A stretch of DNA of 64,000 nucleotides from assembly GCA_018268595.1 (NCBI GenBank), contig JAFDWH010000019.1:1-64000 (forward strand), written 5' to 3'. A model generated the notes under the pieces. It searched no databases and had not been told where the DNA came from. It saw only the letters and a program-made list of their open reading frames with translations. The translations under genes were made by a program, and so were the position numbers. Below, in pieces: positions 1-64,000 of this stretch (the stretch's first letter is position 1; each line of letters opens with the position of its first letter). This DNA is from Actinomycetota bacterium. Lineage in GTDB: Bacteria; Actinomycetota; Thermoleophilia; Solirubrobacterales; Solirubrobacteraceae.

Positions 1-105
1 CGTCCCGCGCTCGCCCCGGCGCGCCGCCGGCGTGCGCCGCTCGCGGGCGCCGCCGCCGGACGTGCGCCGCCGCGCCGCGCGGTCGCGCCCCTGCTGTCCG
101 CGTAG
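1..105 (+). CDS. possible 3' end of an upstream gene (partial)
   Basis: The frame that begins at base 1 stays open to a TAG at 103-105 and reads as an Ala/Arg/Pro-rich tail. The stretch is so GC-rich that several frames are open, so this may be chance. No domain can be recognised. The remaining bases up to the start at 174 hold only the ribosome binding site of the next gene. Confidence 0.2.
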   Translation, partial: RPALAPARRRRAPLAGAAAGRAPPRRAVAPLLSA

Positions 106-173
106 CCCGGGACCGACCGTGCGTGTCGCCGCCCCCGGCGCTGCGACACCGCATCGTTCCCGCAAGGAGTCCC

Positions 174-935
174 ATGTCCCGCATCCTCCGCAAGGCGATC
201 CTGCCGGCGGCGCTGCTGTCGGCGCTCGCCGCGCTGCCCGCCTCCGCCCACGAGGGCGACCCGCACTACAGCTCCGTCGTCAGCTCGATCGTCCCCCGCA
301 CCGACGGCCTCAGCGCACAGGTGCTCGACCATGACGACGCGCTGCTCGTCGTCAACGCGAGCGGCCGCGACGTCACGATCCTCGACCTGAAGGGCGAGCC
401 GTACGCGCGGCTGCAGGCCGACGGCACGGTGCAGGTGAACGCGCGCTCGTCGCTGGCGGTGGGGGAGAACGCGCCGTCGGGCCCGCACGGCCAGGGCGGC
501 GACCGCGCCGATGCGCGCCTGTCCGCGAGCGTCACGCCGCTGCTCGCGCACGCCGGCCACGCGCACGGCGCCGAGGCGCCCGCGCCGGCCGGCGGCGGCG
601 GCGCGGCGAGCGCCGGCCCCGACTGGGTGACGGTCGACAGAGCCGGGCGCTACCAGTGGCACGACCCGCGCATCAACTACCGCGCCCGGCCGGTGCCGCC
701 GCAGGTGACCGACACCGCGAAGGAGACGAAGGTGAAGGACTGGCGCGTGCCGCTGCTCGTGGCGGGGCAGGCCGGCGACGTGCTGGGCACACTGACGTGG
801 GTCGGCGAGCCCGGCGGCGGCTCGTCGTTCCCGACCGCGGCCGTCGCCTCGCTCGCGCTGCTCGTGCTGCTGGCGCTCGGCGCGGTCGCGCTCGTGCAGC
901 GGCGGCGGCGCACCGAGCGGGCGGGGACGTCGTGA
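174..935 (+). CDS. exported His-rich protein with C-terminal membrane anchor
   Basis: Hypothetical exported protein of 253 residues. ATG 174 was chosen over upstream GTG 123 because AAGGAG lies at 164-169 and because translation from here opens with a clean signal peptide (RILRKAILPAALLSALAALPASA, cleavage before HEGDP). A His/Ala-rich linker (HAGHAHGAEAP) follows near residue 125. A domain with WVTVDRAGRYQWHDPRINY and DWRVPLLV comes next, then a C-terminal transmembrane segment (ASLALLVLLALGAVALV) and a basic end. The topology is therefore extracytoplasmic with a C-terminal anchor. I recall similar proteins of unknown role in Actinobacteria but cannot name a family. Its stop overlaps the GTG start of the next gene, and a cytochrome c gene follows, so a redox or metal-related job is possible. 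That is inference. Confidence 0.8.
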   Translation: MSRILRKAILPAALLSALAALPASAHEGDPHYSSVVSSIVPRTDGLSAQVLDHDDALLVVNASGRDVTILDLKGEPYARLQADGTVQVNARSSLAVGENAPSGPHGQGGDRADARLSASVTPLLAHAGHAHGAEAPAPAGGGGAASAGPDWVTVDRAGRYQWHDPRINYRARPVPPQVTDTAKETKVKDWRVPLLVAGQAGDVLGTLTWVGEPGGGSSFPTAAVASLALLVLLALGAVALVQRRRRTERAGTS

Positions 936-2347
936 GGCGCCGCGCCGCGCTGCTCGCCGCCGCGCTGCTCGCCGCCGGGGCGCTCGCCCCGGCCGCCGCG
1001 CAGGCGCACGGCATCTCCGGCAGCGCCGACCTGCCGATCCCGCAGTGGCTGTTCGCGTGGGCGGCGGCGATCGTGCTGATCGCCTCGTTCGTCGCGCTCG
1101 GCGTGCTGTGGCCGGCGCCGCGCTTGCAACGCCCGCGGCTGCGGCGTGTGCTGACGATCCCGCCCGGCGTGCGGACGCTGTGCGGGCTGGTCGGGGTGGC
1201 GCTCTACGGCGTCGTCCTCTACGCCGCCTTCGCCGGCACGACGGTGCCGACCGCGAACCTCGCGCCGACGGCGATCTACGTCGCCTTCTGGGTCGGGGTC
1301 CCCGTGCTGAGCGTCCTGCTCGGCGACGTGTTCGCGCTGTTCAGCCCGTGGCGCGCGCTCTACCGCTGGATCGCCGGCGCGGCGCGGCGCGTGCATACGA
1401 GCCTCGACGCAGAGCCGCTCGCCTACCCGGCATGGCTCGGACGCTGGCCGGCGGCCGTCGGGCTCGTCGCGTTCGCGTGGGTCGAGCTGGTCTACGTCGA
1501 CAAGGACGTGCCGGCGACGCTCGGCGCGCTCGCGCTCGCGTACGGCTTCGTGCAGGTGGTCGGCATGAGCGTCTACGGCGAGCGGACGTGGAGCGAGCGC
1601 GCCGACGCGTTCGGCGTCTGGTTCAACCTCTGCTCGCGCTTGTCGATCTGGGAGACGCGCGGGCGCGAGCTGTGCGTGCGCGCGCCGCTGAGCGGGCTGC
1701 CGCGGCTCGACCCGCTGCCCGGCACGGTCGCCGTGCTCGTCGCGTTGATCGGCTCGACGACGTTCGACGGCGCCTCCAACGGCGTGCTGTGGGTCGACGT
1801 CGCGCCGTGGCTGCAGGACCGCTTCGGCGACCTCGGCGCGTCGCTGACGGTCGCGAGCGAGCTGGCCGCGAGCGTCGGGCTGGCGGTCGCACTGGCGGCG
1901 GTCGCGGGCCTGTACCAGCTCGGCATCCGCGGCATGCGCACGCTCGACCCGCGCCGCGACGCGGGCGAGCTCGCGCGCGCGTTCGCGCACACGCTCGCGC
2001 CGATCGCGCTCGCCTACGCGCTCGCGCACTACTTCTCGCTGCTCGTCTTCCAGGGTCAGGCGCTGATCTACCTCGCCTCGGACCCGCTCGGGACCGGCGC
2101 GAACCTGCTCGGGACGGCGAACACGCAGGTCGACTACACGCTGATCTCGCCGACCGGGATCTGGTACGTGCAGGTCGCGGCGCTCGTCGCCGGCCACGTC
2201 GCCGGGCTCGTGCTCGCGCACGACCGTGCGCTGGCCGTGTTCGCGGAGGACCGGCGCGCGGCGGTCCGCTCGCAGTATTGGATGCTGACCGTGATGGTCG
2301 GCTTCACCTGCCTGGGCCTGTGGCTGCTGTCGGCGGTGAACGCGTGA
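932..2347 (+). CDS. polytopic membrane protein with conserved-looking histidines
   Basis: Integral membrane protein of 471 residues. The start is GTG 932, overlapping the previous stop in GTGA. Translation begins with a signal-like segment (RRRAALLAAALLAAGALAPAAAQAHG), and about ten further hydrophobic segments follow. Histidines sit in or beside late membrane segments (LAHYFSLLVFQG, AGHVAGLVLAHDRAL). These are the sort of residues that could bind heme or metal, but no recognised motif proves it. It lies between an exported His-rich protein and a cytochrome c lipoprotein, which suggests a membrane electron-transfer unit. I recall that relatives in databases may carry the name fenitrothion hydrolase; I cannot check this and would not transfer the function. 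Confidence 0.75.
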   Translation: MRRRAALLAAALLAAGALAPAAAQAHGISGSADLPIPQWLFAWAAAIVLIASFVALGVLWPAPRLQRPRLRRVLTIPPGVRTLCGLVGVALYGVVLYAAFAGTTVPTANLAPTAIYVAFWVGVPVLSVLLGDVFALFSPWRALYRWIAGAARRVHTSLDAEPLAYPAWLGRWPAAVGLVAFAWVELVYVDKDVPATLGALALAYGFVQVVGMSVYGERTWSERADAFGVWFNLCSRLSIWETRGRELCVRAPLSGLPRLDPLPGTVAVLVALIGSTTFDGASNGVLWVDVAPWLQDRFGDLGASLTVASELAASVGLAVALAAVAGLYQLGIRGMRTLDPRRDAGELARAFAHTLAPIALAYALAHYFSLLVFQGQALIYLASDPLGTGANLLGTANTQVDYTLISPTGIWYVQVAALVAGHVAGLVLAHDRALAVFAEDRRAAVRSQYWMLTVMVGFTCLGLWLLSAVNA

Positions 2348-2414
2348 GCGCGAGGGTTTGAGAGGCTGTACGGCGAACTCGACCTCGACTCCGATGCGGA
2401 AGGCGGTGCGTGAG

Positions 2415-2837
2415 ATGAGACCGATCCATGCGATCCCCGTCGTGCTCCTCGCAGCCGCGCTCGCCGGCTGCGGCGGGGGCGGGGGCGGTGGCGACACCAA
2501 CAGCGCGGGCACGCGCGACGCGCCGCCGGCGACCCAGACGCAAGCGCAGACTCAGACGCAGACGCAGTCCGCCCCGAACACGAAGACGACCGCGCCGGCG
2601 AAGGGCCCCGACGGCGCGAAGCTGTTCGCGGGCAACTGCGCGAGTTGCCACACGCTCGCGGCGGCCAACGCGCACGGCGCCGTCGGTCCCAACCTCGACG
2701 ACCTCAAGCCCGACGCGGGCACCGTCCAGCAGCAGGTCGAGAACGGCGGCGGCGGGATGCCCTCGTTCGGCGGGACGCTGTCGGGCGCGGAGATCGCCGC
2801 CGTCGCGAGATACGTCGCCGACAACGCCGGCAGGTAG
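2415..2837 (+). CDS. class I cytochrome c lipoprotein
   Basis: Small electron carrier of 140 residues. A lipoprotein signal peptide ends in the lipobox LAGC (lipidated Cys about residue 19). A flexible Gly then Gln/Thr-rich linker follows, and then one cytochrome c domain. The heme is attached through CASCH (residues 75-79), and the axial Met is in GGGMPSFGG (about residue 115). ATG 2415 was chosen because the lipobox sits at normal distance; an in-frame ATG at 2394 would only add charged residues. The protein should sit on the outer face of the membrane. It is the third gene of a run beginning at 174 and probably exchanges electrons with the membrane protein just upstream (inference). It ends 3 bases before the convergent MFS gene. 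Confidence 0.9.
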   Translation: MRPIHAIPVVLLAAALAGCGGGGGGGDTNSAGTRDAPPATQTQAQTQTQTQSAPNTKTTAPAKGPDGAKLFAGNCASCHTLAAANAHGAVGPNLDDLKPDAGTVQQQVENGGGGMPSFGGTLSGAEIAAVARYVADNAGR

Positions 2838-2840
2838 GCG

Positions 2841-4448
2841 TCAGGCGGGGGGCGCCGCCGCGGCGTCCTCCGCCTCGTAGCGCGCCAGCAGCGCGCGCTC
2901 GTCGTCACGCTTCGGGAAGCGCAGGTAGACGAGCGCGGCGCCGAGCAGCACGGCGACGATGCCGGCCGTGTAGGCCCACTGGTCACCGGAGATGAACGCC
3001 GACTTGGCGGCCGCGACGATCTGGTCGGAGTGCGCCGGGTACTGCTGCGCCGCGTCGGCGGCGGACGCGAACGACTTCTCGAGCTGCGTCTGGACCTGGT
3101 CGGAGACCTGCGCGGCGTTCGGCGAGCCGGCGATCTCGGTGGCGAACGCGGACGCGTAGCCGGCCGTCAGCAGCGCGCCGAGGATCGACTGCATGATCGC
3201 CCCGCCGAGGTCGCGTTGCAGGTCGGCCGTGCCCGACGCCATCCCGGCGCGCCGCACCGGCACCGAGCCGGTCAGCGAGTGCGAGGCCGGTGTGCCGGCG
3301 AGGCCGACGCCGATCCCCATCAAGGCGTAGCCGAGGAAGACCTTCCAGTACGCGATGCCCTCTCTCCACAGCAGCAGCATCGTGAGGAAGCCGAGCAGGC
3401 AGAAGACGTAGCCGCCCAGCAGCGTGACGCGCGCGCCGTGGCGCTCGACGAGCCGCGCCGAGCGCGGCGCGACCAGCACCATCAGCACGGCGGCGGGGAG
3501 GATCGAGGCGCCCGCGCCGAGCGTCGAGTAGCCGAGCACGTTCTGCAGGAACTGCTGGCCGACGAACATCGCCGCCATCAGCGTCCCGAACACGATCACG
3601 CCGGCGCAGGCGGCAACCCAGAAGATCCGCCGGCGCGCCACGTCGAGGTCGTAGAGCGGGTTGGCGGCGCGCCGCTGGCGCAGCACGAACGCGACGCCGG
3701 CGGCGAGCGCGATCGCGGCGAGCCCGAGCGCGAGCGCGCCGCGGTTCGGCACCGGCGCGAAGTTGATCGCCAGCACGAGCGCGGCGACCAGCACGACCGA
3801 CAGGACGCCGCCGAGGTTGTCGACCGGGTCGCTCGTCTCGTTCACGTGCGCGGGCACGAGCCGGACCGCCAGCACGAGCGCGACGAACGCGAGCGGCAGC
3901 GTGATCAGGAACACCGAGCCCCACGCGAAGTGCTCGAGCAGCGCGCCCGACAGCAGCGGGCCGAGCGCCGAGATCGCGCCGCCGATCCCGGACCACAGCG
4001 CGATCGCGCGCGTGCGGCCGGCGCCCGACCACAGCGCCGTGATGAGCGCGAGCGTGGTCGGGAAGGCGAGGCCGGCGGCGACGCCGCCGAGCAGGCGGGC
4101 GCCGAACAGGACGGGCAGCGAGGGCGCGAATCCGGCCAGCAGGGAGGCGGGGATCGCCAGCGCGGTGCCGAGGATCAGCATCAGCTTGCGGCCGTAGCGG
4201 TCGCCGACCGCGCCGAGGTAGAGGACCGAGGCCGCGAGCCCGAGCGAGTAGCCGACCGCGACGAGGTTCAGGCCGGTCTGGCCGGCGTCGAAGTCCTTCG
4301 CGATCTCGGGCAGCGCGACGTTCGCGACGGCGAGGTTGAGGTTCGCGACGCCGGCGACGAGGATCAGCGTCGCCAACACGAGCGGCGCGCGCTCGGGCGC
4401 GCGGCCTCCGGGGGCCGCCGCTGGCGTCTGCTCGCGCGCGATCGCCAT
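2841..4448 (-). CDS. MFS transporter, DHA2 (EmrB/QacA-like) family
   Basis: Proton-driven multidrug-type exporter of 535 residues with about 14 membrane segments. The MFS motif-A-like loop GDRYGRKLM lies between the second and third segments, and LNLAVANVALPEIAKDF is the family's usual first-helix signature. The substrate cannot be told. A loop with many Gln/Ala residues (QVSDQVQTQLEKSFASAADA) precedes the last segment, as in other actinobacterial members. A hexamer TAGGCT (4460 to 4455, minus strand) ends 7 bases before the ATG and no Shine-Dalgarno sequence is present, so the mRNA is probably leaderless. The gene is transcribed toward the cytochrome gene and away from the tRNA. Confidence 0.9.
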   Translation of the reverse strand: MAIAREQTPAAAPGGRAPERAPLVLATLILVAGVANLNLAVANVALPEIAKDFDAGQTGLNLVAVGYSLGLAASVLYLGAVGDRYGRKLMLILGTALAIPASLLAGFAPSLPVLFGARLLGGVAAGLAFPTTLALITALWSGAGRTRAIALWSGIGGAISALGPLLSGALLEHFAWGSVFLITLPLAFVALVLAVRLVPAHVNETSDPVDNLGGVLSVVLVAALVLAINFAPVPNRGALALGLAAIALAAGVAFVLRQRRAANPLYDLDVARRRIFWVAACAGVIVFGTLMAAMFVGQQFLQNVLGYSTLGAGASILPAAVLMVLVAPRSARLVERHGARVTLLGGYVFCLLGFLTMLLLWREGIAYWKVFLGYALMGIGVGLAGTPASHSLTGSVPVRRAGMASGTADLQRDLGGAIMQSILGALLTAGYASAFATEIAGSPNAAQVSDQVQTQLEKSFASAADAAQQYPAHSDQIVAAAKSAFISGDQWAYTAGIVAVLLGAALVYLRFPKRDDERALLARYEAEDAAAAPPA

Positions 4449-4573
4449 CGGCCGAGCCTAGGCCGGCTGCGCGCGGCTGCCAACGAGCCCGGCGCACCGG
4501 CGCGCTGCGGGGACGGGACGCGTTCCAGCACGGCGCCCCACCACACCCGTTGGTAGAGTCCGTCAGGACCCGT

Positions 4574-4647
4574 GGTGGGCGTAGCTCAGCTGGTAGAGCT
4601 CCTGGTTGTGGTCCAGGCGGTCGGGGGTTCGAGTCCCCTCGCTCACC
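4574..4647 (+). tRNA. tRNA-His (anticodon GTG)
   Basis: A complete cloverleaf can be drawn. The acceptor stem is GTGGGCG (4575-4581) against CGCTCAC (4640-4646). The D arm starts GCTCAGC, the anticodon stem CCTGG/CCAGG encloses a loop with GTG at 4608-4610, and the T arm GGGGG-TTCGAGT-CCCCT is intact. The extra G at 4574 pairs with discriminator C 4647, which is the identity signature of histidine tRNA. CCA is not encoded. A likely promoter hexamer TAGAGT lies at 4554-4559. A toxin-antitoxin pair follows downstream; no second copy of the tRNA 3' end was found that would prove integration. Confidence 0.96.
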
Positions 4648-4757
4648 CTCTCGAAGACGGAGGTCTCGCAGCGGGTCCGCTGGCATGAGGCAAGCCACGG
4701 ATCGCCCGCCGGCCGGAGGCCTTCGAGGCCGACGTACCACTGGCCGAAGCTCTGCTA

Positions 4758-4773
4758 CCGTACATTTGTACGG
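4758..4773 (+). promoter_or_regulatory. palindromic operator of the toxin-antitoxin pair
   Basis: CCGTACA-TT-TGTACGG is a perfect 7+7 inverted repeat centred 23 bases before the antitoxin start and likely overlapping its promoter. TacA-type ribbon-helix-helix antitoxins bind such sites together with their toxin to repress their own operon. The position and symmetry are seen; the binding is inferred. Confidence 0.6.
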
Positions 4774-4787
4774 ACAGAGGAGCTGCT

Positions 4788-5066
4788 GTGGCTGCGACAA
4801 AGACCGATCGTCTCGAAGCTCGCCTCACGCACGAGGAGCGCAAGCAGATTGAGCAGGCCGCCGCGCTTGCGGGCGAGCCGGTGTCTGCCTTCGTGGTGCT
4901 CGCCGCGCTGGACCGAGCCGAGGTCGTCGTGCGCGAACGCGCTTCTACCGTTGTCCCGGGCGACTACTTCGATCGGCTCGTGGCATCGCTCGACACGGCC
5001 GAGGAGGCGCCGAGGCTCGCGCGGGCGGCTCGCAGAGCGCGAGCGCGCAAGCAGATCGAGGCGTGA
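4788..5066 (+). CDS. TacA-type antitoxin (DUF1778, ribbon-helix-helix)
   Basis: Antitoxin of 92 residues. The N-terminal part, with KTDRLEARLTHEERKQIEQA then GEPVSAFVVLAAL, matches the DUF1778 ribbon-helix-helix pattern. The middle stretch PGDYFDRLVASLD is the toxin-neutralising segment typical of TacA-like proteins. The C-terminus is Ala/Arg-rich. The start is GTG with GAGGAG at 4777-4782. It overlaps the acetyltransferase gene by 4 bases (GTGA), the normal arrangement for this type II module. The palindrome at 4758-4773 is probably its operator. Base composition is a little less extreme than in flanking genes, consistent with acquisition next to tRNA-His. Confidence 0.9.
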   Translation: MAATKTDRLEARLTHEERKQIEQAAALAGEPVSAFVVLAALDRAEVVVRERASTVVPGDYFDRLVASLDTAEEAPRLARAARRARARKQIEA

Positions 5067-5569
5067 GCCTGCGGATCGCGCCGCTCGCCGACGGGTACGA
5101 CCTCGCGAGCTTCTCCTGTGGACAGCCAGCGCTCGACACCTGGCTGCGCGAGCATGCGCAGCACGCAACTCGGCAGGGCACACGCACCTATCTCCTGCTC
5201 GAGGAGCGCTCAGAACGGGTCGTCGGCTACTTCGCGATCGCGCCGTACCTGTTGGAGCGCGAGCAGGCGCCACGTCGCGTAGGCCGAGGCGCTCCGCTTC
5301 GCATCCCGGCAATCCTGTTGGCGAAGCTCGCGCTGCATGAGCGGCTCCATGGCCGCGGCTTGGGCGCCGAGCTACTCGTACAGGCGTTGACGGTGATCGT
5401 CGCTGCGGCGCGTGCCGCCGGCGGTCGGGTGGTCGTGGTCGACGCGATCGACGAGAACGCCGCCAACTTCTCTGTCGCCCACGACTTCGAACGCCTACCG
5501 AACGATCAGCAGCGGCTGATCGTCAAGCTCAGCACGGTCGCGCAGGCGCTCGAATTGCCGTGGCCCTAA
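5063..5569 (+). CDS. TacT-like GNAT acetyltransferase toxin, catalytic Tyr replaced
   Basis: GNAT-fold toxin of 168 residues. Family members acetylate the amino group of aminoacyl-tRNA and so block translation. The N-terminus has FSCGQPALDTWLREHA, the family's usual opening. The acetyl-CoA loop is HERLHGRGLGAEL near residues 92-104. In active TacT/AtaT-type enzymes a Tyr follows Phe in a late FY..HGF-like motif; here the aligned stretch is AANFSVAHDFERLP, with Ser137 (TCT, 5471-5473) in the Tyr position. A single base would restore TAT. The toxin may therefore be weakened or dead, while the antitoxin looks intact. It is translationally coupled to the antitoxin by GTGA. Confidence 0.88.
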   Translation: MSLRIAPLADGYDLASFSCGQPALDTWLREHAQHATRQGTRTYLLLEERSERVVGYFAIAPYLLEREQAPRRVGRGAPLRIPAILLAKLALHERLHGRGLGAELLVQALTVIVAAARAAGGRVVVVDAIDENAANFSVAHDFERLPNDQQRLIVKLSTVAQALELPWP

Positions 5570-5686
5570 GAACCGGCGGGGGCGCGACTCAAGCGCTGTG
5601 GTGCCGAAGGCCGCGGACGGAACCGATCTCCGCGGGCGCGGGCCTCAAGATTCGGACGAAGGCGTTCGTCGGCGTAAGCGATCGTC

Positions 5687-6085
5687 TCACCCCTCGAAGG
5701 CCACGATCCCCAGCACCAGCAGCCCGAGCGCGACGCCGGCGAGCGTGAGCAGGGCGACGACGCGGTCGTCCGGGCGCGCGTAGTCGCCGCGTGCGAGCGC
5801 TCGCTCGACCTGGCGCTGGCGGTAGGTCGCGTAGCCGATCAGGACCGTCCCGAGCAGCGCGAAGCCGACGCCCGCGACCGTGTAGGGCCAGTGCGGACCT
5901 CGCGTCAGCGCCGGCACGACGCGGCCGGTGCCGATGCTGACGGCGAGCGCCGTCAGGCCGGTGCGCCACCACGCGAGGTAGGTGCGCTCGTTCGCGAGCC
6001 GCGTGCGTCGCGTGGCGTCAACGGCCTCGCCGGCGTCCGGCGGGCGGGAGCTGGGCTCGCTCGGGCGCATCTGCCGCGCGACCAT
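5687..6085 (-). CDS. DUF202 (YidH-like) small membrane protein
   Basis: Inner-membrane protein of about 132 residues (127 if ATG 6070 is used). The signature DATRRTRLANERTYLAWWRT then GLTALAVSIGTGRVVPAL is the DUF202 motif. Two further membrane segments follow (VAGVGFALLGTVLIGYATY and VVALLTLAGVALGLLVLGIV). The function of the family is unknown. The start is uncertain because neither ATG has a Shine-Dalgarno sequence. A TATGGT hexamer at 6086-6081 on the minus strand would fit a leaderless start near 6070. Upstream, the frame stays open but is low-complexity Arg/Pro and was not used. The 117 bases between this gene and the toxin gene hold a weak GACGAA/TTCGTC hairpin at 5655-5670. Confidence 0.85.
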   Translation of the reverse strand: MVARQMRPSEPSSRPPDAGEAVDATRRTRLANERTYLAWWRTGLTALAVSIGTGRVVPALTRGPHWPYTVAGVGFALLGTVLIGYATYRQRQVERALARGDYARPDDRVVALLTLAGVALGLLVLGIVAFEG

Positions 6086-6126
6086 AGCGCCTGCCCCGTC
6101 CGGCACGGCGGCCAGCGCGCGGCGCC

Positions 6127-6357
6127 TTACGGGAGCCGGCCGAACGCGAAGTAGGCGAGCGGGCCGAGCCAGTTGACGAACGAGGCCGCCGCCCACAGGC
6201 GCTTCGAGCCGCGCACGCGCGCAGCCGGGCGGCGGCGCAGGTCGATCAGCGCGCACAGCTGCAGCGTCACCTGCGCGACGCCGGCCACCACGATCGCGCG
6301 CCGTCGCGCGGGCGGCAGGTCACTCCAGCGCTGCTTCTCGCGCTTCCGCTTCGCCAT
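6127..6357 (-). CDS. small membrane protein with PLD-nuclease N-terminal-like segment
   Basis: Protein of 76 residues. A basic N-terminus (MAKRKREKQRWSDLP) leads into one hydrophobic helix (AIVVAGVAQVTLQLCALIDL). The C-terminal stretch KRLWAAASFVNWLGPLAYFA then FGRLP matches the short membrane domain often called PLDc_N, which ends in GP..Y..FGR. The role is unknown. The ATG at 6357 lies 7 bases after TACGCT (6369 to 6364, minus strand) with no Shine-Dalgarno sequence, so the transcript is likely leaderless. It is divergent from the alpha/beta hydrolase gene, with about 66 bases shared between the two starts. Confidence 0.75.
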   Translation of the reverse strand: MAKRKREKQRWSDLPPARRRAIVVAGVAQVTLQLCALIDLRRRPAARVRGSKRLWAAASFVNWLGPLAYFAFGRLP

Positions 6358-6423
6358 CGTGCGAGCGTACCGGCCGGCGGCCGCCCGTTGCGGGACAGCC
6401 GGCCGATCGCCTACGGTCTGCGG

Positions 6424-7356
6424 ATGGACGCGGCCGGCCCGTTCGAGGCGCACGAGGTCGACCTGCACGGGCACCGGGCGGCGTACCGCGTCGCCGGCGA
6501 GGGCCCGGCGATCGTGCTGATCCACGGGATGATCAACTCCTCCCGCCACTGGGAGGCGGTCGCGACGCGGCTGGCCGGCTCGCACCGCGTGATCGCGCCC
6601 GACCTGATCGGCCACGGCGGCTCGGCGACCCCGCGCGGCGACTACTCGCTGGGGGCGCACGCCGCCAGCATCCGCGACCTGCTGGCGACGCTCGGCGTCG
6701 CGCGCGCGACGATCGTCGGCCACTCGCTCGGCGGCGGCGTCGCGATGCAGTTCTTCTACCAGTTCCCGCAGCGCACGGAGCGGCTCGTGCTGGTCTCCAG
6801 CGGCGGGCTCGGCTCCGAGGTCAGCCCGCTGTTGCGCGGCGCGGCGCTGCCCGGCTCGGCGCTACTGCTGCGACTCGCCGCCCAGCCGCGACTCGTCGAC
6901 GCGCTCACGGGCGCCGGCACGCGCCTGCGCGAGCGCGGCAACGCGAACGGCGTCTACCTGCACGCGGTGGCGCGCGCACTGCGCCCGCTGGGGGAAGCGG
7001 GCGCACGCCGCGCCTTCCTCGAGACGCTGCGCGCGGTGATCGACCGCCACGGCCAGCGCGTCAGCGCGCGCGACCGCCTCTACCTGCTGAGCGACACGCC
7101 GACGATGATCGTGTGGGGCGAGCGCGACCGCACGATCCCAGTCGCGCACGGCCTCGCCGCCCGCGACGCGATCCCCGGCTGCCGCTTCGAGCTGCTCTCG
7201 CGCGCCGCGCACTTCCCGAACCTCGAGGACCCTGCCGGCCTCGCCGCGGTGCTGGCCGACTTCGTCGCCACGACCGCGCCCGCGCGGCTCGGCGACGAGG
7301 ACTGGGGCGACGCCGTGGGGCGCCGCGCACGCGCGACGATCCGGCGCGTCGCATGA
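6424..7356 (+). CDS. alpha/beta hydrolase
   Basis: Soluble serine hydrolase of 310 residues. The oxyanion-side motif is IVLIHGMINSS near residue 34. The nucleophile elbow is GHSLGG near residue 98. The acid is probably the Asp in MIVWGERDRTIP, and the catalytic His is in RAAHFPNLEDP near the end. The substrate is not evident; the family includes esterases, C-C hydrolases and lyases. ATG 6424 was chosen because TACGGT (6412-6417) ends 7 bases before it, fitting a leaderless transcript; upstream in-frame sequence has no family similarity. Its stop overlaps the next gene's ATG, so the two are translated together. Confidence 0.88.
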   Translation: MDAAGPFEAHEVDLHGHRAAYRVAGEGPAIVLIHGMINSSRHWEAVATRLAGSHRVIAPDLIGHGGSATPRGDYSLGAHAASIRDLLATLGVARATIVGHSLGGGVAMQFFYQFPQRTERLVLVSSGGLGSEVSPLLRGAALPGSALLLRLAAQPRLVDALTGAGTRLRERGNANGVYLHAVARALRPLGEAGARRAFLETLRAVIDRHGQRVSARDRLYLLSDTPTMIVWGERDRTIPVAHGLAARDAIPGCRFELLSRAAHFPNLEDPAGLAAVLADFVATTAPARLGDEDWGDAVGRRARATIRRVA

Positions 7357-8021
7357 GCGGCGGTTCGGACCCGGCGCCCGCGGGCAGAAGCGCTCGCATG
7401 GACGAGCTGGCGCCCGGCCTGTGGCACTGGACCGCCTTCCGCGACACGATCGGCCGCACCGTCCACTCCGCCTACCACGAGCCGAGCCGCACGCTGATCG
7501 ACCCGATGCTGCCGGGGGAGGGGCTCGACTGGTTCGCCGAGCACGGCCCGCCGGAGCGGATCGTGCTCGTCAACCGCCACCACCTGCGCCACGCGCCGCG
7601 CTTCGTCGAGCGCTTCGGCTGCACCGTCCACTGCCACGAGGCGGGCCTGTGGGACCTGCACGACGCGCCGGTGCCGGTGCAGGGCTTCCGCTTCGGCGAC
7701 GAGCTGGCGCCCGGCGTCGTCGCGCACCGCGTCGCGGCGATCTGCCCGGAGGAGGCGGCGCTGCACCTCGCGGGCGGGGGCGGGGCGCTCGCGGTCGCCG
7801 ACGGCGTCATCCGCGACGACGACGGGCAGCTCGCGTTCGTGCCCGACTTCCTGCTCGGCGCCGACCCGGAGGGCGTCAAGCGCGGGCTCGCCGCGGCCTA
7901 CCTCGCGCTGGCCGAGACGCTCGAGTTCGACGTGCTGCTGCTCGCGCACGGCGACCCGCAGGTCGGCGGCGCGCGCGAGGCGCTGCGCGCGTTCGCGGCG
8001 CAGCACGCCGGCGCTGCGTAG
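7353..8021 (+). CDS. metallo-beta-lactamase-like protein lacking the metal motif
   Basis: Protein of 222 residues coupled to the hydrolase by ATGA; an internal ATG at 7398 (MDELAPGLWHW) is an alternative start. The layout resembles an MBL fold: a strand-turn start (SAYHEPSRTLIDPMLP), then RIVLVNRHHLRHAPRFVERF where active enzymes carry HxHxDH, then VLLLAHGDPQVGG at the end. The classical HxHxDH is not present, only NRHHLRH, so metal-dependent hydrolysis is doubtful. It may be a degenerate member with a binding or accessory role to the neighbouring hydrolase (inference). Confidence 0.65.
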   Translation: MSGGSDPAPAGRSARMDELAPGLWHWTAFRDTIGRTVHSAYHEPSRTLIDPMLPGEGLDWFAEHGPPERIVLVNRHHLRHAPRFVERFGCTVHCHEAGLWDLHDAPVPVQGFRFGDELAPGVVAHRVAAICPEEAALHLAGGGGALAVADGVIRDDDGQLAFVPDFLLGADPEGVKRGLAAAYLALAETLEFDVLLLAHGDPQVGGAREALRAFAAQHAGAA

Positions 8022-8033
8022 CAGCGCCGCCGC

Positions 8034-9233
8034 TCAGCGCAGGATGCCGGTGTGGCCGATCGAGTAGCGGCCCGGCTGCGGCCACACCGCCAGCCCGTGC
8101 GGGCTGGCGCCGACGGGGATGCGGTGCACGAGGCGGCCGCTGCGCGTGTCGATCGCGTACACCTCGCGGTTGTAGCGGCCGCTCAGCCACAGCACGCGCC
8201 CGCTCGCCGACAGCCCGCCCATGTCGGGGCTGCCGCCGCCGGGGATCCGCCACGTGCGGTACGGCCGCCGCGTGCGGAACGAGATCAGCGTGATCGTCCC
8301 CTCGCCGCGGTTGGTGACGTAGAGCGTGCGCGCGTCGCGGCTGGGATAGAGGCCGTGCGCGCCGAGGCCGGTCGGCTGCAGCCGCAGCACGCGCCAGTCG
8401 CGCGCGCCGATCAGCCACACGCCGTTCGACGCCATGTCGGCGACGTAGAAGACGCGGCCGTCGGGCGAGAGCTTGACGTCCTGCGGCATCGCGCTCGGTC
8501 TCAGCGGGATCGTCCGTAGCACGCGCTCGTGCACGAGGTCGACGACGATCATGCGCCCGCCGAACTCGCACGAGACGAGCGCGGTGCGCCCGTCGGCGGT
8601 GAAGTCCATGTGGTCGACGCCCGGGCACTGCGGCACCGCCAGCCGGTGGCGCAGGCGCATCGTGTGCGCGTCGCGGAAGTCGAGCACGCGGTGCGCCTCG
8701 GCGACGACGATCGCGCGCGTCCCGTCGGCGGTGAAGTAGAGGTTGTACGGGTCGAGCACCGGGACCGGCCTGCCCGGTCTGCCGGTCAGCGGGTCGATCG
8801 GCGTGAGGCTGTTGCCGAGGTCGTTCGTGACCCACAGCGTGCGCAGGTCCCACGACGGGGTGACGTGCTGCGGCAGCTTGCCGACCGGGAAGTGCGCGAC
8901 GATCCGGCCGCTGCGCTGGGAGATCACGTCGACCGTGCCGTCGTCCGAGTTCGGCACGTACACGAGCGCACGCGCGTGCACGGCGGCGGCCGCGAGCAGG
9001 CCTGGCCGCTCGGCCGCGTAGACGTTCGTGGCGGACAGCAGCGGCGGGATGCGGCCAGGCCGCAGCGGCGCGAACGCGCCGGCGTGCTGCGCGGCGGTCG
9101 TCGTGTGGGTCGCGGCGCGGGTGGCGGCCGTGCCGGCGTCGGCGGAGCCGCCGCCGGAGCCGCCGCAGCCGGCCAGCGCGAGCGCCGCGAGCAGGGCGCC
9201 GAGCGCGCCCCGGGTGGCCCGCCGGGCGCTCAC
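8034..9233 (-). CDS. YVTN-type beta-propeller lipoprotein
   Basis: Exported lipoprotein of 399 residues. The start is GTG 9233, overlapping the upstream gene's stop (GTGA). The signal peptide ends in ALAGC, and a Ser/Gly/Thr linker follows. About seven blades follow with the YVTN pattern: LVYVPNSDDGTVDVIS, TLWVTNDLGNSLTPID, VFYVADMASNGVWLIG, TLYVTNRGEGTITLIS. Such propellers are usually binding scaffolds or surface proteins; no catalytic residue is visible. Coupling with the Kelch-type lipoprotein gene just upstream suggests the two propellers work together outside the cell. Confidence 0.88.
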   Translation of the reverse strand: MSARRATRGALGALLAALALAGCGGSGGGSADAGTAATRAATHTTTAAQHAGAFAPLRPGRIPPLLSATNVYAAERPGLLAAAAVHARALVYVPNSDDGTVDVISQRSGRIVAHFPVGKLPQHVTPSWDLRTLWVTNDLGNSLTPIDPLTGRPGRPVPVLDPYNLYFTADGTRAIVVAEAHRVLDFRDAHTMRLRHRLAVPQCPGVDHMDFTADGRTALVSCEFGGRMIVVDLVHERVLRTIPLRPSAMPQDVKLSPDGRVFYVADMASNGVWLIGARDWRVLRLQPTGLGAHGLYPSRDARTLYVTNRGEGTITLISFRTRRPYRTWRIPGGGSPDMGGLSASGRVLWLSGRYNREVYAIDTRSGRLVHRIPVGASPHGLAVWPQPGRYSIGHTGILR

Positions 9234-10231
9234 CGCGCCAGCTCCCACGCTTCGTCGTGCACGCGTCCGGCCGCGTCGCGACCGCCGACGACCCAGACGC
9301 GCGCGCCGAGCGTCGCCGCGCTCAGGTCCGACAGCGCGAGCGGCAGCCATCCGGCGGCGCGCACGCGCCCGCTCGCCGGGTCGATCGCGAGGATCGCGCG
9401 GCGCTGGCTCGCGAGCGCGTCGCCGCGACCGCCGAGCACGTAGAAGACGCCGCCGAGCGCGGCGCCCGCGGCATGCTCGAGCGGTGCCGGCAGCGTGCCG
9501 ATCATGCGCACGCCGCCGCCTGCGGGGTCGAAGCGGAGAAGCTCGCGCCGCGCGTGCACGCCGTCGGTGCCGCCGGCGATCAGCAGCCGCCCGCCGACGG
9601 CGGCGACGGCCGCGTAGCGCAGCGGGTGCGGCAGCGTCGCGACCTGCCGCACCGGCCGGCCGGGCGCGAAGCGCAGGATCGAGCGCAGCGGCACGTTGCC
9701 GGTGTACCCGCCGACGACGTAGACGGCGGCGCCGATGCGCGCCGCCTCCAGGTCCGAGCTGGGCGCCGGCAGCGTCCCGGCCGCGCGCACGCGGCCGTCG
9801 CGCCCGACCGCGTCGATCGCGGCGGTCGGCCCGCTCGCGGAGCCGCCGCCGAACACGAGCAGGCGCTCGCCGAGCCCGGCGGCGCCGGCGTCGTGGATCG
9901 CGGCCGGGAGCTGCGCGAAGCGGCGCGGCGGCCCGGGCGCGACCGCGACCACGTCGGCGACGGAGGCGTCGGCCGCGTCGAGCCCGCCCGCCGCGAGCAG
10001 TCGCCCGCCCGCGACCGCGAGCGCCGGCAGCTGCACCGGCGCCGGCAGCGTGGTGCGGGCGGTCACGCGCAGCGCCACCGGCACCCGGCGGGCCTGCACG
10101 GCCGCCGCGGCCCGCCGCACCCCCGTGCCGGCCGTGCCCGCGCCGGCGCTGCCGCAGCCGGCGAGCGCGAGCAGCGCGCCTGCGCAGCACCAGACCGCGG
10201 CCCGGCGAGGGGGGAAGGGAACGCGCGCCAC
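9230..10231 (-). CDS. Kelch-type beta-propeller lipoprotein
   Basis: Exported lipoprotein of 333 residues. GTG 10231 gives the short basic start ARVPFPPRRAAVW, a hydrophobic run and the lipobox LALAGC. Longer upstream extensions are low-complexity and were rejected. Kelch-like blades recur: LPALAVAGGRLLAAGG, LGERLLVFGGGSA, GAAVYVVGGYTGNVP, VGGRLLIAGGTDG, LGGVFYVLGGRGD, LGARVWVVGGRDA. That makes six visible blades with the Gly-Gly turn. The ligand is unknown. It is translationally coupled to the YVTN propeller lipoprotein downstream; no Shine-Dalgarno sequence is evident at the GTG. Confidence 0.85.
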   Translation of the reverse strand: MARVPFPPRRAAVWCCAGALLALAGCGSAGAGTAGTGVRRAAAAVQARRVPVALRVTARTTLPAPVQLPALAVAGGRLLAAGGLDAADASVADVVAVAPGPPRRFAQLPAAIHDAGAAGLGERLLVFGGGSASGPTAAIDAVGRDGRVRAAGTLPAPSSDLEAARIGAAVYVVGGYTGNVPLRSILRFAPGRPVRQVATLPHPLRYAAVAAVGGRLLIAGGTDGVHARRELLRFDPAGGGVRMIGTLPAPLEHAAGAALGGVFYVLGGRGDALASQRRAILAIDPASGRVRAAGWLPLALSDLSAATLGARVWVVGGRDAAGRVHDEAWELAR

Positions 10232-10287
10232 CGGCGGCAGGCTATGGCGGCCACGGGCAAGAGTCGGCAAAGCCGGCGCCGCCGCGC

Positions 10288-10590
10288 TCAGCGCCCCGCG
10301 CCCTGCGTTCCGGCGTGCAGCTCCGCCTGGCGCCGGTGCGCGTCGGCGTCGGAGCGCTCGCTGTGCGTGCGGTCGAGGTGCGCGATCAGCGCGTCGGCGT
10401 CGCCGGCGACCGCCTCGCCGTCGTCGATCAGCGCCGGGATCTCGTCGCTGCCGGTCTTGCGCCGCAGCTCCTCGCGGTCGGCCGGGTCGGCCGGCACCTG
10501 GCGCGCGACGAACGAGACGCCCAGCTCGGTCAGGCGCTGCCGCACGCGGTGCGAGTGCGGGCACCACTCGGCCTGGTAGAGCTCCAGCAT
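10288..10590 (-). CDS. glutaredoxin-like thioredoxin-fold protein
   Basis: Cytosolic protein of 100 residues. The thioredoxin-fold start LELYQAEWCPHSHRVRQRL carries a single active-site-type Cys in WCPHS, the monothiol position. EIPALIDDGEAVAGDADALI corresponds to the cis-Pro and glutathione-binding part of glutaredoxins and GST N-terminal domains. The C-terminal 25 residues are charged and His-rich. It could reduce mixed disulfides or be a stand-alone GST N-domain. It stands alone between a lipoprotein gene and a divergent MFS gene. Confidence 0.8.
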   Translation of the reverse strand: MLELYQAEWCPHSHRVRQRLTELGVSFVARQVPADPADREELRRKTGSDEIPALIDDGEAVAGDADALIAHLDRTHSERSDADAHRRQAELHAGTQGAGR

Positions 10591-10650
10591 CGGCCGGGGT
10601 CTGCCCGGTGAGGCGCCGGGCAAACGCGCGCCGACGCTATCGTCGGTTCG

Positions 10651-12084
10651 ATGGAGCGCAAGTGGTGGACGCTCATCGCCGTCAGCGTCGGCATCTTCAT
10701 GCTGCTGATGGACATCACGATCGTGAACGTCGCGCTGCCCGACATCCAGCGCGAGCTGCACGCGAGCTTCCACGAGCTGCAGTGGGTCGTGAACGCCTAC
10801 GCGCTGAGCCTCGCCGCGCTGCTGCTGACGGCCGGCTCGATCGCCGACCGCGTCGGCCGGCGGCGCATGTTCGCGATCGGGCTCGTGATCTTCACCGCTG
10901 CCTCGCTCACGTGCGGGCTGTCGAGCGGCGCGGCGATGCTGAACGTCGCGCGCGCGGTGCAGGGGATCGGCGGCGCGACGATGCTGGCGACCTCGCTGGC
11001 GCTGATCGCGAGCGCCTTCCACGGGCGCGACCGCGGCGTCGCGTTCGGCGTCTACGGCGCGGTGATCGGCGCGGCCGTGGCGGTCGGCCCGGTCGTCGGC
11101 GGCGCGCTCACGACCGGCGTCGGCTGGGAGTGGATCTTCTTCGTCAACGTGCCGATCGGCGTCGGCGCGTTCGCGCTGACGCTCGCGAAGGTGCAGGAGT
11201 CGCGCGACCCGCACGCGACGCGCGTCGACTGGCTCGGGCTCGTCACCTTCTCGGCCGGGCTGTTCCTGCTCGTGCTGGGGCTGACGCAGGGCAACGACGC
11301 CGGCTGGGGGAGCACGGAGGTCGTCGGTTGCCTCGCCGGCGCGGCGCTGCTGCTGGCCGCGTTCCTGCTGGTGGAGCGGCTGCAGCAGCGGCCGATGCTC
11401 GATCTGTCGCTGCTGCGCGTGCCGGCGTTCGCGGGCGTCTCGCTCGTGACGCTGGCGCTCGCCGCCTCGATGTTCGCGATGTTCCTGTACCTGACGCTCT
11501 ACATTCAGGACGTGCTTGGCTACGACCCGCTGCAGGCGGGGCTGCGCTTCCTGCCGGTGAGCCTCGTGTCGTTCGTCGCCGCGCCGCTGGCGGGCCGGCT
11601 GACCGTGCGCATGCCCGTCCGCGTGCTGCTGTTCGCGGGGCTGCTGCTCGTCGCCGCCGGGCTGGCGCTGATGAGCGGCCTCGACGCGCGCTCGAGCTGG
11701 ACGGCGCTGCTGCCCGGCTTCGTGCTGGCGGGCGTCGGCATCGGGACGGCGAACCCAGCGATCGCCTCGACGGCGATCGGCGTCGTCCCGCACGAGCGCG
11801 CGGGGATGGCGTCCGGCTTCAACAACACCTGCCGCCAGGTCGGGCTCGCGATCGGGATCGCGGCGCTCGGCGCGGTCTTCCAGCACACGCTCGCGAGCCA
11901 CCGGCAGGCGGGCGAGGGCCTGCACGCCGCGTTCGCCAGCTCGCTGAACGAGATCCTGCTGATCGGCGCCGTGATCGCGCTCGCCGGCGCGCTGGCCGGC
12001 CTCGCGCTCGTGCGCCGGCGCGACTTCGTCGTCTCCCACGGCGTGGCGCCCGCCCCGGCGCCCGCGGCGGAGACGGCCGGGTGA
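10651..12084 (+). CDS. MFS exporter, DHA2 (EmrB/QacA) family
   Basis: Membrane exporter of 477 residues with 14 predicted segments. The hallmark first helix reads LLMDITIVNVALPDIQREL, motif A is ADRVGRRRMF, and the antiporter motif C region is AVIGAAVAVGPVVGGAL. The usual role is efflux of drugs or toxic metabolites with proton exchange; the substrate is unknown. TATCGT (10638-10643) ends 8 bases before the ATG, with no Shine-Dalgarno sequence, suggesting a leaderless mRNA. The methyltransferase gene starts 5 bases after its stop, so they form an operon, possibly modifying and exporting the same compound (inference). Confidence 0.92.
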   Translation: MERKWWTLIAVSVGIFMLLMDITIVNVALPDIQRELHASFHELQWVVNAYALSLAALLLTAGSIADRVGRRRMFAIGLVIFTAASLTCGLSSGAAMLNVARAVQGIGGATMLATSLALIASAFHGRDRGVAFGVYGAVIGAAVAVGPVVGGALTTGVGWEWIFFVNVPIGVGAFALTLAKVQESRDPHATRVDWLGLVTFSAGLFLLVLGLTQGNDAGWGSTEVVGCLAGAALLLAAFLLVERLQQRPMLDLSLLRVPAFAGVSLVTLALAASMFAMFLYLTLYIQDVLGYDPLQAGLRFLPVSLVSFVAAPLAGRLTVRMPVRVLLFAGLLLVAAGLALMSGLDARSSWTALLPGFVLAGVGIGTANPAIASTAIGVVPHERAGMASGFNNTCRQVGLAIGIAALGAVFQHTLASHRQAGEGLHAAFASSLNEILLIGAVIALAGALAGLALVRRRDFVVSHGVAPAPAPAAETAG

Positions 12085-12088
12085 GCCC

Positions 12089-12727
12089 GTGAGCGCGCCG
12101 GTCCACCACCCGCTGTTCGCGCGCTTCTACACGCACGTGCTGGAGCGCAACGAGCCGGCCGAGCTGCGCGCCATGCGCGAGGAGCTGCTCGACGGCGTCA
12201 GCGGCCGCGTGATCGAGCTCGGCGCCGGCTCGGGTGCGAACTTCCCGCACTACCCGCCGAGCGTCACGGAGGTCGTGGCGGTCGAGCCGGAGGCGTACCT
12301 GCGCGAGCAGGCGCAGGCGGCCGGCGCGCACGCGCCCGTCCCGGTCACGGTCCTCGACGGCGTCGCCGACGCGCTGCCGCTGGAGGACGCCTCGTGCGAC
12401 GCCGCGGTCGCCTGCCTGGTGCTGTGCACGGTGCCGGACCAGGCGCGCGCGCTCGCCGAGCTGCGGCGCGTGCTCAAGCCGGGCGGCGAGCTGCGCTACC
12501 TCGAGCATGTGCGCGCCGGCACGCCGCGGATGGCGCGTGCGCAGCGCTTCGTCGACCGCACCTTCTGGCCGCGCGCGTTCGGCGGCTGCCACACCGCGCG
12601 CGCGACGGTCGCCGCGATCGAGGCGGCCGGCTTCGCGCTCGAGCGCCACCGCGACCTGCGGCCGGAGTCGCTGCCGTCGTTCCTGCCGGTCGCGCCGCAG
12701 GCGATCGGGCTCGCGCGGCGGCCCTGA
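12089..12727 (+). CDS. class I SAM-dependent methyltransferase
   Basis: Methyltransferase of 212 residues. Motif I for S-adenosylmethionine is VIELGAGSGANF near residues 37-48, the acidic end of strand 2 is VVAVEPE, and motif IV is AVACLVLCTV. LRRVLKPGGELRYLEHVRA then follows. The pattern is that of the Methyltransf_11 group (UbiE/SmtA/PMT-like), which acts on small molecules or lipids. The substrate is unknown. GTG 12089 follows the exporter stop at once. It converges on the PucR-type regulator gene, ending 7 bases before that gene's stop. Confidence 0.88.
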   Translation: MSAPVHHPLFARFYTHVLERNEPAELRAMREELLDGVSGRVIELGAGSGANFPHYPPSVTEVVAVEPEAYLREQAQAAGAHAPVPVTVLDGVADALPLEDASCDAAVACLVLCTVPDQARALAELRRVLKPGGELRYLEHVRAGTPRMARAQRFVDRTFWPRAFGGCHTARATVAAIEAAGFALERHRDLRPESLPSFLPVAPQAIGLARRP

Positions 12728-12734
12728 GCCGCGC

Positions 12735-13910
12735 TCACGCCGCGCGCTGCTCGGCTGCCAGCGCCAGGTACACGCACGCGACGTCGCGCGGCTGCGCGAG
12801 GTCGAGCCCGGCGAGCTGCTCGATGCGGTTGAGGCGGTAGCCGAGCGTGTTGCGGTGCACGTGCAGCGCGCGGCTCGTGCGCGCGCGGTCGAAGCCGCAG
12901 TGCACGAGCGTCCGCAGCGTGTGCACGAGGTCGGCGCCCTCGCCGCCCCGCACGAGCGGGTCGAGGACGCGCTCGCAGAGCGCGGTCGCGACGCGCGGCG
13001 AGCGCGCCAGCAGCAGCTCGAGCGCGTGCGAGGCCGGTGTCAGCACGCCGCTCAAGCCCGCGCTGCGGCCGTGGTCGACGAGCAGTTGGAGTTCCTCGCG
13101 CGCGCACGCGAGCGCGGCCCGCGGCGTCTCGTCGGCGCGCGCCAGCAGCGCCTGCGGGCCCTCGCCGAGGTCCTCGACCGCCGGCGCGGTGAGCGCCAGC
13201 CCGAAGACGCGGTCGCCCTCCGTCACGGCCAGGCGGCCCTCGCCGCGCAGCCGTGCCGCCAGCGCGGCGTGCCGGCGCGGCGAGGCGCCCGGGATCGCCG
13301 CCGCGAACGGCACGTAGCGGTCGCGCAGCGGCACGTCGAGGCGCGCAGCCAGCGCGCGCTCCTCGGTGCTCAGCGGCGTGCCGTCGACGATCCGCTCGAC
13401 GAGCGCGCGCGTGCCGCGCTCCTCCTCCGAGACGAGCCGCTCGCGCTCGGCCAGGTAGGTCTGCGTGACGACCTCCGAGAGCGCGTCGATGAACAGCATC
13501 AGCAGCTCGGCCGCGTCGAGCAGCACGTGCTGCTCGCCGGGCGCCGCGTGCCGGCGCAGGATCTGCCAGCCGAGCCGGCCGGCGATGCGGTAGGCGTGCA
13601 GCAGGTCCTCGAGCGGGACGCCGCCGTCGGCGCGGGCGCGCACCGACGCGCGCAGGTCCTCGAGCGCGGCCGGCTCCGGCTCGCCACCCGAGGCGAGCCA
13701 CTGCTGCCACAGCCGCAGGTTGCGCTCGCACGTGTGCAGCACGTCCGACTCGGACAGCTCGGCCGAGAGGCGCTCGTAGCTGGCGATCTGCTTGCGCAGC
13801 TCCGTCAGCATCTCGCGCGCGGCCTCCGAGCGCCCGATGCGCGCGACGAGGTCCGCCACCTCGCGATGGCTGGCGAAGCGCTGCTGGCGTTCAGGCCACT
13901 GGCGCACCAT
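12735..13910 (-). CDS. PucR-family transcriptional regulator (CdaR-type)
   Basis: DNA-binding regulator of 391 residues. The C-terminal helix-turn-helix RTSRALHVHRNTLGYRLNRI then EQLAGLDL is the PucR_C/HTH_30 motif. The central region (about residues 170-270) resembles the GGDEF-like domain of CdaR-type proteins, and the N-terminal helical part is probably a sensory domain. Such regulators usually activate catabolic genes for purines, sugar acids or amino compounds. Its target may be the neighbouring methyltransferase/exporter pair or the lipase on the other side. A small palindrome GAACG-CCAC-CGTTC lies upstream at 13928-13941. Confidence 0.88.
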   Translation of the reverse strand: MVRQWPERQQRFASHREVADLVARIGRSEAAREMLTELRKQIASYERLSAELSESDVLHTCERNLRLWQQWLASGGEPEPAALEDLRASVRARADGGVPLEDLLHAYRIAGRLGWQILRRHAAPGEQHVLLDAAELLMLFIDALSEVVTQTYLAERERLVSEEERGTRALVERIVDGTPLSTEERALAARLDVPLRDRYVPFAAAIPGASPRRHAALAARLRGEGRLAVTEGDRVFGLALTAPAVEDLGEGPQALLARADETPRAALACAREELQLLVDHGRSAGLSGVLTPASHALELLLARSPRVATALCERVLDPLVRGGEGADLVHTLRTLVHCGFDRARTSRALHVHRNTLGYRLNRIEQLAGLDLAQPRDVACVYLALAAEQRAA

Positions 13911-14030
13911 ACCTCGGTCGATCCACCGAACGCCACCGTTCAGGATCGTGCGCGTGCACGACGACAGGGCGGCGCATCGCGGCTACGGTCGTCCACCGCA
14001 CGTGTGAAACGACAAAGGGGGAGACACACG

Positions 14031-14684
14031 ATGCGCAAGACCCTGCTCGCCGTCGCGCTCGCGACGGTCGCGCTGCTGGCGCCCGCAGCAACCAGCGCCA
14101 TGGCGCACGACCCGATCCTCTTCGTCCACGGATGGTCGGAGAGCGAATCGCTCTGGTCCACGATGATCAGAAACTTCGAAAGAGAAGGCTGGACCAGAGC
14201 CGAGCTGAACAACTGGAGATACAACACCTCCCAGTCGAACGTCAGAACGGCGAGCGAAGTGGCCAGAAAGGTCGAAGAAATCAGGAGCAGGACCGGCGCC
14301 GCGAAGGTCGACATCATCAGCCACTCGATGGGTGGCCTCAACACCCGCTACTACCTGAAGAACCTCGGCGGGACCGAAAAGGTCGACGACTGGGTCTCGC
14401 TCGGCGGGCCCAACCACGGCACCACGACCGCGAACCTCTGCTTCGAAGAATCGTGCATCGAGATGCGCATCGGCTCGACCTTCCTTACGAGACTCAACGA
14501 AGGCGACGAGACCCCGGGCACCGTCAACTACGGCACCTGGTGGTCGAGCTGCGACGAAATCATCAACCCGGACGAATCGGTGCTGCTCTCCGGTGCGACG
14601 AACACCGAAGCCGGCTGCGTCACCCACACGGGGCTGACGACCAACAGCACCGTCTTCGCCGGCGTGCGCGAATTCGTCAGATAA
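14031..14684 (+). CDS. secreted lipase/esterase (class 2 lipase-like)
   Basis: Secreted hydrolase of 217 residues with a strong ribosome binding site (AAAGGGGGAG, 14014-14023) and a signal peptide ending near TSAMAHDP. DPILFVHGWSESESLW is the oxyanion loop, and the nucleophile elbow is SHSMGG. The likely catalytic Asp and His lie in the C-terminal half (HTG near the end). Three or more Cys in the C-terminal half probably form disulfides. Codon use is unlike its neighbours: most arginines are AGA or AGG and many glutamates GAA. It acts outside the cell on triglycerides or esters. It ends in front of a strong terminator shared with the convergent carbonic anhydrase gene. Confidence 0.9.
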   Translation: MRKTLLAVALATVALLAPAATSAMAHDPILFVHGWSESESLWSTMIRNFEREGWTRAELNNWRYNTSQSNVRTASEVARKVEEIRSRTGAAKVDIISHSMGGLNTRYYLKNLGGTEKVDDWVSLGGPNHGTTTANLCFEESCIEMRIGSTFLTRLNEGDETPGTVNYGTWWSSCDEIINPDESVLLSGATNTEAGCVTHTGLTTNSTVFAGVREFVR

Positions 14685-14721
14685 CGCGCACGCGCACCCG
14701 CCACACAGCACACGGGGAGAC

Positions 14722-14756
14722 CGAGGCCGGCCGCGCTGCCCAGCGCGCCGGCCTCG
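14722..14756. terminator. bidirectional hairpin between lipase and carbonic anhydrase
   Basis: CGAGGCCGGC (14722-14731) pairs with GCCGGCCTCG (14747-14756), with a further inner GCGC pairing. It sits between two convergent stop codons. There is no long T-run, as is common in very high-GC genomes. Confidence 0.7.
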
Positions 14757-14783
14757 CGTCGTGCCGGCGTCCGCGCGGCCCGC

Positions 14784-15281
14784 TCAGGCGTCGGCGACCT
14801 CGCGCAGCCGCCCCGTCTCGACCTCGTAGACGAAGCCGCGCACGGCGTCGACGTGCGCCAGGAAGGGGGAGGAGCGCACGCGCGCGACGGCGCGCCGCAC
14901 GTCCGCCTCGATCTCGTTGAAGCTCGTCGTTTGCCACGCCGGCCGCACGCCCGTCTCGGCCTCCAGCTCCTCCGCGAACGCGTCCTCGGCGAACGTGCGC
15001 ATCCCGCAGTCGGTGTGCAGGATCACGACGACCTCGCGCGTGCCGAGCTTGCGCTGCGAGACGACGAGCGAGCGCAGCGCGTCGTCGTTCGCGACGCCGC
15101 CCGCGTTGCGGATCACGTGCGCGTCGCCCTCCGCCAGCCCGAGCATGCGGTGCGGGTCGATGCGCGCGTCCATGCACGTGAGCACCGCGACCGGCTTGAC
15201 CGGCCGCGATCTCAGCTCGCCGTGGCCGAAGCGCTCGGCGTAGGCGGCGTTGTTGCGCAGCAGCTCGTCGGTGACGCTCAC
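14784..15281 (-). CDS. beta-class carbonic anhydrase
   Basis: Cytosolic zinc enzyme of 165 residues that interconverts CO2 and bicarbonate. The zinc ligands are visible: Cys36 in LTCMDARID, His89 and Cys92 in ILHTDCGM. The Asp38-Arg40 dyad that activates the metal-bound water is also present. The length fits the short bacterial beta class. GTG 15281 lies 9 bases after TAGGTT (15295 to 15290, minus strand), with no Shine-Dalgarno sequence, consistent with a leaderless transcript. A small membrane-protein gene may lie immediately upstream on the same strand. Confidence 0.93.
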   Translation of the reverse strand: MSVTDELLRNNAAYAERFGHGELRSRPVKPVAVLTCMDARIDPHRMLGLAEGDAHVIRNAGGVANDDALRSLVVSQRKLGTREVVVILHTDCGMRTFAEDAFAEELEAETGVRPAWQTTSFNEIEADVRRAVARVRSSPFLAHVDAVRGFVYEVETGRLREVADA

Positions 15282-15292
15282 GGCGCGCAAAC

Positions 15293-15433
15293 CTACCGCG
15301 AAGCGCGGCGCGCCAACCGTCTCGCCAGCTCCTGCAGCCCCCAGCGCCCCCACGCCGCGCTGACGTCGAGCACGCCCGCGACGAAGAACGCGAGCGGGCC
15401 GGTCAGCAGGCGGGGCGCAAGTCGCGAGCGCAC
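15293..15433 (-). CDS. possible small membrane protein (46 residues)
   Basis: GTG 15433 opens a 46-residue frame: a basic start (RSRLAPRLLTGP), one hydrophobic helix (LAFFVAGVLDVSAAWGRWGL) and a basic tail (ARRLARRASR). This inside-out charge pattern fits a single-pass or surface-lying membrane peptide. It fills the gap between carbonic anhydrase and trigger factor, ending 11 bases before the former's start. No Shine-Dalgarno sequence is visible, and its start lies 28 bases from the divergent trigger factor ATG, so promoters would overlap. It may also be a chance frame. Confidence 0.45.
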   Translation of the reverse strand: MRSRLAPRLLTGPLAFFVAGVLDVSAAWGRWGLQELARRLARRASR

Positions 15434-15461
15434 GTCGCCACGGTATCGTTCGCCGCCCCCG

Positions 15462-16907
15462 ATGGCCTCCCCCGTGAAGACCAGCGTCACCGAGCTGCCC
15501 GAGTCGCGCGTCCGCGTCGACGCCGAGGTCCCCGCGACCGAGGTCGAGAAGCGCCTCGCGCAGGCCGCCAGACGCCTCGCGCGCGACACGCGCGTGCCCG
15601 GCTTCCGCAAGGGCAAGGTGCCGCCGCCCGTCTTCATCCGCCGCGTCGGCCGCGAGTACGTGCTGGACGAGGCGATCCGCAGCTCGATCGGGAGCTGGTA
15701 CGCCGACGCGCTCGGCGAGGCGAAGATCGTCCCGATCGGCGAGCCGAAGCTCGACCTCGGCGACCCGCCGGCGGAGGGCAAGCCGCTGTCGTTCTCGTTC
15801 GAGATCGGCGTGCGCCCGGCCGCGAGACTGGGCGACTACCTCGGGCTGGAGGTCGGCAAGCGCGAGGCGAACGCCGACGAGGAGCGTGTCGCGCAGGAGC
15901 TCGAGCATCTGCGCGAGCACCTCGCGAAGCTCGAGACGGCCGAGCGCCCCGCCGGCGAGGGCGACTTCGTCGTCGTCGACTACACGGGCTCGATCGACGG
16001 CGAGCCGTTCGAGGGCGGCGAGGGCCACGACCAGCTGATCGAGCTGGGCGGCGGCCGCCTGATCCCCGGCTTCGAGGAGCAGCTCGTCGGCGCCGCCGCC
16101 GGCGACGAGCGCACGATCGACGTGACCTTCCCCGACGACTACGGCGCCGAGCACCTCGCCGGCAGACCGGCCCAGTTCGCGATCTCCGTTAAGGAGGTGC
16201 GCGAGAGAGTGCTGCCGGAGCTGGACGACGAGCTGGCCGCCGACGCCGCCGGCTTCGACACGCTCGACGAGCTGCGCGAGGACGTCCGCAGACGGATCGC
16301 CGAGCAGGAGGAGAGAGCGGTCGAGTCCGAGTTCCGCGAGGCGGTCCTCGACGCGGTCGTCGAGCGGGCGACCGTCGAGGTGCCCGAGGCGCTCGTCGAG
16401 GCGCGCGCGATCGAGCTGTGGGACCAGATGCTGCACTCGCTCAGCCACCGCGGCCTGTCGAAGGACGCCTACCTGCAGATCTCCGGCAGAACGGAGACGG
16501 AGATCCTCGACGAGGCCAAGCCCGACGCCGAGCGCGCGCTCAAGCGCGAGGCGGTGCTGGCCGCGGTCGTCGCCGCCGAGGCGATCGAGCCGAGCGACGA
16601 CGAGCTGGCCGAGGCGCTCGCGCCGACCGCCGCGCGCGAGGGTCAGCAGCCGGCCAAGCTGCTGGAGCGCGTGCGCAAGGCCGGCACGCTCGACGCGCTG
16701 CGCGACGATGTCGCCACGCGCAAGGCGATGGACCTGCTGGTCGAGCGAGCGAAGCCGCTGGCGCCGGGCGCCGCGGCCGGCGAGAGACGCGCGAGCGCCG
16801 CCAGAAGACCTGCGAGAGCCGCCACGAGAGCGGCCGGAGCGGCCAGAAGACCGGCCGCCAGAGCCAGAGCGAGAGCCGCCGCAAGAGCGGCCGCCAGAAG
16901 CGCCTGA
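15462..16907 (+). CDS. tig: trigger factor with Ala/Arg-rich tail
   Basis: Ribosome-bound chaperone and peptidyl-prolyl isomerase of 481 residues. The ribosome-docking loop is [11 protein letters not shown] near residue 47. The FKBP-like domain spans about 150-240 ([26 protein letters not shown]). The C-terminal chaperone arms follow to about residue 435. The end is unusual: about 40 residues made almost only of Ala and Arg, with a few Pro, Gly, Ser and Thr. Twelve of the 13 arginines from the ERR at its start are coded AGA, in contrast to the CGC/CGG bias around it. The tail might bind rRNA or nucleic acid. ATG 15462 has no Shine-Dalgarno sequence; TATCGT lies at 15444-15449. Downstream clpP and clpX complete a protein-quality block. 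Confidence 0.95.
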
Positions 16908-17043
16908 GCGGCTTCGCGCCCGCCCTCGCACCCCTCAAGACGCCGCAGGGCGGTTGCTAGACTCGCCGCACCCGGACGGGCTGAACGCACTCGGCTCCGC
17001 GCCGGCAGGATTCGAGCCGAGGAAGCGAAACAAAGCGAGGACT

Positions 17044-17628
17044 ATGAGCCCCCTGGTACCGATGGTCGTGGAGCAGACGTCGCGCGGTGAGCGTGCGTTC
17101 GACATCTACAGCCGCCTGCTCAACGAGCGCATCATCTTCCTCGGCACGCCCGTCGACGACCAGATCGCGAACCTGATCGTGGCCCAGCTCCTGCACCTGG
17201 AGTCGGAGGACCCCGACAAGGACATCTCGCTCTACATCAACTCGCCGGGCGGCTCCGTGTACGCGGGCCTCGCGATCTACGACACGATGCAGTTCATCAA
17301 GCCCGACGTGCAGACGATCTGCGTCGGCATCGCGATGTCGATGGGCGCGCTGCTGCTGTCCGGCGGCGCGAGAGGCAAGCGCATGGCGCTGCCGAACGCG
17401 AAGATCCTGATCCACCAGGTCAGCTCGTCGTTCCAGGGTCAGGCGACCGACATCGAGATCCACGCGAGAGAGATCATCGACATCCGCCGCCGACTCGACG
17501 AGATCATCGCCCACCACACGGGTAAGCCGGTGGAGGAGGTCAAGGGCGACACGGAGCGCGACTACTTCATGAGCTCCGAGGAGGCGAAGGACTACGGCAT
17601 CATCGACCGGGTGATCGCCCAGCACTAA
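17044..17628 (+). CDS. clpP: ATP-dependent Clp protease proteolytic subunit
   Basis: Serine protease of 194 residues that forms the barrel degrading proteins delivered by ClpX or ClpC. The catalytic triad is visible: Ser99 in [11 protein letters not shown], His124 in ILIHQVS, and an Asp near residue 173. [17 protein letters not shown] is the family's oxyanion and handle region. ATG 17044 follows GCGAGGA. The preceding 136 bases contain TAGACT at 16959-16964, a possible promoter. clpX follows after 38 bases, the usual operon. Confidence 0.97.
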
Positions 17629-17666
17629 GGTCGTGGTCGGCATCTGCCGACCACTGGGAGAGCGAG

Positions 17667-18953
<1,287 letters not shown>

Positions 18954-19005
18954 GCGCTCGCGCGGCTCGCCCGCGCTTCCACAGTTGCCGGTACGCCGGC
19001 GCGGC

Positions 19006-19518
19006 TCACCTCTCGCCGGACTCGACGCGTCGCCGCACGCGCTGGGCGGTGAGCAGTGCATCGATGTCGGCGATGTCCTGCGGCCGGCCGGCCGCGCGCT
19101 TCATCGACAGGAGGTCGTCGACCGAGACGACGCGGAACTCGACGCCGTCGAGAGCGACGATGTCGGCGCGGTCGCGCATCGCCTCGTAGCGGTCGGCGCC
19201 CGCCGGGTCGACGAGCAGGTCGATGCTGCCGAGGGGCGTGTCGAGCGTGAGGATCGTCGTGCGCTTGAGCGTACGCGCGTCGGGCGCGAACGGCACGTCG
19301 TCGTCGATGCCGCGCAGCCGCGCGCCGAGCTCGGCGAGCACCTCGCCGAGCCGTTCGAGGTTGGCCGCGTTCGTGGCGTAGACGATGTCGAGGTCCTTCG
19401 TGAGCCGTGGGTAGCCCTGAAGGAAGACCGCGACGCCGCCGATCACGACGAAGTCGACGCCCGCGTCGATGAGGCGCCGCAGCAGCGGCGTGGCTTGGAG
19501 GCTAGGCGTGCTGCTCAC
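19006..19518 (-). CDS. nucleotidyltransferase (AbiEii/DUF6036-like), putative toxin
   Basis: Protein of 170 residues with a minimal nucleotidyltransferase fold. FVVIGGVAVFLQGYPRLTKD then LDIVY supplies the GG and DxD metal-binding motif, and DTPLGSIDLLVDP gives the third acidic strand. VSVDDLLSMKRAAGRPQDIA then DIDALL is the usual C-terminal signature of this group. Relatives act as toxins in two-gene modules or as defence proteins. Its start lies inside the end of the XRE regulator gene (17-base overlap), so the two are translated together. The pair is inserted between clpX and valS. Confidence 0.82.
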   Translation of the reverse strand: MSSTPSLQATPLLRRLIDAGVDFVVIGGVAVFLQGYPRLTKDLDIVYATNAANLERLGEVLAELGARLRGIDDDVPFAPDARTLKRTTILTLDTPLGSIDLLVDPAGADRYEAMRDRADIVALDGVEFRVVSVDDLLSMKRAAGRPQDIADIDALLTAQRVRRRVESGER

Positions 19519-19840
19519 GGCGGCGCACTCTCGCGTTGAGCAGGACGTCGGCTGTGGCCAGGTGCGCGTCGAGCGCCCGGATCCGCTCCCCCGGCGACAG
19601 CGCGAGCTGCTGTGCGATCAGCGTCTCGTCGACTGTTCTGAGGCCCTGGTGCACCGCGTTCAGCTCCAGCCGGTGGCCGGCCGCGTGCAGCACACGCTCG
19701 AGCGTCAGGAACGTCGGGTTGCCACCGCCGCGCTCCAGCCGTGCGATGACCGATTGGGTCACGCCCGCGCGTTCAGCCAGCTCGGCTTGCGTGAGGCCGG
19801 CGCGCTTGCGTGCATCTCGCACGAGGACGGAAGGAGACAT
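19502..19840 (-). CDS. XRE-family helix-turn-helix protein, putative antitoxin
   Basis: DNA-binding protein of 112 residues. The helix-turn-helix lies at residues 6-60 (LVRDARKRAGLTQAELAERA then GVTQSVIARLERGGGNPTFL). A C-terminal helical part (LSPGERIRALDAHLATADVL) probably binds the partner. ATG 19840 was chosen at the normal distance from the HTH; ATG 19852 is an alternative. It overlaps the nucleotidyltransferase gene, the usual antitoxin-first order. Its upstream DNA is AT-rich with repeated ATCGC elements, which may be its own operator. Confidence 0.82.
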   Translation of the reverse strand: MSPSVLVRDARKRAGLTQAELAERAGVTQSVIARLERGGGNPTFLTLERVLHAAGHRLELNAVHQGLRTVDETLIAQQLALSPGERIRALDAHLATADVLLNARVRRREQHA

Positions 19841-19961
19841 GCTTGTCAGCATCGCACAGAAAAAATATCGCATCTACAGCATATACGTGCATCGCGCTCA
19901 GGATGCCTGGGATCGCCACGTGCGCAGGCGCTCGCGCGATTTCGCCATACACTTGCGCCTC
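19841..19961. promoter_or_regulatory. AT-rich divergent promoter region, XRE module / valS
   Basis: This is the most AT-rich stretch noticed in the window (GAAAAAATATCGCATC at about 19859-19874). GCATCGC occurs at 19849-19855 and 19889-19895, and ATCGCATC at 19867-19874; these are candidate binding sites for the XRE protein. On the plus strand TACACT (19948-19953) ends 9 bases before the valS ATG, fitting a nearly leaderless mRNA. Confidence 0.5.
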
Positions 19962-22544
19962 ATGTCGACGCTGGAGCAGCGAACCCGTTACGAGGCTGCG
20001 GAGGTGGAGCCGCGCATCGTCAGACGCTGGCTCGACTCCGGCCTGTTCCACCCCGAGCCCGAGGGCGACGCGGGGGAGACCTACTCGATCGCGGTGCCGC
20101 CGCCGAACGTCACCGGCGCTCTGCACATGGGCCACGCGCTCAACGGCTCGATCCAGGACGTGCTGATCCGCTTCCACCGCGCGCGCGGCAAGCGCACGAA
20201 GTGGATCGCCGGCACCGACCACGCCGGCATCGCGACGCAGAAGCAGGTCGAGAAGCAGCTCGCCGAGGAGGGCACCTCGCGCACGGCGCTCGGCCGTGAG
20301 GCGTTCGAGCAGCGCGTGTGGAGATGGCGCGAGCAGTACGGCTCGACGATCATCGAGCAGTTCCAGCGGCTCGGCGCCTCGCTCGACTACGAGGACGAGC
20401 GCTTCACGCTCGACGCGCGCTACCACGACGCGGTCCTGAAGGTCTTCGTCGACCTCTACGAGAAGGGCCTGATCTACCGCGACAACTACATGGTCAACTG
20501 GGACCCGGGCTCGGGCTCGGCGATCTCCGACCTCGAGGTCGAGAACAGAACGGTCGTCGACTCGCTGACCTACGTCGCCTACCCGATCAAGGACGCCGAC
20601 GGCGAGACGATCACGGTCGCGACCGTGCGTCCCGAGACGATGCTCGCCGACACGGCCGTCGCCGTGAACCCGTCCGACGAGCGCTACAAGCATCTGGTCG
20701 GCCGGACCGCGATCCTGCCGCTCGTCGGGCGCGAGCTGCCGATCGTCGCCGACGACTACGTCAAGCCGGAGTTCGGCACCGGCGCGCTCAAGATCACGCC
20801 CGGCCACGACCCGAACGACTTCGAGATCGGCCGCCGTCACAGCCTGCCCGAGATCACCGTGATCGGCGAGGACGGGCGCATGACGGCCGCGGCCGGCGAG
20901 CGCTTCGCAGGCCTCACCGTCAGCGAGGCGCAGGCTGCGGTCGTGGAGGCGCTGCGCGCGGAGGGCCGGCTCGTGAGAGCCGAGCCCTACGAGCACGAGG
21001 TGCCGTTCTCCCACCGCTCCGGCGAGCGCGTCGAGCCGCTCATCAGCCTCCAGTGGTTCATGCGCATGGACGAGCTGGCGCAGCCGGCGATCGCCGCCGT
21101 CAAGGACGGCCGCGTCCGGATCCATCCCGAGCGCTGGGCGCGCGTCTACCTCGACTGGATGGAGAGCATCCGCCCGTGGTGCGTCTCGCGCCAGCTGTGG
21201 TGGGGGCACCGGCTGCCCGTCTGGTACCGCGGCGAGGGCGAGCGGGAGGAGACGTACGTCGGCGCGACGCCGCCCGAGGGGGACGGCTGGCGCCAGGACG
21301 AGGACGTGCTCGACACGTGGTTCTCCTCCGCGCTGTGGCCGTTCGCGACGCTCGGGTGGCCCGAGCAGACGCCGGAGCTGAAGGCGTTCTACCCGACCGA
21401 CGTGCTCTCGACGGCGCGCGACATCCTCTTCCTGTGGGTCGCGCGCATGATCATGATGGGGCTCGAGTTCGCCGGCGACGTCCCGTTCGACGACGTCTAC
21501 ATCCACTCCGTGATCCAGGCGCCCGACGGCCGGCGCATGAGCAAGTCGCTCGGGACCGGGATCGACCCGCTCGACGAGATCGAGAAGCATGGCGCCGACG
21601 GCGTGCGCTTCGGCCTGCTCGCGATGTCCTCCTCCCAGGACGTGCGCTACAGCGCCGAGAAGGTGCAGCAGGGCGAGCAGCTCGCGAACAAGCTGTGGAA
21701 CGCCTCGCGCCTGATCCTCACGCGGATCGACCCCGACGCCCGGGCGGCGTGCAGGCCGCGCGCGATCGAGGACCGCTGGATCGTCAGCCGCCTCGCCGCC
21801 GCGCGCGCGACGTTCGAGGCCCACGTCGCCGCGTTCGACTTCTCGCACGCCGCGCTGACGCTCTACGACTTCGTCTACGGCGAGCTGTGCGACTGGTACC
21901 TGGAGCTGGTCAAGCCGCGCCTCTACGAGGCCGAGGGCGAGGAGCGCGCGGACCTCGACGCGACGCTGCTGCACGTGCTGACCGAGACGCTCCAGCTCGC
22001 GCACCCGGTGATCCCGTTCGTGACCGAGGAGATCTGGTCGTTCGTGCCGGGCGCCGAGGGGCTGCTGGCGGCGCGCCAGGTCAGCGGGGCGGACGCGACC
22101 GCGCGCGATCCCGAGGCCGAGCGCGCGCTCGGCGACGCGATCGCCGCCGTGCAGGCGCTGCGCGGCTGGCGCGACGGCGTCGGCGCCCCGGTCGCCGCGC
22201 GCATCCCCGCGCGGCTGGAGGCGGGCGGCTACGACGAGACGGCCGCGCACGTCGCGCGGCTCGCGCGCTTCGAGCTGGCGCCGAGCGCGAACGGGACCGA
22301 CGCGCAGGACGCCGCCACGATCGCGATCCCCGGCGGCGCCGTCGTCGTGCACGCGAGCGACGCGGTCGACCTCGGCGCGGCCGAGCGCAAGCTGGCCGAG
22401 CGGCGCGCCAAGCTCGAGGGCGAGGTGGCGCGCTGCGCGGGCAAGCTCGCGAACGAGGGCTTCGTCGCGAAGGCGCCGCCGGCCGTCGTCGAGGCCGAGC
22501 GGGCGAAGCTCGCCGAGCTGCGCGCCGAGCTGGAGGCGCTGTGA
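19962..22544 (+). CDS. valS: valyl-tRNA synthetase
   Basis: Class I aminoacyl-tRNA synthetase of 860 residues that charges tRNA-Val. The HIGH-type motif is HMGHALN in PPNVTGALHMGHALNG near residue 47, and the KMSKS motif is RRMSKSLG. The editing domain lies between them (VRPETMLADTAVAVNP). The anticodon-binding domain follows, and a C-terminal coiled coil rich in Ala/Glu/Arg (ERKLAERRAKLEGEVARCAG) ends the protein, as is normal for ValRS. ATG 19962 gives the usual N-terminus; the longer upstream frame runs through the XRE gene and is not used. The stop overlaps the folC GTG in GTGA. Confidence 0.96.
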   Translation: MSTLEQRTRYEAAEVEPRIVRRWLDSGLFHPEPEGDAGETYSIAVPPPNVTGALHMGHALNGSIQDVLIRFHRARGKRTKWIAGTDHAGIATQKQVEKQLAEEGTSRTALGREAFEQRVWRWREQYGSTIIEQFQRLGASLDYEDERFTLDARYHDAVLKVFVDLYEKGLIYRDNYMVNWDPGSGSAISDLEVENRTVVDSLTYVAYPIKDADGETITVATVRPETMLADTAVAVNPSDERYKHLVGRTAILPLVGRELPIVADDYVKPEFGTGALKITPGHDPNDFEIGRRHSLPEITVIGEDGRMTAAAGERFAGLTVSEAQAAVVEALRAEGRLVRAEPYEHEVPFSHRSGERVEPLISLQWFMRMDELAQPAIAAVKDGRVRIHPERWARVYLDWMESIRPWCVSRQLWWGHRLPVWYRGEGEREETYVGATPPEGDGWRQDEDVLDTWFSSALWPFATLGWPEQTPELKAFYPTDVLSTARDILFLWVARMIMMGLEFAGDVPFDDVYIHSVIQAPDGRRMSKSLGTGIDPLDEIEKHGADGVRFGLLAMSSSQDVRYSAEKVQQGEQLANKLWNASRLILTRIDPDARAACRPRAIEDRWIVSRLAAARATFEAHVAAFDFSHAALTLYDFVYGELCDWYLELVKPRLYEAEGEERADLDATLLHVLTETLQLAHPVIPFVTEEIWSFVPGAEGLLAARQVSGADATARDPEAERALGDAIAAVQALRGWRDGVGAPVAARIPARLEAGGYDETAAHVARLARFELAPSANGTDAQDAATIAIPGGAVVVHASDAVDLGAAERKLAERRAKLEGEVARCAGKLANEGFVAKAPPAVVEAERAKLAELRAELEAL

Positions 22545-23806
22545 CGCCGGGCGGCTGGTCGCTCGCGGACGCCGAGCGCTACCTGCTCGGGCTCGAGCTG
22601 TTCGGCATGCGCTTCGGGCTCGACCGCATGCGCCGCCTGATGACGACGCTCGACCAGCCGGAGCGCCGCTACGACACGATCCACGTCGTCGGCACGAACG
22701 GCAAGTCCTCGACGACGCGCATGCTCGCCGCGATCCTGCAGCGGCACGAGCTGCGCGTCGGCGCCTACCTGTCGCCGCACCTCGTCTCGTTCGCCGAACG
22801 CATCCGCGTCGACGACCGCGACGTCGAGCCGCGCGCGTTCGCGCGCGCCGTCGAGCGTGCCGCGCACGCCGCCGCGCTCGTCGACCGCCGCCAGCCGTCC
22901 GACGACCGCGTCACGCAGTTCGAGGCGCTGACGGCTGCCGCCTACTCCGAGCTGGCGGCGCGCGAGGTCGACGTGGCGGTGGTCGAGGCGGGACTCGGCG
23001 GGCGCTGGGACGCGACCAACGTGATCCCCTCGACCGTGCAGGTGCTGACGAGCGTCGGGCTCGAGCACACGCGCTGGCTCGGCCCGACCGTGCGCGACAT
23101 CGCGCGCGAGAAGCTCGCGGTCGTGCGTGACGGCGCCACGCTCGTGGTCGGCGCCGGCCTGCACCCGGACGCGCTCGAGGAGGCGCACGCGGCCGCCGCG
23201 CGCCACGGTGCCCGGCTCGTGCAGGCGCCGGTCGACCCGGGCGTCGAGGTCGCCGCGCCGGGCGCCTTCCAGCGCCGCAACTTCGCGCTCGCGCGCACCG
23301 CCGCCGAGGCATATCTGCAGGCGACCGGCCGCAGCGCCGAGCTGGCGCGCGTGCGCGCCGCGGCCGCCGCCGTGACGGTGCCCGGCCGCCTGCAGGTCGT
23401 CGCGCACGAGCCGCTGACGCTGCTCGACGGCGCGCACAACGCCGACGGCGTCGCCGCGCTCGCCGAGTCGCTTCCGCAGCTGACGGCCGGCCGCAGGCTC
23501 GTCGCGGTCGTCTCCGTGCTGGACGACAAGGACGCCGCCGGCATGCTGCGCGTGCTGCTGCCAAACGCCGCGCACGTCGTCTTCACGCGCAGCCGCAATC
23601 CGCGCGCGTTGCCGCCGGCGACGCTCGCCTCGCTGAGCGCGCAGCTCGACGGGCCGCCGTCCGAGCTGGAAGGGGACCCGCGCCGCGCGCTCGCGCGCGC
23701 GCGCGAGCTGGCCGGCGCCGGCGGCGTCGTGCTCGCGACCGGCTCGATCTACCTCGTCGCCGACCTGCTCGCGCCCGCCGGGCAGCGCAGCGCCTCGATG
23801 CTCTAG
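22541..23806 (+). CDS. folC: bifunctional folylpolyglutamate/dihydrofolate synthase
   Basis: Mur-ligase-type enzyme of 421 residues that adds glutamate to folates and, in the bifunctional form, to dihydropteroate. The ATP loop is HVVGTNGKSSTTRML near residue 50. SPHLVSFAERIRV follows, and VVEAGLGGRWDATNV carries the metal-binding Glu. LLDGAHNADGVAAL is the C-terminal domain signature. GTG 22541 overlaps the valS stop, a very common actinobacterial pairing. The TAG stop touches the first base of the fold-back element at 23806. Confidence 0.94.
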   Translation: MTPGGWSLADAERYLLGLELFGMRFGLDRMRRLMTTLDQPERRYDTIHVVGTNGKSSTTRMLAAILQRHELRVGAYLSPHLVSFAERIRVDDRDVEPRAFARAVERAAHAAALVDRRQPSDDRVTQFEALTAAAYSELAAREVDVAVVEAGLGGRWDATNVIPSTVQVLTSVGLEHTRWLGPTVRDIAREKLAVVRDGATLVVGAGLHPDALEEAHAAAARHGARLVQAPVDPGVEVAAPGAFQRRNFALARTAAEAYLQATGRSAELARVRAAAAAVTVPGRLQVVAHEPLTLLDGAHNADGVAALAESLPQLTAGRRLVAVVSVLDDKDAAGMLRVLLPNAAHVVFTRSRNPRALPPATLASLSAQLDGPPSELEGDPRRALARARELAGAGGVVLATGSIYLVADLLAPAGQRSASML

Positions 23807-23968
23807 ATGGTCGATCCCATGATCTCGCGGCGCGACGGTCACGCTGGGTGGCGCTGGACGCCACACGGCGTCTCGCCAATGCCGCCAGCATTGGCTTCGA
23901 CACCATGCGTCGCCCAGCATCCACCCATCGCACCCGCCGCATCCACGAATCTCATGGAATCGACCATC
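23806..23968. repeat. 163-bp imperfect fold-back (MITE-like) element
   Basis: The two halves are inverted copies. The ends GATGGTCGATCCCATGA (23806-23822) and TCATGGAATCGACCATC (23952-23968) match in 16 of 17 positions. The centre is CCAATGC-CGCCA-GCATTGG (23876-23894), and the stretch between can be aligned across arms with about three quarters identity by hand. It starts at the last base of the folC stop and ends 2 bases before the next ATG. It could be a non-autonomous transposon remnant, a terminator-like structure or a large RNA hairpin. No second copy was noticed in the window. Confidence 0.75.
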
Positions 23969-23970
23969 TG

Positions 23971-24090
23971 ATGGAACCCGGCGACGGCCCTCGCTTCCTG
24001 CCGATGATCGGGCTCGTGGCGGCCGTCGTGGCCGTCGTGATCCTGATCTTCTTCGCGATCGGCTACGCCTTCGGGCGCATGTTCCTGTAG
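23971..24090 (+). CDS. 39-residue single-pass membrane protein
   Basis: A short polar start (MEPGDGPRFLP) is followed by one long hydrophobic helix (IGLVAAVVAVVILIFFAIGY) and the end AFGRMFL. No function can be assigned. An in-frame extension upstream to 23848 would be encoded by the fold-back element and was rejected. The ATG lies 2 bases after that element, so any structure formed by it would sit directly against the start. The next gene starts 25 bases later behind its own promoter-like hexamer. Confidence 0.6.
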   Translation: MEPGDGPRFLPMIGLVAAVVAVVILIFFAIGYAFGRMFL

Positions 24091-24115
24091 GCCGACCGTT
24101 TACACTCGCCGACCG

Positions 24116-24643
24116 ATGCACCTTCCCCTCGCGATCTTCGGGATCGACAGCAGCGGCCTCAACCTGGTCGTGAACCTGGTGATCCTCTGCCTCGTGGTCG
24201 TATGGCTCGCGCTCGTCTACTGGACGTACGCCGACGCCCGCCGCCGCGTGGAGGACTCGATGCTCGTCGCGTGCGCGACGGCCGCCTCGCTGTTCCCGTA
24301 CGTCGGCACGTTCGTGTACCTGATCGTGCGTCCGCCGGAGTTCCTCGAGGACGTGCGCGAGCGCGAGTTGGAGATGCAGGCGGCGGAGGCGCGCCTCGCC
24401 GAGTACGGCTACCACCTCTGCCCGCACTGCGACTACGAGGTGGATAAGGACTTCCTGCGCTGCCCGAGCTGCCTGCGCAAGCTCAAGGACCCGTGCGCGA
24501 GCTGCGGCAGACCGCTCGACCCGACGTGGAAGCTGTGCCCGTACTGCGAGGCCGAGGTGCCGGGCCAGTCGACGGCGTCGCGGCGCAGGCGCCGCCAGCC
24601 GAGCGAGGCGCCGCCCGAGAGCGCGCCCGAGCCGACCTCGTAG
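24116..24643 (+). CDS. membrane protein with double zinc ribbon
   Basis: Protein of 175 residues. Two membrane segments (LNLVVNLVILCLVVVWLALV and a second one around ASLFPYVGTFVYLIV) place the rest in the cytoplasm. Residues about 101-145 form a double zinc ribbon: CPHC, CPSC, CASC, CPYC, eight Cys in four knuckles (DZANK-type). The tail is basic and Pro-rich. The role is unknown; such domains often mediate protein or nucleic-acid contacts. TACACT (24101-24106) ends 10 bases before the ATG and there is no Shine-Dalgarno sequence, so the transcript is probably near-leaderless. Confidence 0.82.
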   Translation: MHLPLAIFGIDSSGLNLVVNLVILCLVVVWLALVYWTYADARRRVEDSMLVACATAASLFPYVGTFVYLIVRPPEFLEDVRERELEMQAAEARLAEYGYHLCPHCDYEVDKDFLRCPSCLRKLKDPCASCGRPLDPTWKLCPYCEAEVPGQSTASRRRRRQPSEAPPESAPEPTS

Positions 24644-24697
24644 GATCTCGGCCGCCCCAGCGGCCAACCGTCACCTGACCCTCAGAAGGAGAACCCC

Positions 24698-25102
24698 GTG
24701 GACCGGACCCTCATCCTGGTCAAGCCGGACGCGTTCGCGCGCGGCCTGACCGGCGAGATCCTCGCCCGCTTCGAGCGCAAGGGCCTGCGCATCGTCGCGC
24801 TGGAGCAGCAGCAGCTCTCGCGAGAGATCGCCGAGACGCACTACGCCGAGCACAAGGAGCGCCCGTTCTTCGGCGAGCTCGTCGACTTCATCACGTCCGG
24901 GCCGCTCGTCGCGGCCGTGCTGGAGGGCCACGAGGCCGTCAAGGCCGCGCGTCAGGTGATCGGCGCGACGAACCCGCTGGAGGCGGCGACGGGCTCGATC
25001 CGCGGCGACTTCGCGCTCGAGGTCGGCCAGAACATGGTCCACGGCTCGGACTCGAACGAGTCGGCCGCGCGCGAGGCCGCGATCTTCTTCCCGAGCCTCT
25101 GA
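24698..25102 (+). CDS. ndk: nucleoside diphosphate kinase
   Basis: Enzyme of 134 residues that transfers phosphate between nucleoside di- and triphosphates. The opening [20 protein letters not shown] is typical. The active-site His is in the [20 protein letters not shown] motif near residue 114. The length is slightly below the usual 136-150. The start is GTG 24698 behind a good ribosome binding site AGAAGGAGA. Its stop overlaps the CTG that appears to start maf. Confidence 0.97.
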
Positions 25103-25689
25103 CGCACCTCGTCCTCGCATCGCGCTCGCCGCAGCGGCGGGCGATCCTGCAGCAGCTCGGCGTCGCCTTCACCGTCGTGGTGAGCGACGCCGAGGAGCTG
25201 CTCGACGGCGACCCGGTCGAGGTCGCCGTGGCGAACGCCAGCCGCAAGGCGCTCGCCGTCGCGGGGAGCACTGCGTCTTTCGCCTCGCATACCGAGGCAA
25301 GAGGCGCAGTGGTCGTGGGAGTCGACACGGTCGTCACGCTCGACGGCGCGCTCTACGGCAAGCCGGCCGACGCGGCCGAGGCGCGGGCGACGCTGGAGCG
25401 CCTGTCCGGCCGGACGCACGAGGTCGTCTCGGGCGTCGCGGTCGTCGAGGGCGGCGCGACCCGCACCGCCTCCGCGACGACCCGCGTCGCCTTCCGCGAA
25501 CTCGACGCGGCGACGCTCGACTGGTACCTCGCAACCGAGGAGTGGCGCGAGCGCGCCGGGGGCTACGCCATCCAAGGGCGCGGCGCCGCGCTCGTGGCCG
25601 GCATCGAGGGCGACTACCTGAACGTCGTCGGACTGCCCGTCCAGGCGCTGCTCGCACTCCTGCCAGGCATCTTGCACGCGGCCCCCTGA
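25099..25689 (+). CDS. maf: Maf-type nucleotide pyrophosphatase, CTG start
   Basis: House-cleaning nucleoside triphosphate pyrophosphatase of about 196 residues. The N-terminal phosphate-binding motif is [14 protein letters not shown], the catalytic region is [13 protein letters not shown] with [10 protein letters not shown], and the end carries [20 protein letters not shown]. The conserved N-terminus is reached only from CTG 25099, which overlaps the ndk stop in CTGA. No ATG, GTG or TTG is in frame between that point and GTG 25171/25177, and starting there would remove the phosphate loop. An insertion of about 15 residues ([15 protein letters not shown]) before the catalytic Asp is encoded by a hairpin at 25269-25311. 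Confidence 0.88.
25269..25311 (+). repeat. hairpin element embedded in the maf reading frame
   Basis: CACTGCGTCTTTCGCCTCG (25269-25287) and CGAGGCAAGAGGCGCAGTG (25293-25311) are inverted with 16 of 19 matches around a 5-base loop. It keeps the reading frame and encodes residues that look like an insertion relative to the usual Maf spacing. It may be a small palindromic element that entered the gene. Confidence 0.55.
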
Positions 25690-25759
25690 GGCCGCGATTT
25701 GCAGCGTCTTCGCGCCAACGACAGGCGCGTTGCAGGCTGGTCTGGACGCCGCCGTCCGC

Positions 25760-26900
<1,141 letters not shown>

Positions 26901-26940
26901 TCGCCCCGCGGGAGCAACGAGCCTTGAGGTCACTCACACC

Positions 26941-27828
26941 GTGTACGACAAGCAAGTCCGCCGCCGGCGGGCAGTGCTCGCGCTGCTCGTCGTCGTCTCC
27001 CTGATCCTCCTGACCGCCTACTTCGGCGAGTCGGCCGGGAGCCCGCTGCACAGCGTGCAGCGGGGCGTGGTGGCGGTGCTCTCGCCGGTGCAGGAGGGCG
27101 CCAGCCGCGCGCTCAAGCCGGTGCGCGACCTGTTCGGCTGGTTCGGCGACACCGCGCGCGCGAAGAAGGAGCGCGACCAGCTCAGGAAGCAGCGCGACAG
27201 CCTGCTGCAGCAGGTCGTCGGCTACAAGGTCGCGCTGCAGGACAACGCCGAGCTGCGCCGCGACCTCGCGCTCGACCAGAACAGCCTGCAGGGCTACGAC
27301 ACGCGCACGGTGCGCGTGATCGGCCGTCCGGCCAACAACCTGCTGCTCGACCGTCTGCAGGTCGACGCCGGCAGCGGCGCGGGCGTGCGGATGGGGGACC
27401 CGGTCGTCGCCGACGGCGGGCTCGTCGGCCACATCAGCTTCGTGGCGCCCGACTCGTCCTTCGTGACGCTGATCACCGACCCCAGCTCCAGCGTCTCGGT
27501 GAAGGTCCTGAACACCGCCGGCGACACGGGCCTGCTGAAGCCCTCGGTCGGCGATCCGCTCGACCTGCTCGTCCAGCTGCTGCCGCGCCGCGCCGCCGTC
27601 AGCGTGGACGACATCGTCGTGACCGCCGGCTTCCGCACCAGCAGACTCGAGTCGCTCTACCCGCCGAACGTGCCGGTCGGCCGCGTCACGAAGGCCGACC
27701 CGGAGGAGCTTGCGAGCGACCAGCAGGTCCACGTCGCGCCGATCGCGGACCTGCGCCACCTCGACTTCGTGCAGATCCTCGTGGGCGCCTCGGGCGCGTC
27801 CGGCGCGCGCGCGCAGGTGGGGCCGTGA
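26941..27828 (+). CDS. mreC: rod shape-determining protein MreC
   Basis: Membrane-anchored periplasmic scaffold of 295 residues. A short cytoplasmic start is followed by one membrane helix (AVLALLVVVSLILLTAYF). A coiled coil (KKERDQLRKQRDSLLQQVVG) comes next, then the double beta-barrel domain with DAGSGAGVRMGDPVV and GLVGHISFV. It links MreB to PBP2/RodA. GTG 26941 lies 40 bases after mreB, and the stop overlaps the mreD start by 4 bases. Confidence 0.95.
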   Translation: MYDKQVRRRRAVLALLVVVSLILLTAYFGESAGSPLHSVQRGVVAVLSPVQEGASRALKPVRDLFGWFGDTARAKKERDQLRKQRDSLLQQVVGYKVALQDNAELRRDLALDQNSLQGYDTRTVRVIGRPANNLLLDRLQVDAGSGAGVRMGDPVVADGGLVGHISFVAPDSSFVTLITDPSSSVSVKVLNTAGDTGLLKPSVGDPLDLLVQLLPRRAAVSVDDIVVTAGFRTSRLESLYPPNVPVGRVTKADPEELASDQQVHVAPIADLRHLDFVQILVGASGASGARAQVGP

Positions 27829-28409
27829 CCGGGCTGGAGAGCTACCAGCTGCCGCTGCGGCTCGCCGCGCTCGGCTTCCTGACGGTCGTGATCCAGATCG
27901 CGGCCGTCTCGCAGGTGACGGTCTTCGGCGTCTCGGTCGACCTGACGCCGCTCGTGGTCGCGTCGGCCGGGCTGCTGGCCGGCTCGCTGCCGGGGGCGGT
28001 GTTCGGCTTCTGCGTCGGCCTGTTCGCGGACGTCGCGCTCGTGCAGACGCTCGGCGTGACCTCGCTGCTGTACATCGCGATCGGCTACTGCGCCGGTCGC
28101 CTGCGCGAGCTGCGCGACCCGGCGCACGGGCTCGTGCCGCTCGCCGTCGGCGCGGCCGCGACCGCGTTCGCGACGGTCGGCTTCTCGCTGATGCAGTTCA
28201 TGCTCGGCGTGCGCGCGCCCGTCAGCTGGCTGCTGCTGCGCCAGCTCGTCGTGACGATCCTCGTCGGCGCGCTGCTGGCGCTGCCGATCTACGCGCTCGT
28301 GCGGCGCGTCGTGCAGGGCTCGCTGCCGGACGACCCGCGCCGGCGCCGCCGCCGCGCGTACACGACCGGCGGCCTCTCCCCGCTCCAGCGACCCTCGGCC
28401 GGCCGCTGA
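27825..28409 (+). CDS. mreD: rod shape-determining protein MreD
   Basis: Integral membrane protein of 194 residues with about five or six hydrophobic segments (LRLAALGFLTVVIQIAAVS, VASAGLLAGSLPGAVFGFCV, LLYIAIGYCAGRL and others). It is a partner of MreC in the elongasome. The sequence is weakly conserved in the family, so the call rests on topology, size and its place between mreC (GTGA overlap) and mrdA (1-base gap). Confidence 0.9.
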   Translation: MTGLESYQLPLRLAALGFLTVVIQIAAVSQVTVFGVSVDLTPLVVASAGLLAGSLPGAVFGFCVGLFADVALVQTLGVTSLLYIAIGYCAGRLRELRDPAHGLVPLAVGAAATAFATVGFSLMQFMLGVRAPVSWLLLRQLVVTILVGALLALPIYALVRRVVQGSLPDDPRRRRRRAYTTGGLSPLQRPSAGR

Positions 28410-28410
28410 C

Positions 28411-30447
28411 ATGACGGGGCTGACGCCGCCGGACGACCGCCGCGCGCCGATCACCCCGCAGCTCGCGCTGCGCGTCGCGATCCTCGGCGGGATCGCGCTC
28501 GCGCTGTTCGCGATCGTCTTCTTCCGCCTGTGGTTCCTGCAGGTGCTGTCGGGCGACCAGTACCTCGCGCAGGCCTCGACGAACCGCGTGCGCGACGTCG
28601 TCGTGCAGGCGCCGCGCGGCGAGATGATCGACCGCCACGGCACGCCGCTGGTCGAGAACCGCCGCGCCGTCGCGGTCGTCGTCTCGCCGCCGAAGCTGCC
28701 GCAGGCGCCCGCCGCGCGCCGGCGCGAGCTGACGACCCTCAGCGGCGTGCTGGGCATGTCGCCGCGCCCGCGCCGATGCCGGGTCGGCACCGAGGTGGTG
28801 CGCGTCATGGAGCTCGACTGCCTCGTGCGCAGAGGCGTCTGGAACCTGCCGTACGCCGACGTGACGGTGAAGATCGACCTCGCGCGCGACGTCGGCTTCG
28901 TCCTCGCCGAGCGCGCGCAGCAGTTCCCCGGCGTCTCGATCGAGCCGGTCTTCCTGCGCTCCTACCCGTACAAGACGGTCGGCGCGCAGCTGTTCGGGAC
29001 GGTCGGCCAGGTCGGCGGCGGGCAGCTCAAGCAGCAGCACTTCCGCGGCGTCAGAGGCGGCACGATCGTCGGCCAGTCCGGGCTCGAGTACACGTACGAC
29101 CGCTACCTGCGCGGCCGCGACGGCGCCACGCGCGTGCAGGTCGACGCGCTCGGCGAGGCCAAGGGCTACCTCAGATCGCGCGCGCCGGCGCAGGGCGCGA
29201 ACCTCCGGCTGTCGCTCGACCTCGGGCTGCAGACAGCAGGCCAGGCCGCGCTCGCGAAGGGCATCGAGCTGGCGAACGGCAACGGCAACCCGTCGCAGGG
29301 CGGCGCGTTCGTCGCGCTCGACCCGCGCAACGGCGAGGTGCTGGCGATGGGCTCGGCGCCCAGCTACGACGCGAACCTGTTCGCGAGACCGCTCTCGCAG
29401 CACGCCTACGACGTCAACTTCGGCGACGGCACCAACCACCCGCTGATCAACCGCGCGATCAGCGCCGCCTACCCGGTCGGCTCGACCTTCAAGATCGTCA
29501 CCGCGACGGCCGCGCTGGTCGCCGGGATCATCACGCCGGGGACCGTCTACGACGACACCGGCACGTTCCGGGAGGGCGCGTTGGTGCGCAGAAACGCGGG
29601 CGGCGTCTCCTACGGCCCGGTGTCGCTGCGCCAGGCGCTGCAGGTGTCGGTCGACACGTTCTTCTACGACCTCGGCGCGAGACTGAACGCCGACCCGACG
29701 ACGCACCCGAACGGCGGGGCGCTGCAGGACTGGGCGCGCAGATACGGCTTCGGCAACCCGACCGGCATCGACCTCGGCGGTGAGGTCGGCGGGATCATCC
29801 CGACGCCGCGTTGGCGCGACTCGCGCAACCGCCTGCAGGCGAGATGCGTGCGCGCCTTCCAGAAGCGCCCGCGCGCCGCGCGCCGCGCCTACCCGTCCGG
29901 CTGCGTCTTCGCCGACGGCACGAACCGCTCCTGGAGCGAGGGCGACAACACCTCGCTGGCGGTCGGCCAGGGCGACTTCCTCGCCACGCCGCTGCAGCTC
30001 GCGGTCGCCTACGCCGCGATCGAGAACGGCGGCACGGTCGTGCGCCCGCACGTCGGCCTCCAGATCACCGATCCGGCCGGCAGAGTGCTGCAGCAGATCG
30101 CGCCGCGCCCCGCCCGCCGCGTCGCGATCCCGGACACCGACCTGCAGGCGATCCGCGACGGCCTGCACGCCGCCGCGCAGGAGTCCGGCGGCACCTCGTT
30201 CGACGTGATGGGCACGTTCCCGAAGCCGGTCTACGGCAAGACGGGCACCGCCCAGTTCACCGGCAGAGCCGACCAGTCGTGGTACGTCGCGTACGTGCCC
30301 GACCCGGTCAGACCGATCGTCGTCGCCTGCACCGTCGAGTCCGGCGGCTTCGGCGCGGAGGCCGCGGCGCCGGCCGTGCGGCTGATCCTGTCGCAGTGGT
30401 TCGGCGTCAGAAAGCAGGTCATCGCGGGGAGCAGCCACACGCTGTGA
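28411..30447 (+). CDS. mrdA: penicillin-binding protein 2 (elongation transpeptidase)
   Basis: Class B penicillin-binding protein of 678 residues that cross-links peptidoglycan during elongation. One N-terminal membrane helix (LRVAILGGIALALFAIVFF) is followed by the dimerisation/pedestal domain (APRGEMIDRHGTPLVENRRA). The transpeptidase domain carries the active Ser in GSTFK (PVGSTFKIVTATA), an SVDTFFYDL motif in the SxN region, and KTGTA (YGKTGTAQFTG). An insertion with two Cys lies around [20 protein letters not shown]. Many arginines are AGA. The stop overlaps the rodA GTG. Confidence 0.95.
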   Translation: MTGLTPPDDRRAPITPQLALRVAILGGIALALFAIVFFRLWFLQVLSGDQYLAQASTNRVRDVVVQAPRGEMIDRHGTPLVENRRAVAVVVSPPKLPQAPAARRRELTTLSGVLGMSPRPRRCRVGTEVVRVMELDCLVRRGVWNLPYADVTVKIDLARDVGFVLAERAQQFPGVSIEPVFLRSYPYKTVGAQLFGTVGQVGGGQLKQQHFRGVRGGTIVGQSGLEYTYDRYLRGRDGATRVQVDALGEAKGYLRSRAPAQGANLRLSLDLGLQTAGQAALAKGIELANGNGNPSQGGAFVALDPRNGEVLAMGSAPSYDANLFARPLSQHAYDVNFGDGTNHPLINRAISAAYPVGSTFKIVTATAALVAGIITPGTVYDDTGTFREGALVRRNAGGVSYGPVSLRQALQVSVDTFFYDLGARLNADPTTHPNGGALQDWARRYGFGNPTGIDLGGEVGGIIPTPRWRDSRNRLQARCVRAFQKRPRAARRAYPSGCVFADGTNRSWSEGDNTSLAVGQGDFLATPLQLAVAYAAIENGGTVVRPHVGLQITDPAGRVLQQIAPRPARRVAIPDTDLQAIRDGLHAAAQESGGTSFDVMGTFPKPVYGKTGTAQFTGRADQSWYVAYVPDPVRPIVVACTVESGGFGAEAAAPAVRLILSQWFGVRKQVIAGSSHTL

Positions 30448-31643
30448 GCGCGACGCCGACCCCCATCCAGCGCAGCGTCGAGCAGATCACGGCCCGCCGC
30501 GGGCCGCGGCTGCTGCTCGACCCGTGGCTGCTGCTCGCGACGCTCGGGCTGATCGCCTGCTCGCTCGTGACGATCAAGGGCGCCACGCGCAACGACATCC
30601 CCGGCTCGCCGCTGTACTTCTTCGAGCGTCAGGCCGGCTACGCGGTCGTCGGCGTGCTGCTGATGCTGGCGCTGACGCGCTTCGACTACTCGCGCCTGCG
30701 CGAGTTCAAGCTGCCGGTCTACGGCGCGCTGATCGGGCTGAACCTGCTCGTGCTGGGGCTCGGCTCGGTCGCCCGCGGCTCGCGCCGCTGGATCAGCCTG
30801 CCGTTCTTCCAGTTCCAGCCGTCCGAGCTGGGCAAGCTGCTGCTGATCGTCGCGCTGTCGGCGTTCGTGGTCGACCGCGTGCGGCGGCTCGACGAGCGCG
30901 AGACGACGGCGCGGCTGATGCTGCTCGCGCTCGGCCCGGCGGCGCTCGTGATGATCCAGCCGGACCTCGGCTCCGCGCTCGTCTACGTGACGGTCGCGCT
31001 GGCCATCCTCTTCGTCGCCGGCACGCCCGGCCGCCACCTCGGCGGCTTGATCGGGCTGTTCGCCGTCGCGACGGTGCTCGTGCTGGCGGTCGCCCCGGCG
31101 GCCGGCGTGCACGTGCTTCAGCCGTATCAGGTCGAGCGTCTCACGGGCTTCGTGAACCCTTCTCACGACCCGAGAAACGCGACCTACCAGGTCAACCAGT
31201 CGCTGATCGCGATCGGCTCCGGCGAGAAGACCGGCCGGGGCGTCGCGCACGCGACGCAGACGGGGCTCAACTTCCTCCCCGAGCACCACACGGACTTCGT
31301 GTTCAGCGTGGTGGGGGAGACGTACGGCTTCGCCGGCGCCGCGCTCGTGCTGTCGCTCTACGCGCTGCTGATCTGGCGCACCCTGCGCATCGTCACGTTG
31401 GCGAAGAACCTGTTCGGCGCGCTGATCGCCGGCGGCGTCCTCGCGATGCTGATGTACCAGGTGTTCGTCAACGTCGGGATGACGATCGGGATCATGCCGA
31501 TCACCGGCGTCACGCTGCCGTTGATGAGCTTCGGCGGCGCCTCGTATCTGACAACGTTCCTCGCGCTCGGACTGCTGCAGTCGATCCACGTCCAAGGACG
31601 GATCGCGCAGACGTCGAAGGGACGAGCGCTCGTCCTCTCATGA
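30444..31643 (+). CDS. rodA: rod shape-determining glycosyltransferase RodA
   Basis: SEDS-family peptidoglycan polymerase of 399 residues with about ten membrane segments. Typical motifs are present: GSRRWISLPFFQFQPSELGK, MIQPDLGSALVY, and FLPEHHTDFVFSVVGETYGF. It pairs with PBP2, encoded directly upstream, to polymerise and cross-link lipid II. GTG 30444 overlaps the mrdA stop. The N-terminal 25 residues are cytoplasmic and basic. Confidence 0.95.
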   Translation: MSATPTPIQRSVEQITARRGPRLLLDPWLLLATLGLIACSLVTIKGATRNDIPGSPLYFFERQAGYAVVGVLLMLALTRFDYSRLREFKLPVYGALIGLNLLVLGLGSVARGSRRWISLPFFQFQPSELGKLLLIVALSAFVVDRVRRLDERETTARLMLLALGPAALVMIQPDLGSALVYVTVALAILFVAGTPGRHLGGLIGLFAVATVLVLAVAPAAGVHVLQPYQVERLTGFVNPSHDPRNATYQVNQSLIAIGSGEKTGRGVAHATQTGLNFLPEHHTDFVFSVVGETYGFAGAALVLSLYALLIWRTLRIVTLAKNLFGALIAGGVLAMLMYQVFVNVGMTIGIMPITGVTLPLMSFGGASYLTTFLALGLLQSIHVQGRIAQTSKGRALVLS

Positions 31644-31656
31644 GAAGGCAACCACT

Positions 31657-33561
31657 GTGAAGAAGCAAGTGCTGGTCAGCGTCGACCGCGGGGAGACCCG
31701 CGTCGCGCTGCTCGAGGCGACCGGACAGGTCGCCGCCGCGCCCAGACCCGGCAGACGCCGCCGCAGAAGAGCCGGGAACCCGGCCGCCGGCTACCGCGTC
31801 GCCGAGCTGTACCTGGAGCGCCGCGGCGGCCGCTCGATCGTCGGCAACATCTACAAGGGCAAGGTCGACAACGTGCTGGCGGGCCTCGAGGCCGCCTTCG
31901 TCGACATCGGCCTGGAGAAGAACGGCTTCCTGCACGTCGACGAGATCGTGCTGCCGGGCGTCGAGACGCCCAAGCGCGGGCGCGGCAAGGGCGACGGGCA
32001 GAAGATCCACGACCTGCTCAGACCCGGGCAGGAGATCACGGTCCAGGTCGTCAAGGACCCGCTCAAGACGAAGGGCGCGCGGCTCTCGATGGAGCTCGCG
32101 ATCCCCGGTCGCTACATGGTCTACTCGCCACAGGGCGAGGGCGTCGGCGTCTCGCGCAGACTGCCCGACAAGGAGCGCGACCGCCTGCGCAAGGAGGCGG
32201 CGAGACTCGACCTCCAGGGCGGCGGCGCGATCATCCGGACAGCAGCCTTCGGGGCCAGACGCGAGGACTTCGAGCGTGAGCTGCAGTACCTCTTCAAGCT
32301 GCACGAGGTGCTCGACAAGCGCGTCGAGGCGACGCAGGCGCCCGACCTCGTCTTCCAGGAGGCGGACTTGTCCGTGCGCGTCGTGCGCGACATCTTCAGC
32401 GAGCACTTCGAGCGCGCGATCGTCGACGACGAGAAGCAGCACCAACGGCTCGTGTCGTTCTTCACGCGCACGGCGCCGGAGCTGGTCGACCGCGTCGAGC
32501 TGTGGCAGGAGGACGCGCCGCTGTTCGAGCGCTACGACGTCGAGAGAGAGATCGCCGGGACGCTCTCGCGCCGCGTCGACCTGCCGAGCGGTGGCTACCT
32601 CGTGATCGACTACGCCGAGGCGCTGACCGTGATCGACGTCAACACCGGCTCGTTCATCGGCCGCGGCAGAGGCGCGCGGCTCGAGGACACGATCACGAGA
32701 ACGAACCTCGAGGCGGCCGAGGAGGCGGTGCGCCAGCTGCGCCTGCGCGACATCGGCGGCATCATCGTGATCGACTTCATCGACATGGCGCGCGCGAAGA
32801 ATCGCGACACCGTGCTGAAGACGCTGCGCAAGTCGCTCGACGAGGACCGCACGAAGACGTTCGTGGTCGAGATCTCGCCGCTCGGGCTGGTCGAGATGAC
32901 GCGCCAGAACGTGACCGAGGGCGTGCGCGAGATCATGACCCGGCCTTGCCCGACGTGCGAGGGCGAGGGCGTGATCCGCTCCGAGGAGACGATCGCGATC
33001 TCCTTCGAGCGCAGACTGCGCGAGCTGACGAGAGCGATCGAGGCGGACGCCCTGCTGCTGCAGGTCAACCCGCGCGTGTCGGCCGTCTTCACGCGCGACG
33101 GCGCGAAGATCCTGCGCCAGCTCGAGCAGCAGACCGGCAAGTGGTTCCACTTCGAGGGCTCCGAGGGGCTGCCGCTCGACCACTTCAGAATCACGATGGA
33201 GGGCACGCGCGACGCCGTCGCCGAGCGCGCGCTGCCGTTCCGCGAAGGCGACGAGGTGCTTGTCACGATCGTCGAGCCGCACATGTACAACGTCGACGAC
33301 GCGGTCGCGAAGATCGACGGCTACATCGTCTCCGTCACCGGCGGCGGGCGCCACGTCGGCGAGAAACGGCTCGTGCGGATCGACGAGGTCGGCCGCACGG
33401 CGGCCGTCGCGACGCTCGTTGCGAACGGCAACGGCCCCGCCGATCTGGAGCGCGAGGAGGCCGGCGCCGCGCCCGAGGGCGACGATGACGTAGAATCCGC
33501 CGCTCGGCGCCGCGGCCGGCGAGGCGGTCGGCGCCGTTCCCGTGCCCAGGCCGAGTCGTAG
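31657..33561 (+). CDS. rng: ribonuclease E/G with C-terminal TRAM-like domain
   Basis: Endoribonuclease of 634 residues for mRNA decay and rRNA maturation. An S1 domain (GNIYKGKVDNVLAGLEAAFV) is interrupted near residues 25-45 by an Arg/Pro/Gly-rich insert. The catalytic Asp residues are in ALTVIDVNTGSF and GGIIVIDFIDMA, and the zinc link is RPCPTCEGEG. After the usual core, residues about 525-590 (EGDEVLVTIVEPHMYNVDDA, GYIVSVTGGGRHVGEKRLVR) look like a TRAM RNA-binding domain. The end is very basic (AARRRGRRGGRRRSRAQ). The start is GTG 31657 behind GAGAAGG. It could equally be named rne. It is followed by rplU and rpmA, the classic neighbourhood. Confidence 0.93.
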   Translation: MKKQVLVSVDRGETRVALLEATGQVAAAPRPGRRRRRRAGNPAAGYRVAELYLERRGGRSIVGNIYKGKVDNVLAGLEAAFVDIGLEKNGFLHVDEIVLPGVETPKRGRGKGDGQKIHDLLRPGQEITVQVVKDPLKTKGARLSMELAIPGRYMVYSPQGEGVGVSRRLPDKERDRLRKEAARLDLQGGGAIIRTAAFGARREDFERELQYLFKLHEVLDKRVEATQAPDLVFQEADLSVRVVRDIFSEHFERAIVDDEKQHQRLVSFFTRTAPELVDRVELWQEDAPLFERYDVEREIAGTLSRRVDLPSGGYLVIDYAEALTVIDVNTGSFIGRGRGARLEDTITRTNLEAAEEAVRQLRLRDIGGIIVIDFIDMARAKNRDTVLKTLRKSLDEDRTKTFVVEISPLGLVEMTRQNVTEGVREIMTRPCPTCEGEGVIRSEETIAISFERRLRELTRAIEADALLLQVNPRVSAVFTRDGAKILRQLEQQTGKWFHFEGSEGLPLDHFRITMEGTRDAVAERALPFREGDEVLVTIVEPHMYNVDDAVAKIDGYIVSVTGGGRHVGEKRLVRIDEVGRTAAVATLVANGNGPADLEREEAGAAPEGDDDVESAARRRGRRGGRRRSRAQAES

Positions 33562-33570
33562 ATAGAAGCC

Positions 33571-33960
33571 ATGTACGCAATCGTGAAGACAGGCGGAAAG
33601 CAGTACCGGGTCGAGGAGGGCCAGTCCCTGCTCGTCGAGAAGCTGACCGCCGAGGAGGGCGCGAAGGTCGCGCTCGAGCCGCTGCTGTACCGCGGCGACG
33701 ACCAGATCGTCGACGGCGCCGACCTCGCGAAGGTGAAGGTCGAGGCGAGAGTCCTGAGCCATGAGCGCGGGCCGAAGCTGCGGATCGTGAAGTTCAAGCC
33801 GAAGCGCGGCTACAAGCGGCGCACCGGCCACCGCCAGGACCTCACGCGCATCCAGGTCACGAGCATCAAGCTCGGCGCGGCGAGAAGAGCGGCGAGAGCC
33901 GCCAGCACCAGCGACGCGCCCGCCGCTGCGGCGGCCGGCTCCGAGGAGGCGAGCGAGTAA
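33571..33960 (+). CDS. rplU: 50S ribosomal protein L21 with basic tail
   Basis: Large-subunit protein of 129 residues; most L21 proteins are about 103. The start [20 protein letters not shown] and the [18 protein letters not shown] end of the core are canonical. The last 25 residues are an Ala/Arg/Ser extension ([20 protein letters not shown]), in which all three arginines are AGA. Its TAA overlaps the rpmA ATG (TAATG), giving tight coupling of L21 and L27. Confidence 0.97.
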
Positions 33961-34229
33961 TGGCACACAAGAAGGGGCTCGGCTCCTCCCGCAACGGCCG
34001 CGACTCGAACGCCAAGCGCCTCGGCGTGAAGGTGTTCGCCGGCCAGACCGTGACCGGCGGCGAGATCATCGTGCGCCAGCGCGGCACCCGCTTCAAGCCG
34101 GGCAACGGCGTCGGCATCGGCAAGGACGACACGATCTTCGCCAAGAGCGCGGGGACGGTCGCCTTCACGACCGGCCGCCGTGGCCGCGTGATCAGCGTGC
34201 TGCCGGCCGAGACGGCCGCCGCCGAGTAG
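33960..34229 (+). CDS. rpmA: 50S ribosomal protein L27
   Basis: Protein of 89 residues at the peptidyl transferase centre. [20 protein letters not shown] then GVKVFAGQ is canonical, and no Firmicutes-type cleaved N-terminal extension is present, so the flexible arm begins at residue 2. [17 protein letters not shown] follows. It is coupled to rplU through TAATG and followed by a strong terminator hairpin. Confidence 0.98.
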
Positions 34230-34253
34230 GCGCGAGCGCACGACAGACTGCTT

Positions 34254-34281
34254 CGAACGGCCCGCCTCGGCGGGCCGTTCG
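34254..34281. terminator. terminator hairpin after rpmA
   Basis: CGAACGGCCCGCC (34254-34266), a TC loop, and GGCGGGCCGTTCG (34269-34281) form a perfect 13-bp stem between the convergent rpmA and SDR genes. No T-run follows on either side. Confidence 0.85.
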
Positions 34282-34299
34282 CGTTCTGCGGTCGGCGCC

Positions 34300-34992
34300 T
34301 CAGCTCGGCTGCAGGATCGGCCGCACCATGATGTCCGACACGTCGACCGTGTTCGGGCGCGAGACGGCGTACATGACGGCGTCGGCGATCGCCTCCGGCG
34401 GCAGCGCCCAGGCGGACACGTCGTTCTCGAAGAACGGCGTCGCGACCATGCCCGGCTCGATCAGCGTGACGCGCACGCCGCTGCTGTCGTCGAGCTCTTG
34501 GCGCGCGGCCTGCGCCATCGCGGTGACGGCCCACTTCGTGCACGAGTAGAGCGAGCCCGGCAGCGCGACGCGGCCGGCGACCGAGCCGGTCAGCAGCAGG
34601 TGCCCGCGCGAGGCGCGCAGCTGCTCGATCGTCGCGCGGATCGTCAGCGCGGCGCCGTAGACGTTCGTCAGCACCATCGACTTCCAGAACTCGGGCGACT
34701 CCTCGAGGAAGCCGCGTCTGGCGCCGAAGCCGGCGTTCGCGAAGACGACGTCGAGCCGGCCGAAGGCGTCGAGCGCGCGCGACACCATCGCCTGCTGCTG
34801 GTCCCACTCGGTCACGTCGCACGCGACCGCGAGCGCGCGCTCTGGGCCGCCCAGCTCCGCGGCGAGCGCCTCCAGCTTGTCCGCCGAGCGCGCTGCCAGC
34901 ACGACGCGATGGCCGGCCTGCGCGGCCGCTCGCGCAGTCGCGGCGCCGATGCCGCTGGACGCGCCGGTGATCAGGAAGACGGGGTCGGCCAT
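34300..34992 (-). CDS. short-chain dehydrogenase/reductase
   Basis: NAD(P)-dependent oxidoreductase of 230 residues of the classical SDR type. The cofactor motif is ITGASSGIGAATARAAA, the structural motif is VFANAGFG, the catalytic Ser is in LLTGSVAGRV, and the Tyr-Lys pair is YSCTK. The Arg in AARSADK after strand 2 hints at NADPH preference. The substrate is unknown. It is transcribed away from obgE and toward rpmA, with a shared terminator downstream. Confidence 0.92.
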   Translation of the reverse strand: MADPVFLITGASSGIGAATARAAAQAGHRVVLAARSADKLEALAAELGGPERALAVACDVTEWDQQQAMVSRALDAFGRLDVVFANAGFGARRGFLEESPEFWKSMVLTNVYGAALTIRATIEQLRASRGHLLLTGSVAGRVALPGSLYSCTKWAVTAMAQAARQELDDSSGVRVTLIEPGMVATPFFENDVSAWALPPEAIADAVMYAVSRPNTVDVSDIMVRPILQPS

Positions 34993-35042
34993 GCGGGGCT
35001 CCAGTCGTCGGGAGGCGGGCGAGTGTCAGGATTGTGGCGCGC

Positions 35043-36326
35043 ATGCTGTCCGACAGAGCCCGCATCCACGTCCAAGCCGGCGCCGGCGGCGACGGCTGCA
35101 TGTCGTTCCGGCGCGAGTCGCGCGTGCCGAAGGGCGGCCCGGACGGCGGCGACGGGGGCCGTGGCGGCGACGTGCTGCTCGTCTGCGACGACTCGCTGCG
35201 CGACCTGCAGTTCTTTCGCCGCACCGCGCACTTCAAGGCCAGACGCGGCGGTCACGGCAGAGGCGCGCTGCGCTTCGGCCCCGAAGGCGAGCCGCTGGAG
35301 GTGCACGTCCCGCCGGGCACCGTCGCGATCCTCGAGGACGGCACGCGCCACGACCTCGTCGCGCCCGGCCAGCGCGCCGTCGTGGCGAAGGGCGGCTCGC
35401 CCGGTCGCGGCAACAAGCACTTCGCGACCGCCACGCGCCAGGCGCCGCGCTTCGCCGAGCGCGGGCTGCCGGGCGAGGAGGCCTGGATCGAGCTGCAGCT
35501 CAAGCTGCTCGCCGACGTCGGGCTCGTCGGCCTGCCGAACGCGGGCAAGTCCTCGCTGCTGTCCCGCCTCACGCGTGCGCAGCCGAAGATCGCCGACTAC
35601 CCGTTCACGACGCTCGAGCCGGTCCTCGGCACGATCGAGGCCGACGAGCGCCAGCTCGTGCTGGCCGACATCCCCGGCCTGATCGAGGGCGCCAGCGACG
35701 GCGCCGGCCTCGGCCACGACTTCCTCGCGCACGTCGAGCGCACGCGGCTGCTTGTCCACGTCCTCGACCTTTCCCCGATCGACGGCTCCGACCCGGTCGC
35801 GAACCACGCGACGATCGAGCGCGAGCTGGCCGCGCACGACACGCGCCTCGCTGCGTTGCCGCGCGTCCTCGCGCTCTCGAAGGTCGACCTCGTGACGCCG
35901 CAGGAGGCGGCCGCCGCCGCGGCGGAGTGGGCCGAGCGGCTCGGCCCGGAGGTGCCGGTCGTGCGCACCTCGAGCGCGACGGGGGAAGGGCTCGACGAGC
36001 TGCGCGGCCTGCTGCTGGCGCACGTGCCGCTCGCGCCGCCGGCCGAGCTGCCCGAGGTCGAGGGGCTCGCCGAGCATCAGGTGTTCCGGCCGGCGGCGAG
36101 ACGCGGCTTCCAGGTCGAGCAGCTCGACGAAGGCCGCTTCCGCGTGCTCGGCGAGGGGATCGACCGGCTCGTGCTGCGCTACGACCTCGAGAACGAGGAG
36201 GCGATGGCCCACCTCGAGCGGCGCCTGAAGCGCATCGGCGTGATCCAGGCGCTCGAGGACGCCGGCTTCGAGCCGGGCGACGACGTCGAGATCGGCGGCG
36301 TCGAGTTCGAGCTCGATCCCTCGTAA
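35043..36326 (+). CDS. obgE: GTPase Obg
   Basis: Ribosome-associated GTPase of 427 residues involved in 50S assembly and stress control. The glycine-rich Obg fold is at the start (DRARIHVQAGAGGDGCMSFR, PDGGDGGRGGDVLLV). The GTPase motifs are GLPNAGKSSLLSRLT, DIPGLIEGASDGAGLG and LSKVD. A C-terminal OCT domain (about 340-427) follows. ATG 35043 was chosen; GTG 35034 in frame is possible. CAGGAT at 35027-35032 precedes both, so initiation may be near-leaderless. It leads the run obgE-proB-proA-nadD-rsfS. Confidence 0.95.
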   Translation: MLSDRARIHVQAGAGGDGCMSFRRESRVPKGGPDGGDGGRGGDVLLVCDDSLRDLQFFRRTAHFKARRGGHGRGALRFGPEGEPLEVHVPPGTVAILEDGTRHDLVAPGQRAVVAKGGSPGRGNKHFATATRQAPRFAERGLPGEEAWIELQLKLLADVGLVGLPNAGKSSLLSRLTRAQPKIADYPFTTLEPVLGTIEADERQLVLADIPGLIEGASDGAGLGHDFLAHVERTRLLVHVLDLSPIDGSDPVANHATIERELAAHDTRLAALPRVLALSKVDLVTPQEAAAAAAEWAERLGPEVPVVRTSSATGEGLDELRGLLLAHVPLAPPAELPEVEGLAEHQVFRPAARRGFQVEQLDEGRFRVLGEGIDRLVLRYDLENEEAMAHLERRLKRIGVIQALEDAGFEPGDDVEIGGVEFELDPS

Positions 36327-36337
36327 GCTGCGGCGCC

Positions 36338-37432
36338 ATGGGTCCGGTCGTCATCAAGCTCGGCTCCTCGATCGTCGCCGACGACGCCGGCCAGCCGCGC
36401 GCGGACGTGCTGCGGCACGTCTGCGACGAGGCGGCCGCGCTGCACCGCGCCGGGCGCGACGTCGTGATCGTCACGAGCGGGGCGATCGCGCGCGGGATGG
36501 GCGTGATGCGCTTCGCCGAGCGGCCGACGCAGATCGAGGAGCTGCAGGCGGCGAGCGCCGTCGGCCAGGGCAAGCTGTACGCCGTCTACGACGAGCTGCT
36601 GCGCGGGCACGGGATCACGAGCGCGCAGGTGCTGCTGACGTTCCACGACCTCAGCGGCGAGCGCCGGCACTACCTCAACGCGCGCCAGACGCTGCGCACG
36701 CTGCACGACTGGCGCGTCGTCCCGGTCGTCAACGAGAACGACACGACCGCGACGGACGAGATCACGTTCGGCGACAACGACTTCCTCGCCGCGCAGGTGG
36801 CGATCCTGACCGGCGCAGAGCTGCTGATCCTGCTGACCTCGACCGACGGCCTCTACACGGCCGACCCGCGGCTCGACCCGGACGCCGCGCCGGTCGCGCT
36901 CGTCGAGGACTTCGCGGCGCTCGAGGGGCTCGACATCCGCCAGACGACGACGACGCACGGCTCCGGCGGGATGCGCTCGAAGGTCGTCGCCGCCGAGATG
37001 GCGACCGCCGCCGGCATCCCCGCCGTGATCGCCAACGGCTGCACGCCCGGCGCGATCGCCGCCGCCGCGGCCGGCGAGGCGATCGGCACGCGCTTCGCGC
37101 CGCAGGCCGCGCGCTACTCGAGCTTCAAGCTGTGGCTCAAGTACGCCAAGCCGGCGCACGGGACGATCCGCGTCGACACGGGCGCCGCGCGCGCGCTGCG
37201 CGAGGGCGGCACGAGCCTGCTGCCGGTCGGCGTCGTCGCCGTCGAGGGCGAGTTCGAGGCGGGCGACGCGGTCGACGTCGTGCACGACGGGACGACCGTC
37301 GGCAAGGGGATCGCGAGCTGCGGCGCCGCCGACCTGCGGCGCGTGATGGGCCTCAAGACCGACGCGGCGCGCGAGCTGCTGCCGCACCGCGACGAAGAGG
37401 CGATTCACCGCGACCACTTCGTGCTGGCCTGA
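36338..37432 (+). CDS. proB: glutamate 5-kinase
   Basis: First enzyme of proline synthesis, 364 residues, phosphorylating glutamate. The kinase motifs are VVIKLGSSIVADD, IVTSGAIARGM, NENDTTATDEITFGDND and STDGLYTADPRL. The substrate loop is HGSGGMRSKVVAAEMA. A C-terminal PUA domain (about 275-364) is present, as in the long bacterial form. TAAGCT (36324-36329) ends 9 bases before ATG 36338. proA follows after 41 bases, so the pathway steps are clustered. Confidence 0.96.
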   Translation: MGPVVIKLGSSIVADDAGQPRADVLRHVCDEAAALHRAGRDVVIVTSGAIARGMGVMRFAERPTQIEELQAASAVGQGKLYAVYDELLRGHGITSAQVLLTFHDLSGERRHYLNARQTLRTLHDWRVVPVVNENDTTATDEITFGDNDFLAAQVAILTGAELLILLTSTDGLYTADPRLDPDAAPVALVEDFAALEGLDIRQTTTTHGSGGMRSKVVAAEMATAAGIPAVIANGCTPGAIAAAAAGEAIGTRFAPQAARYSSFKLWLKYAKPAHGTIRVDTGAARALREGGTSLLPVGVVAVEGEFEAGDAVDVVHDGTTVGKGIASCGAADLRRVMGLKTDAARELLPHRDEEAIHRDHFVLA

Positions 37433-37473
37433 CCGGACCCGGCCGCGAGCCGTCCGCCGCTACGCTTTCCGGC

Positions 37474-38754
37474 ATGGCCGCCGACACGACCTCCGCCGTC
37501 GCCGACGTCTGCCGCGCCGCGAAGGCGGCCGCCGCGCCGCTCGCCGCGCTCGACACGCGCGTGAAGGACGCGGCGCTGCACGCGATCGCCGACGCGCTCG
37601 TCGCGCGCACGCCCGAGATTCTCGAGGCGAACGCGCGCGACCTCGAGGCCGGCCGCGCCAACGACATCGGCTCCGCGCTGCTCGACCGGCTCGCGCTCGA
37701 CCCGTCCCGCATCGCCGCGATCGCCGACGGCGCGCGCGCGATCGCCGCGCTGCCGGACCCGGTCGGCGAGACGATCGACGGCCACCGCCTGCCGAACGGG
37801 ATCGACGTGCGGCGCGTGCGCGTGCCGTTCGGCGTCGTCGCAGTCGTATACGAGGCGCGCCCGAACGTCACGATCGACGCCGCCGCGCTGTGCCTCAAGT
37901 CGGGCAACGCGATCGTGCTGCGCGGCTCCTCCACCGCCCTGCACTCGAACGCCGTGCTGGCGAGCATCGCCTCCGAGACGGCGACGCAGGCCGGCGTTCC
38001 CTACGGCGCCATCGGCCTGCTGGCCGGCGGCGGGCGCGAGGAGCTGGCCGAGCTGGCGACGCAGGAGGGCGTCGTCGACCTGATCTTCCCGCGTGGCGGC
38101 GAGGGGCTGAAGAACGCGCTGAAGGCGGTCGCGACCGTCCCCGTCATCTACGCCGCCTCCGGCAACTGCCACGTCTACGTCGACGCCGACGCCGACCTCG
38201 ACGCGGCCGAGGCGATCGCGCTCAACGCGAAGGTCCACCGCCCCGGCGTCTGCAACGCCGCCGAGACGCTGCTCGTGCACGCCGACGCCGCCGCCGAGTT
38301 CCTGCCGCGCGCGCTGCGCACGCTGCACACGGTCGGCGTCGAGCTGCGCTGTGACGAGCGCGCCGCCGCGCACGCGCGCGACCATGAGGGCGAGATCCCC
38401 GTCAGCGCCGCCGGCGAGGAGGACTGGGCGACCGAGTACCTCGACCTGATCCTCGCCGTGCGCGTCGTCGACTCGGTCGAAGAGGCGATCGCGCATATCA
38501 ACCGATATGGAAGCGGTCACTCCGAGGCGATCGTGACGGAGGACCTCGGCGCCGCGCGCGCGTTCCAGCTCGGCGTCGACGCCGCCTGCGTCTACGTCAA
38601 CGCCTCGACGCGCTTCACCGACGGCGGCGAGTTCGGGATGGGCGCCGAGATCGGCAACTCGACGCAGAAGCTGCACGCGCGCGGCCCGATCGGCCTGCGC
38701 GAGCTGTGCACCTTCAAGTACCTCGTCGAGGGCACCGGACAGGTGCGCAGTTGA
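37474..38754 (+). CDS. proA: gamma-glutamyl phosphate reductase
   Basis: Second enzyme of proline synthesis, 426 residues, reducing glutamyl phosphate to the semialdehyde with NADPH. The catalytic Cys is in HRPGVCNAAETLL, the cofactor region is FGVVAVVYEARPNVTIDAAA, and EFGMGAEIGNSTQKLHARGP is the family end motif. TACGCT (37461-37466) ends 8 bases before the ATG, with no Shine-Dalgarno sequence, so it likely has its own leaderless promoter besides read-through from proB. Its stop overlaps the TTG start of nadD. Confidence 0.96.
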   Translation: MAADTTSAVADVCRAAKAAAAPLAALDTRVKDAALHAIADALVARTPEILEANARDLEAGRANDIGSALLDRLALDPSRIAAIADGARAIAALPDPVGETIDGHRLPNGIDVRRVRVPFGVVAVVYEARPNVTIDAAALCLKSGNAIVLRGSSTALHSNAVLASIASETATQAGVPYGAIGLLAGGGREELAELATQEGVVDLIFPRGGEGLKNALKAVATVPVIYAASGNCHVYVDADADLDAAEAIALNAKVHRPGVCNAAETLLVHADAAAEFLPRALRTLHTVGVELRCDERAAAHARDHEGEIPVSAAGEEDWATEYLDLILAVRVVDSVEEAIAHINRYGSGHSEAIVTEDLGAARAFQLGVDAACVYVNASTRFTDGGEFGMGAEIGNSTQKLHARGPIGLRELCTFKYLVEGTGQVRS

Positions 38755-39353
38755 AGCTCGGCATTCTCGGCGGCACGTTCAACCCCCCGCACATCGGCCA
38801 CCTCGTCTGCGCCCAGGAGGCGCACGCGCAGCTCGCGCTCGACCGCGTCGTGCTGATGCCGGCCGCCGAGCCGCCGCACAAGCAGGTCGCCGCCGACCCC
38901 GGCGCGGAGGCGCGCCACGAGCTGTGCCGGCTCGCGATCGGGAACGACGCGCGCTTCGCCGTCTCCCGCCTGGAGCTCGATCGCGCGGGACGGTCCTACA
39001 CGGTCGATACCCTCAAGGCGTTGCACGACCAGGACCCGCAGGACGACCTGACCTTCATCGTGGGGGGTGACATGGCCCGCAGCCTGCCGACGTGGCGGGA
39101 GCCCGAGGCCGTGCTCGAGCTGGCGACGCTCGCAGTGGCCGAGCGCGCCGGGTCCGAGCGCGAGGACATCCGCGGCGAGCTGCGCGCGCTGCGCGGCGCG
39201 AGCGCCGAGCGGGTGCGCTTCTTCGACATGCCGCGCATCGACGTCTCGTCCTCACTCGTGCGCGAGCGCGTCGCGACCGGGCGGCCGATCCGCTACCTCG
39301 TCCCCGACGCGGTCGCCGACGCGATCGACCGCAACGACTGGTACCGCGCATGA
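38751..39353 (+). CDS. nadD: nicotinate-nucleotide adenylyltransferase, TTG start
   Basis: NAD biosynthesis enzyme of 200 residues that adenylates nicotinate mononucleotide. The nucleotide-binding motif KLGILGGTFNPPHIGHL begins at residue 2, so the start must be TTG 38751, which overlaps the proA stop in TTGA. ISSS-type motif DVSSSLVRERVATGRPIRYL closes the protein, as in the family. It overlaps rsfS by 4 bases; nadD-rsfS is a conserved pair. Confidence 0.95.
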   Translation: MKLGILGGTFNPPHIGHLVCAQEAHAQLALDRVVLMPAAEPPHKQVAADPGAEARHELCRLAIGNDARFAVSRLELDRAGRSYTVDTLKALHDQDPQDDLTFIVGGDMARSLPTWREPEAVLELATLAVAERAGSEREDIRGELRALRGASAERVRFFDMPRIDVSSSLVRERVATGRPIRYLVPDAVADAIDRNDWYRA

Positions 39354-39721
39354 GCGACGAGTTGCAAGGCGCCGCGCTGGCGGAGGCGATCGCCGGCTTC
39401 GCGGCCGACAAGAAGGCGGTCGACGTCGTCGAGCTCGACCTGCGCGGAGTTCTCGGCTACGCCGACTACTTCGTCGTCTGCTCCGGCAACAGCGACCGGC
39501 AGGTGAAGGCGATCCACGACGGCATCCACGAGGGCATGAAGAAGCAGCACGGCCTGCTCCCGCGCCGCGTCGAGGGACTGCCGCAGGCGCACTGGGTTCT
39601 GATGGATTATCTCGACGTGGTCGTCCACGTCTTCACGCCCGAGACGCGCGCCTTCTACCGGCTCGAGCAGCTGTGGGGCGAGGCCCCGGCGCGCACGCTC
39701 AGCGGCGTGGGATCGTCCTGA
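39350..39721 (+). CDS. rsfS: ribosomal silencing factor RsfS
   Basis: Protein of 123 residues that binds L14 on the 50S subunit and blocks joining in starvation. Family motifs are DVVELDLRGVLGYADYFVVC, SGNSDRQVKAI and HWVLMDYLDVVVHVFTPETR. ATG 39350 overlaps the nadD stop. An acyl-CoA ligase gene follows after 16 bases, probably co-transcribed but functionally unrelated. Confidence 0.96.
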   Translation: MSDELQGAALAEAIAGFAADKKAVDVVELDLRGVLGYADYFVVCSGNSDRQVKAIHDGIHEGMKKQHGLLPRRVEGLPQAHWVLMDYLDVVVHVFTPETRAFYRLEQLWGEAPARTLSGVGSS

Positions 39722-39737
39722 GGAGGAGGAACCCGCC

Positions 39738-41240
39738 ATGGGCCGCAACCTCGCGAGCCTGCTGACCGACTCGGCCGCGCGCCATCCCGGGCGCACGGCG
39801 ATCAAGCTCGACGACGCCGAGCTGACGTTCGCGCAGCTCGACGGGGCGAGCGCCCATCTCGCCGGCCTGCTGGCGCAGCACGGCTTCCAGCCGGGCGACC
39901 GCGTCGGCGTGATGCTGCCGAACGTGCCCTACTTCCCGGTCGTCTACTACGGGATCCTGCGCGCCGGCGGCGTCGTCGTGCCGATGAACGTGCTGCTGAA
40001 GGAGCGCGAGGTCGCGTACTACCTGGAGGACTCCGGCGCGCGGCTGCTGTTCGCGTGGGGCGACTTCGCCGCGGAGGCGCGACCGGGCGCGGCCGCCGCG
40101 GGGGCGGAGCTGGTCGAGGTCGCGCCCGGCTTCGAGGCGCAGATCGGCGCCGCCCCGGCGCAGACCGCGGTCGCGGAGGTCGCCGACGACGACACGGCGG
40201 TGATCCTCTACACGTCGGGCACGACCGGCAGGCCCAAGGGCGCCGAGCTGACGCACGCGAACCTCTACGTCAACGCGAAGACGAAGCTGGAGACGCTGAT
40301 CCAGCTCAGCCCGCAGGACGTGATCCTCGGTGCGCTGCCGCTGTTCCACAGCTTCGGCCAGACGGCTGCGATGAACGCGGGGCTGATGGCGGGCGCGTGC
40401 CTGACGCTGCTGCCGCGCTTCGACGCCGCCAAGGCGCTTGAGATCATGGAGCGCGACCGCGTGAGCGTGTTCCTCGGCGTGCCGACGATGTACACGGCGA
40501 TGCTCGCCGTGCCGGCGGGCGAGCGGCCCGACACGTCCTTGCTGCGCGTCTGCATCAGCGGCGGCGCGTCGCTGCCGGTCGAGGTGCTGCGCGCGTTCGA
40601 GTCGCAGTTCGGCACCCAGATCCTCGAGGGCTACGGTCTCAGCGAGACGTCGCCGGTCGCCTCCTTCAACCACCCCGGCCGCGAGCGCAAGCCGGGCTCG
40701 ATCGGCACGCCGATCCGCGACGTGCGGATGAGAGTGGTCGACGAGCAGGACCGGGAGCTGCCGGTCGGCGAGGTGGGCGAGATCGTGATCCAGGGCCCGA
40801 ACGTGATGAAGGGCTACTGGAAGCGGCCGGAAGCGACCGCCGAGGCGATGAGAGGCGGCTGGTTCCACAGCGGCGACCTCGCGAAGGTCGACGAGGACGG
40901 CTACTTCTTCATCGTCGACCGCAAGAAGGACATGATCATCCGCGGCGGCTACAACGTCTACCCGCGCGAGATCGAGGAGGTGCTCTACGAGCACCCGGCC
41001 ATCGCGGAGGCGGCGGTCGTGGCGGTGCCGCACGCCGAGCTGGGCGAGGAGGTCGGCGCCGCGGTCGCACTGAAGGCGGGCGCCGAGGCGACGCCGGAGG
41101 AGCTGCAGGCGTTCGTGAAGGAGCGCGTCGCCGCCTACAAGTACCCGCGCCACGTGTGGCTCGTGCCCGAGCTGCCGAAGGGCCCGACCGGCAAGATCCT
41201 CAAGCGCGAGATCGGCATGCCGGAGCGCGAGTCGGCGTAG
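39738..41240 (+). CDS. long-chain fatty acid-CoA ligase
   Basis: AMP-forming acyl-CoA synthetase of 500 residues. The ATP loop is ILYTSGTTGRPKGAELTHAN. EGYGLSETSPVASFN is the A5 motif, GGWFHSGDLAKVDEDGYFFI then IVDRKKDMIIRGGYNVYP are the A7/A8 motifs, and the catalytic Lys is in GPTGKILKREI. The chain-length preference cannot be read off. It has a strong ribosome binding site (GAGGAGGAA) 6 bases before the ATG, unlike many neighbours. It likely activates fatty acids for degradation or lipid synthesis. Confidence 0.92.
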   Translation: MGRNLASLLTDSAARHPGRTAIKLDDAELTFAQLDGASAHLAGLLAQHGFQPGDRVGVMLPNVPYFPVVYYGILRAGGVVVPMNVLLKEREVAYYLEDSGARLLFAWGDFAAEARPGAAAAGAELVEVAPGFEAQIGAAPAQTAVAEVADDDTAVILYTSGTTGRPKGAELTHANLYVNAKTKLETLIQLSPQDVILGALPLFHSFGQTAAMNAGLMAGACLTLLPRFDAAKALEIMERDRVSVFLGVPTMYTAMLAVPAGERPDTSLLRVCISGGASLPVEVLRAFESQFGTQILEGYGLSETSPVASFNHPGRERKPGSIGTPIRDVRMRVVDEQDRELPVGEVGEIVIQGPNVMKGYWKRPEATAEAMRGGWFHSGDLAKVDEDGYFFIVDRKKDMIIRGGYNVYPREIEEVLYEHPAIAEAAVVAVPHAELGEEVGAAVALKAGAEATPEELQAFVKERVAAYKYPRHVWLVPELPKGPTGKILKREIGMPERESA

Positions 41241-41270
41241 CGCCCTCCTGCTGACCGCCGCTCGCTGCGC

Positions 41271-42518
41271 TCAGCGCTGGCCGGCGCGCGCCTCCCACGC
41301 CGACGCAAGCTCGATGCGCTGCATGATCGTCGGGTGGTCGCCGAGCAGCGCGCGCCACACGGGTGGGTCGGGGTCGGTGATCGTCGCCGTCGCCAGGTGG
41401 CGGAACAGCGCCCGCGCGCCCGCCGGGTCGTGCGTCGTCTGCAGCGCGGCCCAGTCGGCCTCGGCCTCCAGCCGGCGCGTCGTCGCGGCCAGCAGCGGCT
41501 GTGCGGCGACGCCGAACGCGACGAGCGCGAGCAGCGCGACCGGCACCGCCTCCGGCCGCGCCAGGCCGCCGCGGCGCCGCGTCGCGAGCGCGACCACGCC
41601 GGCGGCCGGCAGCACGAACAGCGCCAGCCACCCGACGGACTTGAGCGTGTGGCGGTGCTGGAGATGCCCCAGCTCGTGCGCCAGCACGACGCGCACCTCG
41701 CGCCGGTCGAAGCGTCTCAGCAGGCTCTCGCGCACGACCACGCGCCGCGTCGGCCCGAGGCCGACCGCCGCCGCGTTCGGCTGATCCGGCACGAGGTCGA
41801 CGAAGACCGGCGTGTCCGGCACCCCCTCGCGGCGCGCGAGCGCACGCGCGTCGGCCGCCGTCCGCGCCGTCCCCGGGCGCTGGTCGAGCGGCGCGCTGTC
41901 GATCGTCAGCAGGTACGGCGAGACGAAGCCCAGCAGCAGCGCAAGCGCGGCGAAGCACGGCGCCGCGGCGACCCACCACCAGCCGCGCAGCACGCGCGCG
42001 AGCCCCATCGCGAGCAGCAGCGCGAGCGAGATCGCGGCGAACGGCCCGCTCAGCCCGAAGAAGCCGTTCACGACGTGCTCGACGTAGCCGACGTGCACGA
42101 CGTCGTGCCGGCGCTCCCACCACAGCGCGGCGAGGTCGAACGGCAGCTCGGCGAGCCACACGATCCCCAGCCCGAGCATGCCGAGCAGCATCCCGGTGCC
42201 GATCGGCCCGGCCGCCGACTCCGCCGTCAGCCGCTGTCCGCGGCGCGCGTAGACGACGAGCGCCGCGAACGCGACGACCACGCCGAGCAGCGCGTCGATC
42301 GCGAGGAAGCGCTCGTAGGAGGCGCTACGGCGCAGGAAGCCCGCGCCGAACGCGGTGTGCGGGTCGGCGTGCGGGAGTCGCATGCCGTCCGGGATCGTCG
42401 TGTGCCACAGCGCCCGCGCCGCCAGCGCCCACAGCAGCGCCCCGGCGACGAGCGCGACGACGGCGAGCGGGCGCGGTCGGCCGAGGCCGTCGCGCGCCCG
42501 TCGCGCCCCGGCGCTCAC
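41271..42518 (-). CDS. M48-family membrane metalloprotease
   Basis: Integral membrane zinc peptidase of 415 residues of the Ste24/HtpX type. About seven hydrophobic segments are visible. The zinc motif is VLAHELGHLQHRHTL, and a third ligand Glu lies in RRLEAEADWAAL. VFVDLVPDQPNAAAVGLGPT is the usual strand before the active site. GTG 42518 overlaps the stop of the DUF4389 gene (GTGA), so the two membrane proteins are made together. The natural substrate is unknown; relatives trim or degrade membrane proteins. Confidence 0.9.
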   Translation of the reverse strand: MSAGARRARDGLGRPRPLAVVALVAGALLWALAARALWHTTIPDGMRLPHADPHTAFGAGFLRRSASYERFLAIDALLGVVVAFAALVVYARRGQRLTAESAAGPIGTGMLLGMLGLGIVWLAELPFDLAALWWERRHDVVHVGYVEHVVNGFFGLSGPFAAISLALLLAMGLARVLRGWWWVAAAPCFAALALLLGFVSPYLLTIDSAPLDQRPGTARTAADARALARREGVPDTPVFVDLVPDQPNAAAVGLGPTRRVVVRESLLRRFDRREVRVVLAHELGHLQHRHTLKSVGWLALFVLPAAGVVALATRRRGGLARPEAVPVALLALVAFGVAAQPLLAATTRRLEAEADWAALQTTHDPAGARALFRHLATATITDPDPPVWRALLGDHPTIMQRIELASAWEARAGQR

Positions 42519-43774
42519 GCGCCGACGGTCACGGCCGCGTGGGGATCCGGCGGCAGGTACGGCGACGGCGCGGCGCTCGGCTGCGGTGCGGCGGTCGGGC
42601 CGCTGTACGGGTAGCGCGGGGTGACGAGCAGCAGGTACGCGTTCACCTGCTCGCTGTAGCGCAGCGCGAGCGCCGCGGCGTTGCGCAGCCCGATCGGCAT
42701 GCGCCCGAGCACGAGCGCGGCGAACCAGCCGAGCAGGGCGGCGGTCGCAAGCAGGAGCCCGTAGGCGCTCGCGATCGCCAGCGCCGGAAGCGCGAGCAGC
42801 GCGCGGAAGAGGACGCTCCAGCGGTTGTGCGCCTCGCGCGGCCCGACGACCAGCTCGACCGGGAAGCTCCCCGCCGCGCCGGTGAAGCCCGGGAACGGGT
42901 TGGCGATCAGGAACAGGTACGCGGTGACGTGCGTCTGGTAGCGCAGGTACGCCGCGAGGAAGTGGTGCAGCCCGTCGGGCACGCGCGCCGTGAGGAGCGC
43001 CGCGAACCAGGCGACGATCGCGGCGAGCAGCGCTGCGATCCCCCAGAGCGCGAGCCAGATCAGGTGCGGGACCGCGAGCAGCGCCCGGAAGAAGACCGTC
43101 AGGCGCGAGCGGCGCAGGTCGTCGTCGACCTCCAGGGAGATCGGGTGGTCCTCCGGCAGTGGCAGGTCGTCGAACGCGACGAGCGGATCGCTGTTCGGGT
43201 AGCGGTCGGTGAGGACGAACAGGTACGCAAGCACCTGCGCGACGTACGCGAGCGCATAGGCGCCGGCGTCGCGCATCCCGCGCGGCATGCGCGCGCGCAC
43301 GAGCGAGCTGAACCATCCGAGCACCGCCACCGTCGCGAGCAGCGACCCCGGCGTCCACTGGGCCCGCACCCTGGTGCCGCCGATCAGCGCGGCGGTGACG
43401 AGCAGCGCCGGGATCGCCAGCACGAGCCGGAACAGCACGGTCCAGCGGTTCTGCTGCTGCGACGGGGCGAAGCGCACGTCGATCGGATAGCCGGGGTGGC
43501 CGCTGAAGCCCGGGTAGCGGTCGGCGATCAGGTTGACGTACGCCTGGACGTGCACGGCATAGCGGACGTACTCGGACAGGAACTGGTGCACCGCGTCGGG
43601 CGAGCGGCCCTTGATCAGCGTGATGAGGCCGTTCGCGATCACGACGAAGAAGACCGCGATGCCCCAGATCGCCAGCCATACGAAGTGCGGGATCGCCAGC
43701 ACGATCCGGAAGCAGACCGAGGCGCGCGTGCGCTGGAGGTCGTCGGTCACGACCAGCTTGACGGGGTCGTTCAT
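42515..43774 (-). CDS. DUF4389 membrane protein with internal duplication
   Basis: Membrane protein of 419 residues. A unit of about 95-100 residues recurs: FRIVLAIPHFVWLAIWGIAV at the start is matched by FRALLAVPHLIWLALWGIAA near residue 240, and FRLVLAIPALLVTAALIGG by FRALLALPALAIASAYG. Each unit ends in an AYL/AYV stretch and a RYPGFSG-like loop. This is the DUF4389 arrangement repeated. The function is unknown. TAGGAC (43786 to 43781, minus strand) ends 7 bases before the ATG, suggesting a leaderless mRNA. It is coupled to the M48 protease. Confidence 0.88.
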   Translation of the reverse strand: MNDPVKLVVTDDLQRTRASVCFRIVLAIPHFVWLAIWGIAVFFVVIANGLITLIKGRSPDAVHQFLSEYVRYAVHVQAYVNLIADRYPGFSGHPGYPIDVRFAPSQQQNRWTVLFRLVLAIPALLVTAALIGGTRVRAQWTPGSLLATVAVLGWFSSLVRARMPRGMRDAGAYALAYVAQVLAYLFVLTDRYPNSDPLVAFDDLPLPEDHPISLEVDDDLRRSRLTVFFRALLAVPHLIWLALWGIAALLAAIVAWFAALLTARVPDGLHHFLAAYLRYQTHVTAYLFLIANPFPGFTGAAGSFPVELVVGPREAHNRWSVLFRALLALPALAIASAYGLLLATAALLGWFAALVLGRMPIGLRNAAALALRYSEQVNAYLLLVTPRYPYSGPTAAPQPSAAPSPYLPPDPHAAVTVGA

Positions 43775-43818
43775 GCGCGAGTCCTAACCGACCCGGCGGA
43801 CAGTGCGCCGGTTCTTGG

Positions 43819-43847
43819 TTGACGCGCGGTGCGGGCTCCTGTCGAAT
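43819..43847 (+). promoter_or_regulatory. promoter of the GMC oxidoreductase gene
   Basis: TTGACG (43819-43824) and TCGAAT (43842-43847) are separated by 17 bases, the ideal spacing for a housekeeping sigma factor. The -10 box ends 7 bases before ATG 43854, so the transcript would start at or next to the start codon. Confidence 0.65.
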
Positions 43848-43853
43848 CGCTCC

Positions 43854-45434
43854 ATGTACGACTACGTGATCGTCGGGGCCGGCTCGGCGGGCTGCGTGCT
43901 CGCGGCGCGGCTGACGCAGGACCCGGACGTGAGCGTGCTGCTGCTCGAGGCGGGGCCGCCGGACGCCAACCAGAACATCCACGTCCCGCTCGGCTACCTG
44001 AAGCTCGCCGGCACGGAGCTCGACTGGAACTACTTCAGCGCGCCCGAGCCGCGCTGCGACGGCCGCCGCATCCCGCTCCCGCGCGGGCGCGTGCTCGGCG
44101 GCTCCTCCTCCACGAACGCGATGGTCTACATCCGCGGCAACCCGCGCGACTACGACGACTGGGGCGTTCCCGGATGGTCGTGGGCCGACCTCTTCCCGTA
44201 CTTCCGCAAGGCGGAGGACAACGAGCGCGGCGCGTCCGACTGGCACGGCGCCGGCGGGCCGTTGCCGGTCTCCGAGCAGCGCTCCGGCAACGCGATCTCG
44301 CGTGCGTGGGTCGAGGCGGCCGTGCAGGCCGGGCTGCCGCGCAACGACGACTTCAACGGCGAGTGCCAGGACGGCGCCGGCATGTACCAGGTCACCCAGC
44401 GCGGCGGCCTGCGCGCGAGCGCCGCGGCCGCCTACCTGCATCCGGCGACCTCGCGCCCGAACCTCACCGTGCTGACGCACATGCTCGTCCACCGCGTGCT
44501 GTTCGAGGGCACGCGCGCGGTCGGCGTCGCGGCCTCGCAGCTCGGCCACGTGCAGGAGCTGCGCGCCGCACGCGAGGTGATCCTGTGCGCCGGCGCCTAC
44601 AACTCGCCGCAGCTCCTGATGCTGTCGGGCGTCGGCCCGGCCGATCACCTGCGGCTGCGCGAGCTGGAGGTCGTGCTGGACCAGCCGGCCGTCGGCGCGA
44701 ACCTGTCCGACCACGCGGCGACGTACGCGGTGTGGGGGACGGAGGAGCCGGAGAGCCTGCTGCTCGCGCGCGAGCCGGCCGCGCTCGAGCAGTTCATGGC
44801 GACGCAGACCGGGCCGCTCGCCTCGAACCTCGCGGAGGCCGGCGCGTTCGTGCGCGTCGAGCCGGGCGTGCCCGCGCCCGACGTGCAGTTCCACGCCATC
44901 CCGGTGCAGATCCTGGAGGAGGGCACGGCCGACCCGGAGGGGCACGGGATGCTGGTGACGCCGTGCCTGCTGACGCCGGAGACGCGCGGCTGCGTGCGGC
45001 TCGCCTCCGACGACCCGACCGCGCGGCCGATCGTGCGCAACGACTTCTACGCGAGCGAGCGCGACCTGGAGCGGATGGTCGCGGCGCTGCGGCTGATGCT
45101 GGAGATCGGCGCGCAGCCGGCGATCGCGCCGTACTGCACGACCGGCATGGTCGTGCCGGAGGACGACTCGGAGGAGGCGCTGCGCGCGCACGCCCGCCGC
45201 ACGACGTTCGCGATCTACCACCCGGTCGGGACGTGCGCGATCGGCAGCGTGGTGGACGAGCAGCTGCGCGTGAACGGGCTCGAGCGCCTCCGCGTCGTCG
45301 ACGCGTCCGTGATGCCGGTCGTGCCGCGCGGCAACACGAACGCGCCGACGATCGCGATCGCCGAGCGCGCGGCGGACCTGATCAGCGGCGCCGCGCCGCT
45401 CGCTTCCGTGACGTCACCGGCGGCGTCCGCCTGA
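43854..45434 (+). CDS. GMC-family FAD oxidoreductase (choline dehydrogenase-like)
   Basis: Flavoprotein of 526 residues that oxidises an alcohol. The FAD-binding motif VIVGAGSAGCVLAARL starts at residue 5, GMC signature 1 is GRVLGGSSSTNAMVYIRG, and signature 2 is GAYNSPQLLMLSGVGP. The active-site His is in YHPVGTCAIG, with an Asn in GNTNAPTIAIAERAAD. The substrate is unknown; choline, glucose or polyol are all possible. ATG 43854 fits the promoter described at 43819-43847. Both flanking genes are independent. Confidence 0.93.
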   Translation: MYDYVIVGAGSAGCVLAARLTQDPDVSVLLLEAGPPDANQNIHVPLGYLKLAGTELDWNYFSAPEPRCDGRRIPLPRGRVLGGSSSTNAMVYIRGNPRDYDDWGVPGWSWADLFPYFRKAEDNERGASDWHGAGGPLPVSEQRSGNAISRAWVEAAVQAGLPRNDDFNGECQDGAGMYQVTQRGGLRASAAAAYLHPATSRPNLTVLTHMLVHRVLFEGTRAVGVAASQLGHVQELRAAREVILCAGAYNSPQLLMLSGVGPADHLRLRELEVVLDQPAVGANLSDHAATYAVWGTEEPESLLLAREPAALEQFMATQTGPLASNLAEAGAFVRVEPGVPAPDVQFHAIPVQILEEGTADPEGHGMLVTPCLLTPETRGCVRLASDDPTARPIVRNDFYASERDLERMVAALRLMLEIGAQPAIAPYCTTGMVVPEDDSEEALRAHARRTTFAIYHPVGTCAIGSVVDEQLRVNGLERLRVVDASVMPVVPRGNTNAPTIAIAERAADLISGAAPLASVTSPAASA

Positions 45435-45483
45435 GCGGCGCCGACCCGGCGCGTGTCGCGTGCGTGACATACGCTTCGCGCCG

Positions 45484-45822
45484 ATGGCGATCACCGTCTA
45501 CGAGAAGCGCACCTGCACGACGTGCCGCAAGCTCGCCGCGCTGCTGGCCGAGCGCGGAATCGACTTCGACACGGTCGAGTACCACGTCGAGGGGCTGAGC
45601 GAGCCCGAGATCCGCGCGCTGCTCGCGAAGGCGGGGATCCCCGCGAGCGCGGCGCTGCGGATGCGCGAGGAGGGCGCCGCCGAGCTGGCGGCCGCCGGCG
45701 ACGAGGACGCGATCGTCGCGGCGATGGCGCAGCGGCCGGAGCTGCTGCAGCGCCCGATCGTCGTCAACGGCGGCCGCGCCGTGCTGGCGCGGCCGGTCGA
45801 GCGGGTGCTCGAGATCCTCTAG
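45484..45822 (+). CDS. ArsC/Spx-family protein
   Basis: Thioredoxin-fold protein of 112 residues. ITVYEKRTCTTCRKLAALLA carries the active-site Cys with a second Cys three residues later (CTTC). LQRPIVVNGGRAVLARP contains the Arg and cis-Pro end of the ArsC family. It may reduce arsenate or be a regulator of the Spx/YffB type. TACGCT (45470-45475) ends 9 bases before ATG 45484. Its TAG stop overlaps that of the convergent gene: the bases CTAG at 45819-45822 serve as stop on both strands. Confidence 0.87.
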   Translation: MAITVYEKRTCTTCRKLAALLAERGIDFDTVEYHVEGLSEPEIRALLAKAGIPASAALRMREEGAAELAAAGDEDAIVAAMAQRPELLQRPIVVNGGRAVLARPVERVLEIL

Positions 45823-46148
45823 CGCGTCTGCTGCGCGGGCGACTCCGCGTCCGCGTCGGCGCCCTGGTCGCCGCGGATCTCGTCGTCGGCGAGTCCTTGG
45901 TCGTGCAGCTCCGCGCGCGCCTCGTGCAGTTCGGCCTCGGCCTCGGCGCGCTTCGCCTCGCTCTGCGCGGCGCGGGCGCGTGCCTGCTGCTCGGCCGCAA
46001 CCTCGCGATGCTGGCTCGCGAGCTCGCCGCGGCGCGCCTCGAGCTGCCGGCGGCGGCGCCGGTTTCGCATGCGTGGCACGAGCAGCGCGAGCACGATCAG
46101 CAGGATCACGGCACCAGCGACGATTGCGATGATCGCTCCGGTTGACAC
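45819..46148 (-). CDS. single-pass membrane protein with charged coiled coil
   Basis: Protein of 109 residues. GTG 46148 has an excellent ribosome binding site (AAGGAGGAC) upstream. One N-terminal helix (GAIIAIVAGAVILLIVLALL) is followed by a very basic junction (RMRNRRRRRQLEARR). About 60 residues of Ala/Glu/Arg/Gln heptads (REVAAEQQARARAAQSEAKR) and an acidic end follow. This predicts a membrane anchor with a cytoplasmic coiled coil. No family function is recognised; relatives in Actinobacteria are simply hypothetical. Confidence 0.8.
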   Translation of the reverse strand: MSTGAIIAIVAGAVILLIVLALLVPRMRNRRRRRQLEARRGELASQHREVAAEQQARARAAQSEAKRAEAEAELHEARAELHDQGLADDEIRGDQGADADAESPAQQTR

Positions 46149-46226
46149 GGAAGTCCTCCTTCTCGCAGGGTCGGAGGTCGATCTACCCGCTGGTGCGTCG
46201 GGCAATCGGGCGTCTGCCCGCGGCGG

Positions 46227-47756
46227 TCAGCGTGGCGCGCCGCCGGCGCCCAGCCGGAACGCGAGCAGCTGCACCGACTGTTCGGGCCGGAGCCTGATGC
46301 CGGCGCCGGTCAGCAGCGTGTCGCCGGATATCGCGGCCGGGCCGTCGGAGCCGGCCGGCAGCGCCGTCTTCCACAGCACCGCGCCGGTCCTCGTGCTCAG
46401 CCCCCACAGCGTTCCCTCGTAGGTGGTCGTGAAGACGACGTCGCTCGAGATCGCCGCGGCGCCGTAGACGGAGTGGGGGAGTCTGCGGTCCCACTCCACG
46501 CGGCCGCTCGCGACGTCGAGCGCGACGACCTCGCCGGTGCCCGCCATCAGGTTCTGCTGCGTGGGCAGTTCCTGCCCGTGGTAGACGACGTAGAGGTTGT
46601 TGACCGGCACGTAGACCGTCCTGCCGTCGGAGGCGAGCTGCGTCTGCACGCCGCCCCAGTCGCCGGGCAGGATCCGCTCGCCGTACCTGAAGACGGACAG
46701 GTCGCCGCGCATCGCCGCGAGGTTGTCGTCGTCGTGTCCGTTGTGGAGGCCGACCGAGCGCTTCCACAGCAGCCTGCCGTCGGCGGCGTCGAAGGCGTAG
46801 GCGAAGCCCATCTTGCCGGCGGTGATCGCGACGTCGCGACCGCCGGCCCTCGCGAGGATGACGGGGCACTGGAGGTCCCAGTCGTACACGTCGTGCGGCA
46901 GCACCTGCGTGCCCCACAGGAATCTGCCGGTCGCCTCGTCGAGCTTGACGATCGAGTTGTTCCATCTGTTCGGCCCGGGGCGGCTCGTGCCCCACGGCAT
47001 CTCCGGCGTGCCGGGCCACGGCACCGGGTTCGCGACCGAGACGTAGAGGCCGCCGTGCTCGTCGAACGCCGGTGGATGCCACATGCCGCCGCCGGCGTTC
47101 ACTTCCGGCTTGCCCCAGAGGCTGCGCGGGACCTGCTCCCACCTCCATCTGACCCTGCCGGTGGCGCCGTCGAGCGCCCACAGCGTGCTGATCACGCCGC
47201 CGATCGCGGGGACCGTCGATATGTAGGCGGTCCCGTCGTGATAGCCGGGCGCCATGTCGATCCCCTCGTCGGGCTTGCGGATCAGCGAGCGGCGCCACAG
47301 CTCGCGCCCGCTCCTCTGGTCGAGCGCGAAGGCGATCTCCGAGGTGGTGCCGTAGACGCGCCCGTCGCCGACGCTGACGCCGTTGGGGCCGTTGTCGACG
47401 CTCGCGTAGTCGTGCTCCCACAGCAGCCTGCCGCTTCTGAGGTCGAGCGCGTAGACGTTCGAGGCCATGTCCTGCGCGTAGACGACGCCGTCGACGACCG
47501 CCGGCGTCGCGGTGACGCCGGCCTGCATCGGGTGCATCCAGGCGAGGCCGAGCTGCGCGACCGAGGAGGCGTCGATCGGTCCGCTGACGCGGCGCGTGTT
47601 CGCGAGGTCGCCGTTCGGCAGTGGCCAGTCGTGGTGGGCGGCGGGTGGGTCGACCGAGCCGCAGCCGGCGGCCCCGAGCGCGAGCGCGACGGCCGCGGCG
47701 ACGAGTGCGACGGCGCTGCGCGCGCGCCCGCGAACGGCCGCTTCCGCTGCTGACAC
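46227..47756 (-). CDS. PQQ-type quinoprotein dehydrogenase-like lipoprotein
   Basis: Exported protein of 509 residues. The signal peptide ends in the lipobox GAAGC. Seven or more tryptophan-docking blades recur: DLRSGRLLWEHDY, DQRSGRELWRRSL, DGATGRVRWRWEQ, DEATGRFLWGTQV, DAADGRLLWKRSV, DVASGRVEWDRRL. HDVYDWDLQCPVILA matches the region that holds the catalytic Asp in PQQ alcohol dehydrogenases, and GGGMWHPPAFD is also familiar. No cytochrome domain is fused. It may oxidise an alcohol outside the membrane or be a non-catalytic propeller. GTG 47756 is preceded by GGGGGAT. Confidence 0.85.
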   Translation of the reverse strand: MSAAEAAVRGRARSAVALVAAAVALALGAAGCGSVDPPAAHHDWPLPNGDLANTRRVSGPIDASSVAQLGLAWMHPMQAGVTATPAVVDGVVYAQDMASNVYALDLRSGRLLWEHDYASVDNGPNGVSVGDGRVYGTTSEIAFALDQRSGRELWRRSLIRKPDEGIDMAPGYHDGTAYISTVPAIGGVISTLWALDGATGRVRWRWEQVPRSLWGKPEVNAGGGMWHPPAFDEHGGLYVSVANPVPWPGTPEMPWGTSRPGPNRWNNSIVKLDEATGRFLWGTQVLPHDVYDWDLQCPVILARAGGRDVAITAGKMGFAYAFDAADGRLLWKRSVGLHNGHDDDNLAAMRGDLSVFRYGERILPGDWGGVQTQLASDGRTVYVPVNNLYVVYHGQELPTQQNLMAGTGEVVALDVASGRVEWDRRLPHSVYGAAAISSDVVFTTTYEGTLWGLSTRTGAVLWKTALPAGSDGPAAISGDTLLTGAGIRLRPEQSVQLLAFRLGAGGAPR

Positions 47757-47960
47757 CGATCCCCCAGTCCCCCGTGCTTCGCGCCGAGACGGGTCGGCGC
47801 ACCTGAATGGAGTGCAACGTACCAGAGCGGCAGATCGCCACGCGGACGGCCGCGGCGCCGCGCGGGGGCGGTCACCAGACCGCTTGCAGGGGTCGAGCGA
47901 TTGCGCCGATGCGCCGAAGAGAAGGCTGAAGGCCATGTCACCGCACGCGATCCCGACGCC

Positions 47961-49460
47961 GTGAGCTCCATCCGCACGTTCGACCGTCGCGCGGGCGCGG
48001 CCGCCGCTGGCCGCACGCTCGTGTTCCGCGACGCGGACGGGGGGCGCTCGCCCGTGCCGCCGCCGCGCGCCCCGTGGACCCGCCGCGGCCCGCTCGGGCT
48101 GCTGCTGGCGACCACGGCCGGCGTCGGCGCGACCGCCCTCGTCGTCGCCTCGCCCGGCCTGCGCTACGGCCCGCAGCGTCCGGCGCTGCACGTCCAGATC
48201 GCGACCGCGGCGGCGCTCGTGGCGCTGCTGGTCGCGCTGCTCGCGGCCGGCCGCTACCGCCGCGCGCCGCTGGCCGCCGAGCTGCTGCTGGCGGTCTCGT
48301 TCGCGGTGCTCGGCGCCGTCAACCTGCTGACGAGCGCGATCCAGAGCGCGACCGGCCGCAGCCCGCACGGCCCGCTCGCGTGGACGCCGGTCTCCGGCCG
48401 CGTCGTCGCGGCCGCGCTGCTCGCCGCCGCTGGCCTCGCCGCCGGCCGCCGGCTCGCCCGCCCGCGCCACGCCGCGCGCGTGCTTGTGCTCGCGAGCGTC
48501 GCCGCGCTCGCCGCACTGGCGCTGCTGCTCGCCGCGCTCGACCCGCAACTGCCGCCGGCCACCGCTACGCACGCGCCAGACTTCGGCCCGTTCGCCGGCA
48601 GCCCGGCGTCCGTCACGCTGAAGGGCGCCTGCCTGCTGCTCGTCGTGGTCGCCGCGGCCGGCTTCGCGCTGCGCGCGCGTCGCCGGCCCGACCGCCTCTC
48701 GCTGCCGCTCGCCTGGGGCGTGACGCTGCTCGCGTTCGCGTGGCTCAACTACCTGCTCGTGCCGTCGCTGTACGTCAACTGGTTCTACGCCGGCGACGCG
48801 CTGTCGCTCGCTGCGTACCTCGTGCTGGCGCTCGGCGCGGTCGCGGAGATCCGCGACTACCAGCACGACCGCGCGCGGCTCGCCGCCGCCGAGGAGCGCA
48901 GCCGCGTCGCGCGCGAGCTGCACGACGGGGTCGCGCAGGAGGTGCTCTACCTGCTCGCCCAGGTGCGGCGACTGCAGGCGCAGCGGCCCGGCCCCGAGAC
49001 CGACCGCCTGCTGGGCGCCGCCGAGCGCGCGCTGGCCGAGTCGCGCGCCGCGATCTCGTCGCTGCGCGCGCCGCTCGACGAGCCGCTGCCGGCGCTGCTC
49101 GCGCGCATCGGCGGCGAGCTGGGCCGCCGGCTCGAGCTCGACGTGCACATCGAGGCCGACGCCGACGTCGAGGTCGCGCCGCCGGTGCGCGACGCGCTCG
49201 CGCGGATCGTCGGCGAGGCGCTCGCGAACGCCGCCCGCCACGGCCGTGCGCGCTGCGCGACGATCGAGCTGCAGGCCGGCCCGCCGGCGCGCCTGCGCGT
49301 GCGCGACGACGGCTGCGGCTTCGACCCCGATCCCGCGCGCGTGCCCGACGGCTCGTTCGGGCTGACGTCGATGCGCGAGCGCGCCGCCGCCGTCGGCTGC
49401 CGCCTGCAGGTCCGCTCGGCCCCGGGCGCCGGCGCCGAGGTCGAGGTGACGCTGCCGTGA
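47961..49460 (+). CDS. NarL-system sensor histidine kinase (HisKA_3)
   Basis: Membrane sensor kinase of 499 residues. A cytoplasmic start is followed by about eight hydrophobic segments (residues 45-290) with little outside loop, so the sensor is membrane-embedded. EERSRVARELHDGVAQEVLY holds the phosphorylated His, in the HisKA_3 form. The ATP-binding motifs are ALANAARHGRA (N box) and VRDDGCGF then GSFGLTSMRERA (G boxes). GTG 47961 is the best start. The stop overlaps the response regulator start (GTGA), so the two are cognate partners. The signal is unknown. Confidence 0.92.
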   Translation: MSSIRTFDRRAGAAAAGRTLVFRDADGGRSPVPPPRAPWTRRGPLGLLLATTAGVGATALVVASPGLRYGPQRPALHVQIATAAALVALLVALLAAGRYRRAPLAAELLLAVSFAVLGAVNLLTSAIQSATGRSPHGPLAWTPVSGRVVAAALLAAAGLAAGRRLARPRHAARVLVLASVAALAALALLLAALDPQLPPATATHAPDFGPFAGSPASVTLKGACLLLVVVAAAGFALRARRRPDRLSLPLAWGVTLLAFAWLNYLLVPSLYVNWFYAGDALSLAAYLVLALGAVAEIRDYQHDRARLAAAEERSRVARELHDGVAQEVLYLLAQVRRLQAQRPGPETDRLLGAAERALAESRAAISSLRAPLDEPLPALLARIGGELGRRLELDVHIEADADVEVAPPVRDALARIVGEALANAARHGRARCATIELQAGPPARLRVRDDGCGFDPDPARVPDGSFGLTSMRERAAAVGCRLQVRSAPGAGAEVEVTLP

Positions 49461-50146
49461 GCGGCGAGCCGGGCCGCGCGCGGCGTGTCCTGATCGCCGA
49501 CGACCACGCCGCCGCGCGCGCGGGCGTGCGCGCGGCGCTCGAGCGCGGCGGGTTCGTCGTCTGCGCGGAGGCGGCGGACGGCCCGGCGGCGGTCGCGGCG
49601 GCGCTGCGCGAGCGGCCGGACGCGTGCCTGCTCGACGTCCACATGCCGGGCGGCGGCGGGATCGAGGCGGCGGCCGAGATCGCGGCGCGGCTGCCGGGCA
49701 CGGCGATCGCGATGCTGACCGTCTCGGCCGACGAGGAGGACCTGTTCGCGGCGATCCAGGCGGGCGCGGTCGGCTACCTGCTGAAGGACGTCGACCCCGA
49801 GCGGCTGCCGCACGCGCTCGCGGGCGTGCTGGCCGGCGAGGCGGCGATCCCGCGCCCGCTCGTCGGGCGGATCGTGGCGGAGCTGGGCGGGCGCCGCCGC
49901 CGGCGCGTGCCGCTCGCGCGCGGGGGCGCGGAGCTGACGCCGCGCGAGTGGGAGATCCTCGAGCTGCTGCACGGCGGCGCGACCACGGCTGACGTCGCCG
50001 CCCGCCTCGGCGTGAGCCAGGTGACGGTGCGCCGCCACGTCTCGACGGTGCTGCGCAAGCTGCGCGTGGAGGACCGTCGCGGCGCGTTCGAGCTGCTCGA
50101 CGCGCTGCGCGCCAAGGCTACGGCGCGTAGTCGTTCACGCGCCTGA
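49457..50146 (+). CDS. NarL/FixJ-type response regulator
   Basis: Response regulator of 229 residues. The receiver domain has RRVLIADDHAAARAG (acidic pair), ACLLDVHMPGGGG (phosphoacceptor Asp), the Thr/Ser in AMLTVSA and the Lys in GYLLKDVD. The LuxR-type HTH is LTPREWEILELLHGGATTAD then VAARLGVSQVTVRRHVSTVL. It pairs with the kinase encoded upstream. A palindrome CGTTCA-N6-TGAACG spans its stop codon (50132-50149), and the same palindrome recurs upstream of the second regulator. Confidence 0.93.
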   Translation: MSGEPGRARRVLIADDHAAARAGVRAALERGGFVVCAEAADGPAAVAAALRERPDACLLDVHMPGGGGIEAAAEIAARLPGTAIAMLTVSADEEDLFAAIQAGAVGYLLKDVDPERLPHALAGVLAGEAAIPRPLVGRIVAELGGRRRRRVPLARGGAELTPREWEILELLHGGATTADVAARLGVSQVTVRRHVSTVLRKLRVEDRRGAFELLDALRAKATARSRSRA

Positions 50147-50149
50147 ACG
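50132..50149. promoter_or_regulatory. palindrome CGTTCA-N6-TGAACG, copy 1
   Basis: CGTTCACGCGCCTGAACG is a 6+6 inverted repeat that includes the stop codon of the response regulator and lies about 60 bases before GTG 50210. The copy at 51205-51222 differs in 2 of 18 bases, both in the spacer. The spacing fits a dimeric NarL-type regulator; the binding is inferred. Confidence 0.5.
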
Positions 50150-50209
50150 GCGAAGCGCCCGCGCGGGCGATGGCGCGCCGGCGGTCGGTCGGGGACGATC
50201 GTCCGGCCC

Positions 50210-50527
50210 GTGTCCCGACCCGAGCCCGACGACCCGCTGCTCGCCACCGCCGCCCGGCTGACGGCCGAGCTGCGCGAGCGCTGCGCCGCGCCGGACCTGG
50301 GGGACGACAGGGTCGAGGAGTTGCTGATCGACGGCTACGCCTCCGCGCTGGCGCTGGAGGGCGCGCGGCGGCGGATGCGCGAGCGGGCGCTCGAGCTGAG
50401 CTCGCGCGAGCTGGCGATCGCGGCGCAGGAGCGAGAGCTGCGGACGCTGCTGCGGACGCTGCGCGCGCGGCGCGGCTCGCCGCGGCTCGTCTCAGACGAC
50501 GAGCCCGCGCCGCAGCGCCTGCACTGA
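50210..50527 (+). CDS. small helical protein of unknown function
   Basis: Protein of 105 residues, charged and helical. EPDDPLLATAARLTAELRER, then a long predicted coiled coil (ARRRMRERALELSSRELAIA) and a polar tail with an ASDD-like end. No family is recognised. GTG 50210 has no convincing ribosome binding site. Its last 36 bases overlap the convergent response regulator gene, which lowers confidence. Its place between two regulator genes and 60 bases after a shared palindrome suggests it could be co-regulated with them. Confidence 0.5.
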   Translation: MSRPEPDDPLLATAARLTAELRERCAAPDLGDDRVEELLIDGYASALALEGARRRMRERALELSSRELAIAAQERELRTLLRTLRARRGSPRLVSDDEPAPQRLH

Positions 50528-51163
50528 CGCCTGCAGGCGGCTGTCGACGCCGAGCTTGGCGAAGATGCTCGCGACGTGGCTCTTGACGGTGTTCGGGCTG
50601 ATGAACAGCTCGGCTGCGATCGCGGCGTTGTCGCGGCCGTCGACGATCAGCCGCAGCACCTCCAGCTCGCGCTCGGACAGCTCGACCGCCGGCGCGCCGT
50701 CCCGCTGGGCGGGCGCGGCGGCGCGCAGCCGCCGCAGCACCTCGGGCGCGACGCGCGGCGGGATCACGGCGTCGCCGGCGGCGGCGGTGTGCACGGCGGC
50801 GACGATCTGCTCGAGCGTCGCGTCCTTCACGACGTAGCCGGCGGCGCCCGCCAGCAGCGCCTCGAGCATCGCCTCGTCGTCGTCGGACAGCGTCAGCGCC
50901 ACGACGCGCGGCGCGCCCGGCGCGGCGGCGGCGGCGATCGCGCGCGTCGCCGCGATCCCGTCCATCCCGGGCATCGAGAGGTCCATCAGCACGACGTCCG
51001 GCGTCAGCTCGGCGGCGAGCCGCACGCCCGCCTCGCCGCCGCTCGCCTCGGCGACGACGTCGAGGCCCTCGTCGGCCAGCAGCTGAGCGAGCCCGTGGCG
51101 GAAGACGTCGTGGTCGTCGACGAGCAGGACGCGGATCGGCTGGTCGCGCGGGGCGGCGGTCAT
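50492..51163 (-). CDS. NarL/FixJ-type response regulator (second)
   Basis: Response regulator of 223 residues. IRVLLVDDHDVFRHGL gives the acidic pair, VVLMDLSMPGMDGI the phosphoacceptor Asp, ALTLSDDD the Thr, and GYVVKDATLEQI the Lys. The LuxR-type HTH is LSERELEVLRLIVDGRDNAA then ELFISPNTVKSHVASIFAKL. No kinase gene adjoins it, so it is an orphan or shares the kinase at 47961. ATG 51163 was chosen; an upstream in-frame extension would run through the palindromes. It is divergent from the secreted-protein cluster. Confidence 0.93.
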   Translation of the reverse strand: MTAAPRDQPIRVLLVDDHDVFRHGLAQLLADEGLDVVAEASGGEAGVRLAAELTPDVVLMDLSMPGMDGIAATRAIAAAAAPGAPRVVALTLSDDDEAMLEALLAGAAGYVVKDATLEQIVAAVHTAAAGDAVIPPRVAPEVLRRLRAAAPAQRDGAPAVELSERELEVLRLIVDGRDNAAIAAELFISPNTVKSHVASIFAKLGVDSRLQASVQALRRGLVV

Positions 51164-51179
51164 CTCCGTCAACTCTCTC

Positions 51180-51223
51180 GCGTTCTGCGGCGGAACGCGC
51201 GCAGCGTTCACGCGGATGAACGC
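51180..51223. promoter_or_regulatory. tandem palindromes upstream of regulator and surface-protein genes
   Basis: GCGTTC-N7-GAACGC (51180-51198) is followed at once by GCGTTCA-CGCGGA-TGAACGC (51204-51223 with 7-base arms). The second contains the same core as the palindrome at 50132-50149. They lie 17-60 bases upstream of the response regulator start and about 130 bases upstream of the first surface-protein gene, where autoregulation or joint control would be expected. Confidence 0.55.
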
Positions 51224-51350
51224 AAAAACGCCCGTGCGGACCATTGAGCGGTCAAGGCCCTGCCAGCAAGCTCCACAGCCAGCGGAAGGAACCCGCCGCA
51301 GGGAGCAGAGACCCGCTCCTGGTGGCTACCACGAAAGGAGCATGGCTCTC

Positions 51351-51830
51351 ATGCGGAAGCTCATGCGCAAGCGCATCCTCGTCCCCGTCGTCGCCCTCGC
51401 GGCGCTCGCCGTGGCCGGGATCGCCGTCGCGTACTTCACGGCCTCGGGCACCGGCTCGGGCACCGGCACCGTCGGCGCCGACAGCGGCGTGACGATCACC
51501 GACGTCACGCTGCCCGACACGCTCTACCCGGGCGGCTCGACGGCCGTCAGATTCACGATCACCAACTCGTCGGCCGACACCGCGGTCAGCGTCGACAAGG
51601 TCGTCGCCGACACGAGATACGGCACGACCGGCGTCGACGGCCTGCCGGTCGGCTGCGACGCCTCCGCGTTCACGTTCGCCGACGTCTCGGTCGGTCAGTC
51701 GATCGACGCCGGCAGATCCGTGACGGCGAGCGGGACCCTGAGATTCGCCGACAACGGCAGAAACCAGGACGCCTGCCAGAACGGCGCGCCCACGCTGCAC
51801 CTCAAGGTGGACAACACCGCGATCCAGTAG
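51351..51830 (+). CDS. secreted protein with SipW-type signal peptide
   Basis: Exported protein of 159 residues. ATG 51351 lies 10 bases after GAAAGGAG; ATG 51342 is closer than ideal. The N-terminus RKLMRKRILVPVVALAALAV then AGIAVAYFTASGTGSG has the AYFT motif after the hydrophobic core that marks SipW-dependent signal peptides (TasA/CalY-type matrix proteins). The mature part is a beta-rich domain (ITDVTLPDTLYPGGSTAVRF) with two Cys. All five arginines of the mature part are AGA. It may be a fibre or surface-layer component. It lies divergent from a response regulator and next to two more exported proteins. Confidence 0.8.
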   Translation: MRKLMRKRILVPVVALAALAVAGIAVAYFTASGTGSGTGTVGADSGVTITDVTLPDTLYPGGSTAVRFTITNSSADTAVSVDKVVADTRYGTTGVDGLPVGCDASAFTFADVSVGQSIDAGRSVTASGTLRFADNGRNQDACQNGAPTLHLKVDNTAIQ

Positions 51831-51954
51831 CGCTGGACGCCGACAGGGGCGCTTGAGGACGACGCCCCTTCGCCGCCGCTCGGAAGCGCGCGCCCGCACG
51901 GACGCGGGCGCGCGCTACCGAGGCTCCCACGACCCGATCCCATTGCACGCACGC

Positions 51955-53208
51955 ATGCGCAACCCCTTCACGACACGGACAGCGAAGAGCGCCACGGCCA
52001 AGCGGTCGCTGACGCTGCTCGGTGTCCTGCTGGCGCTCGCCGCCGCCGGCGGCCTCGCCGTCGCCGCGACGAGAGGCCCCTCCGTCGCGACGCCCTCGAT
52101 CACGTCCGGCCCCTCCGGCACCACGAGCGCCACGAGCGCGACGTTCGCGTTCGCGGCCGGCGCGAGAGGCGACACGCTCGAGTGCGCGCTCGACGCCGCC
52201 GCGTTCGCCGCCTGCACGAGCCCGAAGTCGTACAGCGGCCTCGGCGACGGCGCGCACACGTTCCGCGTGCGCGAGCGCACCAGAGCCGGCCAGGTCGGCG
52301 ACGCCGCGACGCGCACCTGGACGGTCGACACGCAGGCGCCGCCGGCGCCGCAGATCACGCAGGCGCCGCCGAGCATCACGAACCAGACGTCCGCGACGTT
52401 CGCCTACACCGACGCCGAGGCCGGCGTGAAGTGGGAGTGCAGAGTCGACGGCCACGACTGGGGCACGTGCCCGGACCCCGTCACCGAGCGCAACCTGCGC
52501 GACGGCCTGCGCACGTTCATGGTGCGGGCGTTCGACGCCGCCGGCAACCGCGGCCCCGCGACCTCCTACAGCTGGACGATCGACACGGTCGCGCCGCCGA
52601 AGCCGGCGCTCGTGCAGCAGCCGCCCAACCCGTCGCCCTCGAGCAGCGCCACGTTCGCGTTCACCGACGCCGAGGCGGGCGCGACGTTCGAATGCCGCCT
52701 CGACAGCGCCGCGTTCGCCGCCTGCGCGAGCCCGAGGACGTACAGCGGCCTCGCGGTCGGCAGCCACACGTTCTCGGTGCGCGCGGTCGACGCGGCCGGC
52801 AACCGCAGCGGCGCCGTGCAGTACGGCTGGAGAGTGACGGCGGCCACCGTCGGCCAGCCGTTCGCGATCGCCGGCGGCTCCGCCAGATCGCTGTTCCCGG
52901 GCGCCTCCACGAGCCTCGCGCTCAGAGTGACGAACCCGAACGCGGACCCGATCCTCGTCACGAGCCTCACCGTGACGATCCAACCGGGCAGCACGAGAGC
53001 CGGCTGCGACGGGCCCACGAACCTGCAGGTCACGCAGTCGAACGTGTCGAGCGCGAACCCGCTGACCGTGCCCGGCAACGGCAGCGTCACGCTCCCGTCC
53101 GGCGGCGTCAGCGCGCCGAGCGTCGCGATGCGCAACCTCGCGACCAGCCAGGACGCCTGCAAGGGCGCGGTCTTCTCCTTCTCCTACAGCGGGAGCGCGC
53201 ACTCGTGA
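51955..53208 (+). CDS. exported protein with three Ig-like repeats
   Basis: Exported or anchored protein of 417 residues. A basic start (RNPFTTRTAKSATAKRSLT) leads to one hydrophobic segment (LLGVLLALAAAGGLAVAAT). Three repeats of about 85-95 residues follow, each with the pattern TFAF-x-(A/D)-(E)AG-x-FECRLD-x-AFAACASP then YSGL--GSHTFSVRA-DAAGN, and two Cys per repeat. The C-terminal domain (SLFPGASTSLALRVTNPNAD) resembles the mature domain of the gene before it. ATG 51955 was chosen for the signal peptide; no Shine-Dalgarno sequence is visible. The stop overlaps the next gene's GTG, so the two are co-translated. Confidence 0.82.
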   Translation: MRNPFTTRTAKSATAKRSLTLLGVLLALAAAGGLAVAATRGPSVATPSITSGPSGTTSATSATFAFAAGARGDTLECALDAAAFAACTSPKSYSGLGDGAHTFRVRERTRAGQVGDAATRTWTVDTQAPPAPQITQAPPSITNQTSATFAYTDAEAGVKWECRVDGHDWGTCPDPVTERNLRDGLRTFMVRAFDAAGNRGPATSYSWTIDTVAPPKPALVQQPPNPSPSSSATFAFTDAEAGATFECRLDSAAFAACASPRTYSGLAVGSHTFSVRAVDAAGNRSGAVQYGWRVTAATVGQPFAIAGGSARSLFPGASTSLALRVTNPNADPILVTSLTVTIQPGSTRAGCDGPTNLQVTQSNVSSANPLTVPGNGSVTLPSGGVSAPSVAMRNLATSQDACKGAVFSFSYSGSAHS

Positions 53209-54854
53209 GCGCGCGCCGCCCCCTGATCGCGCTCGCCGCCGCGGCCGTCGCGCTGCTGGCGCTCGCCGTCGGCGCGTCCGCCTACTTCACCGCCTCCGGC
53301 ACCGGCTCGGCGAGCGCGAGCGTCACCGCGCTGCAGGCGCCGGCGATCACGAACGCGAGCTTCGGCGCGGCCGGCAGCGTCTCGCTGAGCTGGTCGGCGG
53401 CGCTCGCGCCCGACAGCGGGACGGTCACCTACTACGTCACGCGCGACGGCGGCGCCGCCGGCGGCACGTGCGCCGGCTCGGGCGCGCCGACGAGCGCGAC
53501 GAGCTGCACCGACAGCGGCCTCGCCGCCGGCACGCACAGCTACACGGTGACCGCGGTCTGGCGCACGTGGACGCGCACGAGCGCGAGCGCGAGAGCGACC
53601 GTCGCCTACGGCGTCGCCACCCAGCTCGCCTTCACGACGCAGCCGGCCGGCGCGACCGGCGGCAGCGCCTTCACGACCCAGCCGGTCGTGACCGCGCGCG
53701 ACGCGGGCGGCAACACCGTCGCCGACTATGCGCAGACGGTCGCGCTGTCGATCGCCAGAGGGGGCACCACGGGCGCGACGCTCAGCGGCTGCTCCGGCAC
53801 GCTCAGAAACGGCGTGACGAGCTTCGCCGGCTGCGCGATCGACAAGGTCGGGACCGCCTACGTCTTGCAGGCGAGCGACAGATCGCTGTCCGTCAGCAGC
53901 GCCGCGTTCGACGTGACGGCGGGCGTCGCCACGAGACTCGTCTTCACGACGCAGCCGGGCGGCGGCGCGGTCAGCAACACCGCCTTCCCGAGCCAGCCGG
54001 TCGTGACCGCGCTCGACGCCGGCGGCAACACGGCGACCGGCTACGCCGGCACGGTCACGCTCGCGATCGCCAGCGGCGGGACCGCCGGCGCGACGCTCAG
54101 CGGCTGCGCCGGCACGCTCAGAAACGGCGTCACAACCTTCACCGGCTGCAAGCTCGACAAGTCGGGCACGGGCTACGTGCTGCGCGCCAGAGACGGCACG
54201 TTCAGCGTCGACAGCTCGGCCTTCGACGTGGCGGCCGGCACCGCGACGAGACTCGTCTTCTCGACGCAGCCGGCGGGCGCGACGGGCGGCACGGCGTTCA
54301 CGACGCAGCCGGTCGTCACCGCGCAGGACGCGGCCGGCAACACGGCGACGAGCTACGCCGGCACGGTCACGCTCGCGATCCAGAGCGGCGGCACGACCGG
54401 CGCGGCGCTGAGCGGCTGCTCCGGCACGCTCAGAAGCGGCGTCACGACCTTCAGCGGCTGCAAGATCGACAAGGTCGGCACCGCGTACGTGCTGCGCGCC
54501 AGAGACGGCACCTTCAGCGTCGACAGCGCCGCCTTCAACGTCACGGCCGGCGCGGCGGCCAGCCTCGTCTTCACGACGCAGCCCGGCGGGGCGGCGAGAA
54601 ACGCGGACCTCAACCCGCAGCCGGTGGTGACCGCGTTCGACGCCGGCGGCAACGTCGCGACCGGCTACAGCGGCACGCTCGTCGCCTCGGTGACCGGCCC
54701 CGGCGGCGGCTCGGTCGGCGGCTGCCAGCAGGTGCTGGCGGGCGGCGTCACGACGTTCAGCAGATGCAAGGTCAACAAGACGGGCACGAACTACGTGTTC
54801 CACGTGACCGACGGCCTGCTGAGCGCCGACAGCAACCCGTTCACGATCTCCTAG
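53205..54854 (+). CDS. SipW-type secreted protein with four 104-residue repeats
   Basis: Exported protein of 549 residues. The signal region ALAAAAVALLALAVGASAYF then TASGTGSA is nearly the same as that two genes upstream and carries the AYFT motif. A fibronectin-like domain follows (residues about 45-135: ASFGAAGSVSLSWSAALAPD). Four tandem repeats of about 104 residues then run to the end, each opening like ATRLVFTTQPAGATGG, containing VVTA-DAGGNTATGYAGTV and usually two Cys (LSGCSGTLR, FSGCKIDK). The repeats resemble invasin/Big-type Ig domains. It is likely a cell-surface stalk or adhesin. No sortase motif is present. Confidence 0.85.
   Translation: MSARRPLIALAAAAVALLALAVGASAYFTASGTGSASASVTALQAPAITNASFGAAGSVSLSWSAALAPDSGTVTYYVTRDGGAAGGTCAGSGAPTSATSCTDSGLAAGTHSYTVTAVWRTWTRTSASARATVAYGVATQLAFTTQPAGATGGSAFTTQPVVTARDAGGNTVADYAQTVALSIARGGTTGATLSGCSGTLRNGVTSFAGCAIDKVGTAYVLQASDRSLSVSSAAFDVTAGVATRLVFTTQPGGGAVSNTAFPSQPVVTALDAGGNTATGYAGTVTLAIASGGTAGATLSGCAGTLRNGVTTFTGCKLDKSGTGYVLRARDGTFSVDSSAFDVAAGTATRLVFSTQPAGATGGTAFTTQPVVTAQDAAGNTATSYAGTVTLAIQSGGTTGAALSGCSGTLRSGVTTFSGCKIDKVGTAYVLRARDGTFSVDSAAFNVTAGAAASLVFTTQPGGAARNADLNPQPVVTAFDAGGNVATGYSGTLVASVTGPGGGSVGGCQQVLAGGVTTFSRCKVNKTGTNYVFHVTDGLLSADSNPFTIS
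53613..54851 (+). repeat. four tandem 312-base coding repeats
   Basis: Units begin near 53613, 53925, 54240 and 54552, about 312 bases apart. They are clearly similar in DNA as well as protein, for example ACGCTCAGCGGCTG recurs in the first two. The first three are closest; the fourth is more diverged. This supports recent duplication, and repeat number may vary between strains. Confidence 0.85.
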
Positions 54855-54860
54855 ACGGGC

Positions 54861-54898
54861 GCGGCCGGGCCGCCCTGGCCACGGGGCGGCCCGGCCGC
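54861..54898. terminator. 15-bp terminator hairpin before gcvT
   Basis: GCGGCCGGGCCGCCC (54861-54875) pairs perfectly with GGGCGGCCCGGCCGC (54884-54898) around TGGCCACG. It ends the surface-protein transcript. The gcvT promoter hexamer follows 10 bases later. Confidence 0.85.
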
Positions 54899-54907
54899 CC
54901 CCGTTGC

Positions 54908-54913
54908 TAGGTT
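54908..54913 (+). promoter_or_regulatory. -10 box of the gcv operon, leaderless
   Basis: TAGGTT ends 7 bases before GTG 54920 and directly follows the terminator hairpin. No room remains for a glycine riboswitch or a Shine-Dalgarno sequence between them. Confidence 0.6.
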
Positions 54914-54919
54914 GCCGGC

Positions 54920-55999
54920 GTGGTCGCCGCCCCCTCCGACACACTCCGCCGCACCGCCCTGTTCGACCGCCACGTCGCCGCCGGGGCGAGACTCGTGCCG
55001 TTCGCCGGCTGGGAGATGCCGGTGCAGTACGCGGGCGTGAGAGCGGAGCACCTCGCCGTGCGCGCGCGCGCCGGCGTGTTCGACGTCTCGCATATGGGCG
55101 AGGTCGAGACGCGCGGCCCGGGCGCGCTCGCGTTCCTCCAGCGGATGCTGTCGAACGACGTCTCGCAGATCGCGGTCGGCGGCGCGCAGTACAGCGTGCT
55201 GTGCCGCGAGGACGGCGGCGTGCTCGACGACCTCTTCACCTACCGCCTGGCGGACGACCGCTTCCTGACGGTGACGAACGCCGCCAACCACGCGAAGGAC
55301 CTCGCGTGGCTGCGCGCGCACGCGGACGGCTTCGACGTGCAGCTGGCCGACCGGCTCGACGACTACGCGATGCTGGCGGTGCAGGGGCCGGCCGCGCGCG
55401 AGCTGCTCGCGCCGCTCGCCGACGGCCCGCTGCCGGCCCGCTTCCACACCGCCGAGCTGACCGTCGCCGGCGTGCCGGCGCTCGTGTGCGGGACCGGCTA
55501 CACCGGCGAGGACGGCGTCGAGCTGCTGTGCGCCCCGGCCGGCGCGCCCGCCATCTGGGACGCCGTGCTGGCCGCCGGCGTCGTCCCGGCCGGCCTCGCC
55601 GCGCGCGACACGCTGCGGCTCGAGGCCTGCTTCCACCTCTACGGCAACGACCTGATGGAGTCGCGCGGGCCGATCGAGGCCGGGCTCGGCTGGTGCTGCA
55701 AGGAGGCGACCGGGTTCGTCGGCGCCGAGGCGGTCGCCGCGGCGCGCGCGGCCGGCCCGGCCGAGCGGCTCGTGCCGTTCGCCTTCACCGGCCCGGGCAT
55801 CCCGCGGCAGGGCAACGCGGTCGTGGGCGGCGGCGAGGTCACGAGCGGGACGCTCTCGCCCTGCCTGGGCGTGGGGGTCGGGATGGCGTACGTGCCGGCC
55901 GAGCGCGCGGTCGTTGCGACCGAGATCGAGATCGACGTGCGCGGCAAGGTCCGTCCCGCGGTGGTCGCGGACAAGCCGCTTTACAGAAAGGCAGCGTGA
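54920..55999 (+). CDS. gcvT: glycine cleavage system T protein (aminomethyltransferase)
   Basis: Folate-dependent enzyme of 359 residues that releases ammonia and makes methylene-tetrahydrofolate. PFAGWEMPVQYAGVRAEHLA is the N-terminal signature, VFDVSHMGEVETRGPGAL carries the conserved Asp, and GTGYTGEDGVELLCAP and DTLRLEACFHLYGNDL follow in order. The start is GTG 54920, apparently leaderless. It is first in gcvT-gcvH-gcvPA-gcvPB; the fourth component (lipoamide dehydrogenase) is not in the window. Confidence 0.96.
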   Translation: MVAAPSDTLRRTALFDRHVAAGARLVPFAGWEMPVQYAGVRAEHLAVRARAGVFDVSHMGEVETRGPGALAFLQRMLSNDVSQIAVGGAQYSVLCREDGGVLDDLFTYRLADDRFLTVTNAANHAKDLAWLRAHADGFDVQLADRLDDYAMLAVQGPAARELLAPLADGPLPARFHTAELTVAGVPALVCGTGYTGEDGVELLCAPAGAPAIWDAVLAAGVVPAGLAARDTLRLEACFHLYGNDLMESRGPIEAGLGWCCKEATGFVGAEAVAAARAAGPAERLVPFAFTGPGIPRQGNAVVGGGEVTSGTLSPCLGVGVGMAYVPAERAVVATEIEIDVRGKVRPAVVADKPLYRKAA

Positions 56000-56386
56000 A
56001 TGGCCGACGCAAGCTACCCCGACGGGCTGCTCTACCACCCCGAGCATGACTGGGCGCAGATCGACGGCGAGACCGCCACGTTCGGGATCACCTGGTTCGC
56101 GCAGGACGCGCTCGGCGAGGTCGTCTTCTTCGACCCGCCGCAGGTCGGCGTGCAGGTCACGCAGGGCGAGAGCTACGCTGAGGTGGAGTCGGTGAAGGCC
56201 GTCTCCGACGTGATCGCCCCGCTGTCGGGCGAGATCGTCGAGGTCAACGCCGACCTGGCCGACGCGCCGGAGCGGATCAACGACGACCCCTACGGCGAGG
56301 GCTGGATGGTGAAGGTGAAGCTGGCGGACGCGGGCGAGCAGCAGGGCCTGATGGACGCGGCGGCCTACCAGGCCCAGCTCGGCTGA
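56000..56386 (+). CDS. gcvH: glycine cleavage system H protein
   Basis: Lipoyl carrier of 128 residues that shuttles the aminomethyl group between P, T and L proteins. The lipoylated Lys is in YAEVESVKAVSDVIAPLSG. GLLYHPEHDWAQIDGETATF is the usual start, and NDDPYGEGWMVKVK the end motif. ATG 56000 directly abuts the gcvT stop. The gcvPA gene starts 28 bases after its stop. Confidence 0.97.
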   Translation: MADASYPDGLLYHPEHDWAQIDGETATFGITWFAQDALGEVVFFDPPQVGVQVTQGESYAEVESVKAVSDVIAPLSGEIVEVNADLADAPERINDDPYGEGWMVKVKLADAGEQQGLMDAAAYQAQLG

Positions 56387-56414
56387 CCCGCCGACCCGCC
56401 ACGAGCATCCGCAG

Positions 56415-57800
56415 ATGAGCACGTACACCTCCGCCACCGACGCCGACCGCCGCGCGATGCTCGACGCGATCGGCGTCGCCTCGGTCGAGGAGCTGTTCGC
56501 CGACGTCCCGGCCGCGCTGCGGCTCGGCCGCCCGCTCGCGCTGCCGGCCGGGATGGCCGAGCAGGAGGTCTACGAGCACCTCAAGGAGCTGGCGGGGCGC
56601 AACGTCTCCTGCGAGGACGAGATCTCCTTCCTCGGCGCGGGCATGTACGACCACTACGTGCCGTCGCTGATCGACACGCTGACCTCGCGCAGCGAGTTCC
56701 TCACGCCGTACACGCCGTATCAGCCGGAGATCTCGCAGGGCGGGCTGCAGGTGATGTTCGAGTATCAGACGGCGATCAGCGAGCTGACCGGCCTGCCCGT
56801 CTCGAACGCGTCGGTCTACGAGGGCCCGAGCGCGGTCGGCGCGGCGGCCTACCTGGCGAAGCTGACGAACGGCCGTCCGCGCGTGCTGGCCTCGCGCGGG
56901 GTGCATCCGCACTCGCGCGAGACCTTGACGACGCTCGCGCGCGGCTACGGGCAGACGGTCGAGGAGGTGCCGCTGCGCGACGGCGCGACCGACCTCGAGG
57001 CGCTCACCGCGGCGCTGTCCGACGACGTCTCCGCGGTCGTGCTGCAGCAGCCGAACTTCCTCGGCGCGGTCGAGGACGTGGCGGCGCTGACCGCGGCCGC
57101 GAAGGCGGTCGGGGCGATCGTCATCTGCGCGTGCGACCCGATCCCGCTGGGCGTGCTGGAGCCGCCCGGCGCGCAGGGCGTCGACATCGCCGTCGGCGAG
57201 GGGCAGACGCTCGGCAACCGGCTCGACTTCGGCGGCCCGTCGTTCGGCTTCTTCGCCGCCGCGCAGGAGCACATCCGCAAGCTGCCGGGCCGGATCGCGG
57301 GCGAGACGGTCGACGTGGACGGCAAGCGCGGCTTCGTGCTGACGCTGCAGACGCGCGAGCAGCACATCCGGCGCGAGAAGGCGACCTCGAACATCTGCAC
57401 CGCGCAGGCGCTGAACGCGCTCGCTGGGGTTGTGTACCTCGGCTGGCTGGGCCGGCAGGGGCTGGTGGAGCTGGGCGAGCTGCTGCTGCAGCGGACGGCC
57501 TACGCGCGCGAGGCCCTGTGTGCGATCGAGGGCGTCGAGCCGCTGCACGAGCAGCCGGTCGTGCGCGAGTTCGCGCTGCGGCTGCCGGGGGTGGACGTCG
57601 ACGCCGTCGTCGAGCGGCTCGCGGCGGAGGGGATCAACGCCGGCTACCGGCTGGGGCGCACGTACCCGGAGCACGCGGACGGGCTGCTCGTCGCGCTGAC
57701 CGAGCGCCGCACGCGCGCGCAGATCGACCGCTTCGCCGAGGCGCTCGCGGGTGCGCTCGCGGCCGAGCGCGGCGCCGCGCCGGCGGGGGTGGGGGCATGA
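56415..57800 (+). CDS. gcvPA: glycine dehydrogenase (decarboxylating) subunit 1
   Basis: N-terminal half of the split P protein, 461 residues. Family motifs are SFLGAGMYDHYVPSLIDTLT, SRSEFLTPYTPYQPEISQG and EYQTAISELTGLPVSNASVY. This half supports the PLP-bearing subunit 2 and has no PLP Lys of its own. It is coupled to gcvPB through ATGA. Split P proteins are typical of many archaea, Firmicutes and deep actinobacterial classes, in contrast to the fused form in Streptomyces. Confidence 0.96.
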   Translation: MSTYTSATDADRRAMLDAIGVASVEELFADVPAALRLGRPLALPAGMAEQEVYEHLKELAGRNVSCEDEISFLGAGMYDHYVPSLIDTLTSRSEFLTPYTPYQPEISQGGLQVMFEYQTAISELTGLPVSNASVYEGPSAVGAAAYLAKLTNGRPRVLASRGVHPHSRETLTTLARGYGQTVEEVPLRDGATDLEALTAALSDDVSAVVLQQPNFLGAVEDVAALTAAAKAVGAIVICACDPIPLGVLEPPGAQGVDIAVGEGQTLGNRLDFGGPSFGFFAAAQEHIRKLPGRIAGETVDVDGKRGFVLTLQTREQHIRREKATSNICTAQALNALAGVVYLGWLGRQGLVELGELLLQRTAYAREALCAIEGVEPLHEQPVVREFALRLPGVDVDAVVERLAAEGINAGYRLGRTYPEHADGLLVALTERRTRAQIDRFAEALAGALAAERGAAPAGVGA

Positions 57801-59302
57801 CGCCTGCCGCGCCCACCGCCCCCGCGGACGACCAGCGCACGATCTACGAGCGCTCGCAGCCGGGCCGCCGCGCGTTCGTCGCGCCCGCGCTCGACGTGCC
57901 GGCGCGCCCGCTCGACGAGCTGCTGCCGGCGCGGCTGCGCCGCAGCGCGCCCGCCCGGCTCCCGGAGGTGTCCGAGCCGGAGCTGGTCCGCCACTACCAC
58001 CGCCTGTCCAAGCGCAACTTCGACCTCGACACCGGCTTCTACCCGCTCGGCTCGTGCACGATGAAGCACAACCCGAAGCTGCACGAGCGCGTCGCGGCGC
58101 TGCCGGGCAACGCCCGCCTGCACCCGCTGCAGGACGAGCGCCGCGCGCAGGGCGCGCTCGAGCTGATGTGGAACCTGCAGGAGGCGCTGGGCGAGATCGC
58201 CGGGCTGCCGCACGTCTCCCTCCAGCCGTCCGCCGGCTCGCACGGCGAGCTGGCCGGCGTGCTGCTGACGCGCGCCTACCACGAGGACCGCGGCGAGCAC
58301 CGCACGAAGGTCCTCACCCCCGACACGGCGCACGGCACGAACCCGGCGACCGTCACGATGGCCGGCTACGAGGTCGTCAAGGTCGGCACGAACGCCGACG
58401 GCGGCGTCGACGTGGACGACCTGCGCGCGAAGGCGGACGAGCAGGTCGCCTGCCTGATGCTGACGAACCCGAGCACGCTCGGCCTGTTCGACCCGAACAT
58501 CGCCGAGATCGCCGAGATCGTGCATGGGGTGGGGGCGACCTTGTATTACGACGGCGCGAACCTCAACGCGATCATGGGGATCACGCGCCCCGGCGACATG
58601 GGCTTCGACATCGTGCACTTCAACCTGCACAAGTCGTTCACGCAGCCGCACGGCGGCGGCGGCCCCGGCGCCGGCCCGATCGCCGTCTCCGAGCGGATCG
58701 AGCCGTACCTGCCGCGCCCGCAGGTCATTCGCCGCGAGGACGACGAGGGCGCCGCCTTCCTGCTCGACGAGGAGCGGCCGAAGTCGATCGGCAAGCTGCG
58801 CGGCTTCCAGGGCAACTACGGCGTGTTCGTGCGCTCCTACGCCTACATCCGCTCGCTCGGCGCCGAGGGCTTGAGAGAGGCGTCCGAGGTGGCGGTGCTG
58901 AACGCGAACTACCTGCTCGCGCTGCTCAAGCGCGCGGGCGTCGCCGAATATCTGCCGGTCGCGTACGACCGCCTCTGCATGCACGAGTTCGTCCTGTCGG
59001 GCGCGCCGATGAAGCGCGAGCTGGGGATCAGAACGCTCGACCTCGCCAAGCGCCTGCTCGACTTCGGCGTGCACCCGCCGACCGTCTACTTCCCGCTGCT
59101 GGTGGACGAGGCGCTGCTGATCGAGCCGACCGAGACGGAGACGAAGGAGACGCTCGAGCGCTTCGCCGAGATCGTCGCCGCGATCCTGCGCGAGGCGGCC
59201 GAGGACCCCGAGATTGCCCGCAACGCGCCGTACAGCACGCCGGTCCGGCGCTTGGACGAGGCGCGCGCGGCCAAGCAGCCGGTCATCCGCCAGCCGCTCT
59301 GA
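57797..59302 (+). CDS. gcvPB: glycine dehydrogenase (decarboxylating) subunit 2
   Basis: PLP-bearing half of the split P protein, 501 residues, decarboxylating glycine and loading the H protein. The PLP Lys is in HFNLHKSFTQPHGGGGPGAG. FYPLGSCTMKHNPK, LQPSAGSHGELAGVLL and TAHGTNPATVTMAGYEV are conserved glycine-binding and PLP motifs. ATG 57797 overlaps the gcvPA stop. It ends the gcv operon. Confidence 0.97.
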   Translation: MTPAAPTAPADDQRTIYERSQPGRRAFVAPALDVPARPLDELLPARLRRSAPARLPEVSEPELVRHYHRLSKRNFDLDTGFYPLGSCTMKHNPKLHERVAALPGNARLHPLQDERRAQGALELMWNLQEALGEIAGLPHVSLQPSAGSHGELAGVLLTRAYHEDRGEHRTKVLTPDTAHGTNPATVTMAGYEVVKVGTNADGGVDVDDLRAKADEQVACLMLTNPSTLGLFDPNIAEIAEIVHGVGATLYYDGANLNAIMGITRPGDMGFDIVHFNLHKSFTQPHGGGGPGAGPIAVSERIEPYLPRPQVIRREDDEGAAFLLDEERPKSIGKLRGFQGNYGVFVRSYAYIRSLGAEGLREASEVAVLNANYLLALLKRAGVAEYLPVAYDRLCMHEFVLSGAPMKRELGIRTLDLAKRLLDFGVHPPTVYFPLLVDEALLIEPTETETKETLERFAEIVAAILREAAEDPEIARNAPYSTPVRRLDEARAAKQPVIRQPL

Positions 59303-59386
59303 GCGTCGGCGCGCTGACTGCTGACGTCTTCGCGCCGAATCGCGACGCCTGCGCGGCGTTTCCTGGGCATCACGACCCTTTCCCCC

Positions 59387-59409
59387 GCGGGGCGCATCCG
59401 GCGCCCCGC
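59387..59409. terminator. hairpin between gcvPB and the beta-helix gene
   Basis: GCGGGGCGC (59387-59395), loop ATCCG, GCGCCCCGC (59401-59409) form a perfect 9-bp stem. It lies 84 bases after the gcvPB stop and only 5 bases before the GAGGAG site of the next gene, so it could either terminate gcv transcription or sit in the leader of the next mRNA. Confidence 0.6.
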
Positions 59410-59428
59410 CGTCCGAGGAGCGCTCCGC

Positions 59429-60640
59429 ATGCACGCAGCATCACGCTCGATCCACCCCGGCCGCGCGCTCGCGGCCGCGGGCCTCGCGCTCGCCGTCGCC
59501 CTCACCGGCACGGCGTCCGCGAAGCCCGTCGGCAAGGGCCACGGGAGGGGCCACGCGCACGCCGGCAAGGTCCTCTACGTCGCGCCCGGCGGCAACGACG
59601 CCGGCCGCTGCACGAAGGCGGCGCCGTGCCGGACGATCGGCCGCGCGGTCGCCGTCGCGCGCCGAGGCGCCACCGTCGTCGTGCGCGCCGGCACCTACGC
59701 CGAGCAGGTCACGATCTCCAAGCGCCTGAGCCTCGTCGCGCGCGGCCGCGCCACGGTCGACGCGACCGGCCAGCAGAACGGCATCGTGCTGAGCGGCCGC
59801 GGCGCCGCCGGCACGGTCGTGCGCGGCTTCGTCGTCGAGCACGCCGACCAGGAGGGCGTCCTCGCGACCCATACCTCGCACGTGACGATCGTCGGGAACG
59901 TCGTGCGCGACAACGACCTCGGAGCGGCCGCGCCGAGACCGACCGGCGAGTGCGCCCCGCAGGGCCAGATTCCGGGCGACTGCGGCGAGGGGCTGCACCT
60001 GATGTCCGTCACGCACGCGAAGGTCGTCGGCAACCGCGTCACGCAGAACAGCGGCGGAATCCTGCTGACCGACGAGCTGGGCCCGACCGCGCACAACCTG
60101 ATCGCGCGCAACCGCGTCGTCGACAACCCGTTCGACTGCGGCATCACGATCGCCGGCCACAACGACAGAGCGGTCCAGAACGGCAGGCGCAAGCCGAAGG
60201 TCGGCGGCATCTACGCGAACCTGATCAGCCGCAACGTCAGCAACGACAACGGGCTCAGAGGCGAGGGCGCGGGCATCCTGCTCGCCGGCGCCGGCCCTGG
60301 CACGGGCGTCTACGACAACGTCGTCTCGCACAACGTCGCCAACGGCAACAACCTCGCCGGCGTGACGCTCCACAGCCACGCGCCCGGCGACGACCTCGAC
60401 GGCAACAAGATCGTCGGCAACCGCCTGCGCAACGACGCGCTCGGCGGCGATCCCGACGCCGGCGTGAGAGACACGACCGGCATCCTGATCTTCAGCGCGG
60501 TCACCAAGCTGAAGGGCGTGGTCGTGCGCGGCAACACGATCCGCGACGTCCATTTCGGCATCTGGACGCAGAACGCACCGGCGATCCCCGCCAACGCGAA
60601 CACGTTCGTGAACGTGGCTGTTCCGCTGCACCAGCAGTAG
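59429..60640 (+). CDS. secreted right-handed beta-helix protein
   Basis: Secreted protein of 403 residues. GAGGAG (59415-59420) supports ATG 59429. A signal peptide (GRALAAAGLALAVALTGTAS) is followed by a His/Gly/Lys-rich linker. Parallel beta-helix coils then run to the end, with NosD/pectate-lyase-like turns: ISKRLSLVARGRATVDATGQ, VTIVGNVVRDN, AKVVGNRVTQNSGGILLTDE, NLIARNRVVDN, ANLISRNVSNDN, DGNKIVGNRLRNDALG. Many Asn residues form the expected ladder. GGNDAGRCTKAAPCRTIGRA is the usual DUF1565-like opening. The carbohydrate target, if any, is unknown. Confidence 0.87.
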   Translation: MHAASRSIHPGRALAAAGLALAVALTGTASAKPVGKGHGRGHAHAGKVLYVAPGGNDAGRCTKAAPCRTIGRAVAVARRGATVVVRAGTYAEQVTISKRLSLVARGRATVDATGQQNGIVLSGRGAAGTVVRGFVVEHADQEGVLATHTSHVTIVGNVVRDNDLGAAAPRPTGECAPQGQIPGDCGEGLHLMSVTHAKVVGNRVTQNSGGILLTDELGPTAHNLIARNRVVDNPFDCGITIAGHNDRAVQNGRRKPKVGGIYANLISRNVSNDNGLRGEGAGILLAGAGPGTGVYDNVVSHNVANGNNLAGVTLHSHAPGDDLDGNKIVGNRLRNDALGGDPDAGVRDTTGILIFSAVTKLKGVVVRGNTIRDVHFGIWTQNAPAIPANANTFVNVAVPLHQQ

Positions 60641-60691
60641 CCGCCGGACGAGCCCGAGCGGCCGGGGCGCGCCCGCGCCCCGGCCGCAGGC

Positions 60692-62125
60692 TCACGGCTG
60701 ACGCGACGTCACGAGCACCCGCGCGCCGCGCGCGGGGATCATCGTGACGTTGCGGTTCAGCACGCGCTCGGGGCGGGGGTCTGGTGCGACCATGTCGGTG
60801 CGACGGGCGATCGCGCGCAGCACGACGCGCTGCTCGGCCATCGCGAGCGTCGCGCCGAGGCAGCGGCGGATGCCGCCGCCGAACGGGATCCACGTGTAGG
60901 TGCCGGGTCTCACGCCGAGGAAGCGCTCGGGCCGGAAGTTGAACGGGTCGGGGTAGACGTCCTCGCGGTGGTGCAGCAGCGCGATCGAGACGAGCGTCAG
61001 GCTCTTCGCCGGCACGCGGTGCTCGCCGAGCTGCCACGGGACCTGCACGCGCCGGCCGATGATCGGCACGACCGGTCGGTTGCGCATCGTCTCGTGGATC
61101 GTCGCCTCCAGCCAGCCGTCGTCCTCGGCCTCCTGTGCCCGCACGCTCTCGCGCAGGCGGTCGTATGCGGCCGGGTTGCGCAGCAGCCGCTCGAACGTCC
61201 ACGCGAGCGAGTTGGCGGTCGTCTCGTGGCCGGCCAGCACGAGCGTCAGCAGCTCGTCGCGCAGCTCCGCGTCGCTCATCGGCCGGCCGTCCTCGTCGCG
61301 CGCTGCCAGCAGCAGCGAGAGGATGTCCGTCCGCTCCTGCGCGTCGTCGCGCGCGCGGGCGGCGGCGATCGTGGCGTAGAGGTAGCGGTCGAGCCGCGCC
61401 AGCAGCCGCTTCGTCAGGCCGACCGGCTCGGCGCGGCCGGCGTTCATCAGCTCCGCGGCCATGCCGACCGGCGTCGCCGTCAGCCACGACAGCCGCAGGA
61501 TCATCCGGCGCAGGCCGTGCTCCGGCGTGCCCGGCGCGGGCCGCCCGTCCGGCACGCCGAAGATCCCGGCCATGATCACGTCGAGCGTGATCGACTGCAT
61601 GCGCGGGCCGAGCGCGAACGGCTCGTGCAGCGGCCAGGCGCCGATCTCGCGCTCGGCGACGTCGGCGATCATCTGCGTGTAGCGCTCGACCGCCTCGCCG
61701 TGGAACGGCGGCAGCAGCAGCTTGCGCTGGCGCATGTGCGCCGGGCCGATCGTCGTGAGCACCGAGTTCGGTCCGACGATCGGGCGCAGCGGCGAGTCGG
61801 ACGTCGCCGACGGCGCCAGGTCCGGGTTGGTGAAAAGCGACTTGACGTGGTCGGGGTGGCTGAGGAAGTAGATCCGCTCGTCGCTGTTGCGGGGGCGCTC
61901 GGGGACGCGCAGCGCGAACGTGTCGCCCAGCTCTCGGCGCGCCCTGAACAGCAGCGGGATCTGCCGCACGCTGACGCGCACCGCGGTCAGCGCGCGCGAC
62001 CCGTCCAGCGCCGGCGGGAGGTTGAGCGGCGCACCGTCCTCAGGGGCGGGGCCGGAGGGGGAGGGAGGCGCCTCGCCGATCAGGCGCGGGGCGGGAGTGG
62101 TGTCCTGCTCGATCGTCGCGCTCAT
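60692..62125 (-). CDS. cytochrome P450
   Basis: Heme monooxygenase of 477 residues, soluble. The heme Cys is in WIPFGGGIRRCLGATLAMAE, the oxygen-activating I helix is LVLAGHETTANSLAW, the ExxR motif is HETMRNRP, and the PERF-type motif is FRPERFLG. LTTIGPAHMRQRKLLLPPFH gives the C-helix region that holds the heme propionate. The substrate is unknown; no ferredoxin or reductase gene adjoins it. The promoter region shared with the divergent DUF1330 gene contains strong palindromes, so it is likely under a local regulator. Confidence 0.95.
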   Translation of the reverse strand: MSATIEQDTTPAPRLIGEAPPSPSGPAPEDGAPLNLPPALDGSRALTAVRVSVRQIPLLFRARRELGDTFALRVPERPRNSDERIYFLSHPDHVKSLFTNPDLAPSATSDSPLRPIVGPNSVLTTIGPAHMRQRKLLLPPFHGEAVERYTQMIADVAEREIGAWPLHEPFALGPRMQSITLDVIMAGIFGVPDGRPAPGTPEHGLRRMILRLSWLTATPVGMAAELMNAGRAEPVGLTKRLLARLDRYLYATIAAARARDDAQERTDILSLLLAARDEDGRPMSDAELRDELLTLVLAGHETTANSLAWTFERLLRNPAAYDRLRESVRAQEAEDDGWLEATIHETMRNRPVVPIIGRRVQVPWQLGEHRVPAKSLTLVSIALLHHREDVYPDPFNFRPERFLGVRPGTYTWIPFGGGIRRCLGATLAMAEQRVVLRAIARRTDMVAPDPRPERVLNRNVTMIPARGARVLVTSRQP

Positions 62126-62152
62126 CGTCCGATTGAACCAAAGTCAATACAG

Positions 62153-62178
62153 TGTCGCGACAGTCCGGCCCGGACTGT
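62153..62178. promoter_or_regulatory. operator palindromes between P450 and DUF1330 genes
   Basis: ACAGTCCGG-C-CCGGACTGT (62160-62178) is a perfect 9+9 inverted repeat with a single central base, and TGTCGCGACA (62153-62162) is a perfect 10-base palindrome overlapping it. A third, ATTGA-N7-TCAAT, lies at 62132-62148 against the P450 start. Such sites usually bind TetR- or MarR-type repressors; none is encoded in the window nearby. Confidence 0.6.
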
Positions 62179-62208
62179 GTCCGATCTCACACAGGAGGCC
62201 CTGCCGCG

Positions 62209-62610
62209 ATGGACGTCACGACGCTCCCCGAGCCGCCGAACGAGCAGGGCCTCGCCGCCTTCGCGCAGCGCGCCGCTGCCGCCGGCGGCGACGGCCCCGT
62301 CACGATGCTCAACCTGCTCGCGTTCGCGCCCGACGGCGGCCGCGAGCGCTACGAGCAGTACGGCGCCGCGGTCGCGCCGCTGCTCGAGCGTGTCGGCGGG
62401 CGGGTCGTCTACGCGGGCGATGCGGCGCCGGCGCTGCTCGGCGCCGAGCGCTGGGACCTCGTCGCGCTCGTCGAGTACCCGAGCCGGCAGGCGTTCCTCG
62501 AGATGGTCGGCTCGCCCGAGTACGAGGCGATCGCGCACCTGCGCACGGAGGCGCTGGCGAAGGGCGAGCTGCACCCGCTCGACACGCTGGCGGTGACGCT
62601 CGACCGGTAG
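62209..62610 (+). CDS. DUF1330 family protein
   Basis: Small dimeric alpha/beta-barrel-type protein of 133 residues. GPVTMLNLLAFAPDGGRERY then EQYGAAVAPLLERVGGRVVY matches the DUF1330 pattern, and WDLVALVEYPSRQAFLEMV then GSPEYEAIAHLRTEAL is its second half. The function is unknown; ferredoxin-like members of this fold often bind small hydrophobic compounds. ATG 62209 has a good site (ACAGGAGG). It is divergent from the P450 gene and shares its palindromic control region, so both may serve the same compound. Confidence 0.88.
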   Translation: MDVTTLPEPPNEQGLAAFAQRAAAAGGDGPVTMLNLLAFAPDGGRERYEQYGAAVAPLLERVGGRVVYAGDAAPALLGAERWDLVALVEYPSRQAFLEMVGSPEYEAIAHLRTEALAKGELHPLDTLAVTLDR

Positions 62611-62621
62611 CCTGCGCCGCC

Positions 62622-63608
62622 GTGCGGATCTTCTCCGGCATCCAGCCGACCGGGCGCAAGCACCTCGGCAACTTCATCGGGGCGATCGAGCAGTACGTCC
62701 ACCATCAAGATCAGGGCGAGGCGATCTACTGCATCGTCGACCTGCACGCGACGACCGTCAGATACGACCCGACCGAGCTGCGCGAGCGGCTCTACGACAC
62801 GGCCGCGATCCTGCTCGCCGCCGGGATCGATCCCGCCCGCGCGATCTTCTTCCGCCAGGGCGACGTGCTGGAGCACAGCGAGCTGGCGTGGCTGCTCTCC
62901 AGCGTGACCGCGTTCGGCGACCTCAACCGCATGCACCAGTTCAAGGAGAAGTCCGGCGCGCAGCGGGACCTCGCCTCCGCCGGCCTCTTCACCTACCCGG
63001 TGCTGATGGCCGCCGACGTGCTCGCCTACCGCGCCGACACGGTCCCCGTCGGCGACGACCAGCGCCAGCACGTCGAGCTGATGCGCGACATCGCGCAGCG
63101 CTTCAACGCGCGCTTCGGCGAGACGCTCGTCGTCCCGAGAGGCGTCTACCGCGAGATCGGCGCGCGCATCATGGACCTGCAGGAGCCGGCGCGGAAGATG
63201 TCCACGACCGGCGGCACCGAGCAGGGGACCGTCTACGTGCTCGACGACGCCGCGACGATCGAGCGCAAGTTCAAGCGCGCCGTCACCGACTCCGGTGCGG
63301 AGATCGTCCGCCGCCCCGACAAGCCGGGCATCTCGAACCTGATCGAGATCCTCGCGGCGGTGACCGGCAGATCGTTCGAGGACGTCGAGCGCGCGCACGC
63401 CGCGTCCCGCTACGGCGACTTCAAGGCGGCCGTCGCGGAGGCCGTGGTCGAGCGCCTGCAGCCGGTCCACGAGCGCTACGACGCGCTGCGCGCCGACGAG
63501 CCGGCGCTCGAGCGCGTGCTGCGCGAGGGCGCCGAGAAGGCGCGCGCGATCGCCGCGCCCGTGCTGGTCGACGTGCGCCGCGCGATGGGCGTCGGCCCGG
63601 TCGGCTGA
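62622..63608 (+). CDS. trpS: tryptophanyl-tRNA synthetase
   Basis: Class I synthetase of 328 residues that charges tRNA-Trp. IFSGIQPTGRKHLGNFIGAI carries the HIGH-equivalent (KHLGN). GDDQRQHVELMRDIAQRFN is the Trp-binding region, and the KMSKS motif is PARKMSTT, with Thr-Thr in place of Lys-Ser as is common in bacterial TrpRS. The start is GTG 62622; TAGCCT (62608-62613) ends 9 bases before it, which suggests near-leaderless translation. It precedes scpA, a common neighbourhood. Confidence 0.96.
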   Translation: MRIFSGIQPTGRKHLGNFIGAIEQYVHHQDQGEAIYCIVDLHATTVRYDPTELRERLYDTAAILLAAGIDPARAIFFRQGDVLEHSELAWLLSSVTAFGDLNRMHQFKEKSGAQRDLASAGLFTYPVLMAADVLAYRADTVPVGDDQRQHVELMRDIAQRFNARFGETLVVPRGVYREIGARIMDLQEPARKMSTTGGTEQGTVYVLDDAATIERKFKRAVTDSGAEIVRRPDKPGISNLIEILAAVTGRSFEDVERAHAASRYGDFKAAVAEAVVERLQPVHERYDALRADEPALERVLREGAEKARAIAAPVLVDVRRAMGVGPVG

Positions 63609-63660
63609 CGCGCCGCCCGCCCGCGCACGACCGCCCCGCTCGTTACTCGCGGGTGGCGGC

Positions 63661-63678
63661 GACGGCCACATGGCCGTC
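63661..63678. terminator. hairpin after trpS
   Basis: GACGGCCA-CA-TGGCCGTC is a perfect 8-bp stem 53 bases after the trpS stop and 19 bases before the scpA promoter hexamer. It probably separates the two transcripts. Confidence 0.55.
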
Positions 63679-63708
63679 GACCGCCGGGTCCCGCGTTACC
63701 CTCTCGCG

Positions 63709-64000
63709 GTGCGCGCCGCCGACCTGGACCTCGACCTCGACGTCTTCGCGGGGCCGTTCGACCTGCTGCTGACGCTCGTCCTGCGCGAGGAGGTCGACCT
63801 GCTCGAGGTCGACCTCGCCGACGTCGTCGTCACCTACATCGACTTCCTCGAGGCGAAGGGCGAGCTCGACCTCGAGCTGGCGACCGAGTTCCTCGTGCTG
63901 ATCGCCGCGCTGCTGGAGCTGAAGTCGCGCCTGATGCTGCCCGGCGAGGAGCAGGAGCTGCTCGACCTGGAGCCCGGCGAGGCGGCCGAGGAGCTGCTCG
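63709..64000 (+). CDS. scpA: segregation and condensation protein A (truncated by window end)
   Basis: First 97 residues of ScpA, the kleisin that bridges the Smc dimer in chromosome condensation. DLDVFAGPFDLLLTLVLREE then VDLLEVDLADVVVTYIDFLE and LATEFLVLIAALLELKSRLM are the family's N-terminal signature. The rest lies beyond base 64000. GTG 63709 is exactly 7 bases after TACCCT (63697-63702), with no Shine-Dalgarno sequence, so it is probably leaderless. Confidence 0.94.
   Translation, partial: MRAADLDLDLDVFAGPFDLLLTLVLREEVDLLEVDLADVVVTYIDFLEAKGELDLELATEFLVLIAALLELKSRLMLPGEEQELLDLEPGEAAEELL

What the first reader, a model, noticed from the sequence alone, without database searches (positions are those of the whole stretch)
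23806..23968. 163-bp fold-back element right after folC
The whole intergenic stretch is an imperfect inverted repeat. The 17-base ends match in 16 positions, the centre CCAATGC-CGCCA-GCATTGG is perfect, and hand alignment of the arms gives about 61 of 81 identical positions. It begins at the last base of the folC stop and stops 2 bases before a small membrane-protein ATG. It looks like a MITE or palindromic element, or a giant RNA hairpin controlling the next gene.
Basis: seen in the sequence. Interest (0 to 1): 0.6.

Follow-up and report, generated by a model that had tools for sequence, protein, structure and literature searches.

The report
Mobile palindrome carrying a conserved RNA hairpin
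The 163-base fold-back element after folC is one copy of a small non-autonomous jumping element that lands in stop codons in Thermoleophilia bacteria and carries a hairpin, conserved across the class, that looks like a functional RNA on the strand opposite to folC.

Summary
The stretch is a mobile element: five close and three diverged copies in its own genome, and an empty site in five congeners. Its ends (GATGGTYGATTCC) are those of ~1-kb IS982-family insertion sequences of the same bacterial group, which insert at CTAG with a 2-bp duplication, usually TA. So it is MITE-like. Insertion regenerates TAG; in 70 of 112 copies a gene's stop codon lies at a junction, as with folC here.

The unexpected part is the interior. 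Folded as RNA, the strand antisense to folC is a near-perfect hairpin (-128 kcal/mol, z -13.7), the sense strand much weaker (-87). A covariance model finds this 160-170-base hairpin in 81 of 399 Thermoleophilia genomes; a core-only model finds none outside the class in a 396-genome phylum sample. Base pairs covary strongly, G-U pairs sit almost only on the antisense strand, and the core is conserved while the ends change type, even between two copies in this genome with 97% identical cores. This indicates selection on a structured RNA (less likely a ssDNA hairpin) carried as a transposable unit. No Rfam family matches. What the hairpin does is unknown; control of the next gene is not supported.

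The parts
23806..23968 (-). 163-bp mobile fold-back element; the - strand (antisense to folC) carries the conserved hairpin
   Evidence: Copies in own genome; covariance model R1 matches 23804-23970 on the - strand at 178.5 bits against 84.3 on +
23806..23822 (+). left terminal inverted repeat GATGGTCGATCCCATGA
   Evidence: 16/17 match to the other end; same ends on IS982-family elements
23952..23968 (-). right terminal inverted repeat (read on -: GATGGTCGATTCCATGA)
23804..23805 (.). left flanking TA, probable target duplication; with the element's first G it makes the folC stop TAG
23969..23970 (.). right flanking dinucleotide TG, probably a diverged copy of the duplication (TA in most copies)
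   Evidence: relatives read CTC-TGATGG or CTG-TGA here
23828..23945 (-). conserved hairpin core, shared by copies with different ends
   Evidence: core-only model R2, 123.4 bits; consensus CGTGGATGC..GGCG.CGC / GGGTGGCGTC.GGCGCCGCG
23876..23894 (.). apical stem-loop CCAATGC-CGCCA-GCATTGG, next to the internal loop GAA/GA on the - strand
22541..23806 (+). folC-like gene upstream; its TAG stop spans the junction
23971..24090 (+). small membrane-protein gene downstream, joined directly to folC in congeners

Best explanation
The stretch is one copy of a non-autonomous mobile element (MITE-like) of Thermoleophilia. Shown by sequence: its ends are IS982-type terminal inverted repeats; IS982 elements with such ends insert at C-TA-G with a 2-bp duplication; because the element starts with G and ends with C, insertion into a TAG stop rebuilds the stop. 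Inferred: the transposase acted in trans, and copies in this genome are now immobile because the only IS982 gene found is broken. Also shown: the interior is a hairpin of near-constant length whose base pairing, G-U polarity and core motifs are conserved on one strand across the class while the ends vary. Inferred: that strand acts as a structured RNA at some step of the element's life cycle, probably by binding a factor shared by these hosts rather than the transposase, since the core persists while the transposase-recognised ends change. The antisense placement in operons would then reflect selection against a near-perfect dsRNA hairpin in the sense mRNA.
For: Copies: five at 83-100% identity over 163 bp in G000, three more by covariance model. 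Empty site: G001 and G003-G006 join folC directly to the next gene. Autonomous partner: two ~1-kb elements with the same ends encode a transposase above the NCBIfam IS982 cut-off; 17 IS copies in G096, each exactly 1000 bp with the same termini, 16 with TA on both sides and one with GA on both sides. Stop codons: 70 of 112 copies. RNA: in MAFFT alignment A2, 20 of 65 pairs have two-sided changes against 9.2 +/- 1.9 shuffled, and 95% of cells pair against 32-47% in slid controls. In 100 rows aligned to the model, G-U cells outnumber A-C 741 to 53 and 62 of 65 pairs show two or more Watson-Crick types. 112 of 112 copies fold better on that strand. Core-only model R2 hits all 44 tested loci whose copies have other ends and none of the 22 IS982 loci. 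End exchange: L238/L239, core 97% identical, ends 56%.
Against: No transcript data; no promoter was identified for the conserved strand, and its orientation to genes is mixed (tandem: 38 antisense, 16 sense). DNA parameters also favour the same strand (-51 against -37.5 kcal/mol), so a ssDNA hairpin is not excluded. Alignment A3 is fitted to the model, so its counts lean towards the structure. No IS with the non-GATGG ends was found. Only 47 of 112 copies keep matching 2-bp flanks, and the window copy has TA/TG.
Confidence: 0.72

Rival explanations
1. Ordinary IS982-derived MITE: the palindrome is a by-product of its origin, and pairing and polarity are inherited passively from a few master copies.
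For: IS982 ends, target duplication, copies and empty site all fit; an IS982-derived MITE is published in Cardinium (PMC9769881).
Against: Compensatory changes far above shuffled and slid controls; conserved core across families with different ends; near-constant length. Passive inheritance does not maintain pairing while sequence falls to 50-60% identity between clusters.
Confidence: 0.12
2. Single-stranded DNA hairpin: the conserved strand folds as ssDNA during replication or transposition, and that structure is what is selected.
For: The same strand folds better with DNA parameters; a fold-back intermediate could help explain coordinated replacement of both ends.
Against: The strong G-U over A-C excess and fixed wobble pairs fit RNA more naturally; the partner transposase is a DDE enzyme, which acts on double-stranded ends (general knowledge).
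Confidence: 0.13
3. Intrastrand template switching (quasi-palindrome correction) keeps the arms complementary, without selection for RNA.
For: Would give double changes and could copy a new end onto the other arm.
Against: Correction should remove the G-U pairs, yet wobbles such as model positions 52-119 (T-G in 89 of 100 rows) and 63-108 (G-T in 77 of 100) persist; it does not explain strand polarity or conserved loop motifs.
Confidence: 0.08
4. Cis-regulatory hairpin for the small membrane-protein gene.
For: Lies between folC and that gene and separates a stop-start overlap seen in congeners.
Against: Copies flank unrelated genes on either strand; absent here in congeners.
Confidence: 0.04

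Closest known systems
MITECca01, an IS982-derived MITE in Cardinium (PMC9769881)
   Same: short transposase-less element with ends like an IS982-family IS, inferred to be moved in trans
   Different: about 240 bp, confined to one lineage, derived from the parental IS; no conserved RNA hairpin or end exchange is reported in the passages read
ERIC and Correia elements (MITE review PMC10969869)
   Same: roughly 100-170 bp palindromic intergenic elements inserting at TA (partly general knowledge), able to affect transcripts
   Different: other phyla; no sequence comparison made here; strand-polarised conservation and exchange of ends not known to me for them
IS982-family insertion sequences
   Same: terminal repeats and CTAG/TA target
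   Different: encode a transposase; the 22 loci tested contain no match to the core hairpin model
Structured noncoding RNA families of Rfam 15
   Same: conserved covarying fold
   Different: no family reaches its gathering score; only weak microRNA-hairpin resemblances

Membership tests
MITE | short element without transposase or conserved reading frame | tested here: met
   163 bp; no frame open in all copies
MITE | terminal inverted repeats shared with an autonomous element | tested here: met
   same GATG-type ends as IS982-family elements in the same bacterial group
MITE | target-site duplication | tested here: met
   TA/TA in 45 of 112 copies; CA/CA at L002; the window copy itself has diverged, TA/TG
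MITE | dispersed copies and empty sites | tested here: met
MITE | mobilisation in trans by the transposase | not testable with these tools
   needs a transposition assay
IS982 insertion sequence | encodes an IS982 transposase | tested here: not met
   element too short; only a broken gene at G000:C30:65841-66606 in this genome
IS630-derived MITE (Correia-like) | partner DDE_3 transposase with the same ends | tested here: not met
   no DDE_3 match in G000; the degenerate G003 copy lacks such ends
REP/RAYT palindromes | 20-40 bp palindrome (PMC3733652) without target duplication, moved by a Y1 transposase | tested here: not met
   163 bp with 2-bp duplication and a DDE partner; RAYT genes were not searched
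Known Rfam RNA family | reaches a gathering score | tested here: not met
Structured RNA (any) | compensatory changes above control, strand-specific wobble | tested here: met
Structured RNA (any) | transcribed | not testable with these tools
   no transcript data

The most novel reading that the evidence does not exclude
A structured RNA hairpin, conserved across Thermoleophilia, is the persistent mobile unit, and it changes its terminal repeats between those of different transposon families so that different transposases move it: an RNA gene that is itself a jumping passenger.
Probability: 0.45. Interest if true: 0.85.

Novelty: new variant of a known kind. Interest (0 to 1): 0.7.

Why it matters
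Bacterial MITEs are usually seen as decayed insertion sequences with disposable interiors. Here the interior is conserved across a class and the ends change, which reverses that view and points to selection on a structured RNA inside a mobile element. It also gives a simple reason why such elements sit at stop codons: CTAG is rare in these genomes (7 in 64 kb against about 166 expected from composition) and insertion rebuilds TAG. The family offers many natural variants for testing what a MITE's RNA does.

Tried and rejected
IS630/Tc1 origin (the TA duplication suggested it): no partner transposase with these ends. A coding frame, suggested by lengths of 163 and 166 (3n after adding the 2-bp duplication): no frame is conserved open. 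IS5-like partner for the second end type (AGAACCTGTTTCA and relatives): pattern and PF13340 searches found no such IS. Plasmid and phage collections: no match. Literature searches for IS982 MITEs and for MITEs in Conexibacter found only the Cardinium case; a search for structured RNAs in Thermoleophilia listed no relevant paper.

Full report
Observation. The palindrome is not chance: its self-complementarity score (66) exceeds all of about 300 random segments of the window (maximum 53), and no shuffle folds as well on either strand.

It is a mobile element. The genome holds five close full-length copies and three diverged ones. The sister assembly G003 has several, some with a nested ~20-bp hairpin or internal deletions. 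Five congeners show the empty site: folC runs directly into the small membrane-protein gene, in two of them with the overlap TGATGG. The insertion thus separated two genes that are probably translationally coupled in relatives (inference).

Ends and partner. The end pattern TAGATGRTYGATTCCACGA hit 71 stretches in genomes of 84,980 species, nearly all in records named as Solirubrobacterales, Thermoleophilia or unspecified actinobacteria. Most of those with a partner in reach have it 163-166 bp away. Two have one at ~1 kb and encode a transposase that passes the NCBIfam IS982 cut-off. In G096, 17 IS copies of exactly 1000 bp lie in CTAG-like sites; 16 have TA on both sides and one has GA on both sides, which fixes a 2-bp duplication. 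G000 has only a broken IS982 gene, so its copies are probably stranded. G003 corresponds to a Conexibacter MAG (contig sizes), and G006 has the length that I recall for Conexibacter woesei DSM 14684; the window's genus is therefore probably Conexibacter.

Stop codons. The element begins with G and ends with C, so insertion into C-TA-G rebuilds CTAG at both junctions. By a simple GC-frame gene call, 70 of 112 copies have a gene's stop codon at a junction. CTAG is strongly depleted (7 in the window), and 18 of 54 CTAG sites in the flanks lie at predicted TAG stops, so the excess probably combines target choice with loss of damaging insertions (inference).

The hairpin. Folding the two strands separately gives a clear asymmetry: 57 pairs on the sense strand, 71 on the antisense strand, the difference being mainly G-U pairs. 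All 112 copies analysed fold better on that strand, with on average 9.7 G-U pairs against 1.0. Strand assignment there came from the model. Among 34 copies assembled before the model was built, mostly found by end pattern or BLAST, with strand set by energy and homology, 32 have more G-U pairs on the assigned strand; the two exceptions come from one genome. In the sequence-only alignment A2, covariation beats all 500 shuffles and every slid control. In the model-fitted alignment of 100 copies, 62 of 65 pairs occur as two or more Watson-Crick types. Conserved features are the CGTGGATGC / GGCGCCGCG motif with a U-G wobble at model positions 52-119, a G-U wobble at 63-108, and an apical internal loop GMA/RA that appears as GAA/GA or GCA/AA.

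Distribution and end exchange. Model R1 hits 58 of 146 family genomes (20 of 25 genera) and 81 of 399 class genomes (47 of 128 genera). Core-only model R2, built from GATGG-ended Conexibacter copies without their ends, finds all 44 tested loci with other ends and none of the 22 IS982 loci. In a phylum sample of 396 genomes it hits only four, all of this order (stricter filters, so sensitivity is limited). In this genome, L238 and L239 share a 97% identical core but both ends differ, each pair still largely self-complementary. Core and ends therefore evolve separately. How both ends change together is unexplained, and no IS carrying the second type of end was found, so exchange between named IS families is not shown.

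Mechanism. The transposition part is well supported by sequence. The RNA part rests on comparative evidence only. Because the core is kept while transposase-recognised ends change, its partner is more likely a host factor than a transposase (inference). The antisense bias in tandem gene pairs (38 against 16 overall; 11 against 1 in the Conexibacter genomes) may reflect removal of copies that put the stronger hairpin into an mRNA (inference; copies are not independent). A ssDNA hairpin remains the main alternative.

Known relatives. IS982-derived MITEs exist (PMC9769881), as do palindromic MITEs that affect transcripts (PMC10969869). No Rfam family matches. I rate it a new variant of a known kind.

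Noticed in passing
L058 (G003:C21:2213-2249), L075 (G002:C536:4268-4304): 37-bp palindromes with the same ends and TA flanks but no interior; either deletion products or separate mini-elements.
   Followed up: partly
L009, L010, L011 (G003): Three copies carry the same extra ~20-bp hairpin (GGGCTGGCTTCGCCAGCC) at one position of one arm.
   Followed up: no
window 1-64000: CTAG occurs 7 times against about 166 expected from base composition; one site is made by this insertion.
   Followed up: partly
G000:C30:65841-66606 (L165, L203): Broken IS982-family transposase gene, the only one found in the window's genome.
   Followed up: partly
L067 (G003:C105:7864-7986): A deleted copy appears to lie between kdpF and kdpA, with the kdpF stop formed at the junction (gene names by eye).
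   Followed up: no
L367 (G270:C177:1860-2192): Two copies in direct tandem, sharing the junction dinucleotide.
   Followed up: no
window 23804-23973 and L049-L054: Congeners join the folC stop directly to the next gene, in two cases as the overlap TGATGG; the insertion breaks this arrangement in the window's genome.
   Followed up: partly
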